A stretch of DNA of 64,000 bases from Spirochaetia bacterium (GTDB lineage Bacteria > Spirochaetota > Leptospiria > Leptospirales > Leptonemataceae), in assembly GCA_021413825.1 (NCBI GenBank), contig JAIOPQ010000015.1:1-64000 (forward strand). Direction: 5' to 3'. Both the position numbers and the translations under genes were made by a program. Under the pieces are notes generated by a model that was not told the DNA's origin, did not search any database, and worked only from the letters and a program-made list of their open reading frames with translations. Below are positions 1 through 64,000 of the stretch, in pieces. Positions within the stretch are counted from its first letter, which is position 1, and each line of letters starts with the position of its first letter.

Positions 1-208
1 ACGGCAAAAATGATTTTAGCACAAGGTCCACTTTGGCCTGCGGGCGCCAGGGAGCATTCTCCTTGCATGTGCCGCATACTAGCGCTGATCCAGCGCGTAG
101 TTCCAGATCGTACCGCGTACGGATTTCCCGCGCTTCCAGCAACATCGGCCTGGTCGCAAGTATCAGCGCAAGAAGTAAGACATTGAACGGGCTCCCAGGA
201 ACACGCAC
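1..208 (-). CDS. Partial secreted or anchored protein of unknown function (C-terminus beyond left edge)
   Basis: An open frame starts at a GTG directly after an in-frame TAA and runs leftward off the window, giving 69 codons plus one base. It lies 7 bp after the stop of the FAD oxidoreductase, so the two are probably co-transcribed. Residues about 8-24 are hydrophobic (core LLLALILAT), consistent with a signal peptide or anchor. The mature part begins EAREIRTRYDLEL and contains one CGTC pair, which could bind metal or form a disulphide. I do not recognise the family. The short length means the frame could be open by chance, but position, hydrophobic N-terminus and charge pattern favour a real gene. 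Confidence 0.5.
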   Translation of the reverse strand, partial: MRVPGSPFNVLLLALILATRPMLLEAREIRTRYDLELRAGSALVCGTCKENAPWRPQAKVDLVLKSFLP

Positions 209-215
209 TTATCCA

Positions 216-1796
216 TTACCCCGGACGCCTGAATAGCGAGAGGATGCTGAAGCGTTCTATAAGATGTGCAAGCGTTGCAAACCCACCCATCATAGCTCCC
301 GCAACGCCCGGTGACGATACATCGGCACCCGTCAAAAACAACCCGGGAATCGGCGTATTGGCGCGCGAAAAGGCTGCCTTGCTCCCGCGAAACCGATCCG
401 GGACACATGCAAGCCCGTAGATTGATCCTCGTGGATGTCCTGTAAAATGCTCATTGGTTATGGGCGTTGAAAGTTCATGAAATTCAATATTGTCTTTAAA
501 GCCAGGAAGATGCTGATCAATGTAGCCGATCAACAACTGCGCAATTCTTTCCTTTAGATCAGCATACTCAGCACCGCGCTTTTTCCAATTACCATCTTTC
601 CATGGTTCGAATGTAGCATAGTCGGCGAAAGCAATGATCTCCGCAGTATGCGATTTGCTTTCTGGATTTTTTAAGGATGGAAATGAAAGATATGCTCCAG
701 TAGGATTGGAGTTTTCTACCCAGCTGCTGCGATTTCCAAAGTTCTTATCATGGTCATAGGTAGAATATATCCAGTAATTCTCACCGTGAAAACCAAGCTT
801 TCTTGGATCCTCTTTGAGTCCAAGATACAATGTAACGTTAGTCGTCACTGGCTGATCTTGATAGAATGTTTCCAGGTCTGAACGAAACGCCAGGGGTACG
901 GACGCGGGAACCAGACGCATAAAAGTAGTCCAGGCTCCTGCATCGGAAATAACCACTGGAGCGCGAAATTCTACCATGCTGTCCGGACGCTCAGGATGCT
1001 TCTTAACGCGCACGCCAACGGCGGCCCCTTCTTCAATAATTACTTCCGTAACTTCATGCGAAACGCGAATCTCGCCGCCGTGCGCATTGAGGATGGCTTC
1101 TACACTGTCACAGATTTTTCCAGCCCCACCAATTGGATAGTAGCCACCATTCATATAATGAGTAACGATGAGCGAATGGATTACAAATGTGCTTTCGGCT
1201 GGCGGGAGCCCATAGTCGCCCCACTGAGACAGTAAAAGAGCTTTGAGCTTCTCATCCTTAAAATTGATATCCATATATTGGCCAGTAGTCATGAGCGCGG
1301 AAGCCTGACCCAATGACCCCAGAAGATGAGTGAGGCCGTCCAGAAAAGGAGGTAACGATTTCATTGTAACGTGTCTGCCAAACCATGCGGAGGCTTTCTT
1401 AACATCTTCCAGGTAACGTCTAATAGCCGCCTCTTCGGCCGGAAACATTCTGATAACGTCGTTTGTAAAACGCTCTGGATCGCCGTACACAGGAAAGGAA
1501 AAGTCCGGATATACAAACATCTCGAATGGCTCTTCCATTTTCTGCCATTTCACCTGGCCCCCGGTAATGACGTCGAATAGCCTACGGAGCATGCTTGTAT
1601 CTGAAAGGTCTCCAATATAGTGAACACCCACGTCCCAATGATACTTCTTTCGCGTGAATTCGTGAGTAAAGCCGCCGGCACGAAAGTGTCGCTCCAGAAC
1701 AAGTACCTTCTTTTTTCCAACTGTAGCCAGGATGCTTGCCACGGTCAGCCCACCCATGCCGGAGCCGATTACGATTGCATCAAATTCGTTGTTCAT
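216..1796 (-). CDS. FAD-dependent phytoene desaturase/carotenoid isomerase/retinol saturase-type oxidoreductase
   Basis: The 526-residue protein opens with an FAD-binding Rossmann motif (AIVIGSGMGGLTVASILA, residues about 8-25) and the family block GGFTHEF...WDVGVHYIGD that follows it in CrtISO and retinol saturase relatives. The C-terminus carries the second FAD-contact region (PIPGLFLTGADVSSPGVAGAMMGG). Members of this group reduce, isomerise or desaturate long polyene or isoprenoid chains, usually at the membrane. No other carotenoid gene lies nearby, so the substrate is unknown. The ATG start has the FAD motif at the expected distance. It lies 7 bp downstream of mgtE on the same strand. 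Confidence 0.85.
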   Translation of the reverse strand: MNNEFDAIVIGSGMGGLTVASILATVGKKKVLVLERHFRAGGFTHEFTRKKYHWDVGVHYIGDLSDTSMLRRLFDVITGGQVKWQKMEEPFEMFVYPDFSFPVYGDPERFTNDVIRMFPAEEAAIRRYLEDVKKASAWFGRHVTMKSLPPFLDGLTHLLGSLGQASALMTTGQYMDINFKDEKLKALLLSQWGDYGLPPAESTFVIHSLIVTHYMNGGYYPIGGAGKICDSVEAILNAHGGEIRVSHEVTEVIIEEGAAVGVRVKKHPERPDSMVEFRAPVVISDAGAWTTFMRLVPASVPLAFRSDLETFYQDQPVTTNVTLYLGLKEDPRKLGFHGENYWIYSTYDHDKNFGNRSSWVENSNPTGAYLSFPSLKNPESKSHTAEIIAFADYATFEPWKDGNWKKRGAEYADLKERIAQLLIGYIDQHLPGFKDNIEFHELSTPITNEHFTGHPRGSIYGLACVPDRFRGSKAAFSRANTPIPGLFLTGADVSSPGVAGAMMGGFATLAHLIERFSILSLFRRPG

Positions 1797-1803
1797 TTTG
1801 CCC

Positions 1804-3201
1804 TCAGTTCAGAAGCCAGGGGAGCATCAGCCTTGCAAGGCCTAGAAAACTCATGAATCCACAGACATCAGTAAACGTTGTCACAAAAATACTGGAGGCA
1901 ATTGCGGGATCAATTCCGAATCGTTTCAGAATCAGTGGAATAGCAGTCCCGGCAGATGCGGCAATCAGCATGTTCGTAATCATGGCGGTTGTAATAACCG
2001 CAGCCAGGACAACCTTATGCGTGAAAAGAAATACGAAAATACCCGTGGCAAGGCCCTGAATGATCCCATTCATCAATCCCATTACTCCTTCGCGGAGTAA
2101 TGCTCGCGGCAATCCGGAAGGAGAAAGCTCGCCCAATGCAATGTTTCGAATAATCACGGCCATGGTCTGGCTCGCAGCGTTTCCACCCATTCCTGCAACA
2201 ATCGGCATGAGCGAGGCGAGAATTACTACCTTCTCGATTGTTTCCCCGAATAAACTTACAACGGATGACGCCAGGAAAGCAGTCATGAGATTCACAGATA
2301 ACCAAAGATTGCGTTTCATCGCAGAAGAGAAAACTGGCGAGGAAAGAGTTTCGTCACCAGAAACCCCACCCATTCGCAGGATATCTTCGCTGGCCTCTTC
2401 TTCTACGACTTCGAGAATCGCGTCTGCCGTTATTCGCCCTACCATCACATCGTGTGCGTCAACAACTGGTGCAGAAATAAAGTTGTAGCGAGTAAAGATC
2501 TGGGCTACCTCTTCGCGATCCGTTGTAACTGGAATCGGCAAAATTTCAGTTTGAGTGATCTTCTTGATGCGAGTACGAGGGCTTGAGAGAATCAGTCGAT
2601 CCAGCCCAATGTGACCTTTATATTTTCCGGCTGCGTCGATTACATAAACAGTGTGAATATCGTCGGCCTCAGATGTTGCGCGACGAATCGATTTGATTGC
2701 CTGCTTGACTGTGCTTGTTTCAAGCACAGTTGCAAACTCCTTCATCATCAGCGCGCCTGCTGTATTCTCCGGATATGAGAGGAGTTCTGTAACTTCCTGA
2801 CGATCTTCCTGTGGCAGAAGCGAAATGACTTCCCCCGATGTTTCCTCGGGCAGATCTTCCATAATATCTGCAGCATCATCAGAATCCTGTTCCTGAACAA
2901 TTTCTGCGACCTGCCTGGGTGTTAGAGATTCAAGCAGCTCTTGCTTGATCGGATCGTCAAGCTCCAGGAGTACAAGCCCACGTCGTTCGGCGGGAAGCCT
3001 GAGGAACAGACGCTCCATCTGATCAAAGTCAAGATGCTGTAAAATATATGCGACGTCAGCATCGTACAGCTCCTCCAGGAGCTGATCCACTTCTGGATGC
3101 TGATTCGTTTCAAGTAGATCTAGTATCTGATGTCCGGCATCGGGATCATCCCGACGAAACGAATACTCTTCGCTCGTTTCCTTGTCCGGAATTTGCGTCA
3201 T
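1804..3201 (-). CDS. mgtE: Magnesium transporter MgtE
   Basis: The 465-residue protein has the full MgtE layout: an acidic N-terminal superhelical domain (about 25-135, with repeated DDAADIMEDLPEE-type blocks), a pair of CBS domains (about 140-260) that sense cytosolic Mg2+, and a C-terminal membrane domain of five helices (about 280-465) containing PIVAGMGGNAASQ and TTFTDVCGFMSFLGLA. MgtE is a homodimeric inner-membrane Mg2+ channel gated shut by Mg2+ bound to the cytosolic domains. It is divergent from the symporter gene, with a 100-bp intergenic region holding a perfect inverted repeat. Length is normal for the family. Confidence 0.96.
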   Translation of the reverse strand: MTQIPDKETSEEYSFRRDDPDAGHQILDLLETNQHPEVDQLLEELYDADVAYILQHLDFDQMERLFLRLPAERRGLVLLELDDPIKQELLESLTPRQVAEIVQEQDSDDAADIMEDLPEETSGEVISLLPQEDRQEVTELLSYPENTAGALMMKEFATVLETSTVKQAIKSIRRATSEADDIHTVYVIDAAGKYKGHIGLDRLILSSPRTRIKKITQTEILPIPVTTDREEVAQIFTRYNFISAPVVDAHDVMVGRITADAILEVVEEEASEDILRMGGVSGDETLSSPVFSSAMKRNLWLSVNLMTAFLASSVVSLFGETIEKVVILASLMPIVAGMGGNAASQTMAVIIRNIALGELSPSGLPRALLREGVMGLMNGIIQGLATGIFVFLFTHKVVLAAVITTAMITNMLIAASAGTAIPLILKRFGIDPAIASSIFVTTFTDVCGFMSFLGLARLMLPWLLN

Positions 3202-3231
3202 ATCGACATTCCCCCGAATCGCAAGGGAGGT

Positions 3232-3254
3232 GTCAAATTTCCTTTGAATTTGAC
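3232..3254. promoter_or_regulatory. Inverted repeat in the mgtE/symporter divergent intergenic region
   Basis: Arms GTCAAATT (3232-3239) and AATTTGAC (3247-3254) are perfect complements separated by 7 bases. It sits about 30 bp upstream of the mgtE start and about 48 bp before the symporter start. It could be an operator for either gene or an RNA hairpin in one leader. There is no T-tract, so it is not a terminator. No regulator is assigned. Confidence 0.4.
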
Positions 3255-3301
3255 CTGAAAAATGAATTCAGTCCCAGGTTGCATCACCGATCAATGGAGA
3301 A

Positions 3302-4684
3302 ATGTCCGGTCTCATTTTCCTTCCGCCGTTGATTTATCTGCTCTCTTTGCTATTTGTTGCATACTGGCTGCGTGATCAGGACAGAGGCGACGGGCAATAT
3401 TTTCTGGCTGGAAGAAATATTGGCGCCACTCCAGCGATTTTATCCGTAGTAGCCAACGAGACCTCGGTCGCTACAGTAATGATTTTTCCGGCCGCGGGAT
3501 TTGCGTCTGATTTTGTACTCCTCTGGCTTTGTCTGGGTTATATTGCAGGTCGGGGCCTTGTTGGCTGGCTATTCATGCAAAAGCTATATGACAACCATAA
3601 GCTCTCCATTTATGAAACGATTGGGGGTTCGCGGGCTGGGAGCGTTCCCCTGGCAACGGCCTATGTTCTGGCCAAGTATATTGCAAACGGAGCCAGATTC
3701 TACATGGCAGGCTACGCCTTGCAGCAACTCTTCGGCTGGTCAATTGGCGGCTGGATTGTGCTCGTTGCTGCTATCGTCGCTGTTTATAGTCTCACTGGCG
3801 GAATCCGAGCAGTTGTAGTAACTGATCAGATTCAGGGCTCAGTGATTTATGTCATGGGAATAACGTTATGCGGCATTCTAATCTGGAGCCTGTTCCAGAA
3901 TGGCTCAGCCCATCAAGCTTTCGTCTCCTTGCGCTTGATTGACACTACTGCGAACCTGAGCAATGGAAATTACTGGCTCACTCTTTTTCTAGGTGGGATG
4001 GTCCTTTCAATTGGTACACATGGTGCGGATCAGGATATGATTCAAAGACTCCTGGCAACCAGGGATTCTAGCAAGGCCTCACGGTCCGTTTTCTATTCCG
4101 GAATTGGCGCGACCATTGTCATTCTAACGTATCTTGGAATTGGTGTGCTTTTGCGCGAAACCGGACACTCAGAACTGGACGTTAAGTCACCGCTTGTAGA
4201 CTACATCTTTCGCTTAAAGGAACCCCTTCTTGCGGGTTGCTTTTCTGTGTTACTGTTATCAACTGGCATGTCTTCGCTGGATTCATCTACTAATTCAACA
4301 GGCGCAATCTGGAAATTTATTTTTAATTCAAAGAAACCGGGAATCTACTGGTCCGTTTTCTCACTTATCTGCCTCGTAATGTCGGCCTTACTTTTTTCCT
4401 GGTTGGGCCGTTCCGATTTTCTGACGCTGGCCCTGGGCTCAATGAGCTACATTCACGGTGCATTGATTGCAATTCTGGTAACGTATACGTTCTTTCCAAA
4501 GCTAATCTGCCCCGTTGGAATCATCCTATCAATTCTTAGCGGGCCACTTGCAACCATCTGGAGTAGCTCATGGCAACCGGTTCCTGCATGGACGGTGCAG
4601 ATTCTATTTTCTACTTTTATGGCACTCCTGGTCTGCCTTGCGACAGGATGGCTAAATACTAAACTGCGTTTCAGTTTGAAATAA
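3302..4684 (+). CDS. Sodium:solute symporter family transporter
   Basis: The 460-residue protein is almost entirely hydrophobic with about 12-13 predicted membrane helices. It has the SSS-family (LeuT-fold) signatures: DGQYFLAGRNIG near residue 30, ANETSVATVMIFPAAG near residue 55, SLTGGIRAVVVTDQIQG near residue 165 and GADQDMIQRLLATRD near residue 240. Such proteins import sugars, amino acids, vitamins or organic acids with Na+. The substrate cannot be told from sequence. The last 14 bases overlap, tail to tail, the SH3-domain gene on the other strand. A GGAG lies close upstream of the ATG. Confidence 0.88.
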   Translation: MSGLIFLPPLIYLLSLLFVAYWLRDQDRGDGQYFLAGRNIGATPAILSVVANETSVATVMIFPAAGFASDFVLLWLCLGYIAGRGLVGWLFMQKLYDNHKLSIYETIGGSRAGSVPLATAYVLAKYIANGARFYMAGYALQQLFGWSIGGWIVLVAAIVAVYSLTGGIRAVVVTDQIQGSVIYVMGITLCGILIWSLFQNGSAHQAFVSLRLIDTTANLSNGNYWLTLFLGGMVLSIGTHGADQDMIQRLLATRDSSKASRSVFYSGIGATIVILTYLGIGVLLRETGHSELDVKSPLVDYIFRLKEPLLAGCFSVLLLSTGMSSLDSSTNSTGAIWKFIFNSKKPGIYWSVFSLICLVMSALLFSWLGRSDFLTLALGSMSYIHGALIAILVTYTFFPKLICPVGIILSILSGPLATIWSSSWQPVPAWTVQILFSTFMALLVCLATGWLNTKLRFSLK

Positions 4685-5336
4685 TTGGTTCGCTGCTGTT
4701 AGGATCTGGATGCAAGAATTGTCCATAGATCCATCCAGTTTTTCCACCAACAGTTACCTTGAACCAATATGCAGAGTACAATCCCGGAACTGAATCTCTT
4801 GCTTTAGATTTCTCAAGGATCTTTGCTTCCGCGCGGTCCAGAGGAGTTGCCAGACGATTGGAGCTTGTCGATGGTTTCTCGCGCAGCGATACTGACGTGC
4901 CGTAAACGTATGCCTTCTTTCCTGGCACGAGTGCTTCCGAGTAAACGGCATATCCCCACTCCGAACTCATTGTTCCTTCGCTTCCACGAGCAGCCTGAAC
5001 GATTTCTTTTTTGCAAATGGTAGCTGGTTCATTTCTGAACTCAAGAATCTCTGTGGTATCGGGTTTTTGAAAGAGCGAACCTTTGTAGTTCTGAAATGCG
5101 GTTGCTTTCTTATCAATTGGCTTTGCTCCTTTGGAGCATTCCTGTTGTGTTGCCGCCTTGCAATCATTCAAGGATTGCGAATCTCCCTCAGACCAGGTGA
5201 AACAGGTTCCCTTGCGCGGCGCCTCTGCGTGGACGACAGAAATGGCAAATGCAATCGGGACAAGCAACACCTGCATCCGGGCTAAGTATTTTATCGTATG
5301 CGAATGTTTGGTTGAAAATTTTTGAAGGCGGTTCAT
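4671..5336 (-). CDS. Secreted protein with a C-terminal bacterial SH3-like domain
   Basis: The 221-residue protein has an N-terminal hydrophobic segment ending in VVHA before EAPRKG, read as a signal peptide. Residues about 140-210 match the bacterial SH3 pattern, with VSLREKPSTSSNRLATPLDR followed by YWFKVTVGGKTGWIYGQFL. Such domains often bind peptidoglycan or other envelope partners. The middle region has several cysteines and no recognised domain. A hairpin abuts the ATG at 5336 with no Shine-Dalgarno between them. The internal ATG at 5276 would give a shorter, more typical signal peptide (MQVLLVPIAFAISVVHA), so the true start may be there. Confidence 0.72.
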   Translation of the reverse strand: MNRLQKFSTKHSHTIKYLARMQVLLVPIAFAISVVHAEAPRKGTCFTWSEGDSQSLNDCKAATQQECSKGAKPIDKKATAFQNYKGSLFQKPDTTEILEFRNEPATICKKEIVQAARGSEGTMSSEWGYAVYSEALVPGKKAYVYGTSVSLREKPSTSSNRLATPLDRAEAKILEKSKARDSVPGLYSAYWFKVTVGGKTGWIYGQFLHPDPNSSEPIISN

Positions 5337-5356
5337 CGGGCTGACGATTCAGCCCG
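5337..5356 (-). promoter_or_regulatory. Perfect hairpin touching the SH3-protein start codon
   Basis: CGGGCTG and CAGCCCG form a 7-bp GC-rich stem with a 6-base loop, ending one base before the annotated ATG at 5336. It lies between the RND pump gene and the SH3-protein gene on the leftward strand. With no T-tract after it, it may block translation from the first ATG, mark an RNA processing site, or show that translation starts at 5276. Confidence 0.4.
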
Positions 5357-5396
5357 ACTCTTCCCGTGCAATCTAAAAAACCGGCATCGTCCCCGA

Positions 5397-8300
5397 TCAA
5401 TGACCCATGCTTTCTGGTTTGAGTCGTTCGAACCTTTGAAACAAACTGTACACGCACGGAATTACAACAAGGGTTAAGAGCGTAGAGACGATTGTTCCTC
5501 CAATCACGGCAATCGCCATAGGAATCATTGTCGCGCCGCCCGGTCCAATCGAGAGGGCAGGAGGAATTGCAGCTGCGATGGTCGCTATTGACGTCATAAG
5601 AATGGGACGCAGTCGGACCGGACATGCTGCAAGCAACGCCTCCTTAACAGGCAATCCATCTGCGCGCATTCGATTTGTGAAATCTACAAGCATGATGGAA
5701 TTCTTCTTAACAAGACCCATAAGGAGCAACAGCGCTATAAAGCTGTAAATATTAAGTGACTGTCCAAATATGAACAAAGCAAGCACTGCACCAGAGAAGC
5801 TGAAGGGCAATGCCATGAGAACCGTCACGGGGTGCAGGAAACTGTTGAACTGACTTCCCAGAATCATGTATGCTACTACGATTCCCATTGCCAGCACCAT
5901 CCCAAGGCTTGCGAAAGATTCGGCGGTAGTTTGTGCAGAGCCTGTCGCTTCAGCTGTGTACTCTTTGGGCAAGATTTTTTTTGCAATAGCAATCGCCTGG
6001 TTGATCGCATCAGTCTGACCGATCTTTGGGGCCGGATTTGCAAATACTGTAACAGCGCGCTGCCTGTTCAAACGCGTAATGCTTTGCAGCGAAGGCCGGA
6101 CTTCAGTATACGTTACATCACCAAGACTAACAAGCTCGCCGCGATTGTTGCGTACATATAAATTGCGAATGTCTCCAACCTTCTGCCGATCCGCTTCCTC
6201 CATGCGAACACGAATATCATACCGGTGTCCGCCTTCTGTGAACTGGCCTGCTTTCACACCACCAATCATTGCGCCTAGAACATCGCCTATCGTATCAACG
6301 CTTACGCCAAATTCAGCTGCCTTTGCGCGGTTTGGAAAAATCTGCGCCTCTTCCTGACCTTCCAGAAAGTTAGAATCAACGTCCGTGAAGTTGCCTGACT
6401 TACGCATCTCTTCCATGATTTGACGCGAAGAATCTGTCAGTTTCTCCCACTCTGACCCCTTAACCGTGATTTCTACGGGATACCCCCGGCTCGATGAGAA
6501 ACCGCGCATAGAAAGATCCTGGATAGAAATACGCAGATTAGGAAATCCTTTGGTGAGCGCGTCACGCACAACGCCCGCAAATTCTTGCTGCGAAAGTTTT
6601 TTCTTTTTTACAGGATCAAACGGCCGATCACCCATTTCATGCATTGTCACAAACAGATTCACAAGGTTTGTCTGCCCGCCCTGAAATCCTCCAACCGCAA
6701 CAAAATACCTGACAACCTCTGGTCTTGATTTAAGAAAATCTTCACATTGCTTTGAGAACGAATCGGTGTATTGAATGGAAGAACCAACCGGGGTCTGTAC
6801 GCGAAGCAGGAAGATACTCTGATCCTGTGGAGGGACAAATTCTTTTTTAATCGGCCCCAGGAATCCAAATGAAAGAGCAAAGAGTAGAGCTGCAACTCCA
6901 ATAACAGTCCAACGATGCTCCAAACACCAGCGCAATAGCCTGCTGTATTTTTCTCCAAGAACCTTAAAGGCGCTGTCCACTCTTGACGTTAGGCGATTTG
7001 TATGACCAACCCTGAGAAACTGCGAAGCACGCATAGGTGTAAGGGTCAAAGCTTCCAGGAGTGAAAGCAATACCGCAGCGGTAATCGTAACACCAAACTG
7101 GAAAAAGAATTTACCAATGATGCCTGACATGAACACGACGGGCAGGAAAATCGCGCATATGGATAGAGTTGTTGCAATTGCAGCGAATGTAATCTCTGTT
7201 GCGCCTTTCTGCGCGGCCTCTACCATCCCCTGCCCCATCTCGCGATGTCGGACTATGTTCTCAAGGACCATAATCGCATCATCCACTACAATTCCAATCG
7301 CAAGCGACAGAGCGAGCAAGGTAAACGTATTGAGAGTAAATCCAAAGATGTTAAGCACAATCATCGTGCCCATAATCGATGTTGGAATTGCCAGAAGAAC
7401 GTTGATCGTAGAACTCCAGCTTCCCAGGAAGAAATAGCAGACGAGACTGGTTAAGATCGCAGAAAGGATAAGCGTAAATTCAAGCTCACCGATTGACTCT
7501 TCAATAAAACGTGTAGAATCAAATGCTACGCCGAGATGATATCCTTCTGGAAGAGTTTTCTCAAGCTCAGCCATCCGCTTCTTAGCTGCTTTAGCTACGT
7601 CGATCGCATTTGTTCCGCGTTGTTTAATAATTCCAATTCCGACTGCAGACCTACCGTTGAAGCGGGAAATTCTGTACCGGTCATCCAATCCGTCTTCCAC
7701 GCGTGCCACGTCACGGATTCGAATCAGAGTATCAAAGATTGGCTGGCCTCCGCGATACAAAATAGGTAGTTCACCAAACGCCTTCGAAGTTGGTGCTTCA
7801 CCGAGCGATCTCACGTTGTACTGCTTCACCGGAGTCTCAATGAGTCCCGCTGGTTGCTCAAGATGCTCACGACCAATTGCAGTCATAATATCCGCTACAG
7901 TAAGTTCACGTGCGGATAGTTTGTTCCGATTTGCCCAGACGCGAAGGTTACGATCCACCCAACCGCCAAGGACCAATTGACCGACACCTGGAACCACGCT
8001 AAATTCAGTCTTAAGATGATCGCGAACATAGACCATTGTGCCGCGCAGATCGTCTTTATCGTTTGAAAGTGCAACAAACATGATTGGCTGATCTTCGGGA
8101 TTAAACTTTGTGATGATCGCAGGGTCCATTGCCTTGGGCAGAAGTTTCTGGGCCTGTGCAACTCGCGTTTGAACTTCTTGCAATGCCGCATCAACGTTGC
8201 GATTCAAATTCAGTTCAACGGTAATGTTTGCACTCCCATAGCTAGAAGTTGAAGTGAGCGTCTTTACACCCTCAACGGACAGAATGCTATCTTCAACCAG

Positions 8301-8498
8301 GTCTACAATGTTCGTCTCCATTACTTCCGGAGAAGCTCCACTCATTGTAAGTTGCACATTGACTACTGGGAAGTCGACATCGGGCATACTTGAAACGCCC
8401 AGTTGTCTGAAGCTCATCCAGCCAAAGAAGATTAGCCCGAGCATTAAGATCCAGGCGAATACTGGCCTCTTGATTGAAATTTCCGGTAAGCTGGCCAT
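5397..8498 (-). CDS. RND multidrug efflux pump, AcrB/HAE1 family inner-membrane transporter
   Basis: The 1033-residue protein has the standard RND length and start (SIKRPVFAWILML). It shows the two-repeat arrangement of 12 helices with large periplasmic loops. The proton-relay aspartates are present in helix 4 (AIGIVVDDAIMVLEN, about residue 400), and the matching lysine region is in helix 10 (MGLVKKNSIMLVDF, about residue 940). It exports drugs, dyes, detergents or lipophilic compounds through a TolC-type channel using the proton gradient. It is last in the operon TetR-OMF-RND, 11 bp after the outer-membrane factor. No periplasmic adaptor gene, which such pumps normally need, is found here. 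Confidence 0.96.
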   Translation of the reverse strand: MASLPEISIKRPVFAWILMLGLIFFGWMSFRQLGVSSMPDVDFPVVNVQLTMSGASPEVMETNIVDLVEDSILSVEGVKTLTSTSSYGSANITVELNLNRNVDAALQEVQTRVAQAQKLLPKAMDPAIITKFNPEDQPIMFVALSNDKDDLRGTMVYVRDHLKTEFSVVPGVGQLVLGGWVDRNLRVWANRNKLSARELTVADIMTAIGREHLEQPAGLIETPVKQYNVRSLGEAPTSKAFGELPILYRGGQPIFDTLIRIRDVARVEDGLDDRYRISRFNGRSAVGIGIIKQRGTNAIDVAKAAKKRMAELEKTLPEGYHLGVAFDSTRFIEESIGELEFTLILSAILTSLVCYFFLGSWSSTINVLLAIPTSIMGTMIVLNIFGFTLNTFTLLALSLAIGIVVDDAIMVLENIVRHREMGQGMVEAAQKGATEITFAAIATTLSICAIFLPVVFMSGIIGKFFFQFGVTITAAVLLSLLEALTLTPMRASQFLRVGHTNRLTSRVDSAFKVLGEKYSRLLRWCLEHRWTVIGVAALLFALSFGFLGPIKKEFVPPQDQSIFLLRVQTPVGSSIQYTDSFSKQCEDFLKSRPEVVRYFVAVGGFQGGQTNLVNLFVTMHEMGDRPFDPVKKKKLSQQEFAGVVRDALTKGFPNLRISIQDLSMRGFSSSRGYPVEITVKGSEWEKLTDSSRQIMEEMRKSGNFTDVDSNFLEGQEEAQIFPNRAKAAEFGVSVDTIGDVLGAMIGGVKAGQFTEGGHRYDIRVRMEEADRQKVGDIRNLYVRNNRGELVSLGDVTYTEVRPSLQSITRLNRQRAVTVFANPAPKIGQTDAINQAIAIAKKILPKEYTAEATGSAQTTAESFASLGMVLAMGIVVAYMILGSQFNSFLHPVTVLMALPFSFSGAVLALFIFGQSLNIYSFIALLLLMGLVKKNSIMLVDFTNRMRADGLPVKEALLAACPVRLRPILMTSIATIAAAIPPALSIGPGGATMIPMAIAVIGGTIVSTLLTLVVIPCVYSLFQRFERLKPESMGH

Positions 8499-8509
8499 GA
8501 TATTCTCCC

Positions 8510-10021
8510 TTAGCCTTTGGTTGATGATGGTCTTCGAACAGGAAGCTCGCCGACCGAAACGCCAATCCAGATTCGATTTAGTTTCTCTTGTAAAACAGCG
8601 CGTTCATAATCGTCCTTTGCCTGGGCAAGGGATGTAAGCGATGTAAGCAGATCTAGAACTGTCACCAGCCTGCGACCATAGTAGTCGCTCTGGAAAGCAT
8701 AGTTTTGGTGGGCCGCATCCAAAGCCTTCTTGTATGCAATGACTTCTTCCCGGGACGCGCGCCAGGCATCGTACGCTTGCCTGATTTCAAGCGCAGCCAG
8801 CCGCCTGGTTTGAGTTAGAGACAATTCCGCCTGACGTTTAGCCGATTCAGCTTCTTTGATTTTGGCCGTGGTAACTCCACCTGAAAAAATGGGAACCTGT
8901 ATAGTTAACTGCGCGTAAATATCTTTTGTGTATGTTTTGTTATGCTGTGGCAGTCCGTAGTATCCATCCACGAATACAGAGGGGAGATGCCCACCCCATG
9001 CCGCAGTCACGCTTGCTTTTGCAACTTCAAGACCGGCCCTGGCCGCCTCCACGTCGGCTCGCTGATCGGCAACTGCATCCGCCTGATCACGGGTAAAACC
9101 TGGCTCCGCCCAAACCAGATCTCGTTTTAAGATTGCTGAGGGAGCAGTTCCGGTTAACGTCGCTAATCGTTCGCGATTCGATGAAAGGGTATCACGAGTA
9201 GCCTGGATTGTGGCCTCCGATCTGGCAATTGTGGTTCTAGCACTTGAAAGATCTGTTCTGCGAACTTTTCCCAGAGACACAAAATATTCCAGTTGAGCCA
9301 GGTTCTGTCTTGAAAGGGTCAATACTTCTTCCTGGCTTTTAAGCGAGCTTTCGTATTGCAAAACTGTAAAATATGCCTGCGCAATTTCCAGATAGAATCG
9401 GCCCGCGTCATGGAACAATTCACGTCTACGTTGCTGGATCAGAGGTTCCGCGGCCTTAACGCCCGCGTATTCATTCAAGCCCGTAAAAATCGGCACATGC
9501 AACACAAGTGCACGGGACGGCACGCCAGTAGTCAAAGTTGAACTGCTAGTAGTGGATGCGGCCAGGAGGGACTGGCCGGTCAGAATAGCCTGCAACTGGC
9601 GTTGCTGTTGTTGTTCGCGCGCAATCTTTGCATGATTGTTTGGGAAATATGTGCTTTGCGTATCGCGAAACGAGAGCGACGGAATCCATGAACCGACAGC
9701 TTGATTCTTTTGAGCCTCCGCTTGAATTACACTTTCCTGACGAATCGCCATTCTTTCTGTGCGAGTAACCGCCAGAGCATAGATTTCATCGAGAGTTAAA
9801 GATGGCTTACTTTCCGTAGTGCTTGGGCCAGTTGGGTTTGAAATGTCCGGTGAATTGTTTTGCGCCGATGTTACATCTGCAGTTGTTACTCCAGTCGCGT
9901 CTTGAAGAGGCTTCTCTACTTCATTGCTGCCAACTTTAACCGGTTCAGACGTGCATGCCCAGAGCAGCCCTACCAAAAGTATGAATTTATTTTTTTGCGA
10001 CACGCTTCTTTCCTTGCGCAT
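8510..10021 (-). CDS. TolC-family outer-membrane efflux lipoprotein
   Basis: The 503-residue protein has a lipoprotein signal with lipobox LLWAC (Cys23 from the ATG). It is followed by a long low-complexity linker and two OEP-type repeats rich in heptads: about 75-285 with QESVIQAEAQKNQAVGSWIPSLSF, and about 290-490 with EAARAGLEVAKASVTAAWGGHLPSV. It should form a trimeric outer-membrane channel for the adjacent RND pump. The ATG used here overlaps the TetR gene by 35 bp. A GTG at 10003 with AAGGA upstream would give a tidier lipoprotein signal (MSQKNKFILLVGLLWAC) and 17 bp of overlap, so the start is not settled. Confidence 0.93.
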   Translation of the reverse strand: MRKERSVSQKNKFILLVGLLWACTSEPVKVGSNEVEKPLQDATGVTTADVTSAQNNSPDISNPTGPSTTESKPSLTLDEIYALAVTRTERMAIRQESVIQAEAQKNQAVGSWIPSLSFRDTQSTYFPNNHAKIAREQQQQRQLQAILTGQSLLAASTTSSSTLTTGVPSRALVLHVPIFTGLNEYAGVKAAEPLIQQRRRELFHDAGRFYLEIAQAYFTVLQYESSLKSQEEVLTLSRQNLAQLEYFVSLGKVRRTDLSSARTTIARSEATIQATRDTLSSNRERLATLTGTAPSAILKRDLVWAEPGFTRDQADAVADQRADVEAARAGLEVAKASVTAAWGGHLPSVFVDGYYGLPQHNKTYTKDIYAQLTIQVPIFSGGVTTAKIKEAESAKRQAELSLTQTRRLAALEIRQAYDAWRASREEVIAYKKALDAAHQNYAFQSDYYGRRLVTVLDLLTSLTSLAQAKDDYERAVLQEKLNRIWIGVSVGELPVRRPSSTKG

Positions 10022-10718
10022 ATATTTCCTTTCTCATTTTCTTAATTACATTTCTAACGTTATCCGGCATTTCCGGCTCCGGGAATCCAGGCTCAAGATC
10101 TAACATTCGCGCGGTAGTTTCCAGCATATGGTCCAACAGATGGCCCATTCCGCGTTGATTGTATAATTGATTGTGGAGCTCTGTTCCCTGGTAGCTTTCC
10201 TTTTGCATTGAATATAAAACAAAGAATGAAATTGCATTCCAGATAACCAGGAGCGGGTCCGTTTTTCTAAATACACCGTCGTCCATTCCCTGCTGCACAA
10301 ACGCTTGATTCAAGAGCATACGGGGCACTACATAACGTCGATACACTTCATGAAACGCCTGACCGCCTTCTGCAAGCTCCCAGGCCATGATGCGACGCAG
10401 TGTTGGATCTTTTCCGCGTAGATGGCGATACGCCATTCCATGCAATGTGAAATACAACCTTTGTAGAGGCGCAAGATCCCGTGCAAGCTCAAGGAAAGGT
10501 GCATCCTGCTCCCACTCGGACTCGATGAGGGAACGCACCACATGAGCGTGCAGAGCCTTCTTGTTCTTGAAGTAATAATGGAGCATCGCCTTGTTCAGGC
10601 GGGCAGATCTTGCAATGGATTCCATGCGAGCTCCGGCGAAGCCTCGCCTGGAGAACTCCAGACTTGCTGCTTTGAGAATTTTAGCCTTTGCTGCGCCGAC
10701 TTCCAAAATGTTAACCAA
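9987..10718 (-). CDS. TetR-family regulator of the efflux operon
   Basis: The 243-residue protein has a TetR DNA-binding domain at the N-terminus (about 8-60): AKILKAASLEFSRRGFAGARMESIA, then the recognition helix in RLNKAMLHYYFKNKKALHAHV. The C-terminal ligand domain (about 70-220) has the FHEVYRRYVVPRML-type helices of TetR efflux repressors. It leads the operon with the TolC-like and RND genes and probably represses it. A large dyad covers the start codon, consistent with autoregulation. The first start is TTG at 10718; a TTG at 10706 is also possible. The C-terminal tail is lysine-rich. Confidence 0.92.
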   Translation of the reverse strand: MVNILEVGAAKAKILKAASLEFSRRGFAGARMESIARSARLNKAMLHYYFKNKKALHAHVVRSLIESEWEQDAPFLELARDLAPLQRLYFTLHGMAYRHLRGKDPTLRRIMAWELAEGGQAFHEVYRRYVVPRMLLNQAFVQQGMDDGVFRKTDPLLVIWNAISFFVLYSMQKESYQGTELHNQLYNQRGMGHLLDHMLETTARMLDLEPGFPEPEMPDNVRNVIKKMRKEIYAQGKKRVAKK

Positions 10719-10740
10719 ACGGTTAGACCGTATGGTTAAC
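10710..10740. promoter_or_regulatory. Compound dyad operator for the TetR efflux operon
   Basis: Two nested inverted repeats share a centre. The outer arms are GTTAACCA (10710-10717) and TGGTTAAC (10733-10740). The inner arms are ACGGT (10719-10723) and ACCGT (10727-10731), around a TAG centre. Only the single bases between arms (A/A) and the centre fail to pair. It overlaps the regulator's start codon, as expected for a TetR-type autorepressor operator. The assignment to this TetR protein is inferred from position. Confidence 0.8.
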
Positions 10741-10810
10741 AGATAGGTTCCAGAAACAGGGGCCGGCGACCCAATTCGTTGATTTCTAGAAAAAGAAGTT
10801 CAAATCCGGG

Positions 10811-11479
10811 CTAATCAGGATTCTGGACAGCCGCCCGCCGCTCATATGGCAGATGGGCGCGGCTTTTCTTTAGGAGCGATTCTCGCTCTTTAACCATCTC
10901 ATATTCATCCCATAAAGTCTGCGAAAAATACTCCGGACGCATTACTTTTCCTGACAAACCGGCCTCCAGAAGGAAGAGGTGATTCCAGGAAACCACCCGG
11001 AACAACAGGGGTGGCTTCGCAACCGTCCTTACCGTGCTGTGCTTGACACTGAAATCTGAGGGATCGTGATTCTCTGCGGTCTCATAAATGACTTCATCGA
11101 TATTCCCGCTTGAGTCAATCACCAGCGAAACCATTTCAACGTCACCCTTGCCAAATATCGTCTTCTGCAATCGCAAGCCGCCTGTATAAAGGGTGCGATT
11201 CAACCAGGGCAAAAAACCGGGAGCGGGATTGCTTTCCCCGGCCCAGACAAAATGATACGTAATATATACTTTTCCGTTTGAACGTGCGGCGCGATAGTAC
11301 AGCGCATCAGGCTGGCCAAATTCCTCAGGCGAAACGACAGCGGGGGCATAGCGCACTGCCATGGAATCATCGCGCATGGGTTCAAATCCTGGAGCTTCTA
11401 GCGAATTGGTCCGTGTGGTACGCATTAAGAACCAGAATATTCCTGCTAACACGAGGAGAACTACAGTCCACTTCTTCAT
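10811..11479 (-). CDS. Membrane-anchored protein of unknown function
   Basis: The 222-residue protein starts with a short basic n-region and one hydrophobic helix (VVLLVLAGIFWFLM, residues 5-18) with no clear cleavage site, so it is probably anchored in the inner membrane with a periplasmic body. The rest is soluble, mixed alpha/beta in appearance (YITYHFVWAGESNPAPGF, MVSLVIDSSGNIDEVIYETA) and ends in a basic tail. No family is recognised. It is divergent from the DUF3817 gene, with about 155 bp between, and lies downstream of nothing on its own strand for that distance, so it is likely a single-gene unit. Confidence 0.75.
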   Translation of the reverse strand: MKKWTVVLLVLAGIFWFLMRTTRTNSLEAPGFEPMRDDSMAVRYAPAVVSPEEFGQPDALYYRAARSNGKVYITYHFVWAGESNPAPGFLPWLNRTLYTGGLRLQKTIFGKGDVEMVSLVIDSSGNIDEVIYETAENHDPSDFSVKHSTVRTVAKPPLLFRVVSWNHLFLLEAGLSGKVMRPEYFSQTLWDEYEMVKERESLLKKSRAHLPYERRAAVQNPD

Positions 11480-11634
11480 TCCCCAGATTGTCTTGCCTGC
11501 GCCTGGAGAGTCGATGATTTTTTATCTCTTGCGATTTCGCCCGGTTTTATTTTTCAAAACTCCGATTTACGTGTGGCTGCCAGGGACTGAATCTAATTAC
11601 TTAGCGGCAACTCAAACCTGGATGGTATTACTGA

Positions 11635-11934
11635 ATGACCCTGTCTACACCGCTTGGAAGACTTCGCATAATTGGTCTTGTTGAAGGGATTTCCTTCTTG
11701 TTGCTCCTTTTCGTTGCTATGCCGCTAAAATACATGTTTGGTATGCCACAATTTGTACGTTTTGTGGGAATGGCCCATGGCATACTGTTTCTGATTTACA
11801 TACTATGCTTGCTCCAGGCCACGCTTGCCTACTCATGGAGTTGGATACGCAGTCTGCTGTTGTTTGTGTCCACTCTTGTGCCCTTTGGCACGTTTGTCGC
11901 AGACTATATGATCCTTAGTAAAGAGACCAAATAA
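11635..11934 (+). CDS. DUF3817 family integral membrane protein
   Basis: The 99-residue protein matches the DUF3817 pattern: an N-terminal LGRLRIIGLVEGISFLLLLF, a central PQFVRFVGMAHGILFLIYI with conserved Gly-His, and a C-terminal LVPFGTFVADYML-type helix. Three membrane helices are predicted. The family has no established biochemical role and is widespread as small stand-alone genes. It ends 2 bp before the stop of the convergent caspase-like gene. Confidence 0.85.
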   Translation: MTLSTPLGRLRIIGLVEGISFLLLLFVAMPLKYMFGMPQFVRFVGMAHGILFLIYILCLLQATLAYSWSWIRSLLLFVSTLVPFGTFVADYMILSKETK

Positions 11935-11936
11935 CG

Positions 11937-13217
11937 TTAGTTGCTCTGGTTGGCACCAATTTCAAGACGATTGGGGCCAATCCATTCATCCCACTCAGGG
12001 CCATATCCTTCATAAGAAACAAAATACTTGCCGTTCTCTTTCTTTTTGATCTGACCCGGAAACCATTTGCCCTTCCATTCAATCATCACACCCTTTGGAT
12101 CCAGCATACGATCCATAGTAACCCATTCATCCCAGGTTGAATCGTAGCCTTCGTATGTGACCAAATGAAATGGTTCACGCGTTTGTATTACTTTAGCCGG
12201 ATACCATTTGCCGCCCCAGGAAACTTTTGTGCGAGTTCCAACGGCCAGGCTTTTGAATTCCAGCTTCTTTATCTGACTTTTCGCGACTTTGACTGATTTC
12301 TTGTCACTGTAGAAATAGAATTCGGCCTTAATGTCCTGCGTTGATTCGGCAAGCACACGGGCTGGCTGGAGTCTGTTAGAGTACGGAGCCAGCACGTAAG
12401 AGCCTACAAGGCCTTTTGCCTCGATTCGATTCTGAACTGGGGATATTATAAGCGAGGCAGGAACACCGTACGACCCGTATCCAAATAACTGTCTCTCACG
12501 ACCCACCATTGCTTTTGAGACTTCGTTACTCATTTCCTCCAGAGTGATTCTGCCATCTGAGTTCACGTCACATAGCCCGTAGCCCGAGAAGCAATCGATC
12601 ACTGTTTGAGAGAAAGTCCAGTTTCCGGTGGATTCATTTGATGCGGAAGAGGAAGTTAAAAATACAGCGCGTTTACCTGATCTGGATAGTTTTTCTGCCA
12701 GAATCTTCAGTGAACCTGAATAACAAAAATCACCCATCAAGATAAGCGTGTTGCCTTTAAACTCCGATGCAAGTATCGGATAGAAATCGTCCACGCTGAG
12801 ACCGGTTAAAGCTGCTTGATTTATATCCAGATCATAGTTTGCAAGATAGGTAGTCTTGTTTTCTTGCAAACCGTGTCCAGCGTAGTAGAGTATGAAAGTC
12901 GATCCAGCCTGCGCAGTTCTGGAACGGTTTCGCACTTCATCGAGTATCTTTGCCCTTGTTGCCTGCGCATCCAACAAAATGCCAAGGTTCTCTGGGCTCA
13001 CTCCGCGGCGAATCAGGACGTCATAGAGTTCGCGATCCTTACGATGCACGTTCGAGAACGAATCTAATCCTGGCTTCTGCCATTTCAGAACACCTACAAT
13101 TAGCCCCGAAGTAGTGGCGGCACTCCAATCCGCGGCCTGCGCCGCGAATGGCAAAACTGCGATTAAGAATACAAAGCGAATCAGAGAAAGGCAGTCAGTA
13201 CGGAGCGTCATAATCAT
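11937..13217 (-). CDS. Secreted caspase-like (C14) protease with EF-hand-like loop and Tudor-knot repeats
   Basis: The 426-residue protein has a signal peptide (about 1-29, ending AAQAAD). A caspase fold follows (about 35-200), with the catalytic His in ILYYAGHGL (His115) and Cys in LMGDFCYSGS (Cys165). An EF-hand-like Ca2+ loop DVNSDGRITLEE lies at 217-228. The C-terminal part has two clear Tudor-knot repeats (about 325-372 and 376-418), each with WxGKW(Y/F)P and YEGY...WDEW. A possible diverged third lies at 268-320. The domain mix suggests a Ca2+-influenced envelope or exported protease with a binding tail. Its start overlaps the DUF3299 gene by 23 bp. Target and activity are unknown. Confidence 0.88.
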   Translation of the reverse strand: MIMTLRTDCLSLIRFVFLIAVLPFAAQAADWSAATTSGLIVGVLKWQKPGLDSFSNVHRKDRELYDVLIRRGVSPENLGILLDAQATRAKILDEVRNRSRTAQAGSTFILYYAGHGLQENKTTYLANYDLDINQAALTGLSVDDFYPILASEFKGNTLILMGDFCYSGSLKILAEKLSRSGKRAVFLTSSSASNESTGNWTFSQTVIDCFSGYGLCDVNSDGRITLEEMSNEVSKAMVGRERQLFGYGSYGVPASLIISPVQNRIEAKGLVGSYVLAPYSNRLQPARVLAESTQDIKAEFYFYSDKKSVKVAKSQIKKLEFKSLAVGTRTKVSWGGKWYPAKVIQTREPFHLVTYEGYDSTWDEWVTMDRMLDPKGVMIEWKGKWFPGQIKKKENGKYFVSYEGYGPEWDEWIGPNRLEIGANQSN

Positions 13218-13767
13218 CTTGATATGGCTCAGTTTTGATGCCTGACAATTGAAAAGATGATTCAGTGTAAATATTGGGCGTGCGTATAATCTTGAGTTTT
13301 CCCTGGGCCCAGATTGGTTCCCACCAGACCATGTTTGCTTTTTTTCCGCCTGCCATTTTCACATGTACAATCTGATTTGGTGGCGGCGCCGGTACGTGAA
13401 TGCAAGCCTGTGGATATGGGACTAAAAGAAACTCAGTTACATTGTCTGCCTGATCTTCCAGCGGGACCATGAAGCCCGCAATTCGGACGACCTTGCCATC
13501 TGCGGCTTTCAGCTTTGGAGAGGCCTGGTTAGTTTTTACATTGAGTTCGCGAAGCTGCTTCCAATCAAGGACCTGCGGCTTGTCCCCCTGGGCTACAAGC
13601 TCCGGTTCAAAATCCGTCAGCGTTCCCTTGCCTGGAAGCCGCGGTTGCAGCATATAGACTGCAGCCAGAATCAGTGCTGTGCCCAGGACCACTGAGCGGG
13701 TAAGACGGAAGTATTTCATTTCCCTAACTTTACGATACGCGTCGCGCAATCTGGACAGCGTTTTCAT
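13195..13767 (-). CDS. DUF3299 family membrane-anchored protein
   Basis: The 190-residue protein has an N-terminal anchor (LGTALILAAVYML, about 30-42). Its DUF3299 domain shows WKQLRELNV, then KVVRIAGFMVPLED, FLLVPYPQACIHVPAPPPNQIVHV, and the conserved aromatic and Cys/His pattern typical of the family. The family is periplasmic and often lies near metal or lipoprotein transport genes, with no proven activity. It sits 9 bp after riboflavin synthase and overlaps the caspase-like gene, so the leftward run fecR-ribE-DUF3299-caspase is probably one transcript. Confidence 0.86.
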   Translation of the reverse strand: MKTLSRLRDAYRKVREMKYFRLTRSVVLGTALILAAVYMLQPRLPGKGTLTDFEPELVAQGDKPQVLDWKQLRELNVKTNQASPKLKAADGKVVRIAGFMVPLEDQADNVTEFLLVPYPQACIHVPAPPPNQIVHVKMAGGKKANMVWWEPIWAQGKLKIIRTPNIYTESSFQLSGIKTEPYQDDYDAPY

Positions 13768-13776
13768 ATGCCTTGT

Positions 13777-14400
13777 TCAAGGGAAATGCATCCCACTTCG
13801 AACATCCATCCATTTTTTTGCGTATTTTCCGATTACGTCAAATTCCAGATTAACCTGATCCCCTGTTTTCCATTGGCCTGCATTGGTAATTTCAAGGGTG
13901 TGCGGGATTATACACACGTCCACAGTATGCAGTTTGGGATTTGATTCTGCAATCGTGAGACTGATTCCATCGATGCAGATACTGCCCTTCATTACAACGA
14001 GGGGTTCGAATTCCGCAGAAAAAGCGATCGTGAATCGTTTCTGTCCTGGTTCGGTTTCAGCACGCTCAATCTTTCCAACTGCATCCACATGCCCCTGAAC
14101 TATGTGCCCGTCCATCCGCGCATCCACGCGCAGGCATCGCTCCAGATTGACAGTAGATCCAATCTGCAGGTGGCCAAGCGAACTTCTATTCAAAGTCTCC
14201 TGGACAAGAGTTACCTGATAGGATTGATCCTTTGTTTGAATTGATTCTATTGTAAGGCAGACGCCATTGTGCGACACACTCTGGCCAATACTTAGTTCAG
14301 ATGCAAACGCTGCTTGAACTACAAACGTCACGGCCCCCCCATTGGAAGAGGGCCGGACTTCGATTAACGTACCGGTGGACTCTACTATGCCAGTGAACAA
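13777..14400 (-). CDS. ribE: Riboflavin synthase, alpha chain
   Basis: The 207-residue protein begins with the diagnostic MFTGIVE and contains two lumazine-binding repeats (about 1-95 and 96-205), the second starting GHIVQGHVDAVGKI. It carries the conserved SHNGVCLTIE and KGSICIDGISLTIAE segments. The enzyme dismutates two 6,7-dimethyl-8-ribityllumazine molecules into riboflavin and a pyrimidine, in the cytosol. The start is a TTG 4 bp after the FecR gene's stop, fixed by the invariant N-terminal motif. The other riboflavin genes are not nearby. Confidence 0.97.
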   Translation of the reverse strand: MFTGIVESTGTLIEVRPSSNGGAVTFVVQAAFASELSIGQSVSHNGVCLTIESIQTKDQSYQVTLVQETLNRSSLGHLQIGSTVNLERCLRVDARMDGHIVQGHVDAVGKIERAETEPGQKRFTIAFSAEFEPLVVMKGSICIDGISLTIAESNPKLHTVDVCIIPHTLEITNAGQWKTGDQVNLEFDVIGKYAKKWMDVRSGMHFP

Positions 14401-14404
14401 TTTC

Positions 14405-15124
14405 TTATGGCTGCACTTGATCCAGAGGCGAATTTTGCTGGCGCATTTGCTGCATCATTTCCTGGTTCTTGCGTTGTTGTTCAACAAGGGTTTCGAAGTT
14501 TGCGCGCTGGAAATTTTTGAGTTCTGCGAATATGCGCATTTTCTCTTTTTCGTGAATATCCAACAGACTCTGAATCATAGCTTTTCCGTCAGAAACTATC
14601 TTGCTTCCTGATGGTACGACTTGTTCCTCAGCACCTTCTGATCCTGCCACGGCTACTGATCCGTCGTTGACAAGGACGGAAGATGCAGTGGACGCAGCCT
14701 GTGCGATTTCTACCAGGAATTCAGTTCCGCGAACACCAGCGATGGCGGTTGGCGTAGAAACAACATATGCATCGCTCTTGCCCAGCTTATCGAGCTTTGA
14801 TGCAAGCGAACCGCGCTTCACATCCAGTCGGACCCGAAAGCCGGTGCTGTCGCGAACTAGATCCTGGAGGATTACTTCTGTTCCTGGAGCCATGCGAAAA
14901 ATGGCTCCAGTTGACAATTGAACGGACATTGTGCCGTCCCCAAGCGTGCGAAGCAGATCGCCCTTCTTAACAAGTTCATTTACCTTTACGCCAACTGATT
15001 TTCCGGCACGAACAATTTCGGATTTGCCGGTGGCCTGGACGACGAGAGCCAGGGCTTTGGGTTCTTCTGCCTGGAGCTGAACAGCCAGCAATACGAGAAA
15101 AATGGATACGATAAGCTTTTGCAT
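14405..15124 (-). CDS. Secreted FecR-domain protein
   Basis: From the ATG at 15124 the protein has 239 residues with a clean signal peptide (MQKLIVSIFLVLLAVQLQA). A FecR-type domain follows (about 30-150), with GDLLRTLGDGTMSVQLSTGAIF...PGTEV and the hallmark GVRGTEFLVEI. The C-terminus is a charged, probably helical segment (FQRANFETLVEQQRKNQEMMQQM). Unlike true FecR it lacks a cytoplasmic sigma-binding domain, so it is more likely a structural or envelope protein. A GAGG six bases before this ATG favours it over the upstream ATG at 15136. It leads the run that includes ribE. Confidence 0.85.
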   Translation of the reverse strand: MQKLIVSIFLVLLAVQLQAEEPKALALVVQATGKSEIVRAGKSVGVKVNELVKKGDLLRTLGDGTMSVQLSTGAIFRMAPGTEVILQDLVRDSTGFRVRLDVKRGSLASKLDKLGKSDAYVVSTPTAIAGVRGTEFLVEIAQAASTASSVLVNDGSVAVAGSEGAEEQVVPSGSKIVSDGKAMIQSLLDIHEKEKMRIFAELKNFQRANFETLVEQQRKNQEMMQQMRQQNSPLDQVQP

Positions 15125-15233
15125 GGATAGCCTCATCCTTACCCGACGAAACGGGAAAGGTAGTTGTTCGTTTTTTCTTGACCCAAAGAAAGTAGCAATC
15201 TAAATCCACAATCGGCCTAAGCCCGGGGGAATC

Positions 15234-17183
15234 ATGGAAAGAGTTGTTCAGCCATCGCAGGAATTTGTTTCAAAAACAAATCTAACCAGTCAGACATACC
15301 AGGAGATGTACAAGGAATCCGTTACTCAGCCGGATGCTTTCTGGGCCAAAATGGCTGATCGGCTGACCTGGTTTAAAAAATGGGATAAGGTTCAAGATTC
15401 GGATTTTGCAAGCGCAAACATTCGCTGGTTCTGCGGTGGGAAGCTCAATGTTTCTTACAACTGCCTTGATAGGCATCTCGAGTCACCGCTCAAAAATAAA
15501 GCAGCATTGATCTGGGAAGGCGATGATCCAAACGAATCCCGAACCTACACATATCAGCAATTGCATCGCGAAGTTTGTCGGGTGGCAAATGTAATAAAGA
15601 AACAGGGTGTTAGGCGGGGGGATCGCGTCATCCTGTATATGCCGATGATCCCTGAGCTTGCAATCAGCGCCCTGGCCTGTACTCGCATTGGTGCGATCCA
15701 TTCGATTGTATTTGGTGGATTCTCTCCTGAATCGCTCGTTGGAAGAATTGAAGACTGCAAACCGTCGCTCATCATCACATCAGATGCCGGCTATCGCGGC
15801 GGAAAAATCATTGATATGAAACACAATATCGATGTGGCGCTTGAAAAATCTGTTCAAAAAGTCAATACCGTAATCGTAGTAAAGCGCGTTGGATCCAGCT
15901 ATTCATTAAAGTGGACTGAGCGGAGAGATCACTGGTTGGAAGATTTGCTGCGCGATCCATCCATCACAGATGAATGCGAACCAGAGCAAATGGATGCAGA
16001 AGATCCATTGTTCATCCTGTACACTTCCGGATCAACAGGCAAGCCCAAGGGAGTACTGCATACAACTGCAGGATACCTGCTCGGCGCAAGCCTCAGTCAT
16101 TTTTACGTATTTGATCATAAGCCAGACGATACATACTGGTGTACGGCGGACATTGGATGGGTCACAGGCCACAGTTATATCTTGTATGGCCCACTGGCAA
16201 ACGGAGCAACCTCAATCATGTATGAAGGCGTTCCACAACATCCGGACTGGGGACGCTTCTGGGATATAATCGATAAGTATAAAGTTAATGTTTTCTATAC
16301 TGCTCCAACTGCAATTCGCGCTCTTGCAAAAGAAGGAGTTGGACACGTTGCAAAACGCTCGCTTACATCCTTGCGACTCCTTGGAACTGTAGGCGAACCA
16401 ATCAATCCGGAAGCCTGGGAATGGTATTACACAAACATTGGCAAAGAACGTTGCCCAATTGTGGATACTTACTGGCAGACAGAAACAGGATCGATTATCG
16501 TTACACCTTTGCCAGGCGCTACATCCCTCAAGCCAGGCTCGGCTACGGTTCCATTTTTTGGAGTAGAACCAGTACTGCTTGATGGCGAAGGCAAATTGCT
16601 CGAAGGCGAAACGAGCGGAAACCTGGCAATCAAATCTCCCTGGCCTTCTATCATGCGGGGTGTGTATGGGGACGCGGATCGTTTCCATCAGACATACTTT
16701 GCTCAGTTCAAAGGTTACTATTTTACGGGTGATGGAGCCAGACGCGATAAAGACGGCTACTACTGGGTGACCGGCCGGGTAGATGATGTACTGAACGTCT
16801 CAGGCCATCGCATTGGAAGCGCTGAAGTTGAGTCTGCTATTGTTGAGCACAAGGCTGTTGCAGAATCGGCAGTAGTCGGCTATCCACACGACATCAAAGG
16901 CCAGGGAATTTACGCGTACGTGATTTTGAAGAACGGTTTTGAACCATCAGATACGCTTAAGAAGGAAATCCTGGAAACCGTCTCAGAGAAGATAGGTAAG
17001 ATAGCCCGCCCGGACGTAATCCACTGGGCGCCAGGCCTGCCTAAGACCCGTTCCGGCAAGATAATGCGGCGCATTCTGCGAAAGATCGCAGAGAATGAAT
17101 TCTCCGCGTTAGGCGACATATCCACCCTTGCAGATCCTGGAGTGGTAGAAAAGCTTGTGGAAGAGAGAAAGCGCCTTGGCTAA
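15234..17183 (+). CDS. acs: Acetyl-coenzyme A synthetase (AMP-forming)
   Basis: The 649-residue protein has full ACS length. It holds the adenylate-forming P-loop ([19 protein letters not shown], about 263-281), the adenine-binding YWQTETGS near 415, the hinge region [19 protein letters not shown] near 520, and the C-terminal [16 protein letters not shown] whose lysine is the known acetylation switch. It converts acetate, ATP and CoA to acetyl-CoA through acetyl-AMP. A GGGGGA lies a few bases before the ATG. The gene is divergent from the FecR/riboflavin run. A small hairpin with no T-tract follows its stop. Confidence 0.98.
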
Positions 17184-17354
17184 GGATAGCCGGAATCGGC
17201 TAGAGCCGGCCAGCGAGGGAATGGGACATAACGGATCGGCGCTGATTCTGCCGGGCAACGTATTGTCCTGGGCTCCCAGAAATGCACTTTTAGATTGCGT
17301 GGCTTTACACTTTGTGCAACTTGACCCGAATCTTTGAGGCCGGATGTAATAGCT

Positions 17355-18197
17355 ATGCTCAATATTTGTACACAGCAGAGGCCACAAGAAATCCCAAAAA
17401 CCGGCCGGGTTCTGCGCAGTTTCGGACTGGTAGTTTTGTTTCTAACAGTGGCGGCCTTGCAGGCGGATACCATTTATCTCAAGAATGGAGACACAGTCCA
17501 CGGCTCAATCATAGCGCAAGATCAGAATTCGGTTAAGCTAAAAACGTCCACGGGTGAAAAGGTCTTTAGCAAGGCATTGATTCGCCGGATATCATACGAT
17601 GACAAAACATCGGATGACAATGCGGACAAGGATCGTCTGGAACGGGAAAAGCAAATTAAATCAGAAGAGCTTCGCAAAGAACGCGAAGAGCTGGAGCGCC
17701 GGACCAAAGAGATTGAAGAACGCGAAAAGAAAACCAAACTGGAAAATGAGCAACGGCAGGAAGCAGCTTCGCGCGGCGGTCGTTCGGCAATCTGGCGCAG
17801 CATTGTTTTTCCAGGATGGGGCCAGCACTACCGCGGAGATAAGACACGCGGTTATATCTTTATGGGCGGCGCTGCATTCACCGGACTACTTCTCTTTAAA
17901 ACTAGAAAACAATATCTAAAAGCGCGCAGCGACTATGATGAAGCTTCTACTCTCTCTATCCTTTCTGCAGCTACAGGAAGCTCAGGAATGATTGGCGGCG
18001 CATTCCTGAATGCGAATGAAAAGAGAAATAGCTTACAGAAAGTCGCAGCCAAAGGAAATCTATTCACTGGACTTTACCTTGGATGGTATTTCTCAAATGT
18101 TGCGGATGCTTTCCTCTACGGACCCGAGCATCGAACCGCAGGTCAACTCATCCAGAAACCTGACGTCCAACTCTCATTCACGTTTCCACTCAAATGA
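17355..18197 (+). CDS. Secreted coiled-coil protein with N-terminal NG-type repeat module and DUF5683-like membrane tail
   Basis: From the ATG at 17355 the protein has 280 residues. A signal sequence (VVLFLTVAALQA) precedes the module TIYLKNGDTVHGSI...KLKTSTGEKVFSKALIRRISYD. A highly charged coiled coil follows (about 90-145, runs of REKQ/REE). A tail with PGWGQHYRGDKTRGYIFMGGAAF resembles the DUF5683 or TM2-like glycine/aromatic motif and suggests one or more membrane helices. It is a paralogue of the gene at 28604-29527. Function is unknown. Its TGA overlaps the glucosidase ATG. A TTG at 17334 is an alternative start. Confidence 0.8.
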   Translation: MLNICTQQRPQEIPKTGRVLRSFGLVVLFLTVAALQADTIYLKNGDTVHGSIIAQDQNSVKLKTSTGEKVFSKALIRRISYDDKTSDDNADKDRLEREKQIKSEELRKEREELERRTKEIEEREKKTKLENEQRQEAASRGGRSAIWRSIVFPGWGQHYRGDKTRGYIFMGGAAFTGLLLFKTRKQYLKARSDYDEASTLSILSAATGSSGMIGGAFLNANEKRNSLQKVAAKGNLFTGLYLGWYFSNVADAFLYGPEHRTAGQLIQKPDVQLSFTFPLK

Positions 18198-19774
18198 AGA
18201 ACTGGTGGAAAGAGGCGGTTATATATCAAATATATCCGCGGAGTTTTCAAGACTCAAATGGCGATGGCATAGGGGACATTCGCGGCATTCAAGATCGTCT
18301 GCCGTATCTTAAGGATCTGGGAGTGGACGCACTCTGGCTCTCGCCCATTAACGTTTCACCCATGTTCGATTTCGGATACGACATTTCCGATTATCGTGCA
18401 ATTGATCCTATTTTTGGAACAATGCAGGATTTTGATTCGCTCTTGAGTGCTGCCGGGAAATCCGATCTAAAGATTCTCATGGATCTGGTTGTGAATCATA
18501 CCTCACATCTTCATCCCTGGTTCATTGAAGCCAAATCCTCACGGAACAATCCAAAGCGCGACTGGTATATCTGGCAACCGGGCAAGAAGGGCCAACTTCC
18601 AAATAACTGGAAAAGTGTATTCGGTGGTTCAGCCTGGGAATGGGACCAAAGCACAGAATGCTACTACCTGCATTCTTTTCTCACCGAGCAGCCTGATTTA
18701 AACTGGAGAAATCCTGAAGTAAAAAAACAGATTCTGAGCGATGTGGAATTCTGGCTGGAACGGGGCGTTGCGGGCTTTCGCCTGGACGTTGTGAATATGT
18801 ACTTCAAGGATGCATTGCTGCGAAACAATCCACCACGATTCTGGGGTTGGCAATATCCAAGGCCGTATGAATTGCAGTATCATGTCTACGATATGTCGCA
18901 ACCGGAAATGCATCCGTTGCTGCGCGATCTCAGAACACTTCTGGATAAATATGATGCAATGTCCGTGGGCGAGGTGTTCGGCGATTATCCCGGTGATCCA
19001 AACAAAGCGGCTAGCTACCTGGGCAATTTTGACGAACTTCATTTAGCATTCGATTTTACAATTTTGTTTCAGAAATGGTCTGCAAAGGACTTTGCGACCG
19101 TTATGCGTAATTGGATTCGCGCCTGTAGTCCGGAAAACTGGCCTGCCCTCGTTTTAAACAATCATGATCAGGGAAGATCGTTCACACGACACGCAAAAGG
19201 AATGCAGAGCGAGGCCAGGGCTAAACTACTTGCGACGTTGCTCTTAACTTCGCGCGGCACCCCGTTTCTCTACTATGGAGAAGAGCTGGGCATGAAGGAT
19301 GGTTCCATTGCACGCCATCAACTCCGGGACCCCGTCGGGATCCGCTACTGGCCCATTAATCCCGGACGGGATCCACAAAGAACCCCAATGCCCTGGGACA
19401 CAACAGCGAATGCTGGATTTAGTAATGGCACTCCGTGGTTACCGTTAAACGACGATGTAAATCAGAAAAACGTTAAGACTCAATCCACACAAACTGATTC
19501 AATGCTATCCTGGCACAAACAGTTAATTCAATTGCGCAAAAGCTCAGCAGCCCTGCGCTCCGGAACCTGGGATGAACTGGAAGGCCTGGGAAGCGATCTA
19601 TTCGGATACGTGCGTGAAGAGAAGAAGGATCGCAAAACCATTCTGTTGAACTTTGCAGACAAGCCACGGACCGCAAACCAGAGCGGACAGGTGATCCTTT
19701 CAACGCATCGCAAACCAGGTGAAACCGTTTCCGGTCCATTTGACTTGCAGCCTTACGAAGCCATCATTCTCTAA
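18194..19774 (+). CDS. GH13 alpha-glucosidase / oligo-1,6-glucosidase-type enzyme
   Basis: The 526-residue protein begins KNWWKEAVIYQIYPRSFQDSNGDGIGDIRG, the typical start of GH13 exo-alpha-glucosidases. The nucleophile Asp198 lies in GFRLDVVN, the acid/base Glu260 in SVGEVFG and the third carboxylate Asp325 in NNHDQGR. The Ca2+-loop sequence SNGDGIGD is present. It should release glucose from the non-reducing ends of short alpha-glucans or isomaltose-like sugars, in the cytosol since no signal peptide is present. It is translationally coupled (ATGA) to the secreted coiled-coil gene, an odd pairing. Exact substrate is uncertain within the family. Confidence 0.95.
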   Translation: MKNWWKEAVIYQIYPRSFQDSNGDGIGDIRGIQDRLPYLKDLGVDALWLSPINVSPMFDFGYDISDYRAIDPIFGTMQDFDSLLSAAGKSDLKILMDLVVNHTSHLHPWFIEAKSSRNNPKRDWYIWQPGKKGQLPNNWKSVFGGSAWEWDQSTECYYLHSFLTEQPDLNWRNPEVKKQILSDVEFWLERGVAGFRLDVVNMYFKDALLRNNPPRFWGWQYPRPYELQYHVYDMSQPEMHPLLRDLRTLLDKYDAMSVGEVFGDYPGDPNKAASYLGNFDELHLAFDFTILFQKWSAKDFATVMRNWIRACSPENWPALVLNNHDQGRSFTRHAKGMQSEARAKLLATLLLTSRGTPFLYYGEELGMKDGSIARHQLRDPVGIRYWPINPGRDPQRTPMPWDTTANAGFSNGTPWLPLNDDVNQKNVKTQSTQTDSMLSWHKQLIQLRKSSAALRSGTWDELEGLGSDLFGYVREEKKDRKTILLNFADKPRTANQSGQVILSTHRKPGETVSGPFDLQPYEAIIL

Positions 19775-19824
19775 CAATTCGCAATAGCGCATTGACATCC
19801 AACTCGGCCAGCGTAACCTACAGT

Positions 19825-21015
19825 ATGCCACGGGAATACGCACAGCTACTGATTCGTCTTTTGATCCTGACAGGGATCTGCCTGGTTGTCTACTGGCTCG
19901 GCGCATCGCTCGGCGGCGTACTCTTTCCGGTCTTTGCTAGCCTGATTCTAGCGTACTTGATGGATCCATTGGTGCGCAGATTGGATGGATTGGGTCTGGG
20001 TAGAACAGGAGGCGTGTCAGTCGTGCTCCTTTTCATACTGGCCCTCATCTTGTTGGCAGTGACATTCTTGATTCCGATTGTCCGCGCACAGGTGATGCTG
20101 CTGGCGGAACGCATGCCCACCATGGTCAGTTCTTTGCAGGTGAACGTTATTCCATGGCTACAGGAAATGGGTGTTGCGATTCCGGAGAACGTTACTACCG
20201 CACTTGAGCTTTACGGTGACAATCTTAAATCGGCTCTGCCAGGATTACTGAATAAATTTGGTTCCTGGTTGCCTGGTGCAATTACAACCACAGGAGCTAT
20301 TGTTTCGAGTTTGCTCAACATTGTGCTAATTCCATTGTTCACGTTCTACTTTGCGCGCGATTTAGATGCAATCTTTGCTTTTTTCAATAGCCTGATTCCC
20401 GAAAGTAATCGCTCATACATTTCATCCAGGTTGAACCAGATTGATGAAATTGTTGGTCACTGGTTTCGCGGACAATTGCAGGTAGCAGGAATTCTTGCCG
20501 TGCTCTATGCCGTTGGATTTGGTCTTGTGTTTTATTTTGCGGGAATGAAAGCCAGCACGGGAATTGCTGTTGGAATTCTGACGGGTTGTCTCAGTTTAAT
20601 TCCTTACGTAGGAGCCATCACCGGCTGTGTAATTTCAGTCCTGCTTGCTTTGATCGACTGGCACGGATTTGGACCTCTCGGTGGTGTTGCAATTGTATTC
20701 GGCGTAGTTCAAGTGCTCGAAGGATACGTGTTAACCCCTCGCATCGTGGGTGAAAAACTGGGGCTAAGTCCTGCCACTGTAATGATAGCCTTGCTTGCAG
20801 CCGGAACGTTAGGCGGTCTTGTTGGCATGCTCTTTGCGTTGCCAATCACTGGTGCAATGAAAGTGCTTGGCGGAGACCTGATCGACTACTACAGAAATAG
20901 CAAATGGTTTAGAGGAGAAACGGAAACCGATTCAACTTCAAACTCTCAAACGAGCCAGACCAGAAAGACGCGAAACAATCTACAGAACAAGGGAAGCCGT
21001 AGACGCAAACCTTAG
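19825..21015 (+). CDS. AI-2E family (PerM/YdiK-type) membrane transporter
   Basis: From the ATG at 19825 the protein has 396 residues. It shows the AI-2E layout of about eight helices, with LIPLFTFYFARDLDAI near 175 and the conserved core GILTGCLSLIPYVGAITGCV near 255. The closing region is EGYVLTPRIVGEKLGLSPATVMIALLAAGTLGGLVGM. Family members export small molecules or act as Na+/H+ antiporters; the substrate here is unknown. The C-terminus is a basic soluble tail. A TTG at 19792 could add 11 residues. Its TAG overlaps the TAA of the convergent ABC-F gene in a shared TTAG. Confidence 0.9.
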   Translation: MPREYAQLLIRLLILTGICLVVYWLGASLGGVLFPVFASLILAYLMDPLVRRLDGLGLGRTGGVSVVLLFILALILLAVTFLIPIVRAQVMLLAERMPTMVSSLQVNVIPWLQEMGVAIPENVTTALELYGDNLKSALPGLLNKFGSWLPGAITTTGAIVSSLLNIVLIPLFTFYFARDLDAIFAFFNSLIPESNRSYISSRLNQIDEIVGHWFRGQLQVAGILAVLYAVGFGLVFYFAGMKASTGIAVGILTGCLSLIPYVGAITGCVISVLLALIDWHGFGPLGGVAIVFGVVQVLEGYVLTPRIVGEKLGLSPATVMIALLAAGTLGGLVGMLFALPITGAMKVLGGDLIDYYRNSKWFRGETETDSTSNSQTSQTRKTRNNLQNKGSRRRKP

Positions 21016-22781
21016 TTTGCGTTCCTTTCTCCAAGTTCTTCCCAGCGACCCCATTTTGCTGCCAGGGTTTTGCCCAGGATTTCGTATTCCTTCCCAAGAT
21101 CCGTCAGCTGTGTATAACTTGCATCCGGTTTGCTGAGCCTGGTTTCCAGGTCCGATTTCTTTTTTTCCAGTAATTCTATTTCGCGTTCCAGGGCCCGGTA
21201 TTCCTTGATTTCCTCGGCGGCTAAGCGACGTTTTGCTGCAGCCTTTTCCTGCGTGCGCACCTGTTTGGCCGTGACTTCATGGCCTTTGTCGCGATTGATT
21301 GCAATGTATTCACTGGCAGTTTGATTGCTGCGCTGGATTCCTCCGTCCTCATAAACAAGCAGTGAGCTCACTACTCGATCCAGAAAATAGCGGTCATGCG
21401 ATGCTACAAGCACACAGCCCTGGAAATCGGCCAGGAAATCCTCGAGCAATACAAGCGTTGCGATGTCGAGATCGTTGGTTGGCTCATCCAGAATGAGAAA
21501 ATTGGGTGAAGCCATCAGAACGAGGACCAGGTGCAAACGCCTGCGCTCTCCACCGGAAAGTTGAGAGATCAATCCCTGCTGCATTCTACCAGAAAAACCA
21601 AAGTAATCCAGAAGACGCGCGGCTTCCATGACTACTCCATCACCACGGGAAAGAATCTCTCCGGCGTTACGCTTAACGTAATCGATTACTTTTTTTGAAC
21701 CATCCAGATCTCGCGAATTCTGATCAAAATAACCGAACTTTGTATGCAGACCTTTCTTGATCTCGCCGGTTTGCGGAGTTAGGACACCCATGAGTAAATT
21801 GAAGAAAGTCGATTTGCCGCAACCATTAGGCCCAAGAACACCCAATCGTTCACGCGATTTAAAAGTGTGTTCAAAGCCAGAGAATAATACGCGTCCATCA
21901 AACGCAGCCGATAAGTTTTTAACTTCCAGGATTCGATTCTTGCTTTCTGTGGCCGATGATTCGAATTCAAAACTGCGACCGCCTCCCCGACTGCTCAAGG
22001 CTTGCAAATCGTCGATTCGATCCACTCTTGCCTTCTGTTTTGTGCCGCGCGCTTTAGGTTGTCTGCGCAGCCATTCCAGTTCTGATTTCAGGAGGCGGGA
22101 AGCTTTGGCTTCTACTCTTGCAGCTGCCATATCGCGCTCAGCTTTTTTTTCAAGATAGTAGGAATAATTTCCATCGTATTGAAACAGTTGTCCCTGCTCA
22201 AGCTCCAGGATTCGTCCCGTAACATTCTCCAGAAAATAGCGATCATGGGTAATCAGAAAGATAGACTTCTTCCAATCCGTGAGCTTCTCTTCCAGCCAGA
22301 GATTTGTCCAGGCATCCAGGTGGTTTGTAGGTTCATCGAGGATGAGCAAGTCCGGTTCAAGCGCCAGTGTCTGTGCCAGCGCGATCTTTTTTAGCATACC
22401 GCCCGATAGATTTCCAACCGTTTGGTCCAGATCACTGATATCCAGTTCGGCCAGTATATTCACTATCTGACGCTCCGTATCATCTCCTGTGAGCATATTT
22501 ACAGGTGAAACCGGTTGCAAAATCGCCTGACGGATTGGACTGTCAGGAGCGAACACCGGAATCTGTGGCAGATAAGCAATACTCAGTTGATTGTTTTTTG
22601 TTATCTTCCCATCGTCCGTATCATCCAGTCCTGCAATGATGCGCAGCAACGTAGTTTTACCTGAACCGTTTGTTCCAATCAGCCCCAGTCTATCGCTTTC
22701 ATCTACGCCAAAGGATATTTCGTTAAAAAGCGACCTGTCGCCTATATGTTTTGAAATCCTGTCTGCTGAAACTATGTTCAT
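21012..22781 (-). CDS. uup: ABC-F family ATPase, Uup type
   Basis: The 589-residue protein carries two ABC domains and no membrane helices. The first has Walker A GTNGSGKTT (about 35-43), signature LSGGMLKK and Walker B LLILDEPTNHLD. The second has GPNGCGKST, LSGGERRR and LILDEPTNDLD. A linker between them has the arginine/lysine-rich P-site type helix. The C-terminal coiled coil (LEREIELLEKKKSDLETRLSK) is typical of Uup, which acts on ribosomes or on replication intermediates. Its start overlaps the stop of the epimerase gene (ATGA), so they are co-transcribed. Assignment to Uup rather than another ABC-F member rests on the C-terminal extension. Confidence 0.93.
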   Translation of the reverse strand: MNIVSADRISKHIGDRSLFNEISFGVDESDRLGLIGTNGSGKTTLLRIIAGLDDTDDGKITKNNQLSIAYLPQIPVFAPDSPIRQAILQPVSPVNMLTGDDTERQIVNILAELDISDLDQTVGNLSGGMLKKIALAQTLALEPDLLILDEPTNHLDAWTNLWLEEKLTDWKKSIFLITHDRYFLENVTGRILELEQGQLFQYDGNYSYYLEKKAERDMAAARVEAKASRLLKSELEWLRRQPKARGTKQKARVDRIDDLQALSSRGGGRSFEFESSATESKNRILEVKNLSAAFDGRVLFSGFEHTFKSRERLGVLGPNGCGKSTFFNLLMGVLTPQTGEIKKGLHTKFGYFDQNSRDLDGSKKVIDYVKRNAGEILSRGDGVVMEAARLLDYFGFSGRMQQGLISQLSGGERRRLHLVLVLMASPNFLILDEPTNDLDIATLVLLEDFLADFQGCVLVASHDRYFLDRVVSSLLVYEDGGIQRSNQTASEYIAINRDKGHEVTAKQVRTQEKAAAKRRLAAEEIKEYRALEREIELLEKKKSDLETRLSKPDASYTQLTDLGKEYEILGKTLAAKWGRWEELGERNAN

Positions 22782-23764
22782 CTGGAAATTGCGCCTACGG
22801 ATGTCAGGTGCGCAATGGTTCTTCTGATGCCTTCTACAAAATCAATCGGCTTCCATCCCAGGGTATCCTGCGCATGCTGGCTTACCGGAATGGCTTGCCA
22901 TTGCATGAAGTGTAATTGCCCCTTTGGAATCAGTGGAGGTTTTCCGGAAATCGAGGCAAAGCCTTCGCCAAGCGCTGAAATCGTTTTACCCATCCACAGG
23001 GGCATGACCGTAGGAACTTTCTTTATCCCCAGTTGATCGCAAACGATGCGTGCAACCGTAGCCAGATCATAGTAGTTTTCACTGAGAATGAATCGATCTC
23101 CTGCTTTTCCGTGGGCGGCGGCAAGCAATTGCCCGCGGGCTACATCTTCTGAATACACAACTGGAAACCCGCCCGGTAACAACATTGGGATTTTACCCTT
23201 CTTCAAATCTACAATAAGCAAATTCATTCCAGGCGAACTGGAAGGTCCGGGTCCGTACAGGCCAGAGGGATGGATGAACACAACGTCCATTCCCTTTTGT
23301 AAGAATTCAACTGCTACGCGATCTGCTTCCTGTTTGGATCGCTCATAATAGGTACCCTTGGGTTCCGGATCGAGTTCGGATTCATCGTAGCGTTCACCGG
23401 GGCCCGCACGGAACACATCGATGGTACTTGTGTGGATAAATCGTTTAACGCCTGCTTTGCGACTGGCTTCGAGCATATTACGTGTGCCACCCACATTGAC
23501 TTCGGTAAAGATTTTTGGATCCCGCATCCACTGCTCCGGGAAACCGGCCGCATGAAACACAACTTCACATCCGCGCACGGCAGACTCGACACTTGCAGGA
23601 TCAGTCACATCCCCGCTGAGTAACTCGCATTCAGCAGGGAGAATAGCTTTAGCCTTTTGCGGCGAACGGACCAATGCAGCTACTTGCTTTCCGGCATCTA
23701 AAAGTTGGCGGACAATATTGAATCCAATGAGCCCAGTGGCTCCGGTAACTAGAGTTTTTTCCAT
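22778..23764 (-). CDS. NAD-dependent epimerase/dihydroflavonol 4-reductase-like short-chain dehydrogenase
   Basis: The 328-residue extended SDR protein has the NAD(P)-binding GATGLIGFNIVRQLL at residues 8-22, a GTRNMLEASRKAGVKRFIHTST segment, and the catalytic YERSK of the YxxxK type. These resemble the dihydroflavonol reductase/3-beta-HSD subgroup. The substrate, probably a sterol-like, sugar or phenolic ketone, is unknown. It lies upstream of the ABC-F gene with an ATGA overlap. A stem-loop and other structured DNA lie just upstream of its start. Confidence 0.88.
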   Translation of the reverse strand: MEKTLVTGATGLIGFNIVRQLLDAGKQVAALVRSPQKAKAILPAECELLSGDVTDPASVESAVRGCEVVFHAAGFPEQWMRDPKIFTEVNVGGTRNMLEASRKAGVKRFIHTSTIDVFRAGPGERYDESELDPEPKGTYYERSKQEADRVAVEFLQKGMDVVFIHPSGLYGPGPSSSPGMNLLIVDLKKGKIPMLLPGGFPVVYSEDVARGQLLAAAHGKAGDRFILSENYYDLATVARIVCDQLGIKKVPTVMPLWMGKTISALGEGFASISGKPPLIPKGQLHFMQWQAIPVSQHAQDTLGWKPIDFVEGIRRTIAHLTSVGAISR

Positions 23765-23830
23765 TTTCTCCTTGATGCTGGAAGGGAGTGGAGTCTCAAC
23801 TAGAAATAACCTCGGAAAAAAGAGAGGAAT

Positions 23831-23848
23831 ACCTGGGATTTCCCAGGT
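23831..23848. promoter_or_regulatory. Perfect 8-bp stem-loop upstream of the epimerase gene
   Basis: ACCTGGGA and TCCCAGGT flank two T bases, making a perfect palindrome-like hairpin about 67 bp upstream of the leftward epimerase start. It may be an operator or part of an RNA leader. It precedes a rightward terminator 41 bp further on, so the two could belong to one short transcript. Confidence 0.4.
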
Positions 23849-23888
23849 AAAGTGACGATGGAGTCATTGCACATGTCGTTCGTTCACG

Positions 23889-23926
23889 GTTGAGGCCTTC
23901 TGGAAGCCTCAACAGAGCCTTTTTTC
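23889..23926 (+). terminator. Rho-independent terminator upstream of flgM
   Basis: GTTGAGGC (23889-23896) pairs with GCCTCAAC (23906-23913), an 8-bp stem. It is followed after AGAGCC by a six-T run to about 23925. It points rightward, yet no rightward gene lies between it and the epimerase start at 23764. It therefore ends either a short unannotated RNA or leftover transcription, and shields the flgM promoter. Confidence 0.65.
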
Positions 23927-23927
23927 C

Positions 23928-23955
23928 TTATGTTACTGGTAGAGTGGACCGATAA
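23928..23955 (+). promoter_or_regulatory. Candidate sigma-28 (FliA) promoter for flgM
   Basis: ACCGATAA at 23948-23955 matches seven of eight bases of the sigma-28 -10 element GCCGATAA. TTATGTTA at 23928-23935 matches five of eight bases of the -35 region TAAAGTTT, with 12 rather than 11 bases between. It lies just after the terminator and about 20 bp before the flgM ATG. The fit with flagellar control makes it plausible. Start site mapping would be needed. Confidence 0.5.
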
Positions 23956-23976
23956 AGTCTGAGAGAGAGGACCATT

Positions 23977-24273
23977 ATGATTGATAAAATTGGCGGCATT
24001 ACACCAAACCAGTCCCCCCGCAAGTCGGAACCGGTTGCGAGGGCAGAAAGCCCGGTTCGCGCTTCCGACAACCTAAGCATTTCTGAAGAAGCTCTAAAAG
24101 CGGCAGAGGCAGCTAAGATTCAAAAACTGGCGAATTTGCCAGATGAGTCTCGATCTGAAAAGATCAAAGAAGTCCGTGAGAAACTGGCACGCGGCGACTA
24201 CGACAACCTTTCAGACGAAATGTTGAACAAGGTAGCGGATCGAGTAGCTGGAGCATTCCAGAGCAACGTCTAA
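23977..24273 (+). CDS. flgM: Anti-sigma-28 factor FlgM
   Basis: The 98-residue protein matches FlgM. It has an N-terminal start with MIDKIGGI and a disordered Pro/Ser/Arg stretch, followed by the conserved C-terminal half SEEALKAAEAAKIQKLANL and EKIKEVREKLARGDYD, with a predicted helix at NLSDEMLNKVADRVAGAF. FlgM binds and holds FliA until hook completion exports it, so late flagellar genes stay off until then. GAGAGGA lies upstream of the ATG. It is a one-gene unit with a promoter-like box before it and a strong terminator after it. Confidence 0.88.
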   Translation: MIDKIGGITPNQSPRKSEPVARAESPVRASDNLSISEEALKAAEAAKIQKLANLPDESRSEKIKEVREKLARGDYDNLSDEMLNKVADRVAGAFQSNV

Positions 24274-24300
24274 TCCAGCGGACAACTGCTGAACCAAAAG

Positions 24301-24325
24301 GCCGCTTTCGAGCGGCTTTTTTTTT
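24301..24325 (+). terminator. Rho-independent terminator after flgM
   Basis: GCCGCT and AGCGGC form a 6-bp GC-rich stem around a stable TTCG loop, then nine T bases follow directly. A matching A-run before it lengthens the stem. It lies 28 bp after the flgM stop and points the same way. Confidence 0.95.
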
Positions 24326-24438
24326 ACTACCAGGGGTGTCGATCCCAGGCGCTAGCCCCCTAGCCCGGGTATATCAAAAATCGAGATGTCCGTTATTTGA
24401 GATTGACAGTACTCGGAAACCTGCCCTGCGTTCAGCAC

Positions 24439-24747
24439 ATGGCAAATCGTTTTTTGATCCTTCTGTTGTCGCTTTTTCTTGGAGCCTGTGTGAGCCCAGG
24501 CGGGTCGGGCGGATTTCTATTCAACAACTATGAAGGGCCGTTTTTAATCACGTCAAATCCTACGGGTGCCAGAAGAGCGGAAGGGACAGTCCATTGCTTT
24601 CTAGCCCTCGGCTGTATCGGTAATGCTGGAGTTGGCACAATTGCGAAGAATGCGCAGATCAACAAAATCGCAACTGTCGATTATCAATACTTGAGTGTTC
24701 TGACGATTCTTTACACCTCAACGACCATTATTGTTACCGGTGAGTAA
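24439..24747 (+). CDS. TRL-like lipoprotein
   Basis: From the ATG at 24439 the protein has 102 residues with a lipoprotein signal (lipobox LFLGAC, Cys17). The body matches the TRL-like pattern I recall: FNNYEGPFLITSNPTG, then GNAGVGTIAKNAQINKIATVDYQYLSVL and a final TTIIVTGE. TRL proteins are small envelope lipoproteins of unknown role, named after a tRNA-linked locus in E. coli, but no tRNA lies here. The next gene, on a GTG directly after this stop, is a diverged second copy. An earlier in-frame ATG at 24397 would put the signal too far inside. Confidence 0.72.
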   Translation: MANRFLILLLSLFLGACVSPGGSGGFLFNNYEGPFLITSNPTGARRAEGTVHCFLALGCIGNAGVGTIAKNAQINKIATVDYQYLSVLTILYTSTTIIVTGE

Positions 24748-25377
24748 GTGAAGTCCATCCTGTTCAGCGTACTCCTGCTCGCCGCTACTGCCTGCCAAAC
24801 ACTTGTCCCACCCAACAACAAGACCATACCGCATCCGGGCAATTTGTTTGGCGAAGGAAACGATCTGGCTTCATCCAGGTTGGACAATATTCTCAATATG
24901 TATTTGAGAAATTCGGGCTGCCTTGCATTCGGACAACGCGGGCTGCTCTTCAATAACTATACTGTGCCGCTTTACGTGGGCGAGATACCGCACGGCGATA
25001 TTTCAATCCAATACGACACGTACTGCCTCTTGAATGCTTGCGCCAGCACCGGAGGATTCTGGAAAGAATTGCGATCTCACGACCTCATTGCCGTGCACAC
25101 GGTCGATGCGGATTCTCTAACAGTTGCCGGATTTTCTTCAGTTAAGTTTAGAATCAATGGATGGAGCAGGACCGCGTATCGTTTGCAATTCGGTCCTTCC
25201 GAATCCGCCAAGCAGGACGCTGCATTCGTAGAGCGCGTAATTCTGGTGAATGGAACCGAATACCGCCGAGTCCGGACCCGCATCGATGGCGACACTGTAA
25301 CACTCGAAAGAAGCAACGGTGACCCGATCATAATCCGACGTGAAGACATTCTAAGTATCGAGAGAGCGGATAAATGA
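24748..25377 (+). CDS. Lipoprotein with diverged TRL-like domain and C-terminal NG-type module
   Basis: The 209-residue protein starts on GTG immediately after the previous TAA. It has a lipobox LAATAC (Cys16). The middle (about 70-150) aligns with the TRL-like protein before it: LLFNNYTVPLYVG matches FLFNNYEGPFLIT, and IAVHTVDADSLTV matches KIATVDYQYLSV. The C-terminus (about 165-207) has RVILVNGTEYRRVRT...LERSNGDPIIIRREDILSIE, the module that starts the next gene's mature protein. It appears to be a fusion of the two neighbours' domains. Its TGA overlaps the next ATG. Confidence 0.68.
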   Translation: MKSILFSVLLLAATACQTLVPPNNKTIPHPGNLFGEGNDLASSRLDNILNMYLRNSGCLAFGQRGLLFNNYTVPLYVGEIPHGDISIQYDTYCLLNACASTGGFWKELRSHDLIAVHTVDADSLTVAGFSSVKFRINGWSRTAYRLQFGPSESAKQDAAFVERVILVNGTEYRRVRTRIDGDTVTLERSNGDPIIIRREDILSIERADK

Positions 25378-26285
25378 CGAAGCTCTGGTCAATTCCCCTC
25401 CTCTTGCTCTGCACGGGCCTCCTGGCTCGGGAGCAACTTATTCTTTCAACGGGTGAAACTATATCCGGAACCATCAAGGCGGACAAAGAAAATGTGATCC
25501 TAATTGAAGTGGAGGGTGAAATTCGCACGATCGATAAATCTGAAATACTGAGAATCAAACTCCAGGACAAGCGTCAAATAATTCGCCGAAACCTGGTTTT
25601 TGCAGAAGTGTTGTTGGGTCGTGGGGTACCGACTTCAGTCGGTTTTCATTCTTACGGAAATCCAATTCTTGCCGATTTTAGCTGGTTTAACTTTGTCTCG
25701 CCAAACGCGGCGCGGCGGGAACTGGCCACTATGGAGTTTCTGGATAGCACCGCAACTCCCCGAGCACTGTCGAATAACGTTGTGGCGCGACTCGGGTTTG
25801 GTCTTTCAGACACTCTGGAGCTAGGTTTGATGGGCACTCAAACGAATGCTGCAATTACAGATTTTCGTTCGGGTCTTGATTCATCTTCATCGCGCCTATA
25901 CGTATTGAGCAAACTTCAGAATTTTCCCAACCTCGTCAGAAGCGACGTTCCAAATTCTTTCGACTACGCCTACCTGCCCAGGAGAAAGAAGCGAATTAAG
26001 CTCAGTAGTGCTTCCGGAATGGATTTGAAAATCCACGTGATACACGGGCCAATCGATCCATATTTGTCCCTGGGCCTTTTCAATCACGGCGCGAGCGCGG
26101 CGCTTGGACTACGGTATTTCATCTTTAATGGCAGTTACCTTTCTGGCGAAGTGTTTTCCGAAAATTTGCGAAGTGAGTTGCCCAGACTGCAATTCCTTCC
26201 GTTCGGTACGGATCGCACAACAAAACTCGTGACTAACAGCGGCTGGCGGATTGGCTTTGGACAAGCGATCGACTTAAATCTGTAA
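25374..26285 (+). CDS. Secreted protein with N-terminal NG-type module, possible outer-membrane beta-barrel
   Basis: The 303-residue protein has a signal peptide (LLLLCTGLLAR) followed at once by QLILSTGETISGTIKA...IRTIDKSEILRIKL, the module seen in three other proteins here. The rest (about 95-303) alternates Gly, aromatic and polar residues (LGFGLSDTLELGLMG, DPYLSLGLFNHGASAALGLRYF) and ends GWRIGFGQAIDLNL. That pattern is consistent with a small beta-barrel, though no family is recognised. It is the third gene of the TRL-like operon and is coupled by ATGA. Confidence 0.6.
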   Translation: MTKLWSIPLLLLCTGLLAREQLILSTGETISGTIKADKENVILIEVEGEIRTIDKSEILRIKLQDKRQIIRRNLVFAEVLLGRGVPTSVGFHSYGNPILADFSWFNFVSPNAARRELATMEFLDSTATPRALSNNVVARLGFGLSDTLELGLMGTQTNAAITDFRSGLDSSSSRLYVLSKLQNFPNLVRSDVPNSFDYAYLPRRKKRIKLSSASGMDLKIHVIHGPIDPYLSLGLFNHGASAALGLRYFIFNGSYLSGEVFSENLRSELPRLQFLPFGTDRTTKLVTNSGWRIGFGQAIDLNL

Positions 26286-26443
26286 CAATGAGTAGCAGCA
26301 CCCCGATCGCCGACTAACACGCCATTTGATGGTCTTTTGCTTGTGTCTTCGCCCCATATAACGGACCAGTGCAGTCGAGCACCGTGGGCAGACCGGCCAA
26401 TATCCTGGGAGGGAAATCCTTGCTCCACCCGCAACACGGCTGA

Positions 26444-28558
26444 ATGTGGAATATGAAAAGCCTTCGTTCTCGGTTTTACGCAGGTCTGCTTGCACTGGCA
26501 GTGCTAACTCTGTTAACTTCCGTCTACCATTTGATTGAAATCAGAATGATCCGAACGCAGCTGCGCGACGTTGAATATCGTGCTGTACCATCAATGGTTC
26601 TTGCAGATAAAATGGTAACAGAAGCCCTTCAGGTTCAGCAATGGCTAACAGACGTTTCTGCAACGGGTGATCCAGCTGGATACAGGGACGCAGAATCAGC
26701 TTACAACAATTTCAAAGCAGCCCTTGTGGAATACAGAAAGATCGATGGTAACGCCGAGGCCGCCGAGTATGACAGGATTCTAGCCGATTTTGAATCCTAC
26801 TACAAAACCGGACGACGAATGAGCGAAGCATATTTGAAGCAGGGTCAGGCAGTGGGCAAAAAATCCATGGATACGTTTGACGACGAAGCCGCGGCCCTCA
26901 CGAAAAAAATATCTGCGCTACGCGAACTTAGTTTGCAGCGTGTAAGCGATTCTTCCCTCAAAATTGAAAGAAGTGTAGAGATCGCCTGGTTTAGTAATAT
27001 TGCACAACTTATCCTTGTAACCATTCTCATCATTGGCGCTGGAATTGGAATGCATCGTGGTTTCCTGCTCCCAATCTACGGCTTGCGTGAGGCATTGAAT
27101 CGTGCACTGGCTCAAAACGATCTGGGAGTCAGAATTCCTAAAGGTAACAGCCAGGAGATGAGCCAGATTGCTTCATGGGTGAATGCATTCATGGAAAGCG
27201 TATCGTTTCTTGTCTTGCAAGTGCACGAACAATCCTCGCTTGTCCGCAATCAGGCAACCGAACTTGAGGGGTCATCCGGTCGTCTTGCTGCGGCAGCAGA
27301 AAATCTAGCCGCTGGAACGGAGGAAGGTTCGGCTGCGCTGGAAGAATTAAGCGCTGCTGCCGAGAATGTAGGTGGGCGCGCAGAACGCCTTGTCCTCATC
27401 AGTCGCAGAATTGAACAAAACGTTCGCAATCTCGGCAATGATATCCACGAAATTTCGCGCAGTATGGATCAGGTGCGCAGCATTTCTGCAGACGCACTTA
27501 CGCGCGTGGTTGATGGTCGTCGTTCAATGGATCTTGGCCTGAAAGCCATGGATCATGTTCAGGATACTTCAGAGCGAATTCATGAAGTGGTTGCCGTGAT
27601 CAATGGAATAGCAGAGCGAACAAGTCTACTTGCACTCAACGCATCGATTGAAGCTGCGCGTGCAGGCGAAGCTGGACGTGGTTTTGCCGTTGTTGCTTCC
27701 GAGATTTCAAAGCTAGCGGAACATGCGGCTACCAGTTCCGAAGAAATTGCCAGGCTCATTGGTCAGACATCAGACGAGATGCGATCCAGTAGCGAGAGCG
27801 TGCGAAGTGTGCTGGGTGTTCTTTCGGGCCTGGAAACAGGTACAAGACAAATGGCCGAGGCGTTTTCGCAGGTTGGAATCGCGCTCCAGTCGCAGGATCA
27901 AAACACCAACCAGATCACAAAGGAAGCAGCAGAAATCGTTACCTCTTCTGCGGAAATCGACCAGGCCATGCGTGAGCAACGATTAACTACTTCGGAAATT
28001 TCGGCCAGTGTAGAAACCTCTGCCAATTCATCGCGTATCCTTGTGGAAGATGCAGATAGGTTGAATCGCATCGTAGGACAGGTCAGAGATTTATCCGCGT
28101 TGATGGAGCGCGTAATTTCGCGATACAGAATGCCTACAGCTGGCAAGGTCTTTCATTGGTCAGAATCCTATAGCGTCTACGACGAAACTATGGATAAGGA
28201 ACATGCAGCCATATTTGATATTCTAAACAAACTTACTCTGATCACGGCAGATAGCAACGCCACCAGAGAAGATATGCAAGCAATCATGGAAGCCCTTACT
28301 GATTATTGCCGGTTCCACCTTGCCAGCGAAGAACGCTTCATGCTTGCAAACGGGTTTCCGGGGCTCGAAGAACATGCTCGCCTCCACGCAGAGTTTGTAG
28401 AGGCTGTAGGTACGTTTGCCACGCGGGCTAACCAGGCTGAAGATTTGCGCTTCCTTGCGTTTGAGATGGGTGGAGAAGTCTGGATGTGGTTGAGTAATCA
28501 CATTCTGATTGAAGACAAGAAATATGGGACTTACATCAGGGGATTGAAACGAGTTTGA
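26444..28558 (+). CDS. Methyl-accepting chemotaxis protein with C-terminal bacteriohemerythrin domain
   Basis: The 704-residue receptor has a first helix (about 9-28), a periplasmic four-helix-type sensor (about 30-185), a second helix (about 188-210) and HAMP (about 212-265). The cytoplasmic signalling rod has the hairpin tip [28 protein letters not shown] near 390. Residues 569-704 form a hemerythrin domain with all seven di-iron ligands: His587, His625, Glu629, His644, His648, His686 and Asp691. This is the architecture of the oxygen-sensing DcrH-type receptors. It likely senses O2 or redox state in the cytoplasm. The start could be the second ATG at 26453. Confidence 0.93.
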
Positions 28559-28603
28559 GGCATCTTCATCTGAACCGCTGAGTGCGGCTGGTTGACTGTT
28601 TAC

Positions 28604-29527
28604 TCAGAAACTCGACGTAAACGCCAGCTTGTATCCATCGACGCCTGCACCCAGTCCAACCTTGCTCGTTGAAGATGGATTAAACAATACTACGTCCACC
28701 AGATTCCAGGCATACGCTGCCAGGAATCCAGTCCTTGCGAAACGTAACCGCTGCGCATGTACTTCCATGCGAACTCGAGCAGCGCTGGTCTGTCCATATC
28801 CCTTGAAGAACCAGAAATAAGCCTGGCCATCGGTTTGTGAAACGTTGAAATAATTGCGTGCTACAAACGGAGTTCCAAGCAAGAACGTGGACGAAGTGCT
28901 GGCATAGTTGTTGCGATTTCTACGGTAATGCCCTTCTTCATAGAGGGAGTAGATGCCCAGGCCCAGCGTAAGCCCACCATTCAAGAAAGCGCTGCTTTTT
29001 CTTCCCTGATAGTACTGGCCCCATCCAGGAAGTACCATGCTGCGAACAAAAGCCCCGTACCAGAATGGGCCGGACTGTTTTACGCGCGACGCTTCCGCTT
29101 CACGGCGTTTACGCTCTTCTTCGCGTTTCTTTTCGTCGTCTAACTTCTTCTGATCAGCCAGGCGTTTAGCTTCGTCTTGATTCTTCTTATCAGACTCCAG
29201 ACGTTTTGCATCTTCCTGGCGTTTGCGTTCTTCCTGTAGCCTGCGTTGCTCTTCTTGTTGACGCTTATACTCTTCTAGCCGGCGCGCTTCTTCTGCCTTG
29301 CGAGCTTCTTCTTTTGCCTTATCGTCGCCCTGTGTATCGTATTGAATACGGCGAATCTGATCCTTGCTGATTTTGATGGTCCCCTGAGCGGTTTCAATCG
29401 TGATATCTGTTCTGGTTTGATTTGAAATTCTGCCAGAAACTACGCGGCCATCGCGTAAGTAGACATTCTCCGCCATAAGGGCGCCAGCCCAGAGTAGAAA
29501 AAGGGCTGAGCAAAGAATACGTAGCAT
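28604..29527 (-). CDS. Secreted coiled-coil protein with N-terminal NG-type module and DUF5683-like tail
   Basis: The 307-residue protein has a signal peptide (LFLLWAGALMA). The module NVYLRDGRVVSGRIS...IKISKDQIRRIQYD comes next, followed by a long charged coiled coil (about 70-145, repeated RQEE/KRLE blocks). The tail has LPGWGQYYQGRKSSAFLNGGL and further glycine/aromatic stretches. It shares this order with the gene at 17355. Its ATG overlaps the Mrp stop by one base (TAATG), so it follows mrp in the same transcript. The role is unknown; a membrane or envelope scaffold is possible. Confidence 0.8.
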   Translation of the reverse strand: MLRILCSALFLLWAGALMAENVYLRDGRVVSGRISNQTRTDITIETAQGTIKISKDQIRRIQYDTQGDDKAKEEARKAEEARRLEEYKRQQEEQRRLQEERKRQEDAKRLESDKKNQDEAKRLADQKKLDDEKKREEERKRREAEASRVKQSGPFWYGAFVRSMVLPGWGQYYQGRKSSAFLNGGLTLGLGIYSLYEEGHYRRNRNNYASTSSTFLLGTPFVARNYFNVSQTDGQAYFWFFKGYGQTSAARVRMEVHAQRLRFARTGFLAAYAWNLVDVVLFNPSSTSKVGLGAGVDGYKLAFTSSF

Positions 29528-30582
29528 TATTTGAATTTTTCTACTTCGACCAGTATTTTGTCTGCTATTTTTTTGTACGCGCCCGCAACAAGTCCGTCTG
29601 GATCTTTCAGGGTAATCGGTAGTCCGTCTTCGCCGGAATCCATAATTTCCTTCTGAAGCGGAATGGATCCCAGCTCAGGAACACTAAGCTTAGCCGACAT
29701 CGCAGTACCGCCGTTCTTCGAAAAGATATTGGTCACATGCCCACACTTTGGGCATTGAAACTCTGACATGTTCTCGATCACGCCCAGAATAGGTATCTTT
29801 ACCTGTTGAAACATTGACGCTGCTCGCGCGGCATCCTGTAAGGCGACGTTCTGCGGAGTTGTTACAATGACGGCACCATCGAGATCAACAAGTTGGGCGA
29901 GCGAGAGTTGCACGTCACCAGTTCCGGGAGGTAGGTCGATCAGCAGAACATCCAGTTCACCCCAGATGACCTCGTATAAAAATTGCTCCACGGCCTTGCC
30001 AAGCATTGGCCCGCGCCATACGACTGCCTGCTCAGGAGCCAGCATGAATGCGAAGCTTATGATTTTTATCCCATTCGATTCGAACGGAATGATCTTGTTC
30101 TTACCATCACCCTGGAGCGCAAGCTTGCCAGGCACGCCAAACATTTTACCAATGGATGGTCCATAGATGTCCGCATCCAGCAGACCGACTTTCAAACCTT
30201 TGAGATGCAAGGCCGCAGCGATGTTTGCCGATACGGTAGATTTGCCTACTCCACCCTTTCCGGAACCAATTGCGATTACGTTTTTAACACCGCGAATTCG
30301 ATTGCCTTGCTCTTCAAGCTTCATGCTTTCATCAAACGTGAAACGAATCTTAACTCTTTTCCCCGGAGAGGCTTTTGTTAAAAAGCCGCGCAGTTGGGCT
30401 TCTAATGAAATCTGAGCTTTACGATCATTGTCGGGAGACTTTAAGTGAACGGTGAAGGCTTCCGCATCTTCTTCAATCCTATCAAACATCCCCAGATCAA
30501 GCAACGTTTCCTTTAGAGCGGGATGCTCAATTTTATCCAGCGCATCCCGGACGACCTTTTCTAAATCAGCAATTGTAGACAT
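29527..30582 (-). CDS. mrp: Mrp/NBP35-type Fe-S cluster carrier ATPase
   Basis: From the ATG at 30582 the protein has 351 residues. It starts with a MIP18/DUF59-type domain (about 1-85) and then a deviant Walker A GKGGVGKST near 110. It contains the family's DADIYGPSI and PPGTGDVQLSLAQ motifs, and a CPKCG cluster-binding pair at about 270. Proteins of this type hold and pass on 4Fe-4S clusters in the cytosol, using ATP. The upstream in-frame ATG at 30621 would add 13 non-conserved residues; the shorter start places MSTIADLEKVVR as in relatives. It is divergent from the broken CmoA-like gene. Confidence 0.93.
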   Translation of the reverse strand: MSTIADLEKVVRDALDKIEHPALKETLLDLGMFDRIEEDAEAFTVHLKSPDNDRKAQISLEAQLRGFLTKASPGKRVKIRFTFDESMKLEEQGNRIRGVKNVIAIGSGKGGVGKSTVSANIAAALHLKGLKVGLLDADIYGPSIGKMFGVPGKLALQGDGKNKIIPFESNGIKIISFAFMLAPEQAVVWRGPMLGKAVEQFLYEVIWGELDVLLIDLPPGTGDVQLSLAQLVDLDGAVIVTTPQNVALQDAARAASMFQQVKIPILGVIENMSEFQCPKCGHVTNIFSKNGGTAMSAKLSVPELGSIPLQKEIMDSGEDGLPITLKDPDGLVAGAYKKIADKILVEVEKFK

Positions 30583-30648
30583 GTCAGGAAAGAATTCAGG
30601 GGGCGCGAGCCCTGAAAACACTTTTCTTATGCGGAGTCCTTTTTAACA

Positions 30649-31365
30649 TTGTCTGTGGCTTCCGTTGGTGACAACATTCAGGCTGATAACTCCAGCTGGA
30701 CATTCGGGGGAGATGTGCCCAGGTCTTTCGATGCGCACGTCTCAAAATCTGTTCCTCTGTATGAGGAAGGACACGACATCATTTGCAAATTGTCTGATTA
30801 TTTTGTTCAAGAGGGGTCCACTATCTATGACCTTGGCTGTTCCACGGGTGAGTTGCTCCTGAAGATAGCCAAACGGCATCAGTCAAAAGCGATTAACCTC
30901 ATTGGCGTGGATCGTGAACCGGGAATGATTGCCATGGCGGTTGAAAAATGTAACACAGATCCCCGCATTAGTTTTCAATGTGCTGAGCTTCTTGAGTTTG
31001 AAATGCAACCGTGTGATCTGGTGATTGGGTATTATACAGTTCAATTCGTTCGCCCTGCCTTCAGATAGGATTTACTCAACAGAATCTGGAAGAATCTACA
31101 ATGGGGTGGCGCTTTTCTGATGTTTGAAAAAGTGCGCGGGCCCGATGCGCGCTTCCAGGATATATTGACTGGCCTGTATAACGATTACAAAAGCGAACAG
31201 GGTTACAACGCAGAAGAAATCCTGGGCAAGTCTCGTAGCCTCAAAGGTGTTCTTGAGCCATTTTCGACCTCCGGAAATCTAGATCTATTAAACCGTGCAG
31301 GATTCAAAGACTGCATGAGCATCATGCGTTACCTCTGCTTTGAAGGCACTGTGGCGATCAAATAA
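30649..31365 (+). pseudogene. CmoA-like SAM methyltransferase broken by one in-frame TAG
   Basis: One frame covers 30649-31365 except for a TAG at 31066-31068. Before it are the SAM-binding motif IYDLGCSTGELLL, NLIGVDREPGMI and the family strand LVIGYYTVQFVRP. After it the same frame continues DLLNRIWKNLQWGGAFLMFEK and ends AGFKDCMSIMRYLCFEGTVAIK, which match the CmoA C-terminus. In E. coli CmoA the equivalent codon is Gln (SERQALLDKI), so a single CAG-to-TAG change explains the break. Whole length of 238 codons is near the family's 247. It is a recent nonsense allele, a sequencing error or a suppressed codon. The TTG start is inferred. Confidence 0.85.
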
Positions 31366-31389
31366 ACTCAGCGGAGCCAGGTTAGTATC

Positions 31390-32130
31390 ATGAAACAATT
31401 CGTACTCGCATTCGGTAATTTCTTTTTCAAATGGCGCGATACTGCTTTCTCGCTTATATTTTTAGCCGCGTTCTTTTCTGCCGGGATTGCCCTATTAAAT
31501 CCAGACGGATACAATGGCGATGTCTTGACATCAATCGCAGGATTGGTTCTAGCCCTCGCAGGACAGTTCGTCCGCGCCATTACCATTGGATATGCCTACA
31601 TCAAACGCGGCGGTCTAAACAAGAAGATCTATGCAGAAACCCTCCAAAATCGCGGCGTGTTTGCCCACACGCGAAACCCGATGTATCTTGGGAACCTCCT
31701 GCTTGTTACTGGAGCCATGGTTAGTATTAACAATCTGGCTTTCTATATTCTGGCCCTGCCACTCTTTTACTTTATTTACTACTCTATCATTGCGGCAGAG
31801 GAAGACTTCCTCGGGAAAAAGTTTGGAAACGACTATGAGAGATATAAATCAGAAGTTCGCAATCGAATCCTTCCAGGAAACCTGAGCAAATGGAGTGCCA
31901 CAGTGAGTGAAATGGAATTCTCCTGGAAAAGATTAATCCGCAAGGAACACGGAAGCATGGTTGTGATTTTTGGCGGCCTTTGTCTGTACAACATTACTAA
32001 GTATCACTTAAGATACGAGATCCCTCTAGTTGCATTTCAGGGATTGTGGATTGCTTTTGCATGCTTGATGGTGTTTCAAATTATCTCAGAAATTCTCAAG
32101 CGCACTGGCCGACTGGCAGAAGAGGGCTAA
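31390..32130 (+). CDS. Isoprenylcysteine/phospholipid methyltransferase-like membrane protein
   Basis: The 246-residue protein has about five to six membrane helices. The ICMT/PEMT core starts at RGVFAHTRNPMYLGNLLLVTGAM near 95 and continues through EEDFLGKKFGNDYERYKSEVRNRILP near 155. The RNPMY motif and the Glu-Glu/Tyr pattern are the SAM- and substrate-binding marks of the family. It would methylate a lipid or prenylated substrate in the membrane. It follows the CmoA-like gene by 24 bp and leads into the small membrane gene on the same strand. Confidence 0.88.
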   Translation: MKQFVLAFGNFFFKWRDTAFSLIFLAAFFSAGIALLNPDGYNGDVLTSIAGLVLALAGQFVRAITIGYAYIKRGGLNKKIYAETLQNRGVFAHTRNPMYLGNLLLVTGAMVSINNLAFYILALPLFYFIYYSIIAAEEDFLGKKFGNDYERYKSEVRNRILPGNLSKWSATVSEMEFSWKRLIRKEHGSMVVIFGGLCLYNITKYHLRYEIPLVAFQGLWIAFACLMVFQIISEILKRTGRLAEEG

Positions 32131-32502
32131 TTGGAAAAACTACATCGTATCGCCTATGTGGCATCGCTCATAGCCGGTACTCTTATCTTTCTACCTGCCA
32201 TCGGAATTGCAAGCATGGCTGCTAGACCTGATATGGCCGCGTCCCAAAAAGTGGGACAGCTCGTGGGTGCAGGCTTACTGGTTGGGATTGCCCTTATCCC
32301 TATCCTCGCATTTTTTCTCCGCCGCGCAAAAGCTGGCCCGAGGCTCCTAAAAATTGCGGCCTTTCTTCTAACTGGCATGGCTTTCTTTTTTCCAATGACG
32401 TTGAGCATGCCACTGGGGGTTCCAATTGTATTGCTTGTACTTGCACTAATTGGAACGAGTATTCTCTCTCTAACGCTTAAGCTTCGTCCGGATATTCAAT
32501 AA
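32131..32502 (+). CDS. Small four-helix membrane protein, unknown
   Basis: The 123-residue protein is hydrophobic with about four helices (for example LIAGTLIFLPAIGIASMA and VGAGLLVGIALIPILAFFL). A short basic loop RRAKAGPRL lies between the second pair. No family is recognised. It starts at TTG immediately after the previous TAA, with an upstream AGAGGG at good spacing, so it is coupled to the methyltransferase. Its last 26 bases overlap the 3' end of rsfS on the other strand. Confidence 0.6.
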   Translation: MEKLHRIAYVASLIAGTLIFLPAIGIASMAARPDMAASQKVGQLVGAGLLVGIALIPILAFFLRRAKAGPRLLKIAAFLLTGMAFFFPMTLSMPLGVPIVLLVLALIGTSILSLTLKLRPDIQ

Positions 32503-32863
32503 TCTGTGCATCTCCCCAGAGTCGCTCCAGGTTGTAAAACTTGCGCTGCTCATCCAGGAAGATGTGAACTACTATATCAAAGAAATCAAGCACGAGCCAT
32601 CCTGATTCCAGATCTGGGGCACCAAGCGAGCTGTGCTTCCTGTGCAATGCCTTTGGAAACGTCTTCTGGATTTCCTTGGCCAGAGTCTTCATTTGAATCC
32701 TGGACGTAGCGGATGCGATCACAAAATATTCAAAATACGGATTAACTCGGCTGAGGTTCAGGACCGTTATTTGCTTTGCCTTCTTCTCTTGAAGAAGTCG
32801 TACCAGATCATTGCTTAGTTGCTCTACAGGGGAGGTTTCACGCGCGGGGACCTTTTTACTCAT
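32477..32863 (-). CDS. rsfS: Ribosomal silencing factor RsfS
   Basis: The 128-residue protein matches RsfS/DUF143: a first helix LSNDLVRLLQEKKAKQITVLNL, then YFEYFVIASATSRIQMKTLAKEI near 45, and the conserved SGWLVLDFFDIVVHIF near 92. The RKFYNLERLWGDA ending is also typical. The protein binds ribosomal protein uL14 on the large subunit and blocks subunit joining in stationary phase. Its ATG overlaps the stop of the LCP gene (ATGA), and nadD lies upstream, the usual grouping with NAD synthesis. Confidence 0.96.
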   Translation of the reverse strand: MSKKVPARETSPVEQLSNDLVRLLQEKKAKQITVLNLSRVNPYFEYFVIASATSRIQMKTLAKEIQKTFPKALHRKHSSLGAPDLESGWLVLDFFDIVVHIFLDEQRKFYNLERLWGDAQIIEYPDEA

Positions 32864-33978
32864 TCAATTACCTGAAGTTTCTTTATGTCAAAATCTTGAC
32901 CTAACAGAATCGTCACATCCACGTCCTGAATCCCTCTGTCAAAGAAAACACTCTCGACTGGAAGAGCCGTCATTTCCATCATATGATGCCCCAGTGAAGT
33001 TCTACCAGATCGAACCAGAACTACGCTTTTTGGGACTGGCTTAATTGGATAATTGTCTGCATTCAAAACCAGAACGCCGCGATCCTGAAGAAATTGTTTA
33101 ACTCTCCGCGCCAACCCACCGATTTCTGTTCCGTTTAGAACTTCAAGGGAGAATAGCTCTTTCTTGAGTCGGCCCGAACGAAGATTATCAAAGAATTCCG
33201 AATAAACTGTTCGAGCTCGCTTTTCTTTTACAACGAGCCTGCGATCTGATCCGAGCTCCAGAGGAACTTCCAGAATCGTTACAGTGCAATTCCCCACGAA
33301 CGCTCCTAGACTCATTAGTTCAGCTGAAGTCAGATCCGATTCAACAAGCTTGATTGCAAATTCTTTGAGTGGCTTTGCGCGCATCTTTGATTCTAGCTTT
33401 TCTAAGTTCCAGAATACGTTCAGTAGAATCGTTTCCATCCTCCGCATGCGTTCGAGGCCATTCATGTGTTCCTGGCCCGGCTGTGGTCGCCTAACTAGCG
33501 CGTACTCTGCGGCTTGCTCGCCTGAAAACCGACTGCGACCTGCTGGATATTGAAACACAGCTCCGGGAAGAACTTGCGCTGCTTCCAGATAGATGGGAAA
33601 ACCTTCCGTTAGATCAATAAGTCGTGCAATGGATTGTTTGTTCAGGTCAATGGAGTACGCTGATTTAAAACCTGTATATTTTTCAAAATTATCCGCGAAT
33701 ATCCCAACCTGATCCCCGATCGGTTTGGATGCATCCGGTTGAAACGCATCCGTGTTAACGAAATAGAACAAGATCCACTTCTGTTCAGGAAATACCAGCA
33801 TCTGAGCGAGCATTTCCATTCTATCGTGATCCTTGATTGTAAGGCGAATTGGAACAACAGCATTGTCTATGAGTCGTTTCTCGAGCTGATTAGAGAAGAA
33901 TCGGCGAACAAAGATCGCAAGAGTGATAAGAACAAATACGGCGGAGGCGGCCAGTACCCATTTATAGATTTTAGACAT
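32860..33978 (-). CDS. LytR-CpsA-Psr-type membrane protein with LytR C-terminal domain
   Basis: The 372-residue protein has one N-terminal anchor (VLAASAVFVLITLAIFV). The LCP-like domain (about 50-260) has FVNTDAFQPDA, YSIDLNKQSIARLIDLTEGFPIYL and a degraded active-site arginine pattern (RFSGEQAAEYALVRRP...ERMRR). A LytR_C domain (about 270-365) has VLNGTEIGGLARRVKQFLQDRG and SVFFDRGIQDVDVTILLG. LCP proteins attach glycopolymers to the cell wall. It sits between nadD (8-bp overlap) and rsfS (4-bp overlap). Confidence 0.85.
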   Translation of the reverse strand: MSKIYKWVLAASAVFVLITLAIFVRRFFSNQLEKRLIDNAVVPIRLTIKDHDRMEMLAQMLVFPEQKWILFYFVNTDAFQPDASKPIGDQVGIFADNFEKYTGFKSAYSIDLNKQSIARLIDLTEGFPIYLEAAQVLPGAVFQYPAGRSRFSGEQAAEYALVRRPQPGQEHMNGLERMRRMETILLNVFWNLEKLESKMRAKPLKEFAIKLVESDLTSAELMSLGAFVGNCTVTILEVPLELGSDRRLVVKEKRARTVYSEFFDNLRSGRLKKELFSLEVLNGTEIGGLARRVKQFLQDRGVLVLNADNYPIKPVPKSVVLVRSGRTSLGHHMMEMTALPVESVFFDRGIQDVDVTILLGQDFDIKKLQVIE

Positions 33979-34591
33979 TCAAATAGATTCCTCTGACTTT
34001 GATGAAGCCCAGCACGGCGTTGTCCAGACATTCATGAAGCATGGATTCGTTTATGGCGGCGGAAATTGCAGCACGAATCTGGCGACTTGCGCAGGGTGGA
34101 ATGGAGCGAGTTTCGGATTCGATACGTGCTCCCCAATTGGCAACCAGTGATTCTCCCGACCCTGGCCAGTTCAAATCGTCCTTCCTGGCAAATACCAGTA
34201 AGGGATGATGCGCAAGGATCTCAGCCGGTTCGTGCCAATGATGAAAGCTGGCAATACTATCCGATCCAAGGGCCAATGCGATGTTGGTTCCCGGGAATTC
34301 TGCACGCAGAATTCGCATTGTTTCAAACGTGTAGCTTGGCGGCGGACGCCTTCCTTCTAAGTCCAAAACATCGATCTTCTTTCCAGGCGTACTCTGCGAT
34401 ATCCGGGCTGCCAGAATGGCAACCATTTCCAGGCGATCTTGAAAGCTTGCATGCGATCCAGCCTTGAACGGCGAAACGTTGGCAGGCAGAAACGACAAAC
34501 GATCCGTATGCTCAAGCGCAAGCCTGGCCATCCGCTCATGCCCGGCATGCGGCGGATCAAATGAGCCACCAAGAATGATCCTATCGTACAC
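33971..34591 (-). CDS. nadD: Nicotinate-nucleotide adenylyltransferase
   Basis: The 206-residue protein has the nucleotidyltransferase start IILGGSFDPPHAGHERMARLAL (residues 5-26, with the HxGH motif as HAGH), then FLPANVSPFKAG and the adenine-site LALGSDSIASFHHWHEP. The ending has PPCASRQIRAAI where relatives have ISSTxIR. It makes nicotinate adenine dinucleotide from nicotinate mononucleotide and ATP in NAD synthesis. It overlaps the LCP gene by 8 bp. Length is normal. Confidence 0.95.
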   Translation of the reverse strand: MYDRIILGGSFDPPHAGHERMARLALEHTDRLSFLPANVSPFKAGSHASFQDRLEMVAILAARISQSTPGKKIDVLDLEGRRPPPSYTFETMRILRAEFPGTNIALALGSDSIASFHHWHEPAEILAHHPLLVFARKDDLNWPGSGESLVANWGARIESETRSIPPCASRQIRAAISAAINESMLHECLDNAVLGFIKVRGIYLNV

Positions 34592-34640
34592 GTGAGTTTA
34601 CTGCTCCCCACAGGTGCAAACGCAAGCTAAAAAAACTCGT

Positions 34641-35429
34641 CTACCAGAACCTCACCAGGACTACGGTAATATTGGCAATTGCATGGGCGGCTAACGGTAG
34701 AAGTAAGCCTCCAGTCTGAATACGCAAAACTGAAAGGAATCCACCGGCAAGAACGTAATAGCAAAGCATGGAGCCGCTCGAAGGAAAATGCGCCAGAGCA
34801 AAGACTAATACAGAAGCCGCATGGCCGGCAAAATACGGTGACCTACCTACCAATCCCGGCAACAATTCGCGAAACAAAATCTCCTCCAGGAGAGGTGCAA
34901 GCCCTGCTCCCAGGAGCAAAATTAGCAGAGTCAGTCTGTCCTGATGAATCACTCCTATGAAATCTTCCATGCCAATCAATGAAATGAGCCAGATCAATGC
35001 CAGGGTAACGCAAACAAACACGACGAAACTTTCGCCCTGATCAGGCAGTCTGAAGAGCGCGCGCAGACGATGCGGGGGCACAAAGTAAAGAGCAAGGGGT
35101 GCCAGCCCGCCAAGGAGCATTGGGGCAAATAGCGCAAGCCTGGTATGCTCTGGCAGACGGTCGGGGTAGATGAACCAGAGCAAGACTCCGATCATGCAGG
35201 CCAGGATGCTGAGCAACGCAGGAAGGGCGCGGCGCTCACGGCTGATTTCTCGGCTGAGTGCTTCTTCAATGAGTCGACGATCCGACTGACTTTTCTTTTT
35301 ATATGAATCGAACGCTGCGTTCAGCTCCTGAAGGTCTGCGAGGCGCAAATAGCGCGCAATCTCCCGCCGAAACTTACCCGGAAGCAGCCGCCAGAGAAGA
35401 GCCGATTGTTCGCGCTTGACCTGACTCAC
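34641..35429 (-). CDS. CPBP family intramembrane glutamic endopeptidase-like protein
   Basis: The 262-residue protein has a soluble, charged N-terminal part (about 1-68). About seven membrane helices follow, with the CPBP motif 1 EEILFREL (about 184-191), motif 2 FALAHF near 213 and the ending AHAIANI. The paired glutamates and His are the catalytic set of this Abi/CAAX protease group. Some members cleave prenylated or bacteriocin substrates, but the substrate here is unknown. It is divergent from asd. The other such gene is at 60223. Confidence 0.88.
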   Translation of the reverse strand: MSQVKREQSALLWRLLPGKFRREIARYLRLADLQELNAAFDSYKKKSQSDRRLIEEALSREISRERRALPALLSILACMIGVLLWFIYPDRLPEHTRLALFAPMLLGGLAPLALYFVPPHRLRALFRLPDQGESFVVFVCVTLALIWLISLIGMEDFIGVIHQDRLTLLILLLGAGLAPLLEEILFRELLPGLVGRSPYFAGHAASVLVFALAHFPSSGSMLCYYVLAGGFLSVLRIQTGGLLLPLAAHAIANITVVLVRFW

Positions 35430-35488
35430 AGCAGCAAAAAATCCGAACTGTCGCGCGTTTGCGCGGCAGATCCTGGGAGAAGATGAGA

Positions 35489-36484
35489 ATGAAGCATGTA
35501 GCTATTGTCGGCGCAACCGGTGCCGTTGGTCAGGAAATGATCCGAGTACTTGAACAGAGGAAGTTTCCAGTTTCTAAACTCACGCTTCTGGCAAGCAAAC
35601 GCTCTCTCGGGAAATCCTTGATGTATCTTGGCCAGCCTGTAGCAATCGAGGAACTAAAGCATGATTCCTTCACCGGTGTTGATATTGCCCTTTTCAGTGC
35701 AGGCGCTACAACCACAAAAGAATTTGCTCCAATTGCTGTGAAAGCCGGGGCTGTCGTTGTGGATAATTCATCCGCATTCAGAATGGACCCTGGAACACCC
35801 CTTGTGATTCCGGAAATTAATCCGGAAGATATCAAAGATCACAAAGGGATCATTGCAAACCCAAACTGCTGTGCGATCATTCTACTTATGGCCGTCTATC
35901 CCATTCATAAAATCAATCCAATCAAGCGAATCATTGTATCTACGTATCAATCGGCTTCGGGTGCCGGTGCCAAAGCAATGGAAGAACTGCGCCTTCAAGC
36001 TGCGGACGTTCTGGCCGGCAAACAGGCAGTGCCCGCAGTATTTCAGTTTCCAATAGCGTTTAACGTCTTCAGCCATAACGCAAGTATGGATATGGAATCC
36101 GGTTACAACGGCGAAGAGCTAAAGGTGATCGAAGAATCGCACAAGATTCTCCATAACAACATCCCCATTTCTCCTACATGTATTCGCGTTTCAACAATGC
36201 GTGCGCACGCAGAATCGGTTCACCTGGAGTTGACTAACCCTGCAGATCTTGACGCTATCCGCAAAGCAATCGAAAGTTCGCCAGGCGTTCGTCTCCAGGA
36301 CGACAGAAAAACAAACCACTTTCCCATGCCACTTGAAGCCAGTGGGCAGGATGATGTGTTTGTGGGTCGACTGCGTCGCGACATAGCTTCAAAAGACGGT
36401 CGCGAAATGGATTTGTTCTGCTGCGGTGATCAGCTTTTGAAAGGCGCTGCATTAAATGCAGTGCAGATCGCCGAGCTGCTCTAG
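35489..36484 (+). CDS. asd: Aspartate-semialdehyde dehydrogenase
   Basis: From the ATG at 35489 the protein has 331 residues. It has the NADP-binding VAIVGATGAVGQEMIRVLEQR at residues 4-24, an active-site Cys127 in NPNCCAI, and YQSASGAGAKAMEEL and VSTMRAHAESVHLEL with the catalytic His/Arg set. It reduces aspartyl phosphate to the semialdehyde for lysine/DAP, threonine and methionine. GGAG about 9 bases upstream fits this ATG; the upstream TTG at 35459 and ATG at 35483 add residues before the conserved start. The DJ-1 gene follows after 15 bp. Confidence 0.97.
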   Translation: MKHVAIVGATGAVGQEMIRVLEQRKFPVSKLTLLASKRSLGKSLMYLGQPVAIEELKHDSFTGVDIALFSAGATTTKEFAPIAVKAGAVVVDNSSAFRMDPGTPLVIPEINPEDIKDHKGIIANPNCCAIILLMAVYPIHKINPIKRIIVSTYQSASGAGAKAMEELRLQAADVLAGKQAVPAVFQFPIAFNVFSHNASMDMESGYNGEELKVIEESHKILHNNIPISPTCIRVSTMRAHAESVHLELTNPADLDAIRKAIESSPGVRLQDDRKTNHFPMPLEASGQDDVFVGRLRRDIASKDGREMDLFCCGDQLLKGAALNAVQIAELL

Positions 36485-36499
36485 TACAAGGAGGTTCGT

Positions 36500-37048
36500 A
36501 TGCCCAGAGTACTCGTTCCGCTTGCAGACGGTTTTGAAGAAATGGAGGGTATCATTGTAATCGATGTACTCAGGCGCGCCGGTATTGAAGTAGTTACTGC
36601 AAGTCTCACTGGTGAAGTTGTAACTGCTGCTCGCCATACCAGGCACCTGGCGGATCAGTCGCTCGATGCTGTTCTTTCCCAGGATTTTGATATGATCATT
36701 CTTCCTGGCGGAGGGCCGGGTGCTGTTGCGCTCGAAAAAGACGTACGCATCAAAACCAAATTGCTTGAATTCAATTCAAAGAACAAACCAATTGCGGCAA
36801 TCTGTGCCGCGCCCAATGTGCTGCGATCGCATGGAATTTTAAAAGACGACGATCGATTTACAATGCATCCCGATGCAATGCCCAAAAGTCAAGGCGGTCA
36901 ATATGTAAAGGATCGCATCGTCCACACCCGCAATATTACAACAAGCGTTGGCCCTGGGTCGTCGTTTGAATTTGCTCTGGAATTGGTTGAACAGCTCTGC
37001 GGGAAAGAAAAGCGCGATGCAGTTGCCGGTCCCATGCACCTTCCCTGA
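36500..37048 (+). CDS. DJ-1/PfpI (YajL-type) family protein
   Basis: The 182-residue protein starts RVLVPLADGFEEMEGIIVIDVL. The conserved Glu16 is present, and the nucleophile-elbow Cys102 lies in PIAAICAAPNVL. LPGGGPGAVAL near 68 is also typical. Members act as chaperones, glyoxalase-like or deglycase enzymes in stress, and which applies is unclear. It has the strongest Shine-Dalgarno in the window, AAGGAGG at 36488-36494, and follows asd by 15 bp. It probably shares the asd transcript. Confidence 0.92.
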   Translation: MPRVLVPLADGFEEMEGIIVIDVLRRAGIEVVTASLTGEVVTAARHTRHLADQSLDAVLSQDFDMIILPGGGPGAVALEKDVRIKTKLLEFNSKNKPIAAICAAPNVLRSHGILKDDDRFTMHPDAMPKSQGGQYVKDRIVHTRNITTSVGPGSSFEFALELVEQLCGKEKRDAVAGPMHLP

Positions 37049-37074
37049 AGTGTACGGTTTCCCGAGGCTAGGGC

Positions 37075-39021
37075 CTACAACTTTTGGCGCGATATTGCTT
37101 CTTTGATCTCAGAAATCTTTGCGCGCGCAATTGACCTCCCGGCTTCGATGATCGCTTGCTTTCGATCAAAATCGAACGTATCAAAGCCAGTAACGTCAGG
37201 ACTGAGTAAGTAATCAAAATCGCCCAGGCGAAGTTTCAATAGTTCCCGGCTTTCCATTGTGATCGATCTATTAATGATCTTTAGAATGGGAGGAATTGCA
37301 AAATACTCACGAATTCCCCTGAGCCAGCCTTTGGACGAACGAACACCGAAATCCACAGGCATCTTATCTTCAAGCGAAGTAACATTTATACCGAGGACTA
37401 CGGGAAATCCGCGGGCGCGAAGTATATCGCCAGGCAAATTGTTTAGCACGGCACCATCTACCAGGGCGTATTCTCCAAGGCGCAGCGGAGGAAAAACTCC
37501 AGGCAGACTCACACTGGCGCGCAGAGCCGTTGCAAGATATCCTTTATCAAATACAATGTTTCTGCCGGAGTTCAAGTCCGCGCTGTTACAGAAAAATGGA
37601 AGTTTCAAGTCTTCAAAGCGTGTGTTACCGAAGAATCTGAGCAGTACACGGTTCAGCTTGTTACCGCTGAAGAAGCTTACGAGCGGAAGTCTACGATCTA
37701 GAATCGACGACGCAGTTGGTAGAAGCCTGCGCACCTGGTATTCAATGTCTTCTGCGCGAATTCCAGTGCAATACGCAGCACCTATGACCGCACCCATGGA
37801 AGTGCCGGCCACAGCATCGAACTCAATTCCGTTTTCTTCCAGAACTTCAAGAACGCCAATGTGGGCAAATGATCTTGCTCCGCCACCACCAAGACAGAGT
37901 GCTCGGGAAGTTCCAGTTACCACACGGGCTATTCGACGGATCGCGCTACGTGTCGTTGCATCGGTTTGTTCAATTCGATCAGAGTAGCCGGACAGTCGAA
38001 CGTGTTTTTCAAATCTTCCTTCAACTATGTGCGGCAATGGACCATCATTCGTGGCCTCGTGAGTTACTAGAATGGCGCGTGAGAAAAATCCGGAATCAAT
38101 TTCAATGCAACGCGAAACCGTTTCCGCAAAGATCTTGCTACGCAGTACGCGAGGATCTCGGCAAGACTGAACCAGAATCGTGCGATCGCTTTGCGCAATT
38201 GCCTCTACTGTCAATGAATCGCCGTGAACCGAATGCGGATCAATCAGCACAGCGCCATAGTACTTCTTAAGAAGGGCTATTAGACCTGGAAGAATGCTTA
38301 TAAGTTTTGCGCGATCTTTTGAATGGAGTTGGCCGTAGAACACATCCAATGAACCATTGATAGCCAGACCTTCAGGATATTCTGGCCATGCTTCAATCAG
38401 ATTGAGCAAGTCCTTGGCAGGTCGATCACGGAAAACGGAATTCCCATTCCAGGATAAGAGGACAATAGGATCAGAACTTATTTCAGCGAGTGCATCACCC
38501 AGTGCCACGCAAAGTTCACTTCCATTGTGCGGGTTATCCGGATAGAGCATTGCAAGACACGTATGCGAATGTTCAATTTCGGTAGGTCGCATGCGATTGC
38601 GCAACCGCTGCGAGAGAAGTTTCGATAATGCTTCACCGACCGTTGGCTCGGTTGACAGCAGTCGAAAGAATGCTGGACCTGGAATAAACAAAATAGTAGA
38701 ATCCAGAGCTGCTTCCGCATTTGAAGAATGAGTTTCTCCGGAAAGGAAACTCACTTCCCCAAACAAACTACCGCGACTCTGAACTCCGATTAGCCTGCGC
38801 TCACCCGGGGTACTATCGCTCAGCACGTGAATTTCTCCGTCGCGAACCAGGTAAAGTCCGTCTGGTATTCCACCCGCCTTGTAGACTATGTCACCCTTCT
38901 TGATTTTACGGATGCGTAGCTCGGGCAATAATTCCCCAAGCCCGGGACTGCCCGGAGGGATATGTGCAAACAAAGGCACGGCTGTCAAAAACCGCTCGAG
39001 GTTGGAAGGATCGTTTGGCAT
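37075..39021 (-). CDS. Patatin-like phospholipase with N-terminal cNMP-binding domain
   Basis: The 648-residue protein has a cNMP-binding domain (about 15-135, with KGDIVYKAGGIPDGLYLVRDGEI and RGSLFGEVSFLSGE). A middle domain (about 150-345) resembles the NTE/RssA regulatory segment. The patatin domain (about 372-560) has the oxyanion loop GGGGAR (378-383), the GTSMG elbow with Ser408, and the DGA of LVDGAVLNNLPG near 520. It should hydrolyse phospholipids or lysophospholipids under nucleotide or ligand control, like neuropathy target esterase relatives. No membrane anchor is clear. Confidence 0.9.
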   Translation of the reverse strand: MPNDPSNLERFLTAVPLFAHIPPGSPGLGELLPELRIRKIKKGDIVYKAGGIPDGLYLVRDGEIHVLSDSTPGERRLIGVQSRGSLFGEVSFLSGETHSSNAEAALDSTILFIPGPAFFRLLSTEPTVGEALSKLLSQRLRNRMRPTEIEHSHTCLAMLYPDNPHNGSELCVALGDALAEISSDPIVLLSWNGNSVFRDRPAKDLLNLIEAWPEYPEGLAINGSLDVFYGQLHSKDRAKLISILPGLIALLKKYYGAVLIDPHSVHGDSLTVEAIAQSDRTILVQSCRDPRVLRSKIFAETVSRCIEIDSGFFSRAILVTHEATNDGPLPHIVEGRFEKHVRLSGYSDRIEQTDATTRSAIRRIARVVTGTSRALCLGGGGARSFAHIGVLEVLEENGIEFDAVAGTSMGAVIGAAYCTGIRAEDIEYQVRRLLPTASSILDRRLPLVSFFSGNKLNRVLLRFFGNTRFEDLKLPFFCNSADLNSGRNIVFDKGYLATALRASVSLPGVFPPLRLGEYALVDGAVLNNLPGDILRARGFPVVLGINVTSLEDKMPVDFGVRSSKGWLRGIREYFAIPPILKIINRSITMESRELLKLRLGDFDYLLSPDVTGFDTFDFDRKQAIIEAGRSIARAKISEIKEAISRQKL

Positions 39022-39065
39022 ACTGCTCGGTTACAATAACGGCAGCAATTGGAAGAAGGACGAGA

Positions 39066-39503
39066 TCAGGCTTTAGGAATACGGCCTTTCATGAGCAAGC
39101 TTACTTCAAAAACCTCGGCCTTGAGGTCGTCCACGTAGCTGAGTTCCGGGCATTTTACGCAATCGGGTGAGATGTCATAAATCTTACCGGTTTCTACATC
39201 GATGAAGTGATGATGATGGCGAGTATTTGAATCATAGTAAATGCGATCCGGAGCAAACACCAGTTCACGGAGCACATTCTTTTCTACAAAGACGCGCAGA
39301 GTGTTGTAAACCGTTGCCTGGCTGACCTGTTCGTATTCGCGATTGAGTTCTGCAAGGATTTCATCTGCGGAAAGATGCTGGGGTTTTTGGAGAATTAGAT
39401 GGGCGATTTCGATGCGTTGCGTTGTGGGATTTATGTCCTTTTCACGGAGAAGGTCAACGACCTCACGCTTACAGAGGCCAAACTTCGCTTGATCCAGTTC
39501 CAT
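39066..39503 (-). CDS. Fur-family regulator, PerR-like
   Basis: The 145-residue protein has the Fur winged-helix domain (about 20-85) with ATVYNTLRVFVEKNVLREL. A metal region with HHHHFIDVETGKIYDIS follows near 95. Only one CxxC (CVKC) is seen, so the usual structural zinc site of two CxxC pairs is incomplete. The lack of a second pair and the HHHF site favour PerR-like or Irr-like peroxide/metal sensing over Fur, but this is inference. It is divergent from nothing close; 170 bp separate it from kdpE. Confidence 0.88.
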   Translation of the reverse strand: MELDQAKFGLCKREVVDLLREKDINPTTQRIEIAHLILQKPQHLSADEILAELNREYEQVSQATVYNTLRVFVEKNVLRELVFAPDRIYYDSNTRHHHHFIDVETGKIYDISPDCVKCPELSYVDDLKAEVFEVSLLMKGRIPKA

Positions 39504-39673
39504 ATTTCCCCTGCGTTCTCCGATCGAATTCTGATTTCAACTTAGACTGAGTTTACAGGTACGACAACCATTTTTTGCTCCCCGATCTGCGACCAGCCCT
39601 GACGAAATCTACTTCGACGGGAATTGAGATCGCACAAAATCCCCGGTTCTCAGGTAAAAATAGTTGAAGTTGT

Positions 39674-40360
39674 TTAAGATTCAGCGCTTGCGATTCGATA
39701 GCCCACTCCGGGCTCCGTGCGAATCAGACCTGGCCTGGACGGATCAATTTCCAACTTCTGGCGAAGTTGATTGATGTGCACGCGCAGCGCTCCGGATTCG
39801 TTTCGGGCGCCTTCGCCCCAGACCTCGCGAATGATTTGTTGGTGCGTAAGCACGCGCCCTGCGTGTTTTGCGAGTAGCCCAAACAGAGTGTATTCAGTGG
39901 GAGTTAGATGAATTTCCTTTCCGTGAACTGATACGATACGCCTGAGCAAGTCCACGGTCACGTGGCCTATTTTGAGATTCGCTTCGCCTGGATGGGCCGC
40001 ACGCCTCAGTGCAACACGAATGCGCGCAAGCAATTCTCCCATTACAAAAGGCTTTGTCAAATAATCATCTGCACCCGCGTCAAGTAGCGCTATCTTATCT
40101 TCATCACCGGCCAATACAGATAAGACGATCACAGGAACCTGACTAAACTCACGGGCGCGTTTGAGTAACTCAAGTCCATGCATGTCTGGTAAATTCAGGT
40201 CTAGAACGACAAGATCGGGCGGCATACCAGCGAGGAGCGCCAACCCCTGGTCACCATTGCTTGCTTCAGCAATCACGTAACCATTTGCTTCGAGGCTAAT
40301 GCGTAGCATTCTCCGAATCCGCAGATCATCATCGATCAAAAGTATACGCGCCCCGTTCAA
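39674..40360 (-). CDS. kdpE: KdpE response regulator
   Basis: The 228-residue OmpR-type regulator begins ARILLIDDDLRIRRMLRISLEANG. The phospho-acceptor Asp lies in VVLDLNLPDMHG and the lysine in LTKPFVMGELLARIRVALRR. The winged-helix domain has HLTPTEYTLFGLLAKHAGRVLTHQQIIREVWG. It activates the kdp operon when K+ is low. The start is TTG at 40360, overlapping the kdpD stop (TTGA); upstream codons of the same frame to 40456 lie inside kdpD and are not conserved. Length agrees with E. coli KdpE (225). Confidence 0.96.
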   Translation of the reverse strand: MNGARILLIDDDLRIRRMLRISLEANGYVIAEASNGDQGLALLAGMPPDLVVLDLNLPDMHGLELLKRAREFSQVPVIVLSVLAGDEDKIALLDAGADDYLTKPFVMGELLARIRVALRRAAHPGEANLKIGHVTVDLLRRIVSVHGKEIHLTPTEYTLFGLLAKHAGRVLTHQQIIREVWGEGARNESGALRVHINQLRQKLEIDPSRPGLIRTEPGVGYRIASAES

Positions 40361-42963
40361 ACAGTCCTCACTGGCAGTTTGATTGTGAATGCCACGCCTG
40401 GATTTTGATTTTCCGCAACGATTGATCCACCGTGAGCTTCTAAAATTGCTTTGCAAATTGACAAGCCAAGCCCGGCGCCAGCCTCGCTTCTAACGGGCCC
40501 ACGATAGAATTTTTCAAATGCACGCTCTGGCTCAGTTAACCCAGGGCCGTTGTCTCGAACAACAATCTCAATTTGATCTTCAGGTGCGGTATGACGGTGT
40601 CTGATTGCAGCACTCACTTCTATGGTGGTTCCTGGTGGAGTATGAACAGTTGCGTTCAAGAATAAATTAAAGAATACCTGTTCGAGCAAAGTAAAATCTA
40701 GATTGGTCAAAACTGAATTGGGCTGAATGTGATTAACAAACACGTGTCCCGCGCGATCCTCCAGACGATTCATTGCTGAGGAAACCACCTCGAACAGATC
40801 GTATTCAGATAAGCGCAACGATACGTGACCACCTTCAAACCTGCTCATATCTAGAAGGTTTCCAACCAGACGATTCAAAATAGCACCGCTTTCGCGAATT
40901 TCACGCAGTAGCGAATTTCGAGTTTCAATTGATGCGCCTGCTTGCGTATCCATCAAGCTGCTAACTGCACCTGTAATCGTCGTAAGGGGCGTGCGTAATT
41001 CATGTGATAAAGAATTTAATAGGATTGTATACATCTTCTCGGACTGCCTGGCAAGCATAGCAGTTCGCGCTCCTTCCGACAGATTCACGCGCTCAACAGA
41101 AAGTGCGATGAGGCTTGCCATAGTCTCAAGCAAGTTTTTCTTTTCGAGACTCAGCCGCTCTGTAAGTTCCAGGGCCAGGACGCCAACGGTACCGGTCGCC
41201 GCAACCAGAGGCTGATAGTAACCAGCACTTCCGGATAACGTGTCTGAGAACCGGCCCGCGGGCTTTCGATTTTTCAGCACCCACGCTGCAACCCCGAGCT
41301 CTCTTTCGTTGAGTTCGAATGTGCCTGCCCTTGTGGCCGAAAACGAATCCGCAGTCGATGACGTGAGTATGCAGGCATCGATTTGAAACACATTTTGAAT
41401 ATTTTCTGCAGCAGCCTCCAATATAGCAGTCACTGAAACCGCCTTACTCAAGTCCCTCGTGAATTCAAATAGTGCTGCCATCCGAGCTTCGCGCTGTAAC
41501 AGGGCGCGCTGGCTGGCCTTCAGGCGGGATGTAATTGTGCCTGTTGCAATCGCGACTACGAAAAATACACAGAACATCAGTACATCTTCCAATTTGCTAA
41601 TAAACAACAAATACTTTGGCGGAATAAATAGATAATTCCAGAGGGCAGCGCTCAGGGCACCGTTTAGGAGTGCGGGACCCCGTGAAAGCCTGGTGCCTGC
41701 AAACAATACAGAAAGCAAATAAACCAACGACAACGTCCAATAGCCCGTCCTCGATTCGATTGCAAGATTTACGATTGTAGCAATCCCAACGATCTCAATT
41801 GCCGCAAGATAGGAACTCCATCCAGAGCTGCGTTCAGACCACCTGAATCTGGGTTTTCTCTCAGGGACCTGACCGCTTGCCGCAATCACATGTATATCAA
41901 ATTCACCTCCGTATGTGCGAAGGAGCTGCTCTGCAAGTGTGGCTTGCCAGAAGTGTTTCCTGGGTATTCCACCAATTAAGATTCCTGATGCACCTTTTCT
42001 GCGTGCCGCGTTCACAATTGCTCGAAGTGGGTCTGTGTCCGGTGCCAACAGAACCTCAGCGCCAAGTTCGTGTGCCAGATTCAGATGTTTCTCAAGAAGG
42101 TTCTGCTCTGAAACCGAACGACGCACACCAGTGTCAGAATAAATTGCAAACCACGCCGCTTTTCTATGAAATGCTAGCAGGCGCGCCCGGCGTAGAATGT
42201 GCTCTGTTCCCGGATGATCGGTTACAACTGCAACTACGCTTCCGGAAACTGCATTTGTTAATCCCTGCCCAACAATTTGAGCAGTATAGTCCAACGCAAG
42301 TTCACGGAGAAAATCAAGATTCTGTTTCTTGAAGAAGTTCCCCTTTGCAAGCTTTGCTTTTTCAAGCGCATAGATTTTTCCCTCCGCAAGTCGCTTAAGC
42401 AAGTCCTCTGGTGAAAGATCCACCAGTTCTATCTCATCTGCCTCATCCAGGATTGAATCAGGAATCGTTTCGCGTACAGGCACGCTTGTCGCACGTTCTA
42501 CTGCCTCAGCCTGACTTTCAAGATGCTGCACATTGACAGTAGTATACACATCAATTCCGTTTTCTATTAGTTCGCGCACGTCACGATAACGCTTTGGGTG
42601 GCGAAAACCAGGCGGATTGGTGTGCGCCAGTTCATCTACCAGCACGAGTGAAGGTTTTCGCGCCAGGATTCCTTCCACATCCATGTCTTCGACAGCAACG
42701 CCGCGGTGATCCATTCGCTTGCGTGGAATAGCCTCAAGGCCAGATACGAGTTCCTGGGTTTCAGCTCGACCGTGCGTTTCAACGTAACCGATTACGACGT
42801 CTCGTCCATCTTCCTTGAATCTATGGGCAGCGCGAAGCATGGCGCACGTTTTACCAACGCCCGCTGCCATACCAAAGAAAACCTTGAGCCGTCCACGCCG
42901 CTGCCCGGCCTCCTCTTTCTGGATGCTTGCCAGAAGCAAATCCGGATCTGGCCGATCTTCCAT
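40357..42963 (-). CDS. kdpD: KdpD sensor histidine kinase
   Basis: From the ATG at 42963 the protein has 868 residues. It has the KdpD domain with Walker A GMAAGVGKT (31-39) and the TTVNVQHLES block near 140. A universal-stress-like domain follows (about 240-355), then four helices (about 390-475), a GAF-like domain (about 490-630) and a kinase with SLSHELRTPLTTI, DNGPGL and GAGLGLSIC motifs. It senses K+ limitation or ionic stress and phosphorylates KdpE. It overlaps kdpC by one base (TGATG). An upstream ATG at 42984 would add seven residues. Confidence 0.96.
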   Translation of the reverse strand: MEDRPDPDLLLASIQKEEAGQRRGRLKVFFGMAAGVGKTCAMLRAAHRFKEDGRDVVIGYVETHGRAETQELVSGLEAIPRKRMDHRGVAVEDMDVEGILARKPSLVLVDELAHTNPPGFRHPKRYRDVRELIENGIDVYTTVNVQHLESQAEAVERATSVPVRETIPDSILDEADEIELVDLSPEDLLKRLAEGKIYALEKAKLAKGNFFKKQNLDFLRELALDYTAQIVGQGLTNAVSGSVVAVVTDHPGTEHILRRARLLAFHRKAAWFAIYSDTGVRRSVSEQNLLEKHLNLAHELGAEVLLAPDTDPLRAIVNAARRKGASGILIGGIPRKHFWQATLAEQLLRTYGGEFDIHVIAASGQVPERKPRFRWSERSSGWSSYLAAIEIVGIATIVNLAIESRTGYWTLSLVYLLSVLFAGTRLSRGPALLNGALSAALWNYLFIPPKYLLFISKLEDVLMFCVFFVVAIATGTITSRLKASQRALLQREARMAALFEFTRDLSKAVSVTAILEAAAENIQNVFQIDACILTSSTADSFSATRAGTFELNERELGVAAWVLKNRKPAGRFSDTLSGSAGYYQPLVAATGTVGVLALELTERLSLEKKNLLETMASLIALSVERVNLSEGARTAMLARQSEKMYTILLNSLSHELRTPLTTITGAVSSLMDTQAGASIETRNSLLREIRESGAILNRLVGNLLDMSRFEGGHVSLRLSEYDLFEVVSSAMNRLEDRAGHVFVNHIQPNSVLTNLDFTLLEQVFFNLFLNATVHTPPGTTIEVSAAIRHRHTAPEDQIEIVVRDNGPGLTEPERAFEKFYRGPVRSEAGAGLGLSICKAILEAHGGSIVAENQNPGVAFTIKLPVRTV

Positions 42964-43523
42964 CACAGATTCTTTTCCATCCACAGATTCAACATCAACA
43001 CGTTTATGCGCTCCTGACCAAGAATTTCAAATTGCGGGTGCTCAATTGATTCTTCAAGATGTTGCTCCAGGCTCTTCTTCTGTTCTGCAGAGAGCTTTCT
43101 TGCTTTCATGATCCTCGGAAGTTGAAAATAAGCTGCCTCGGGACTGATATGAGGATCGAGTCCACTTGCAGATGCCGCTAACAAATCGCCTGGAACTATG
43201 ATACCAGGATTGTCTGCCTGCAGAACTCTGCGTCGTTCAAGCACGGTTGTTTGCCAGGTTTTGTTTGTGGCCGCAGCATTACTTGCTCCAGATGGAACCG
43301 TTGCGAAATCCGCAGCAGACGGTCGCGAGTGAAAGAATCCCGGCTTTGCAAAATTCTGCGCTATTAATTCTGAACCTACGGCACTCTGTCCCTGGTATAC
43401 CAAGCTTCCATTAGCCCTGGAGACAAACAGTTGTGCCATTCCAGTGACAAGCAATGGATACAGTAGCCCCGTAAAGATTGTCAGAAACAACAAGAAGGTA
43501 AGCGATCTAAGAATTTCTTTCAT
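42963..43523 (-). CDS. kdpC: K+-transporting ATPase subunit C
   Basis: The 186-residue protein has one N-terminal helix (LTFLLFLTIFTGLLYPLLV). It carries the KdpC motifs GLLYPLLVTG, GSLV...GSELIAQNF, PGFFHSRPSA and SGLDPHISPEAAYFQLPRI. It joins KdpA and KdpB and helps ATP binding to the pump. It lies between kdpB (8-bp gap) and kdpD. Length matches E. coli KdpC (190). Confidence 0.97.
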   Translation of the reverse strand: MKEILRSLTFLLFLTIFTGLLYPLLVTGMAQLFVSRANGSLVYQGQSAVGSELIAQNFAKPGFFHSRPSAADFATVPSGASNAAATNKTWQTTVLERRRVLQADNPGIIVPGDLLAASASGLDPHISPEAAYFQLPRIMKARKLSAEQKKSLEQHLEESIEHPQFEILGQERINVLMLNLWMEKNL

Positions 43524-43531
43524 ATAGTCTC

Positions 43532-45616
43532 CTAAACAACTCCGGTCAAACTGATGACCATATCAATTAGCTTGATTCCTACAAACGGGGCGACAAGGCC
43601 ACCCAGACCATAAATCAGAAGATTATTCCTGAGAACCAGGTCAGCACCAAGCGGGCGATACTTCACGCCTTTGAGCGCAAGGGGAATGAGCAGGGGAATA
43701 ATCAGGGCGTTAAAAATAACTGCACTCAGCAACGCACTGTGCGGAGACGACAGGCGCATGACATTCAACACCGAGAGGGGTCCAGGAATTGAATCAGTTG
43801 CGTATAACGTTACAAATATCGCAGGGAGAATTGCAAAATACTTTGCAATATCGTTTGCAATGCTGAAAGTTGTGAGGGCACCCCGGGTCATAAGCAGTTG
43901 CTTTCCAATTTCAACTATTTCAATTAGTTTGGTTGGATTACTGTCAAGGTCTACCATATTCCCGGCTTCGCGAGCAACTTGTGTGCCCGAGTTCATCGCA
44001 ACACCCACGTCCGCTTGTGCAAGAGCAGGCGCATCATTGGTTCCATCTCCGATCATGGCGACTAGAGCACCGTTCTTCTGTTCCTCGCGTAGCTTGACAA
44101 GTTTGGATTCCGGCGTTGCCTGGGCTACGAAATCATCTACCCCGGCTTCGGCAGCGATAGCCGCTGCAGTCAAGGGATTATCGCCAGTAATCATGACTGT
44201 GCGGATTCCCATCTTGCGCAATTGTTCGAAGCGTTCTTTGATTCCTCCCTTCACAACATCCTTAAGCTCAATAACTCCAAGGACCCGCGCGTCATCAGAT
44301 ACTACCAGAGGTGTTCCCCCACGCTTCGAGATTGCGTCTACAGCCTCGTCGATTGCTGGTGGGAATTTTCCTCCCAAACTTTCCACGTGTGCTTTCACTG
44401 CATGGGCTGCACCTTTGCGAATGAGGCGCGTCTTATTGCCTGTCGCGAGATCAAAACCACTCATCCGTGTTACAGCGCTGAACGGGATAAACTTTCCATG
44501 CAGATCGGCTATTTGACGCGCCCGCAACTGGAAATTTTCTTTGCAATAAACTACAATCGATCTCCCTTCCGGAGTTTCATCAGAGAGGGAGGCGAGCTGC
44601 GCCACGTCGGCAAGTTCGTAGGCTTCAATTCCCGGTGCGACTATAAGCGATGCGGCAGCACGGTTCCCCAGCGTTATTGTTCCTGTTTTGTCCAGCAACA
44701 ACACATCGATGTCGCCTGCCGATTCAATCGCCTTTCCACTCATGGCAATCACGTTGAAACGAATCAAGCGCTCCATGCCACTGATACCTATTGCGCTCAA
44801 AAGTGCTGCAATCGTTGTTGGAATCAGACAAACCAGAAGGGAAACCAGCACGATCATACTTAGATCAATCCGCGTATTCCCCTCAGATGCTACGAATTTC
44901 GCTGCAGCAGGAAGCGTAAAAACCGCCAGGATGAAAATGGCAGTGAGGCTAATCAGCAAAACTGATAGTGCAACCTCGTTAGGTGTTAGTTGACGTTTTG
45001 CTCCTTCCACAAGGGAGATCATTCTATCCATGAACGTATTGCCCTGCGCGGCAGTAATTTTGATCACGATTCGATCTGAAAGCACGCGCGTTCCCCCTGT
45101 GACAGCACTGCGATCGCCGCCGCTTTCGCGAATCACCGGCGCAGACTCTCCTGTGATAGCCGATTCATCGACGCTTGCAATTCCAGAAACAACCTCCCCG
45201 TCACCCGGAATCATGTCTCCGGTAACACAAACAACCAGATCATCTTCACGCAACTGGTCGGCCGGGATACTTTCGAATTGCGTGTCATTGATCTGACGAA
45301 CTCTGTTTGCAGTCGAATGCGCCCTTGTCTTTTTCAAACTGTCTGCGCGAGCCTTGCCCCTACCCTCTGCGATTGCTTCAGCAAAATTTGCGAAGAGCAC
45401 CGTGAACCAAAGCCACAAATTTATTTGAAGATCGAACCCGGAAAACCTGGAATTCGCCACATCCATAAAGAAGATAGCGGTGCATACGACAGCACCAATG
45501 GCTACGATTGCCATTACGGGATTGCGCCAGAGATGTGCTGGGCTCAGTTTAGCAAACGACGCTACAATTGCTTGATTGAGAATCGATTTGTCTAGAAATG
45601 AAATTGATTTTTGCAT
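43532..45616 (-). CDS. kdpB: K+-transporting ATPase subunit B (P-type ATPase)
   Basis: The 694-residue P-type ATPase has the phosphorylated Asp309 in DKTGTIT, the actuator TGES at 155-158, a [19 protein letters not shown] hinge near 520 and the [19 protein letters not shown] transmembrane stretch near 263. It couples ATP hydrolysis to K+ uptake through KdpA. It lies 18 bp after kdpA and 8 bp before kdpC. The TGES serine, a known phosphorylation site in E. coli KdpB, is kept. Confidence 0.98.
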
Positions 45617-45634
45617 TTTGTTTCCTCCGAAGTC

Positions 45635-47311
45635 TTAGAATGCGATTCCGCGCTGTAGCAATAGATGCTCGAGACCAGGCCCAAGCACTAGAACTGGCAG
45701 AAAGGTCAGTGCGCCAACAATGATTATCACCGAAAGGAGTAGAACTGCGAACAAAGGTGAATCTGTGCGAAAGGTTCCTTCCGATGCTTGCACGCGCTTC
45801 TTTGCGGCAAGCGATCCTGCAATTACGAACACTGGAACAATAACTGAAAATCGGCCAATGATCATTGCAATCGATCCAGCCACATTGTAGAACGGTGCGT
45901 TCACGCCCAATCCTGCAAAAGCACTCCCATTATTCTGAGATTGCGAAGTGAGCGCGTACAGTACCTGTGATAGCCCGTGTGGTCCGTGATTGGAAACTGC
46001 TGCGGTGCCTGATTCCGTTGAAAGCGCAATTGCTGTCAGAATCAAGACGGACGCAGAAGGCAGTAAAAGACCAAATACCGCGGCAATGATTTCTTGCTTC
46101 TCGATCTTTTTGCCAAGATACTCAGGGGTTCTTCCAACCATCAAGCCCGCGATAAACACTGTCAGAATGATTTGTAAGACCAATCCATACATTCCCGATC
46201 CAACTCCGCCGAATATGGTTTCACCCAACTGCATATTAAAGATGGTCACAAGCCCGGCAAGTGGCGTGAGACTGTCATGCATTGCGTTTACAGAACCGTT
46301 AGACGCGAGTGTAGTCCAGTTTGACCAGACTATGCTGTTGAAGATTCCGAATCGAACTTCTTTCCCCTCCATAGACACTCCGGAGAGAGGATTCATTTTG
46401 AACTCAGAATAAAGTTCAACGAAAAGGCCAACCAGCATAACCAGGAACATACTCAACACCAGTACGCGGCTATGCCTGGTATCTCTCACGAGATGCCCAA
46501 AAGCTACAACGACAGAAAACGGAAGGAGTAGAATGGCCACGCATGAGAAGAAGTTACTGATTGGTGTCGGATTCTCAAATGGATGCGCGCTGTTGACGCC
46601 AAAGAATCCTCCGCCATTGGTCCCAAGTTGCTTGATGGCAATTTGCGATGCAGCCGGACCCATTGGGAGGGTCTGCTTAACGCCTTCGAGCGTTGTGACT
46701 TCTGTATAGGGCGCAAACGTTTGCACAACTCCCTGACTGATCAGAACCAGAGCTAACACAATGCTCAGGGGAATAAGTATATAGACTATGCTGCGATACA
46801 CATCAACCCAGAAGTTTCCAAGGTTTGTAGTCTCCTTCCCGATCAACCCGCGAGCAATCACCGCAAACACAGCAAAGCCGATGGCTGCGGATGTAAAGTT
46901 GTGCGTTGCCAGACCAACCATCTGGGAAAAGTAGCTGAGCGTACTTTCTCCAGAGTAAGCTTGCCAGTTTGTGTTTGTTGCAAAGCTAACTGAAGTGTTC
47001 AGAGCCAGATCCCAGCTAAGCCCCGGCAAGTTTGCGGGATTCAAAGGCAGAAGATTCTGAAATTTCAGTATCAAAAACGTAAGGATGCAACCCAGCGCAT
47101 TGAAACTTAAGAGCGCAAAGAGATAGCGTTTCCAGGTCATGGATTCACTTGAATCAATTCCCATGAATCCTAAGAGAGTCGATTCAATGCGAATGACGGT
47201 TGCGGGAATCCGATTCGAGAAAATAGCGGCAGTGTAAGCACCAATCGGTGCTGCAAGCAGGCAGAGCACGCCGATTAGCAATGCCAGCTCAATCCAGTTC
47301 TGTGAACTCAT
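45635..47311 (-). CDS. kdpA: K+-transporting ATPase subunit A
   Basis: The 558-residue channel-like subunit has the KdpA four-repeat selectivity pattern: SVSFATNTNWQAYSGE, NGGGFFGVNSAHPFENP, NGSVNAMHDSLTPLAG and NNGSAFAGLGVNAPFYN. Its length is that of the E. coli protein (557). About ten helices are predicted. It forms the K+ path of the Kdp pump. It is first of the leftward operon kdpABCDE. No kdpF-type small gene is visible ahead of it, and the only GAGG is one base from the ATG, an unusual spacing. Confidence 0.97.
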   Translation of the reverse strand: MSSQNWIELALLIGVLCLLAAPIGAYTAAIFSNRIPATVIRIESTLLGFMGIDSSESMTWKRYLFALLSFNALGCILTFLILKFQNLLPLNPANLPGLSWDLALNTSVSFATNTNWQAYSGESTLSYFSQMVGLATHNFTSAAIGFAVFAVIARGLIGKETTNLGNFWVDVYRSIVYILIPLSIVLALVLISQGVVQTFAPYTEVTTLEGVKQTLPMGPAASQIAIKQLGTNGGGFFGVNSAHPFENPTPISNFFSCVAILLLPFSVVVAFGHLVRDTRHSRVLVLSMFLVMLVGLFVELYSEFKMNPLSGVSMEGKEVRFGIFNSIVWSNWTTLASNGSVNAMHDSLTPLAGLVTIFNMQLGETIFGGVGSGMYGLVLQIILTVFIAGLMVGRTPEYLGKKIEKQEIIAAVFGLLLPSASVLILTAIALSTESGTAAVSNHGPHGLSQVLYALTSQSQNNGSAFAGLGVNAPFYNVAGSIAMIIGRFSVIVPVFVIAGSLAAKKRVQASEGTFRTDSPLFAVLLLSVIIIVGALTFLPVLVLGPGLEHLLLQRGIAF

Positions 47312-47558
47312 ACCTCAAGTAAACAGCGAGAGTCAAAACCGGTCAATTTCGTACTGAACAAAACCGTGTTTTCAACTCAGGGAATCGTTAAGATGGACGC
47401 AACCCCGATTAGGAAAGTATTAAGAAACGATATTTGAGTCAAACCCTCCCAGTCGCTGAGGGGTCACACATAAGAAAAACACCGATTTCAGGCGAATCAA
47501 GGAGCAGAGGCCGGATTGTCATTGCGGCTAATAATCGGGCTATCGAACGTGGTTTCCC

Positions 47559-49352
47559 ATGAAACCCAGAATCATTCGCCGTCTTTTTGTGCAACTGGAC
47601 CTAATTGTCTATACGCTTCCCGTAACGTTATGCGTCTATGTATTTGTACTTTCATTTGGTTTTGATCCGGGGGTAATGATCCCGTTCTTTCGCGAAAGCA
47701 TCACAATCGCCGTGGCCTTTACACTTTTGCTCGGATTCATTCACCGCAAACTGACAGTGGAGCGGACGGTCCGCCAGCTGCTGAACAGCGAAAATACACC
47801 AGCGCAACTTCTGGAGATAAAAAAGAAGCTCTTGCGATATCCGTTCCACGAGGCCATCAATGTGTTTTCGCGCTGGTGGCTGGCGTATGTTTTTCATGTC
47901 GTCTACATGACCAGTATGTACCAGACTTCTTTTAAGTTTTCCATTCTGCTTGGAGTCTGCATTCTTGCATCAGCCCCTATCAGTGCAGTATTGTACTTCT
48001 TCCAGACCGAGCGAATAGTTACCCGATATCTTCAAGACCCACGCCTGGTTGCCCTTGTTGTGGAAGAAAAGGAAATCATGAAACTTTCACTGCTGGGAAG
48101 ACTGATCTTTGCACAATCCGGAATTCTTTTGAATCCTATTACGCTCCTTGGCCTCTTGTGGTATCTTACCAATCAAGGACAACTTCGGGTAACGTGGATA
48201 GAATTTCATATGGCTGCCGTACTTTTCCTCATATTCGGAACTTTGTTCTTCACGAGCTTGTCGTTCATCAACACAACCCGTCAGAGCGTGATGCAGGCAT
48301 TGCATGGCACACGTGAAATCTCAAAAGGAATTCTCGCGCAGTCTTCCGTCACGCAGAGCAGTGACGAAGTGGGCGCCATCATGCAGTATATTCTGGTAAT
48401 GGCTAAAAACATTGGTCAGGTAGTTTTATTAATTCGTACAACTTCCGAAGAATTGCTTACCAAATCGTCTGGACTCGTAACCAATAGTCAGACTCTGGCA
48501 CAAAAGGCACAGGAACAGGCCGCAGCCACGGAGCAAATCACAGCAAGCCTTGAACAGACCGGTGCGCTTTCTATTCAAATCGATGACAGTGCAAACAACC
48601 AGGCCAGCGTTGCTCGCGAAGCAGATTCCGTTCTAGGGAAGCTCGTCCACGAAATAGACCTGGTGAAAGCTGATGCGGATGAAATAGAGCAACGCATTAT
48701 CCAAACCCAGGAAAAAGCAAAGCTTGGTGAATCCATGATCAGCCAGACCATCCACACGATGACCGAGATAACGCTGTCTACAAATGAGATCATAACGTTT
48801 GTAAAACAGATTGATGATATAGCGGATCAGGTGAACTTACTCTCTCTGAACGCTTCAATTGAAGCGGCTCGAGCCGGCGACTACGGTCGAGGATTTGCCG
48901 TAGTTGCAACAGAGATTGCCAAGCTCGCAGAGCGCACACAGAAGTATTTACATACCATTTCCAATCAAGCGGAGAAGGCTCAAAAAATAGTGAAGGGTGG
49001 AGCGGATCGTATCCAGAGTGCGTCAGAAGCATTTCTTGGCATTCTGGAGGAGGTTAAACAGAACACGGTTTTTATCCATCAACTGAGTAACAAAGCCGAA
49101 GCTCAGGCCGCGGCTGGCCGAAACGTGCAATCCGCGTTCAGTCGTGTAATTCTTGGAGCAGAGACAATACGCGAAAGCACCGGCGAACAGGCAAAGGCCT
49201 TCAAGGAAAATCTGGAAGTACTTGGTACTTTCTCAAGAACAGCCGAACAAATTTACGAAGCTGCCCAGAATCTGAAAGAGATCTCAAATATTCTGAGCCT
49301 GAAAGCAAAGGATCTGAATGAGGAAGCTGGCTTCTTCACAATTCAGAGCTGA
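47559..49352 (+). CDS. Methyl-accepting chemotaxis-like protein with a multi-helix N-terminal membrane domain
   Basis: The 597-residue protein has about six hydrophobic helices in residues 15-245 instead of a periplasmic sensor loop. A HAMP-like linker follows and then a signalling rod, with the hairpin tip [28 protein letters not shown] near 425. It lacks a recognised ligand domain, so it may sense a membrane state such as potential or lipid order. It is divergent from kdpA with 247 bp between, where I see no clear promoter or other gene. Confidence 0.88.
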   Translation: MKPRIIRRLFVQLDLIVYTLPVTLCVYVFVLSFGFDPGVMIPFFRESITIAVAFTLLLGFIHRKLTVERTVRQLLNSENTPAQLLEIKKKLLRYPFHEAINVFSRWWLAYVFHVVYMTSMYQTSFKFSILLGVCILASAPISAVLYFFQTERIVTRYLQDPRLVALVVEEKEIMKLSLLGRLIFAQSGILLNPITLLGLLWYLTNQGQLRVTWIEFHMAAVLFLIFGTLFFTSLSFINTTRQSVMQALHGTREISKGILAQSSVTQSSDEVGAIMQYILVMAKNIGQVVLLIRTTSEELLTKSSGLVTNSQTLAQKAQEQAAATEQITASLEQTGALSIQIDDSANNQASVAREADSVLGKLVHEIDLVKADADEIEQRIIQTQEKAKLGESMISQTIHTMTEITLSTNEIITFVKQIDDIADQVNLLSLNASIEAARAGDYGRGFAVVATEIAKLAERTQKYLHTISNQAEKAQKIVKGGADRIQSASEAFLGILEEVKQNTVFIHQLSNKAEAQAAAGRNVQSAFSRVILGAETIRESTGEQAKAFKENLEVLGTFSRTAEQIYEAAQNLKEISNILSLKAKDLNEEAGFFTIQS

Positions 49353-49371
49353 ATCTTTAACAGGATGATTT

Positions 49372-50634
49372 CTATTCTTCGATAGGATCGACTGAAGGGA
49401 CCATTCGCTCTTCGCCTTCTTCATGGCGAATAACGTTGACTTCACCATTGACCTGCTTCAATAGATCTTCGAGTTTCTTATTCAGAGAAGGATCCCGTAT
49501 TTCCTTGCTATAAAAAGATTTTACCACATATTCCTGCATTACCGTTGCAAAAAACTTTTCTTCTTCAACATCAGAATGCCAGCCAGTCATAGTCACAACA
49601 ATTCCACTTTCTGGATAAACCGCGATCCGCTGGCCTCTCCAGCCGGCAGCAAGGATTCCGCTGAACTTTGGACCATCCCAGGTCCGCCAGAAGTAGTTTC
49701 CGTAATTTTTCTCTGAAATGTTCGGTGACGATTTGATCTGTGCTTTGTAGGTGTCTTCCACCCATTTTTCAGAAATGATTTGTTTGCCACGGTACTTACC
49801 GCGATTCAAATAAAGCATGCCAAACTTCTGCATATCAACTGGCCGTAAGCGCAAACCATAGCTCCCCATGTCAATATTACTCTGATCCCTGTGCATCCAC
49901 TCCGCGTTCTTAAAATTCAAATCGCTCATTAGATTCTTCTGCGCAAAATCGAAGGCCCGCATCTGACTTGCATAGAACAGGGCTCCAATTGCAAGCGACG
50001 GCGTAATATCCTGATATTGAAAATCCCGACCGGGATGCGCCAGGATTTTCTGCTCGAGAGCAAATACGGGACGATTCGGGACCTGATGAAACATTTCATT
50101 TCTGGCGATTGCTTCTGCGCTCTGGCTGTGCGGAGGAACCAGAGCGTCGAGTGCTGACATAGAAAGGACATTGCGCAAAGTTATCTTCTGAAACTCAGCC
50201 CGACGCGCTGGCGATGCGAACGCCTCTTCTGGAAACAATTCCGAAACAGGCTCTTCAAGACTTTTTATCAAGCCTTGATCGATCGCAATTCCAACCAGAG
50301 TTGCTGTGAAACTCTTAGTAACGGACATCAAGTAGTGTGCCTGATCACGCCCGAGGCCAGAAGTGTACAGTTCATAGATGAGTTTTCCGTCCCGGGAAAT
50401 TAGAAGGGAATAGACCGGTGGTTTCCTCTTTTGGATAAACTCGGTTAATCGAACCAAGGGTGCGGGATCCATGTCCTGCTGAGTCGGCGTCGAAACATCG
50501 ATGTCTCTTGCCGAACCAATTTCCTGCGGCTTCTCCTCTTCGCGCGCCGCCAGCGCAAAAATCAAACCAACGAGCAAAAGAGCCGCGACGAGCGGCCTTG
50601 CAAAGATCCCAACATTTCTCCGGGTGACTCGCAT
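49372..50634 (-). CDS. Beta-lactamase-fold serine hydrolase, anchored
   Basis: The 420-residue protein has an N-terminal signal anchor (LVAALLLVGLIFALAA). A serine hydrolase domain follows with the SxxK pair at Ser104-Lys107 (MSVTKSFTATLVGIAID). It contains SYGLRLRPVDMQKFGMLYLNRG near 260, typical of class C and esterase relatives. It could be a penicillin-binding-like, esterase or beta-lactamase activity outside the membrane. Resistance cannot be inferred. It follows TerC directly on the same strand with no gap. Confidence 0.88.
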   Translation of the reverse strand: MRVTRRNVGIFARPLVAALLLVGLIFALAAREEEKPQEIGSARDIDVSTPTQQDMDPAPLVRLTEFIQKRKPPVYSLLISRDGKLIYELYTSGLGRDQAHYLMSVTKSFTATLVGIAIDQGLIKSLEEPVSELFPEEAFASPARRAEFQKITLRNVLSMSALDALVPPHSQSAEAIARNEMFHQVPNRPVFALEQKILAHPGRDFQYQDITPSLAIGALFYASQMRAFDFAQKNLMSDLNFKNAEWMHRDQSNIDMGSYGLRLRPVDMQKFGMLYLNRGKYRGKQIISEKWVEDTYKAQIKSSPNISEKNYGNYFWRTWDGPKFSGILAAGWRGQRIAVYPESGIVVTMTGWHSDVEEEKFFATVMQEYVVKSFYSKEIRDPSLNKKLEDLLKQVNGEVNVIRHEEGEERMVPSVDPIEE

Positions 50635-51636
50635 TTATTCAACTTTCTCCGTTTTGTGTTTGGATGGAACAATCAGCGACAGCACCGTAAAGCCGCCAAT
50701 CAATCCTGCAATAATTCCAAGCGACCAGAAAATTGGAAACTTTCCACCAAAAGCCTCGTTCAGGTAGACCATTTTCAATCCAACAAACACCAGCACCATT
50801 GCAAGGCCGTATTTGAGTAGATGAAACCGATCGACCATTCCGGCTAGCATAAAGAAGAGCGAACGTAAGCCCAGAATCGCAAAAGTATTTGAAATAAATA
50901 CAATCATGGGCTCCTTTGTGAGAGCGAAGATCGCCGGAACAGAATCTACAGCAAAGATGATGTCTGAAAATTCTATGAAAATCAATGCAACAAACAACGG
51001 CGTCGCGTGAAGGACACCGTTGATTCGCGTAAAGAAGCTGGCTCCGTGCAGGCTATGCGTAGTTGGAATTAGTCTATTCACAAAGCGGATGAGCAAGTTA
51101 TCGGAAAGGTCCATTGCCTTCTCCCTGGCAAAGGCCATCTTCACTCCCGTAAAGAGCAGGAACGCACCAAAGATATAGACGACCCACTGATACTGCATCA
51201 GAACAGAACCCAGTGCAATGAAGATGGCTCGGAAAACGAGCGCTCCCAGAATTCCGTAGAATAGAATGCGATGCTGGTACGCGGACGGTATTGAGAAATA
51301 GGTAAAAACCATTACAAATACAAAGATGTTATCAATCGAAAGAGACTTTTCAATCAGGTATCCGCTTAAGAATTCAAGGGCAACCCGTTTAGCTTCCCCT
51401 TCCGCACCGGCCATTCCCTGCGTCAGAAAATCCCATCGCGCGTAGTAGTAAAAAAATAGATTAAAACTGAGTGCAAGTGTGATCCACACAATACTCCAGG
51501 CCGTGGCTTCTTTGAAGCTTACCGAGTGTGCCTGCTTGTGAAATACACCCAGGTCAAGGGCCAACATCAAGAAAACAAAAACCAGAAAGATGGCGTAGAA
51601 CCACCAGTACTGCTGTATCGGGAATAGAATTTCCAT
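50635..51636 (-). CDS. TerC/Alx family integral membrane protein
   Basis: The 333-residue protein has about nine helices and the TerC pattern: LALDLGVFHKQAHSVSFKEA, EKSLSIDNIFVFVMVFTYFSIPSAYQHRIL and DIIFAVDSVPAIFALTKEPMIVFISNTFAILGLRSLFF. Acidic residues in the helices are kept. Members include Alx, a Mn2+ exporter, and tellurite-resistance TerC. No Mn2+ riboswitch was recognised in its leader. Its stop abuts the start of the serine hydrolase gene. Confidence 0.94.
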   Translation of the reverse strand: MEILFPIQQYWWFYAIFLVFVFLMLALDLGVFHKQAHSVSFKEATAWSIVWITLALSFNLFFYYYARWDFLTQGMAGAEGEAKRVALEFLSGYLIEKSLSIDNIFVFVMVFTYFSIPSAYQHRILFYGILGALVFRAIFIALGSVLMQYQWVVYIFGAFLLFTGVKMAFAREKAMDLSDNLLIRFVNRLIPTTHSLHGASFFTRINGVLHATPLFVALIFIEFSDIIFAVDSVPAIFALTKEPMIVFISNTFAILGLRSLFFMLAGMVDRFHLLKYGLAMVLVFVGLKMVYLNEAFGGKFPIFWSLGIIAGLIGGFTVLSLIVPSKHKTEKVE

Positions 51637-51689
51637 ATGCCTTCCTTTTAGTCGCAGAAAGCAACGGAAGAAACCACGCGTCGGAAAGC

Positions 51690-51719
51690 AAAAAAATCAC
51701 ATTATCAATGTTTTTTTTT
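51690..51719. terminator. AT-rich bidirectional terminator between map and terC
   Basis: ACATT and AATGT form a weak 5-bp stem around ATC, flanked on the left by an A-run and on the right by nine T bases. In both directions the hairpin is followed by U-rich RNA. Low GC makes it a weak terminator, so it may only reduce read-through from map to terC. The rest of the 182-bp gap, including a repeated TGCA-type stretch, shows nothing else I can name. Confidence 0.45.
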
Positions 51720-51818
51720 GCGCTTGCTCGCCTGGAATATGGAAGCTGTGGCTTCTCTATTGATCCCGTTATTGGCGCAACATTTCATTTTGCATCGGCA
51801 TGCAAACCAATGCAAACG

Positions 51819-52562
51819 TTAGGCGGTAATTAAGACGGGGAAATCCCCCGTAACTATGACTGTATGCTCAAATTGAGCTACAAAACTCCTGTCCGGCGTT
51901 TTTAGCGTCCAACCGTCCCGCCCTTCGTATACATAGTCTGCACCGGTGCTGACAAATGTTTCAATCGCCAGGACCTGGCCGACTTTTGCGATGCGCCGAT
52001 CAGAAGGATCTTTGTAGTTAAGCAGATTAAATGGCTCTTCGTGAAGCGCGCGACCCACTCCATGCCCCGAGAGATTGCGAATCACTTTATAACCGCGCTG
52101 CTTGCTCTCTCTCTCAATCGTTCCGCCCACATTGCTCAACCGCCTGCCGGCACGCAGCGAACGCAACGCTGCCATTAGAATCTCCCGGGAAGCACTACAA
52201 AGATCGGACAGATCCTTCTTTACAGGCTCAACACACATACTGGCGCCCGTATCCGCAAAATAGCCATTCAACTCAAGCGATACGTCAATGTTCACAAGGT
52301 CACCTTCGCGGATGATGCGTGGACCTGGAATTCCGTGCGCTGCCTCGTGATTCAGGCTAATGCACGTAGCTCCCGGGAATCCATAGGTGAGCTCCGGAGC
52401 AGAGCGCGCACCTGACCGTTCAAAAAAACGCCGACCCAGGACATCCAGGGAACCTGTTGAAATCCCTGGACGAACCGATTTCAGCATGTACTGAAGCGTG
52501 GCGGCTACGATTTTTCCAACCGCGCGTAAACCAGCCAGGTCTTCCTGTGATTCTATTGACAT
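51819..52562 (-). CDS. map: Methionine aminopeptidase, type I
   Basis: The 247-residue protein keeps the metal ligands Asp93 (NIDVS), Asp104 (FADTG), His167 (GHGVG), Glu201 (IETFV) and Glu232 (FEHTV). It also has NHEAAHGIPGPRII and HEEPFN. It removes N-terminal Met from new proteins in the cytosol. Its length is the minimal type I size without a zinc-finger extension. It lies 44 bp downstream of the oligoendopeptidase on the same strand. Confidence 0.97.
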   Translation of the reverse strand: MSIESQEDLAGLRAVGKIVAATLQYMLKSVRPGISTGSLDVLGRRFFERSGARSAPELTYGFPGATCISLNHEAAHGIPGPRIIREGDLVNIDVSLELNGYFADTGASMCVEPVKKDLSDLCSASREILMAALRSLRAGRRLSNVGGTIERESKQRGYKVIRNLSGHGVGRALHEEPFNLLNYKDPSDRRIAKVGQVLAIETFVSTGADYVYEGRDGWTLKTPDRSFVAQFEHTVIVTGDFPVLITA

Positions 52563-52606
52563 CCTTGCTCCACCGCATCCGGGTCTGTAAATAATTCTTC
52601 CATACT

Positions 52607-54370
52607 CTAGGCTAGACTTTCAATTCGCTTCATCATCCGGTCAATAAATGCAAGCGCCTGGAGCCAAAAATCTTCGCGCTCAATATCAAGGCCAACCGTT
52701 TCGCGAATCAATTGCGCAGGCGGAAGTGATCCACCAAGTGAAAGCAAACGCAGATAGTCACGCTTGAACTCCTCCCCGCGCTTCATGTACTCTTCATATA
52801 GCGCGAGAACCATTAGCTGCCCAAATGAATATGCATAGCAATAGAACGGAGTATGAACGAAATGTGGGATATAAGCCCAGCCCCACTTATATGCATCAAC
52901 CATACGCACAGCATTGCCGTATAACTTTGAATTTTCGCTCAGCCAGAGTTCGCAGAGTTTATCCGCAGATACACGGCCCTTCTCGCGTTCTGCGTGCGCC
53001 GCTTCCTCAAATCGAGTAAGTACGGTTTGTCTGAAAACCGTAGCAAGCACAGATTCCATCTGTGCGCAAACCAGGGCCAATTTATCCTCGCGCGATTTAG
53101 AATCCACAAACAGAAGTTCGTTCAACAAAATCTCTCCAAACACAGAGGCGGTTTCTGCAGTTACGAGGGGCGTCCCAAAGTTCACATGATTTTGCGATTT
53201 CGCAAGCTGATGATGCAGTCCATGCCCGAGCTCATGCGCAAGTGTTTGAACCGAGCGCAAATCGCCGGTAAAATTCAAATGCACGAACGCGTCCAGTTCG
53301 GGTGACGCTCCATAACAAAACGCACCAGGTCGCTTCCCGGTTCGCAGTCTTGCATCAAGTCTTTCTCCAGTGAAGAATGCATCAACTATCTTGCCAGACC
53401 CAGAATCAAAATTTCCGTACGCGCTGAGTACTGCCTGACGGGCCTCGTCAAATGAGAACTCCCGCGCGCGGGGAAGAACAGGGGCGTAGATATCGGCGTT
53501 TGTGAAATCGCTAATTGCCGCATAACGTGCTTTCCAGGAATAGTAGTCGCGAACAATTCCGTAGCGCGATTCAACGGCACCCAGCATTGCATTCACGGCC
53601 GCAGAGCTTACCTGATTGTTCAGGTTACGCGGCTCCATCGGCGAATTGTATTTCCGCCGCCTGGTATCCAGACGATGATCCAGGACAACGTTGTTGTAAA
53701 TATTTGAAAGGACCGTTTTTTGCGACCCGACAGTTTCAAGGAATTGAGAATAGATCCGCGTCCGCGCCTTGCGATCGCTGTGATGCATATATGCAAGAGC
53801 TGTTTCCTGGGTCAGTCGGACTGTTTTACCTTCTGCGTCCTCTGTTTCAAAGCTCAGACCTCCCATGACTTCATCAAACAATCCCGTTAGTGCCTGGACT
53901 CCTGTGAGGTTTTTTTCAATTCCGTACGATTCTAGATCTTCGGTTAGATTGTGCTCGTTTCGTTGGATGCACTTTTCTATGAAGTACGAATACTGCGCCA
54001 GCTCTCCAGCGAATGCTCGTTTTGGAATCCGACCAATCTCAAGCTCAAAGAATACCAGCTTACCCCATACGCCAGCGCTAAGTTCTTCCGTGGCAGCAAC
54101 CAGTGCTTGCGAAGCAGAATCTGAAGTATCGCCTGCGAACGTTAAATATGCATGAACGGAAAGGCGTGACATCAAATTTGAAATTTTCGCGTGGGCAGAA
54201 AAAGCCCCGACCAATTCGGAATCTGAAAGGGATGCCACCCGACCGCGGTAGGTCGATGCGAATCCATCGACTTCCGATAATAGTTGGTTCTTGTCCGATT
54301 CGCGCCTATCCGTTGTTGGGTAGATGATTTTTAAATTCCACTCTGGAAGCGTAGCTGCTGCGTGAGACAC
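52607..54370 (-). CDS. pepF: Oligoendopeptidase F, M3 family
   Basis: The 587-residue protein has the zinc-binding HELGHGLHH within TLAHELGHGLHHQLAKSQ near residue 380. The third ligand is in the Glu of TAETASVFGE about 25 residues later. Surrounding M3 sequences include FCYGASPELDAFVHLNFTG and PFYCYAYSFGQLMVLALYEEY. It cuts short peptides in the cytosol. It is divergent from the MBOAT gene with about 150 bp between and is followed by map. Confidence 0.95.
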   Translation of the reverse strand: MSHAAATLPEWNLKIIYPTTDRRESDKNQLLSEVDGFASTYRGRVASLSDSELVGAFSAHAKISNLMSRLSVHAYLTFAGDTSDSASQALVAATEELSAGVWGKLVFFELEIGRIPKRAFAGELAQYSYFIEKCIQRNEHNLTEDLESYGIEKNLTGVQALTGLFDEVMGGLSFETEDAEGKTVRLTQETALAYMHHSDRKARTRIYSQFLETVGSQKTVLSNIYNNVVLDHRLDTRRRKYNSPMEPRNLNNQVSSAAVNAMLGAVESRYGIVRDYYSWKARYAAISDFTNADIYAPVLPRAREFSFDEARQAVLSAYGNFDSGSGKIVDAFFTGERLDARLRTGKRPGAFCYGASPELDAFVHLNFTGDLRSVQTLAHELGHGLHHQLAKSQNHVNFGTPLVTAETASVFGEILLNELLFVDSKSREDKLALVCAQMESVLATVFRQTVLTRFEEAAHAEREKGRVSADKLCELWLSENSKLYGNAVRMVDAYKWGWAYIPHFVHTPFYCYAYSFGQLMVLALYEEYMKRGEEFKRDYLRLLSLGGSLPPAQLIRETVGLDIEREDFWLQALAFIDRMMKRIESLA

Positions 54371-54518
54371 CCGGCAGCCTTGTGATTTTCAGGCACATTG
54401 TCGACCAATAAATAGAAGGAATAGCTCGGGCTCGGTCCTCCCGGATCGAACCGCCAGGGAATTATTCTCTTTGCAATACAAAACACTTTGCGAACTCTGT
54501 TCGAATTGTTCAGAGCCT

Positions 54519-55928
54519 ATGCTGTTTAATTCCGGCATCTTCATTTTACTTTTCTTCGTCGTTTACCTGATCTACTGGCAATTGCCCGTACGCGGTAAGC
54601 AATATCTAATCATCCTAACGAGTCTCGTTTTCTACGCTTGGTACAGTATTCCGTTTCTGTTCATGTTCGTAGCACTCCTGATCGTCAACTACTGGATCGG
54701 GATGCGATTGATCGAGACCAGAAACAAAACTTTGCTCATCGCTGGCATCATCCTTGATGCTTCAATCCTTGGAGTCTTTAAATACTTCTATCTGTTTGCC
54801 GAGTCGATTGGGCACATAATCGGCAACTCCTATCTTATCGAACTTCGCACAAACTGGATGCAAGATCTTAAGTTCGAAATTATCCTGCCTATTGGGATTA
54901 GTTTCTATACATTTCAGGTAATCGCATTCATTGTAGATTGTTACGCAGGAAGAATCACGGAGAAAGTTTCTCCAATGAAGTTCTATGTGTTTACTCTCTT
55001 CTTTCCGCATTTCGTTGCCGGTCCAATCATGCGCGCACCGGACCTGATTCCGCAGATTGATCATCCAAATCTTACGCGCGATAGAATGGTAAACGGCTGT
55101 CTGATCATCCTGATGGGCATTGTTAAGAAAGTTCTGATCGCGGATCGACTTGGCTCAATCACAAACCCTGCGTGGCAAAATCCTCAGGCCTACGATGCTA
55201 CGGTTCTGTTTATGATTCCGTTTGTCTGGGCGTTTCAGATTTATTGCGACTTCTCCGGTTACACAGACATGGCGCGCGGAATCGCTAAACTACTAGGCTA
55301 TGAGATTCCTGAAAACTTCAAGGGTCCATTCCTCTCACGCAGCTACTCCGAGCTCTGGCAACGCTGGCATATTACACTTTCGCACTGGCTCAGGGATTAT
55401 CTCTATATACCGTTAGGCGGTTCGCGCGTTGGTCCGTGGCGAACGTACGCGAACCTTATCATTACATTTGCAATTGGCGGACTCTGGCACGGGGCCAACT
55501 ACAACACCGTTCTCTGGGGTATTTATACGGGCATCATTCTCTCGCTTGAGCGACTATGGGAGCATTCAGGCTATCGCTTGTTTCCGGAAAATCGATTCAA
55601 TGGTCTGAAAGTGCTATACACTTATATAATTTTTTGCGGCGGCTGCTTGCTCTTTGCCGCACCAACCATTCATCATACAATGGACATCGTGAAGGGAGTT
55701 TTCGCGCTGCAACGCGGCCTACCCATTGCTGATCTGGGTTCGATGATTGGTCTAGCAATTCTTGGATTCTTGCTGAACGTGCCCCAGTACTACGGCGGAT
55801 TTAAAGAATGGCTCGAGGCAAAACCGAATCTGAAACTCGCGCTTGTCCCAATCTCCACTTTTGTGATTGGCCTGCTTGTGAATCTCTACGGCGACGTTAC
55901 AGGGACGTTCATTTACTTTAATTTTTAG
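54519..55928 (+). CDS. MBOAT family O-acyltransferase (AlgI-like)
   Basis: From the ATG at 54519 the protein has 469 residues and about ten helices. Family marks are present: PHFVAGPIMRAPDLIPQI near 165, ELWQRWHITLSHWLRDYLYIPLGGSR near 270, and the catalytic His in GGLWHGANYNTVLWG near 325. The ending is IYFNF. It moves acyl groups, usually acetyl, onto a cell-surface polysaccharide or similar target. No AlgJ/AlgX-like partner is adjacent; a DUF218 gene follows after 110 bp. The earlier TTG at 54471 adds residues with no family match. Confidence 0.93.
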   Translation: MLFNSGIFILLFFVVYLIYWQLPVRGKQYLIILTSLVFYAWYSIPFLFMFVALLIVNYWIGMRLIETRNKTLLIAGIILDASILGVFKYFYLFAESIGHIIGNSYLIELRTNWMQDLKFEIILPIGISFYTFQVIAFIVDCYAGRITEKVSPMKFYVFTLFFPHFVAGPIMRAPDLIPQIDHPNLTRDRMVNGCLIILMGIVKKVLIADRLGSITNPAWQNPQAYDATVLFMIPFVWAFQIYCDFSGYTDMARGIAKLLGYEIPENFKGPFLSRSYSELWQRWHITLSHWLRDYLYIPLGGSRVGPWRTYANLIITFAIGGLWHGANYNTVLWGIYTGIILSLERLWEHSGYRLFPENRFNGLKVLYTYIIFCGGCLLFAAPTIHHTMDIVKGVFALQRGLPIADLGSMIGLAILGFLLNVPQYYGGFKEWLEAKPNLKLALVPISTFVIGLLVNLYGDVTGTFIYFNF

Positions 55929-56038
55929 CTTCCTCAGCATCTTCAGCAATCGCGGAAGAAACAGGCAGAGTCGATCCTCGAAACAGGAAATCCTCTGTCT
56001 GAGTGGACAAAGCCAGGCCAATTGAATTTACTTTCCAC

Positions 56039-56803
56039 ATGTTCTTCTTTTTTTCCAAGATCCTCCCGGGACTCTTCTTTCCCTATCCGCTTTTTCTGAT
56101 CTTCGCACTTCTTGCAGGCCTTCGCCTGAAAGCTGGCCGATTCAAGAAACTGTTCTTCATCCTCTGGTTCACGGTAACACTCGGATCCAGTTATGTTATC
56201 GCAGCCCCATTGATGCGATCCCTTGAATCACGTTATACGCCATTGTCTATTCCAGAAACGCCGCGCGTCGATGCAATCGTTGTTCTTACTGGAATGGTGA
56301 CACCACTTTCACCTCAGAAAGATAGACCAGAATTTTCAAGCGCCGTGGATAGAATTTTGGCCGGCATGGATCTATTAAAAAATGGGAAAGCACCTTTGAT
56401 GATTGTAACCGGCGGTTCGGGACTCATTTCGCAATTGGGCGAACCGGAAGCAACTGTGCTCAGAACCTGGCTCATTGGCCAGGGCATTCCCGACACTCAG
56501 ATAATCACCGAAAGTAATTCACGCAACACGGCGGAAAATGCAAGCCAGACGGCTGCAATCGCCTCAAATCGCGGGATTAAGAAAATAATCCTGGTTACGT
56601 CAGCGTTTCACATGTGGCGCAGCGTGCTCTGTTTTGAAAAAGCAGGACTGGAAGTGGTTCCTTTCCCTGTTGATTATTACATTCCAACGGAATTCCCCGG
56701 AATTGAAGCCGTCTTTCCGCATTCAGCTGGCATGACGGTGACATCTACGGCGCTCAAAGAGTATGCAGGTATTCTCGCCTATCGCTTGAAGGGGTACCTT
56801 TAA
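56039..56803 (+). CDS. DUF218 (YdcF/SanA/ElyC-type) membrane protein
   Basis: From the ATG at 56039 the protein has 254 residues. Two helices sit near the N-terminus (LFFPYPLFLIFALLAGL and LFFILWFTVTLGSSYVIAA). The DUF218 domain (about 75-240) has VDAIVVLTG, DLLKNGKAPLMIVTGGSG, ESNSRNTAENA and LVTSAFHMWRSVLCFEKAG. Relatives affect cell-wall precursor lipid handling. The earlier GTG at 56003 seems unlikely as a start. Its TAA shares TTAA with the stop of the convergent MarR gene. Confidence 0.9.
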   Translation: MFFFFSKILPGLFFPYPLFLIFALLAGLRLKAGRFKKLFFILWFTVTLGSSYVIAAPLMRSLESRYTPLSIPETPRVDAIVVLTGMVTPLSPQKDRPEFSSAVDRILAGMDLLKNGKAPLMIVTGGSGLISQLGEPEATVLRTWLIGQGIPDTQIITESNSRNTAENASQTAAIASNRGIKKIILVTSAFHMWRSVLCFEKAGLEVVPFPVDYYIPTEFPGIEAVFPHSAGMTVTSTALKEYAGILAYRLKGYL

Positions 56804-57330
56804 TCTTTGGTGGGTTTTGCAGACGGGCCGCTTTCGCGTAGACGGATTCTCTCCTGGGTCAGGAGAGCAGTAGCTTTTTGTGAATAGTCAAGAATCAGCG
56901 CCAGCTCCGTTTCATTGTACGACGACAGGAGCTTAAACACGCCAGCGGCGATTCCTTCAAACTGTTTTTCAAGCTTGCTCTGGAATTTTGGATTGTGCGC
57001 CATGTGAAGCTTAACCTTGCGTCTGTCGTCTGGATCATCCTTGCGCAAAACGAGTCCTTTCTTCTCAAGCCTGTCAATCACCGATGTAATTGCACCCGTG
57101 GTTAGTCCGGTGTAATGCGCAAGTTCGCCTGCAGTCAGCGGTCCCTCGCTAAAAATAAGATCGAGGCACTTATGATCGGTGATGTGAAGCCCCACATTAT
57201 CAGCCACTGCCTGGTGAAACATGATAGTGGCATTGCTCTGCTTTCTGGATTCAATGCCGATCTCCCTAATAAGTTCTGACTTACCTTTAACTTTTTTCAT
57301 TTCTATCCTGCTTGACATTATCTTGACCAT
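56800..57330 (-). CDS. MarR-family regulator, probably of the adjacent monooxygenase
   Basis: The 176-residue protein has the winged helix (about 55-120) with LTAGELAHYTGLTTGAITSVIDRLEKKGLVLRKDDPDDRRKVKLHMAHN. The last part is the classic wing motif. It is divergent from the monooxygenase gene with a palindromic site between, so it probably represses both. The next ATG at 57318 is an alternative start. Ligand unknown. Confidence 0.93.
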   Translation of the reverse strand: MVKIMSSRIEMKKVKGKSELIREIGIESRKQSNATIMFHQAVADNVGLHITDHKCLDLIFSEGPLTAGELAHYTGLTTGAITSVIDRLEKKGLVLRKDDPDDRRKVKLHMAHNPKFQSKLEKQFEGIAAGVFKLLSSYNETELALILDYSQKATALLTQERIRLRESGPSAKPTKD

Positions 57331-57350
57331 TACTTCTCTTGATTGTACAG

Positions 57351-57369
57351 TATCTTAATAATCAAGATA
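57351..57369. promoter_or_regulatory. Palindromic operator between MarR gene and monooxygenase
   Basis: TATCTTAATAATCAAGATA is a 19-bp near-palindrome; outer TATCTT/AAGATA pair perfectly and only central positions differ. This is the size and half-site style (CTTGA/TCAAG) common to MarR operators. It sits 21 bp before the MarR start and 62 bp before the monooxygenase ATG. Another TTATCTTGA half lies at about 57319, near the MarR start. Confidence 0.8.
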
Positions 57370-57430
57370 TCAGACGACCGCAATACATTTGGAGACAATT
57401 GGACTGGTGGCGCTGATAGGAAGGAATAAA

Positions 57431-58753
57431 ATGAAGAACGGGAATTTCCATGTACTGATCATTGGCGGGGGGATTGCTGGCCCGGCCCTGGCTCTGGCGC
57501 TAAAACAGGCCGGGATTGCTTCGTCGGTCTTTGAGGCCTACCCGTACGGAGAGGGAATCGGAGGTGGTTTCAATATTGCACCAAACGGAACCAGGATCCT
57601 GGCGCAAATCGGCGTTCTAGACGACCTGGTTTCAAAATCAACCGTGGCACGATTTAGCAAATTCAAGGACGAGCGCGGTCGCGAAATGGCTACGCTGCCC
57701 TACGGCGATCCGGCGCGCTACGGCCAACCCGCACTGACCATGTCTCGCGCAACACTATTTGAATGCCTGGCCCAGACCATGAAGCAGCGCGGAATCTCAG
57801 CTCAGTATGAAAAGCGCTTAACGTCGTTTGAAGATACTGCCGATGGAGTCGTCGCGTATTTTGCAGACGGATCTAGCGCCAGGGGAGATATCCTGGTTGG
57901 CGCAGACGGTGTGCGGTCAGCTGTTCGGAACTTCCTTCTTCCTGCCGGACCAAATCCGGAATTCACAGGAATGCTTGGAGTATGCGGATTTGCTCCGGCA
58001 GACGCTTTCCCCGAAATCCATACAAGTGACGTCGAAGCAATCACGTTTACGTTTGGTCCGGATGGGTTTTTCGGGCATGGAGGCGGTGACACAAAAACAT
58101 TTCTCTGGTGGGCAAACATGATGGCCGAAACACCGTTTACGGCCGAGCAAATCTCAAGCATCGACCATGCTGCGGCCCGCGAAGAGCTGCTGAAACGATT
58201 CGGAACCTACTACGCTCCAATCCCTTCGCTCATTGCTAAGACTCCAAAGATCCTCCGCCAGAACACCTACGATATCCAGTCCTTGCCATTCTGGCACAAG
58301 GGCAGAGTGGTTTTGATCGGCGATGCAGCACATGCAGTTAGTCCGAACTCAGGCCAGGGAGCGTCCCTTGCCCTTGAAGACGCGCTGTTCCTGGCAAACC
58401 TATTGCGGACTTCTGAGAGAGGATACTCTGAAACGTTCGCAGCTTTTGAATCCGCGCGTAAAGGACGCGTTGAGAAAATCGTTCAGGAGGGCAGAAGGCG
58501 CTCAAAGGGTAAAGATGTGGCAACTCCGTTGCAATCGCGCATCAGAAATTTCTTTATCGGAATAATGATAAAGTTGTTTGGTGTCAAAGGCCAGGACGAG
58601 GTTTTTGGATACAGGGTTGACTGGATGGTGGGTCCCGTTTCATCAAAGACCGAGGACAAACCGAACGGCGCTCGACTAAGCGAAACCGGGGCTGTCAGGG
58701 AAATCTCCCGGAAGGAAATCAAAATGCGCGCAGCACGTCCGGGGTATCCGTGA
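57431..58753 (+). CDS. FAD-dependent aromatic-type monooxygenase (class A)
   Basis: From the ATG at 57431 the protein has 440 residues. It has the FAD site IIGGGIAGPALALALKQAG (10-28), the DG motif GADGVRSAVRN near 155, and a second FAD site GDAAHAVSPNSGQGASLALEDALFL near 298. The type resembles TetX-like, kynurenine 3-monooxygenase and FAD hydroxylases; its substrate is unknown. AGGAAGGA fits this start. The 3' end overlaps the GDPD gene by 35 bp. A divergent MarR gene probably controls it. Confidence 0.92.
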   Translation: MKNGNFHVLIIGGGIAGPALALALKQAGIASSVFEAYPYGEGIGGGFNIAPNGTRILAQIGVLDDLVSKSTVARFSKFKDERGREMATLPYGDPARYGQPALTMSRATLFECLAQTMKQRGISAQYEKRLTSFEDTADGVVAYFADGSSARGDILVGADGVRSAVRNFLLPAGPNPEFTGMLGVCGFAPADAFPEIHTSDVEAITFTFGPDGFFGHGGGDTKTFLWWANMMAETPFTAEQISSIDHAAAREELLKRFGTYYAPIPSLIAKTPKILRQNTYDIQSLPFWHKGRVVLIGDAAHAVSPNSGQGASLALEDALFLANLLRTSERGYSETFAAFESARKGRVEKIVQEGRRRSKGKDVATPLQSRIRNFFIGIMIKLFGVKGQDEVFGYRVDWMVGPVSSKTEDKPNGARLSETGAVREISRKEIKMRAARPGYP

Positions 58754-59378
58754 ATATGCCCTTGACAAAACTGAATTCGGCTAATTGACGTGCTTCGATA
58801 GGATCGTTTACTGTATAAACGTGCAGATCGTATCCGCGGAATAGAACGGAAGGCTTGTATCGCTTTGCAAGCATCTTTCTTGAAACGTGGATACGATTCC
58901 CTTTGATCTTCCTCTTGTTCGCCTTGAATGCGCGAACCGTATCGAATAGATAGCCCACGGGCAGACCCAGGGCCGCCGCAGCCTCGACTATCTTCAGTCT
59001 AAAAGAAGATACTACTGGTCGCTTAAATTTGGAAATCCCCGCACGCGCAAGGCCAAGAGTACGCGTATCGTCCTTGATTTCAAAGTTCACAGTAATATCT
59101 TTCTTGCTGTAACGCCTGACGAATTCTTCAAACGTCAATATCTTGTTGTTGATCTTTCTAAATTCAGAGAGCGTAACTTTATTGGTCCGTTTGAGCTTTT
59201 TGAACTGACGCATCAAACTAAAATCATGATATACGACGATCGTATCGTCGCCTAACCTCAGTAGATCCAACTCGAATGCTTCGAATCCAAGGGCCAGGGC
59301 CGCATCAAATGCGCCCGCCGTATTCTCACGATGATTGAGTGCGCTGCCTCTATGCGCATAGAGGATTGGACGCGGCAT
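58719..59378 (-). CDS. Glycerophosphodiester phosphodiesterase
   Basis: The 219-residue protein has the GDPD motifs YAHRGS (His9-Arg10), EN at 18-19, FELDLL (Glu36, Asp38) and VYHDF (His51, Asp52). It ends with YTVNDPIEARQLAEFSFVKGIFTDTPDVL. It splits glycerophosphodiesters into glycerol 3-phosphate and an alcohol; no signal peptide is seen, so it is cytosolic. Its ATG overlaps the fliL stop (TGATG), so it sits in the flagellar transcript. Confidence 0.94.
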   Translation of the reverse strand: MPRPILYAHRGSALNHRENTAGAFDAALALGFEAFELDLLRLGDDTIVVYHDFSLMRQFKKLKRTNKVTLSEFRKINNKILTFEEFVRRYSKKDITVNFEIKDDTRTLGLARAGISKFKRPVVSSFRLKIVEAAAALGLPVGYLFDTVRAFKANKRKIKGNRIHVSRKMLAKRYKPSVLFRGYDLHVYTVNDPIEARQLAEFSFVKGIFTDTPDVLRAF

Positions 59379-59923
59379 CAGTTTACAATGAACTCGTTGA
59401 AATAAACCTCAGATATTTTCCCGTCCGATAGAACGTGGTTGATTGAGGCTTTAATTTCTTCACGCAGCTCAAGCTGATCCTGGACTGTACGCAAATCTTC
59501 GCGCGTCTTACCCGCTAGAATCAAGTTAATAATATTTCGCAACTGTGGACTGCGCTGACCGAGCTCCGCTGTTAAAGCGGGGTTGCCAAGTTCGTATCCA
59601 AGACTCAATCTCAGTTTGATAAAATGAGGGTCTCCCGTATCCGCCGTGTTCACACGGAAGTCGTCGGTGAAATTGAAATTCTCTGTTGGTGGTGGTGGCT
59701 TAACTACAGCAATCGATGCAACTTCTTTGTACTGTCGTGCGGCAGCAAATGACGCCACATAGTATGCAATCACTGCCATGATCACAAGACCGACGGTGCC
59801 CAGGGCAACGTAGATCAATATCTTGACAATCTTGTTTAGGCCGGACGAGGGCGAGCCGGCGGCTTCGGCAGGGGCGGCTTCCCCGCCGCCTTCTTCATCA
59901 TCCAGTATTTCTTCACCGGCCAT
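59378..59923 (-). CDS. fliL: Flagellar basal-body protein FliL
   Basis: The 181-residue protein has an acidic N-terminal stretch rich in Glu/Ala, a single helix (ILIYVALGTVGLVIMAVIAYYVASF, about 35-59) and a periplasmic FliL domain. That domain has FRVNTADTGDPHFIKLRLSLGYE and a C-terminal REEIKASINHVLSDGKISEVYFNEFIVN. It supports stator function at the motor. AGGAG lies before its ATG. Between it and flbD only 80 bp remain, with no motA or motB as in other spirochaetes' flbD-mot-fliL order. Confidence 0.9.
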   Translation of the reverse strand: MAGEEILDDEEGGGEAAPAEAAGSPSSGLNKIVKILIYVALGTVGLVIMAVIAYYVASFAAARQYKEVASIAVVKPPPPTENFNFTDDFRVNTADTGDPHFIKLRLSLGYELGNPALTAELGQRSPQLRNIINLILAGKTREDLRTVQDQLELREEIKASINHVLSDGKISEVYFNEFIVN

Positions 59924-60003
59924 GCGCTACTCCTGGGTAAGGAAAAATATAAGTACCCGTACATTAGAATCGGTCGATTCAGACGGGATGCCGTCCTTTT
60001 TTT

Positions 60004-60204
60004 TCAGGAAGTGCCGGGTACGTAATTTACAATTGCGGCCTCGAAGGCCTGGATTCTGGCTATGATTTCTGAAACCGGCTCTTTTACCACATACTTCTTC
60101 TCATTGATGAGAGTGATCACAGTATCTGGCATGGCCTCCATTGTCTCGATGTGCTTGTGGTTGATAAAAAATGAGCTATTGTTCAATCTGTGGACTTCGA
60201 TCAT
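60004..60204 (-). CDS. flbD: Flagellar protein FlbD
   Basis: The 66-residue protein matches FlbD: MIEVHRLNNSSFFINHKHIETMEAMPDTVITLINEKKYVV. It also has the VSEIIARIQAFEAAIV helix. FlbD genes lie in flagellar operons, commonly before motA in spirochaetes; its function is poorly known. It is followed by fliL in the same direction. The 5' end lies 18 bp from the divergent CPBP start, so its promoter must fall inside that gene or in the 18 bp. Confidence 0.88.
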   Translation of the reverse strand: MIEVHRLNNSSFFINHKHIETMEAMPDTVITLINEKKYVVKEPVSEIIARIQAFEAAIVNYVPGTS

Positions 60205-60222
60205 GCATCCTCAGGGTATTAG

Positions 60223-60900
60223 ATGAAATCGGATCTGTCCAGCGGCTTTCTCTGGTGCGCGGGATTCCTGGGAATATCGGCCCTGGTTTCGTGGATGATC
60301 TTACAAGCAATTCGCCCTGCTTCGGAAAATCTCTGGTTGATCGCAATTCCTTCCGTTTCAGGCGCAATTGTAACGAGTTTCTTCTATTACCTTGCGCGCA
60401 AGAAACTCCCCTGGACAATCGAGAACGCCTCCGGGCTGGATTTGCGGTCCGCCCTGGGTATCCCGGCGGTTGGTCTTGGCCTTTTTGCCCTTGGACAAAC
60501 CTCGCCAGAGCCCGCCTGGCCCATGCGCGATGGAATAGACCTTATTGCCGCATTTATCAGCATGGTCGTCCTGGGCCCAGTGTCAGAGGAGATCTTCTTT
60601 CGCGGGCTTCTTTTAAACGAGATGAGACGGACAAACTTTTCGATCTGGGCTGGGGCTGCCCTCTTCGCGGTTTCACATTTGAATCCAGGAGTCCTGCTGT
60701 TCGCATTCGCTTCCGGACTCGTCCTGGGCAAGGTTGTGCAGTGGAGCGGAACGGTGCTTGCGCCCATCCTGATTCATTCAATTTCAAATTTTTTGACCGT
60801 ACTTACGTGGTCAGGCTGGTTGGTTCCTCCCGGTGCAATGGCAATTGCGGCGCTCGTTCTTGCGGGATCCTGCGGCCTGCTGGTGTTGCGTAGAACATGA
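60223..60900 (+). CDS. CPBP family intramembrane protease-like protein
   Basis: The 225-residue protein has about seven helices. CPBP motif 1 is EEIFFRGLLLNEM (about 127-139), motif 2 is FAVSHLNPG and motif 3 APILIHSISNFLTVL. The catalytic Glu pair, Arg and His are present. The substrate is unknown. It overlaps the MBOAT ATG (ATGA), so both are translated together, and is divergent from flbD. Confidence 0.88.
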   Translation: MKSDLSSGFLWCAGFLGISALVSWMILQAIRPASENLWLIAIPSVSGAIVTSFFYYLARKKLPWTIENASGLDLRSALGIPAVGLGLFALGQTSPEPAWPMRDGIDLIAAFISMVVLGPVSEEIFFRGLLLNEMRRTNFSIWAGAALFAVSHLNPGVLLFAFASGLVLGKVVQWSGTVLAPILIHSISNFLTVLTWSGWLVPPGAMAIAALVLAGSCGLLVLRRT

Positions 60901-62369
60901 TTTTCTCAAGCGCACTATATTTCTTTTTCTTTACGGCGGTTTTTTTTATACATTGGGCAATCCTGCCCTTGCTCGTACCGGAGAAATATCTCCGCTCGGC
61001 CCGTCATGCGGCATTGCTCGTTGCTTCGTATGTTTTTTTTGCTTCTTATGAGTGGATCTTTAGCTTCCTTTTATTCTTCTTTACGATCACGGCATACGGA
61101 TCGGCCTTCTTCCTGACCCCTGGCGGACTGAAAGATCGCTATCGCAATTGGCTGCTGCTAGTTGTAATTTGCATACTTGTCGGCCTCCTCTGCTACTACA
61201 AGTATTACAACTTCTTCCTCGGGAACCTGCTTGAAGTTCTGGGATTCGTTGGGATCAAACCAGACTGGTTCATGCATACGATTGGTCTGCCCCTTGGAAT
61301 TTCGTTTTTTACATTTCAAGCATTGAGCTATGTCATCGATGTGTGGCGCGGCAAGACTGCTGTTGAAACTTCCTTCATGCGTTTCGGATTATTCAAATCG
61401 TTTTTCCCACAACTGGTTGCAGGCCCAATTGTAACCGCACGGGACTTTATCCCGCAGCTTTACAGTGATACGGATCTTACCGTTGAACGACTGCGCAACG
61501 GCGCGCGCTGGTTTGCACTGGGATATTTCAAGAAAGCAGTAATCGCAGATAACATCGGTCCAGCTGTAAGCGCAATGCTCGGTGATAAGGGCCAGTTTGG
61601 CACGCAGGGATCGTGGCTTGGTGCATTTGGTTTTGTTACTCAGATGTATGGAGATTTTTCAGGCTACAGTGATATGGCCTGGGGGTCTGCCATCTGGTTG
61701 GGGTTTCACCTTCCAGAGAACTTTAGAATGCCGCATATCGCGCGATCGATTTCTGAACACTGGCGCAGATGGCACATGTCACTCGGACGTTGGATCCGAG
61801 ACTATCTGTATATTTCCCTGGGCGGAAACCGAGTTAGCTGGTTTCGCCACAAAATCAATCTGGTAATCGCTATGCTCGTCAGTGGATTCTGGCACGGAGC
61901 AAACTGGACATTCGTCGTCTGGGGATTAATCTTTGGTGTCTGGCTCGCTGCAGAAACAATCTTCCAAGAATGGTATGACAAGCGTCCTAAACTTCCGGAC
62001 GGGCCCGTTATGCGAGTATTGCGCTGGCCATTTGAAGGTCTGCGCTGGTTCTACGCGATGATCTGCGTTACCACAATCCATGTTTTGTTCAGTTCACCTA
62101 CGGTGTCGTATGCGATCTTCAAGATGAAGTTGATGTATTTTTACGAAGCACCGAAAGTCCCGATCCCTCCAATGCTCTACAAGCCTATCCTCACATACTT
62201 TGCAATCATGATGGCTGGCGAATGGCTGGGTTATTGGATCTGGGAAAAAGGGAAATTCCAGATCAAGGTTCCCCTGTGGCTTGAGTTTGCCATCTACCCA
62301 TTCCTGGCGTTGCTGTTGATTCAATTGGCCGCTCCAGATGGGGGCGCTTTCATTTATTTCGTGTTTTAG
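60897..62369 (+). CDS. MBOAT family O-acyltransferase, second copy
   Basis: The 490-residue protein has about ten helices and the family marks: FPQLVAGPIVTARDFIPQL near 180, EHWRRWHMSLGRWIRDYLYISLGGNR near 290, and the catalytic His in SGFWHGANWTFVVWG near 345. The end is FIYFVF. It is a diverged paralogue of the gene at 54519. It is coupled to a CPBP protease upstream. Its stop lies six bp before an insertion sequence, so a partner hydrolase that often follows such genes may have been displaced. Confidence 0.94.
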   Translation: MIFSSALYFFFFTAVFFIHWAILPLLVPEKYLRSARHAALLVASYVFFASYEWIFSFLLFFFTITAYGSAFFLTPGGLKDRYRNWLLLVVICILVGLLCYYKYYNFFLGNLLEVLGFVGIKPDWFMHTIGLPLGISFFTFQALSYVIDVWRGKTAVETSFMRFGLFKSFFPQLVAGPIVTARDFIPQLYSDTDLTVERLRNGARWFALGYFKKAVIADNIGPAVSAMLGDKGQFGTQGSWLGAFGFVTQMYGDFSGYSDMAWGSAIWLGFHLPENFRMPHIARSISEHWRRWHMSLGRWIRDYLYISLGGNRVSWFRHKINLVIAMLVSGFWHGANWTFVVWGLIFGVWLAAETIFQEWYDKRPKLPDGPVMRVLRWPFEGLRWFYAMICVTTIHVLFSSPTVSYAIFKMKLMYFYEAPKVPIPPMLYKPILTYFAIMMAGEWLGYWIWEKGKFQIKVPLWLEFAIYPFLALLLIQLAAPDGGAFIYFVF

Positions 62370-62375
62370 CGTTCA

Positions 62376-62392
62376 CCCCCACATTCCCCAAA
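62376..62392 (+). repeat. Left terminal inverted repeat
   Basis: CCCCCACATTCCCCAAA is the exact reverse complement of 63372-63388. The base outside differs (A here, G in the mirrored right end), fixing the length at 17 bp. Confidence 0.92.
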
Positions 62393-62409
62393 GGTAACCC
62401 GGCACGCGC

Positions 62410-62427
62410 GCAGCGGCAAGCCGCTGC
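62410..62427 (+). promoter_or_regulatory. Hairpin ahead of the transposase start
   Basis: GCAGCGGC and GCCGCTGC form a perfect 8-bp stem with a two-base AA loop, six bases before the likely GTG start. Such structures in insertion sequences can stop outside promoters from driving transposase translation. A second 8-bp stem (CAGCGCTT at 62493 and AAGCGCTG at 62508) lies inside the coding region. Confidence 0.5.
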
Positions 62428-62432
62428 TTGTA

Positions 62433-64000
62433 GTGCCCCAAATCCTGGAATCCAGTGACGATCTCCAAAACACCAAATATATAAACGCGCGTCAGCGCTT
62501 CTCGCTAAAGCGCTGTCTTATTTGCAACTACCATGATTCCAGTACTTCCAATACTCCCCTTCATCATCTCAAGCTTCCACTCTGGGTGTTTTCATACCTT
62601 CTTGAAGATCAGATTCATAGATTTCCACAGGTATTGAATGCCCGCGAGATTCAAGAGCGTCTGGGGGTTTCAAAGAATACCGCCAGTCTTTTGAAACGCA
62701 GGCTTCAGGTGTTCCTGTCTGACCTTACACCTGCGATTAAAAATAAGATGGCTGGCGAATTGAAGCACAGAGGTGGATTACCGTCAGGCGATCTAACTGA
62801 TTTCACGCGGAAAACAGCTGTAGTTCACATTGATGGCCTGGCTTTATTTTCTGCCAGTCGACGTGCGAATGGTGGTCGTGCACGGATTAGGCATGGCGGA
62901 CAGACAGCCAGTGTTTACCTTACTGATGCCGTTGCGGAACAGAAGGGACGATACCAGATAGGGACGTTAATTCACACCATTGCTATTCCTGGCGGTCCTA
63001 TTCTTCTGGATTCCCTGCCGGGGTTTGGACAACGGTATGTTAGTCCTTTGCTTGAGTTTCTTCCTGCTGACGCCCCACTCTTCAGCGACGACGGTTACCC
63101 CTGGCTTTCACGTTACCGTCCCAATCATCGTTCAGTGAATCATTCTGCTCGTGGGAAAGACAAAAGGAACAGGTGGGCACGTCAGCGTTGGTGTCGGGAC
63201 GGTGTTAATAACAACTGTGCCGAGGGTAACCAGCGGGCATTAAAGCACGCCTTCCTTTCTGGTTATACTTACTTCAGTCCTGAATACTCTTCACTGTATG
63301 TTAGAGAGTATGCGGGACTCAAGGGAATCAGGGTGTATGGTCTTCAGGAATTGTTGGAAAATACATATGGGTTTGGGGAATGTGGGGGCAAGGCTTTGAC
63401 CGCTAGTGGTCCGCCGGGTAGAAAACACCAGCATGCATACCTGAGGGTCAGAATCCGTGAGTTACAGTATCTTCCACCTAAACCAAGCAGTCGATTCGGT
63501 CTGGATTACAGCAATTCACGAAAACAGATTCGTGGGAAGCTCCGAGACTTGTTGAATCAGAACGAATTCTTTTCAGCACGACAGGCACACACAGACTACC
63601 TTGATTTCTGGGAGGACGCCGAGCCCTACCGAAAGCAATTAGAGAAGAAATATAACGCAGTCGCGCGCGAGTTATGGTCACACCTGGAAAGGTGGGACGG
63701 TAAGCTATTAAGTAGATTAGCCGCAGACATCCAGGCACCGCATCGCCTGCTTCTCAGAATTGCCCGTCGCTGGAAGAAACTAGGAATTGCCAGAGTTGAC
63801 GAACAGTGGAATGCAAATGAACGCCGCATCTATTGCTACGTCAATCGCCTGACCCCTGTACTGCCTGAGTTCCTTTATTCTTTCGACATGGACCAATACC
63901 AGAATCAATCTGAAGCGGAACTCGAATCTATTCCTGCCATTGAAATTTCGAAATATGGAATAAGGAAAACAGAACGTGAAAAACTATTCAATGAGGTATT
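62433..64000 (+). CDS. IS1595-like DDE transposase frame continuing past the element; C-terminus beyond right edge
   Basis: A GTG frame at 62433 reads 522 codons to the window edge without a stop; it is open from 62370. Residues 20-50 look like half of the zinc ribbon (RCLICNYHDSSTSNTPLHHLKLPL, Cys28, Cys31). A helix-turn-helix follows (REIQERLGVSKNTASLLKRRL, 71-91). The DDE catalytic set is Asp134 (VHIDG), Asp220 (SDDGY, or Asp219) and Glu264 (NNCAEGNQRALKHAF). Residues 314-319 are coded by the right inverted repeat. After that, about 203 more residues of unknown type are fused in frame. No Shine-Dalgarno is seen. Confidence 0.75.
   Translation, partial: MPQILESSDDLQNTKYINARQRFSLKRCLICNYHDSSTSNTPLHHLKLPLWVFSYLLEDQIHRFPQVLNAREIQERLGVSKNTASLLKRRLQVFLSDLTPAIKNKMAGELKHRGGLPSGDLTDFTRKTAVVHIDGLALFSASRRANGGRARIRHGGQTASVYLTDAVAEQKGRYQIGTLIHTIAIPGGPILLDSLPGFGQRYVSPLLEFLPADAPLFSDDGYPWLSRYRPNHRSVNHSARGKDKRNRWARQRWCRDGVNNNCAEGNQRALKHAFLSGYTYFSPEYSSLYVREYAGLKGIRVYGLQELLENTYGFGECGGKALTASGPPGRKHQHAYLRVRIRELQYLPPKPSSRFGLDYSNSRKQIRGKLRDLLNQNEFFSARQAHTDYLDFWEDAEPYRKQLEKKYNAVARELWSHLERWDGKLLSRLAADIQAPHRLLLRIARRWKKLGIARVDEQWNANERRIYCYVNRLTPVLPEFLYSFDMDQYQNQSEAELESIPAIEISKYGIRKTEREKLFNEV
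63372..63388 (+). repeat. Right terminal inverted repeat
   Basis: TTTGGGGAATGTGGGGG mirrors 62376-62392 without a mismatch. It is read through in frame by the transposase as FGECGG-type residues. Confidence 0.92.
63389..64000 (+). other. Unknown reading frame downstream of the insertion sequence, in frame with the transposase
   Basis: The frame is free of stops for 612 bases and is rich in charged residues, with helix-like stretches (SRKQIRGKLRDLLNQNEFFS, LLSRLAADIQAPHRLLLRIA). The second resembles a winged-helix segment. No ATG appears in it until 63888, so the original N-terminus was probably lost or replaced by the element. I do not recognise it. It could be the interrupted or captured target gene, read as a fusion. 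Confidence 0.55.

Follow-up and report, generated by a model that had tools for sequence, protein, structure and literature searches.

The window analysed here is a stretch of 64,000 nucleotides from a Spirochaetia bacterium of the Leptonemataceae, and forms the first part of a longer contig (C97:1-64000). Towards its right edge a gene of the MBOAT family (membrane-bound O-acyltransferase, a putative name taken from a reading of the protein) is followed by a mobile element, whose features are given in Table 1. The DDE transposase frame of the element begins at a GTG codon and has no stop between two perfect inverted arms (17 of 17 positions complementary) or up to the window edge. The arms and the stop-free frame lie exactly where an earlier sequence-only reading of the window had placed them. 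Across the full ends of three elements the short terminal inverted repeats agree at 16-18 of 26 positions. The conserved D, D, and E codons, read from the sequence and an alignment, are at 62832, 63087, and 63222. The Pfam family DDE_Tnp_IS1595 matches the window transposase with an E-value of 1.1e-4 and 22.7 bits, below the cut-off of 27, and the NCBIfam IS1595 profile reaches at best 36.3 against a cut-off of 75, with an E-value of 5e-9 for a relative. These profile matches support a distant relative of IS1595, not a scored member of the family, and the IS1595-like label given earlier is kept in this weaker sense. No known RNA families were found in 62200-64000.

Table 1. Features of the insertion locus at the right edge of the window
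Feature	Position	Strand	Basis
Target gene, MBOAT-family, 490 aa	60897..62369	+	ORF; element starts at the next base after the stop codon
TGTTTTAG, left copy of the expected 8-bp target duplication	62362..62369	+	Analogy with TGTTTTAA (G005) and TGTTTTGA (G004)
Left long terminal direct repeat, 1025 bp	62370..63394	+	Ends by comparison with identical G005 repeat pairs
Left inverted-repeat arm, perfect 17 bp	62376..62392	+	Complementarity
Transposase frame	62433..64000, on to 64007	+	ORF, contig reading, and alignment
Possible antisense mimic of the MBOAT 3′ end, 20/24	62466..62490	-	Within chance alone; homologous to the strong G004:C45 mimic
Site of the 43-codon gap in the window copy, around the first zinc-ribbon CxxC, as judged against the C123 copy	62511..62512	+	Sequence comparison
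Right inverted-repeat arm, within the coding frame, codes ...FGECGG	63372..63388	-	Same layout in G004:C45 and G021:C55
Gene part beyond the repeat: end of the linker and winged-helix tail	63395..64000	+	Conservation, selection, structure model

The frame runs through the right arm, and read beyond 64000 it closes with a TGA at contig positions 64005-64007, for a protein of 524 aa in all. About 205 codons lie past the right inverted repeat, in line with the more than 200 reported earlier. The probability that 205 codons stay open by chance is about 2.4e-4 in a dinucleotide model of the window, or about 1 in 4000 trials, and a random frame is thus seldom that long, as the first reading had held. 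Length by itself is suggestive and homology decides: a chance-open frame is ruled out by the conservation of the tail and the selection on it, and the long reading frame across the repeat end is confirmed as real.

The tail has a winged-helix core at about 63621-63851, predicted with a pLDDT of 83-89 over tail residues 71-150. Fold matches of the tail model are winged-helix regulators, none of them strong, and the tail profile gave a single insignificant match against solved structures, a replication initiation protein (E 0.49). A diverged copy in the window genome, on contig C42, is 35% identical in an alignment that spans the catalytic part and the tail, and the gene after it, for an HNH-like protein of ~100 aa, also aligns with its window counterpart (E 3e-15). 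Matches are present in 12 of 22 genomes of the same family, several of them full length, and the tail profile, run on a sample of 393 genomes from the phylum, matches 10, which are all members of the same class. The alignment of 12 elements comprises a catalytic domain, a weakly conserved linker at the repeat end, and then the conserved tail. Between the window and contig C45 of genome G004, pN and pS are 0.136 and 0.790 in the tail and 0.135 and 0.674 in the catalytic part. Purifying selection is equal on either side of the right inverted repeat. The tail sits after a transposase in every relative with upstream sequence. No free-standing tail gene was found among the relatives, where tail-only frames start at or near contig edges, and one single-protein scan of viral contigs, a search sensitive only to close relatives, found no relative of the tail.

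These comparisons indicate that the tail is a native, old, and conserved C-terminal domain of the transposase, with a predicted winged helix, and not a recent fusion. The earlier proposal of a real transposase fusion was right in substance. Its alternative, a target gene whose 5′ part was replaced by the element, is ruled out, as is any other capture of a target gene as tail, by the homology of the tail across diverged elements and the absence of free-standing tails.

The unit of about 1 kb that was first taken for the whole element is one terminal repeat of an island of about 36 kb, which lies beyond what the window showed. By comparison with relatives, the unit extends 6 bp past the perfect arms at each end. 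Its first 141 bp (62371-62511) recur as a direct copy at contig positions 98652-98792, and the left repeat and this recurrence span an element of ~36.3 kb. Of the right repeat only these 141 bp are assembled, and the right target duplication is missing from the assembly. A complete and recent insertion of a 1-kb IS is ruled out, as the flanking 8-bp duplication is absent. The window copy is probably decayed, with 43 codons missing; since the break lies exactly 141 bp from 62371, this gap may be a deletion or a join error. A further window-type repeat in the same genome (G000:C123:1-490) is 94% identical over the alignable part and has an intact zinc ribbon, and is truncated after ~120 codons. 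The island (C97:64000-98651; L044, L045) contains a D5-type primase, an Upx-like protein, a type I specificity subunit, a RES-domain protein, and other defence-like genes.

Relatives share the general layout X-repeat-tail-HNH-like protein-ORFC-cargo-repeat-X, where X is the 8-bp target duplication. The terminal direct repeats are 1.0-1.65 kb long, and each has its own inverted ends and the part of the gene that encodes a zinc ribbon, a helix-turn-helix, and the DDE domain. Between them lie the winged-helix tail and the small HNH-derived protein (~100 aa), which form the fixed core, usually followed by ORFC and then by variable cargo. The HNH-like protein matches Pfam HNH weakly, and its HNH histidine is kept in about half of the members and lost in the window's group. 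ORFC, which is present in most elements, has no Pfam family and a poor structure model (pLDDT 57.8). Cargo across the elements includes a D5-type primase, Upx, a type I specificity protein, type III restriction-modification, and PDC-S06. A short tyrosine recombinase is found in five elements, at L044:15353-16027 and in equivalents in G005 C122, G005 C7, and two Turneriella parva elements, with a Phage_integrase match in both that were scanned; it is possibly a resolvase for the direct repeats.

In G005:C122 a long and a short copy of the repeat lie 25 kb apart in the same orientation and are identical over 1237 of 1237 bp. TGTTTTAA forms the 8 bp to the left of the long copy and the 8 bp to the right of the short one, and the frame of the right-hand copy ends as ...VTRLF* within this duplicated target. 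The repeat pair of G005:C7 is identical over 1064 of 1064 bp, with TAAACTAC as the outer 8-bp duplication. In T. parva (G076) the repeats 3716802-3718447 and 3756323-3757968 agree at 1645 of 1646 bp, differ at the first base alone, and have TTTTGCGA on both sides; the left frame, of 740 aa, runs on past the edge of its repeat, and the right one stops 28 nt outside its own. A second T. parva element has repeats that are 95.5% identical over 1112 bp and are flanked by TTTAGTAC, and in a third, whose right repeat is truncated, TACTCGAG stands at either side. Tandem insertions occur at one T. parva site, where TTTTGCGA flanks elements at 3682458, 3716794, and 3757969. The window genome also has a solo repeat of 1061 bp (G000:C73; L009, L056) with the duplication TAGACGAC, matching at 8 of 8 positions. 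This solo repeat is directly followed by the left end of a C42-type repeat. In G008:C9 and C23 (L047, L048) the left repeat end recurs past ORFC or cargo in inverted instead of direct orientation.

The full-length transposase frame is found at the left repeat only. Right-hand and solo repeats have no tail, and the stop of their frame is mostly supplied by the target; one exception is G007 (L029), which stops inside the repeat. The suggestion that the element uses a stop in its target is thus true of most of these other copies, and the window frame ends in its own tail. What the first reading named as a refutation, a stop at the same place in the other copies and a downstream gene with its own start and intact homologues free of the transposase part, was not seen. 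Repeat pairs are identical or near-identical within most elements and 35-80% identical between elements, which suggests that each insertion makes both copies from one.

Five relatives of the window element are found at MBOAT 3′ ends. In the G004 orthologue of the window MBOAT gene, 95% identical, a different member of the family (C82) is inserted at the corresponding base, and a G021 element and three G008 elements lie directly after the stops of relatives of this gene. The duplicated octamer has the form NGTTYTRR. Two insertion sites in T. parva lie at tRNA 3′ ends, one at tRNA-Val and one at tRNA-Leu. Orthologues of the window MBOAT gene in G005:C71 and G008:C15 end at or ~141 bp from contig ends, as if elements sat there. 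A tblastn search of the C46 flank genes gave no match to the G005:C122 flank, G005:C71, or the window MBOAT region.

Some repeats contain an antisense copy of their own target. In the repeat of G004:C45 (L043), the stretch 69-110 bp from the left end closely resembles, in antisense, 43 bp of the empty MBOAT site; the match spans the insertion point and scores 26.5 against null maxima of 12.5-17. The tRNA-Val elements of T. parva have antisense near-copies of the tRNA-Val 3′ end, one of which spans the empty site; such a mimic is located in G076 3756323-3757968 (L152:7847-7880). No mimic was found in C82, G005:C122, G005:C7, TpA, or TpB, and this speaks against a universal guide. That the antisense copy acts as a homing or guide determinant in some lineages is very doubtful.

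The directly supported parts, namely the frame, the homology and selection of the tail, the direct repeats, the duplications, and the target preference, are probably those of a large DDE transposon whose transposase gene straddles the edge of its terminal repeat, and of which a circle with one repeat inserts replicatively and duplicates that repeat. The mobile form would be a circle composed of one repeat and the internal region. The transposase would work on both ends of this single repeat, and the circle would enter its target by replicative, cointegrate-type transposition, so that the repeat and 8 bp of the target are duplicated in one step. Preferred sites would lie just past gene ends, at MBOAT 3′ ends for the window relatives and at tRNA 3′ ends in T. 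parva. Recombination between the repeats could free the circle again and leave a solo repeat behind, and the tail may take part in target or end recognition. In favour of this explanation are the conservation of the tail and the selection on it, the repeat pairs with their outer duplications, the solo repeat of the window genome, the tandem insertions in T. parva with the duplication between them, and the circles reported for IS1595 relatives. Other observations stand against it. The two ends of G004:C45 share 141 bp and the contig holds one repeat, as expected of a circle, but this overlap equals the k-mer size of the assembler and the right repeat end of C45 also joins a chromosomal flank. 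Repeats a and b of T. parva share only 79% identity, the recurring end in G008 is inverted, the second repeat of the window element is visible over just 141 bp, the window transposase lacks part of its zinc ribbon, and about half of the members have lost the HNH histidine.

The same anatomy and outer duplications would be expected of an ordinary composite (pseudo-compound) transposon, in which two autonomous, directly repeated IS1595-like copies move as a linear unit by their outer ends and the tail is an addition to the left copy. A transposon of this kind is known for ISApl4, an IS1595-family member (PMC12561309). This alternative is nevertheless unlikely. The tail, the HNH-like protein, and usually ORFC are kept beside the left copy across widely diverged elements, and the pairs are identical within elements that differ strongly, while two independent copies would drift apart. 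A linear composite that moves by its outer ends would not itself keep its repeats identical.

Solo copies with duplications, and frames that read out of their ends, are also consistent with an independent 1-kb IS that ends wherever its target offers a stop, the long copy being a chance in-frame insertion beside a tail gene. The right edge of the window unit has no 8-bp duplication, and diverged elements share a homologous, in-frame tail of which no free-standing homologue was found, which makes this explanation highly improbable. An assembly artefact of metagenome bins is the least credible source of the direct repeats. Several junctions in G000 and G004 do coincide with 141-bp k-mer overlaps, and 'k141' appears in the contig titles of two genomes. 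However, the 4,384,015-bp contig attributed to the T. parva type strain contains this anatomy too, complete with duplications and 1645 identical bases, and so do single contigs of G005.

The closest known systems are IS1595 pseudo-compound transposons and, for architecture, KolobokP. The IS1595 family, including MTnSag1, tISCpe8, and Tn7560 of ISApl4, resembles the elements described here in its related DDE domain, short inverted ends, and 8-bp duplications. Both circular forms and 8-bp duplications are reported for relatives of IS1595 (PMC5704250; PMC12561309), which would by analogy supply the transposition chemistry. Tn7560 of ISApl4 is a pseudo-compound transposon with directly repeated ISs around cargo (PMC12561309); two direct copies around cargo are also seen in relatives of the window element, and in the window element itself 141 bp of the second copy are visible. 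In contrast to the IS1595 family, the transposase here has 520-740 aa, the winged-helix tail is coded outside the repeat, and most repeats are stop-free. A conserved HNH-like partner, sites at gene ends and tRNA ends, and profile scores below the cut-offs are further differences.

KolobokP elements are animal DNA transposons with long terminal direct repeats that have their own inverted ends, and they also occur as solo repeats and multimers (PMC9587614). Their transposase is described in the internal region, their repeats are ~450 or 660 bp, and a strong target preference is absent (PMC9587614). The likeness is one of architecture, not kinship, and the multimers here are tandem insertions at one site. 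KolobokP is marked by a Kolobok-superfamily transposase and an I-PpoI-type His-Cys box nuclease; the transposase of the present elements matches IS1595 profiles, and their small protein matches Pfam HNH weakly. The present elements differ in their bacterial host, in a transposase that crosses the repeat edge, and in the frequent loss of the HNH histidine.

Tn7-like elements insert just past the stop codon of a conserved gene or at tRNA genes, and carry defence cargo. The gene-end sites and defence cargo are alike here, whereas the duplication is 8 bp instead of 5 bp and the terminal repeats are direct. A Pfam scan of the largest genes in the window element detected no TnsB, TnsC, or TniQ. In IS26-type translocatable units, a circle with one IS inserts to give directly repeated ISs, and IS26 carries its complete transposase gene inside the IS. 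The outcome of a one-IS circle, inferred for the present elements, would be shared, but the transposase family differs. IS26-type units and cointegrates are mentioned in PMC12561309 and PMC9587614.

No description of a bacterial element with a transposase gene that crosses its own terminal-repeat edge was found in the open-access literature. A tentative reading, somewhat less likely than its opposite, is that these elements form a self-sustaining bacterial class of LTR-like DNA transposons, in which the one-repeat circle is the heritable unit and insertion splits the gene into a full-length left and a truncated right form. If true, this split would be a built-in switch that limits onward movement. 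Bacterial composite transposons are usually viewed as chance pairs of ISs around cargo; the composite layout here looks inherited. A complete transposase needs DNA of both the terminal repeat and the internal region, and the gene itself therefore binds repeat to cargo. This tie suggests how the element could stay whole even though the terminal repeat can exist alone. The family joins a DDE enzyme, a preference for gene-end and tRNA-end sites, and defence cargo, and the presence of members in the cultured, free-living spirochete T. parva makes the model directly testable.
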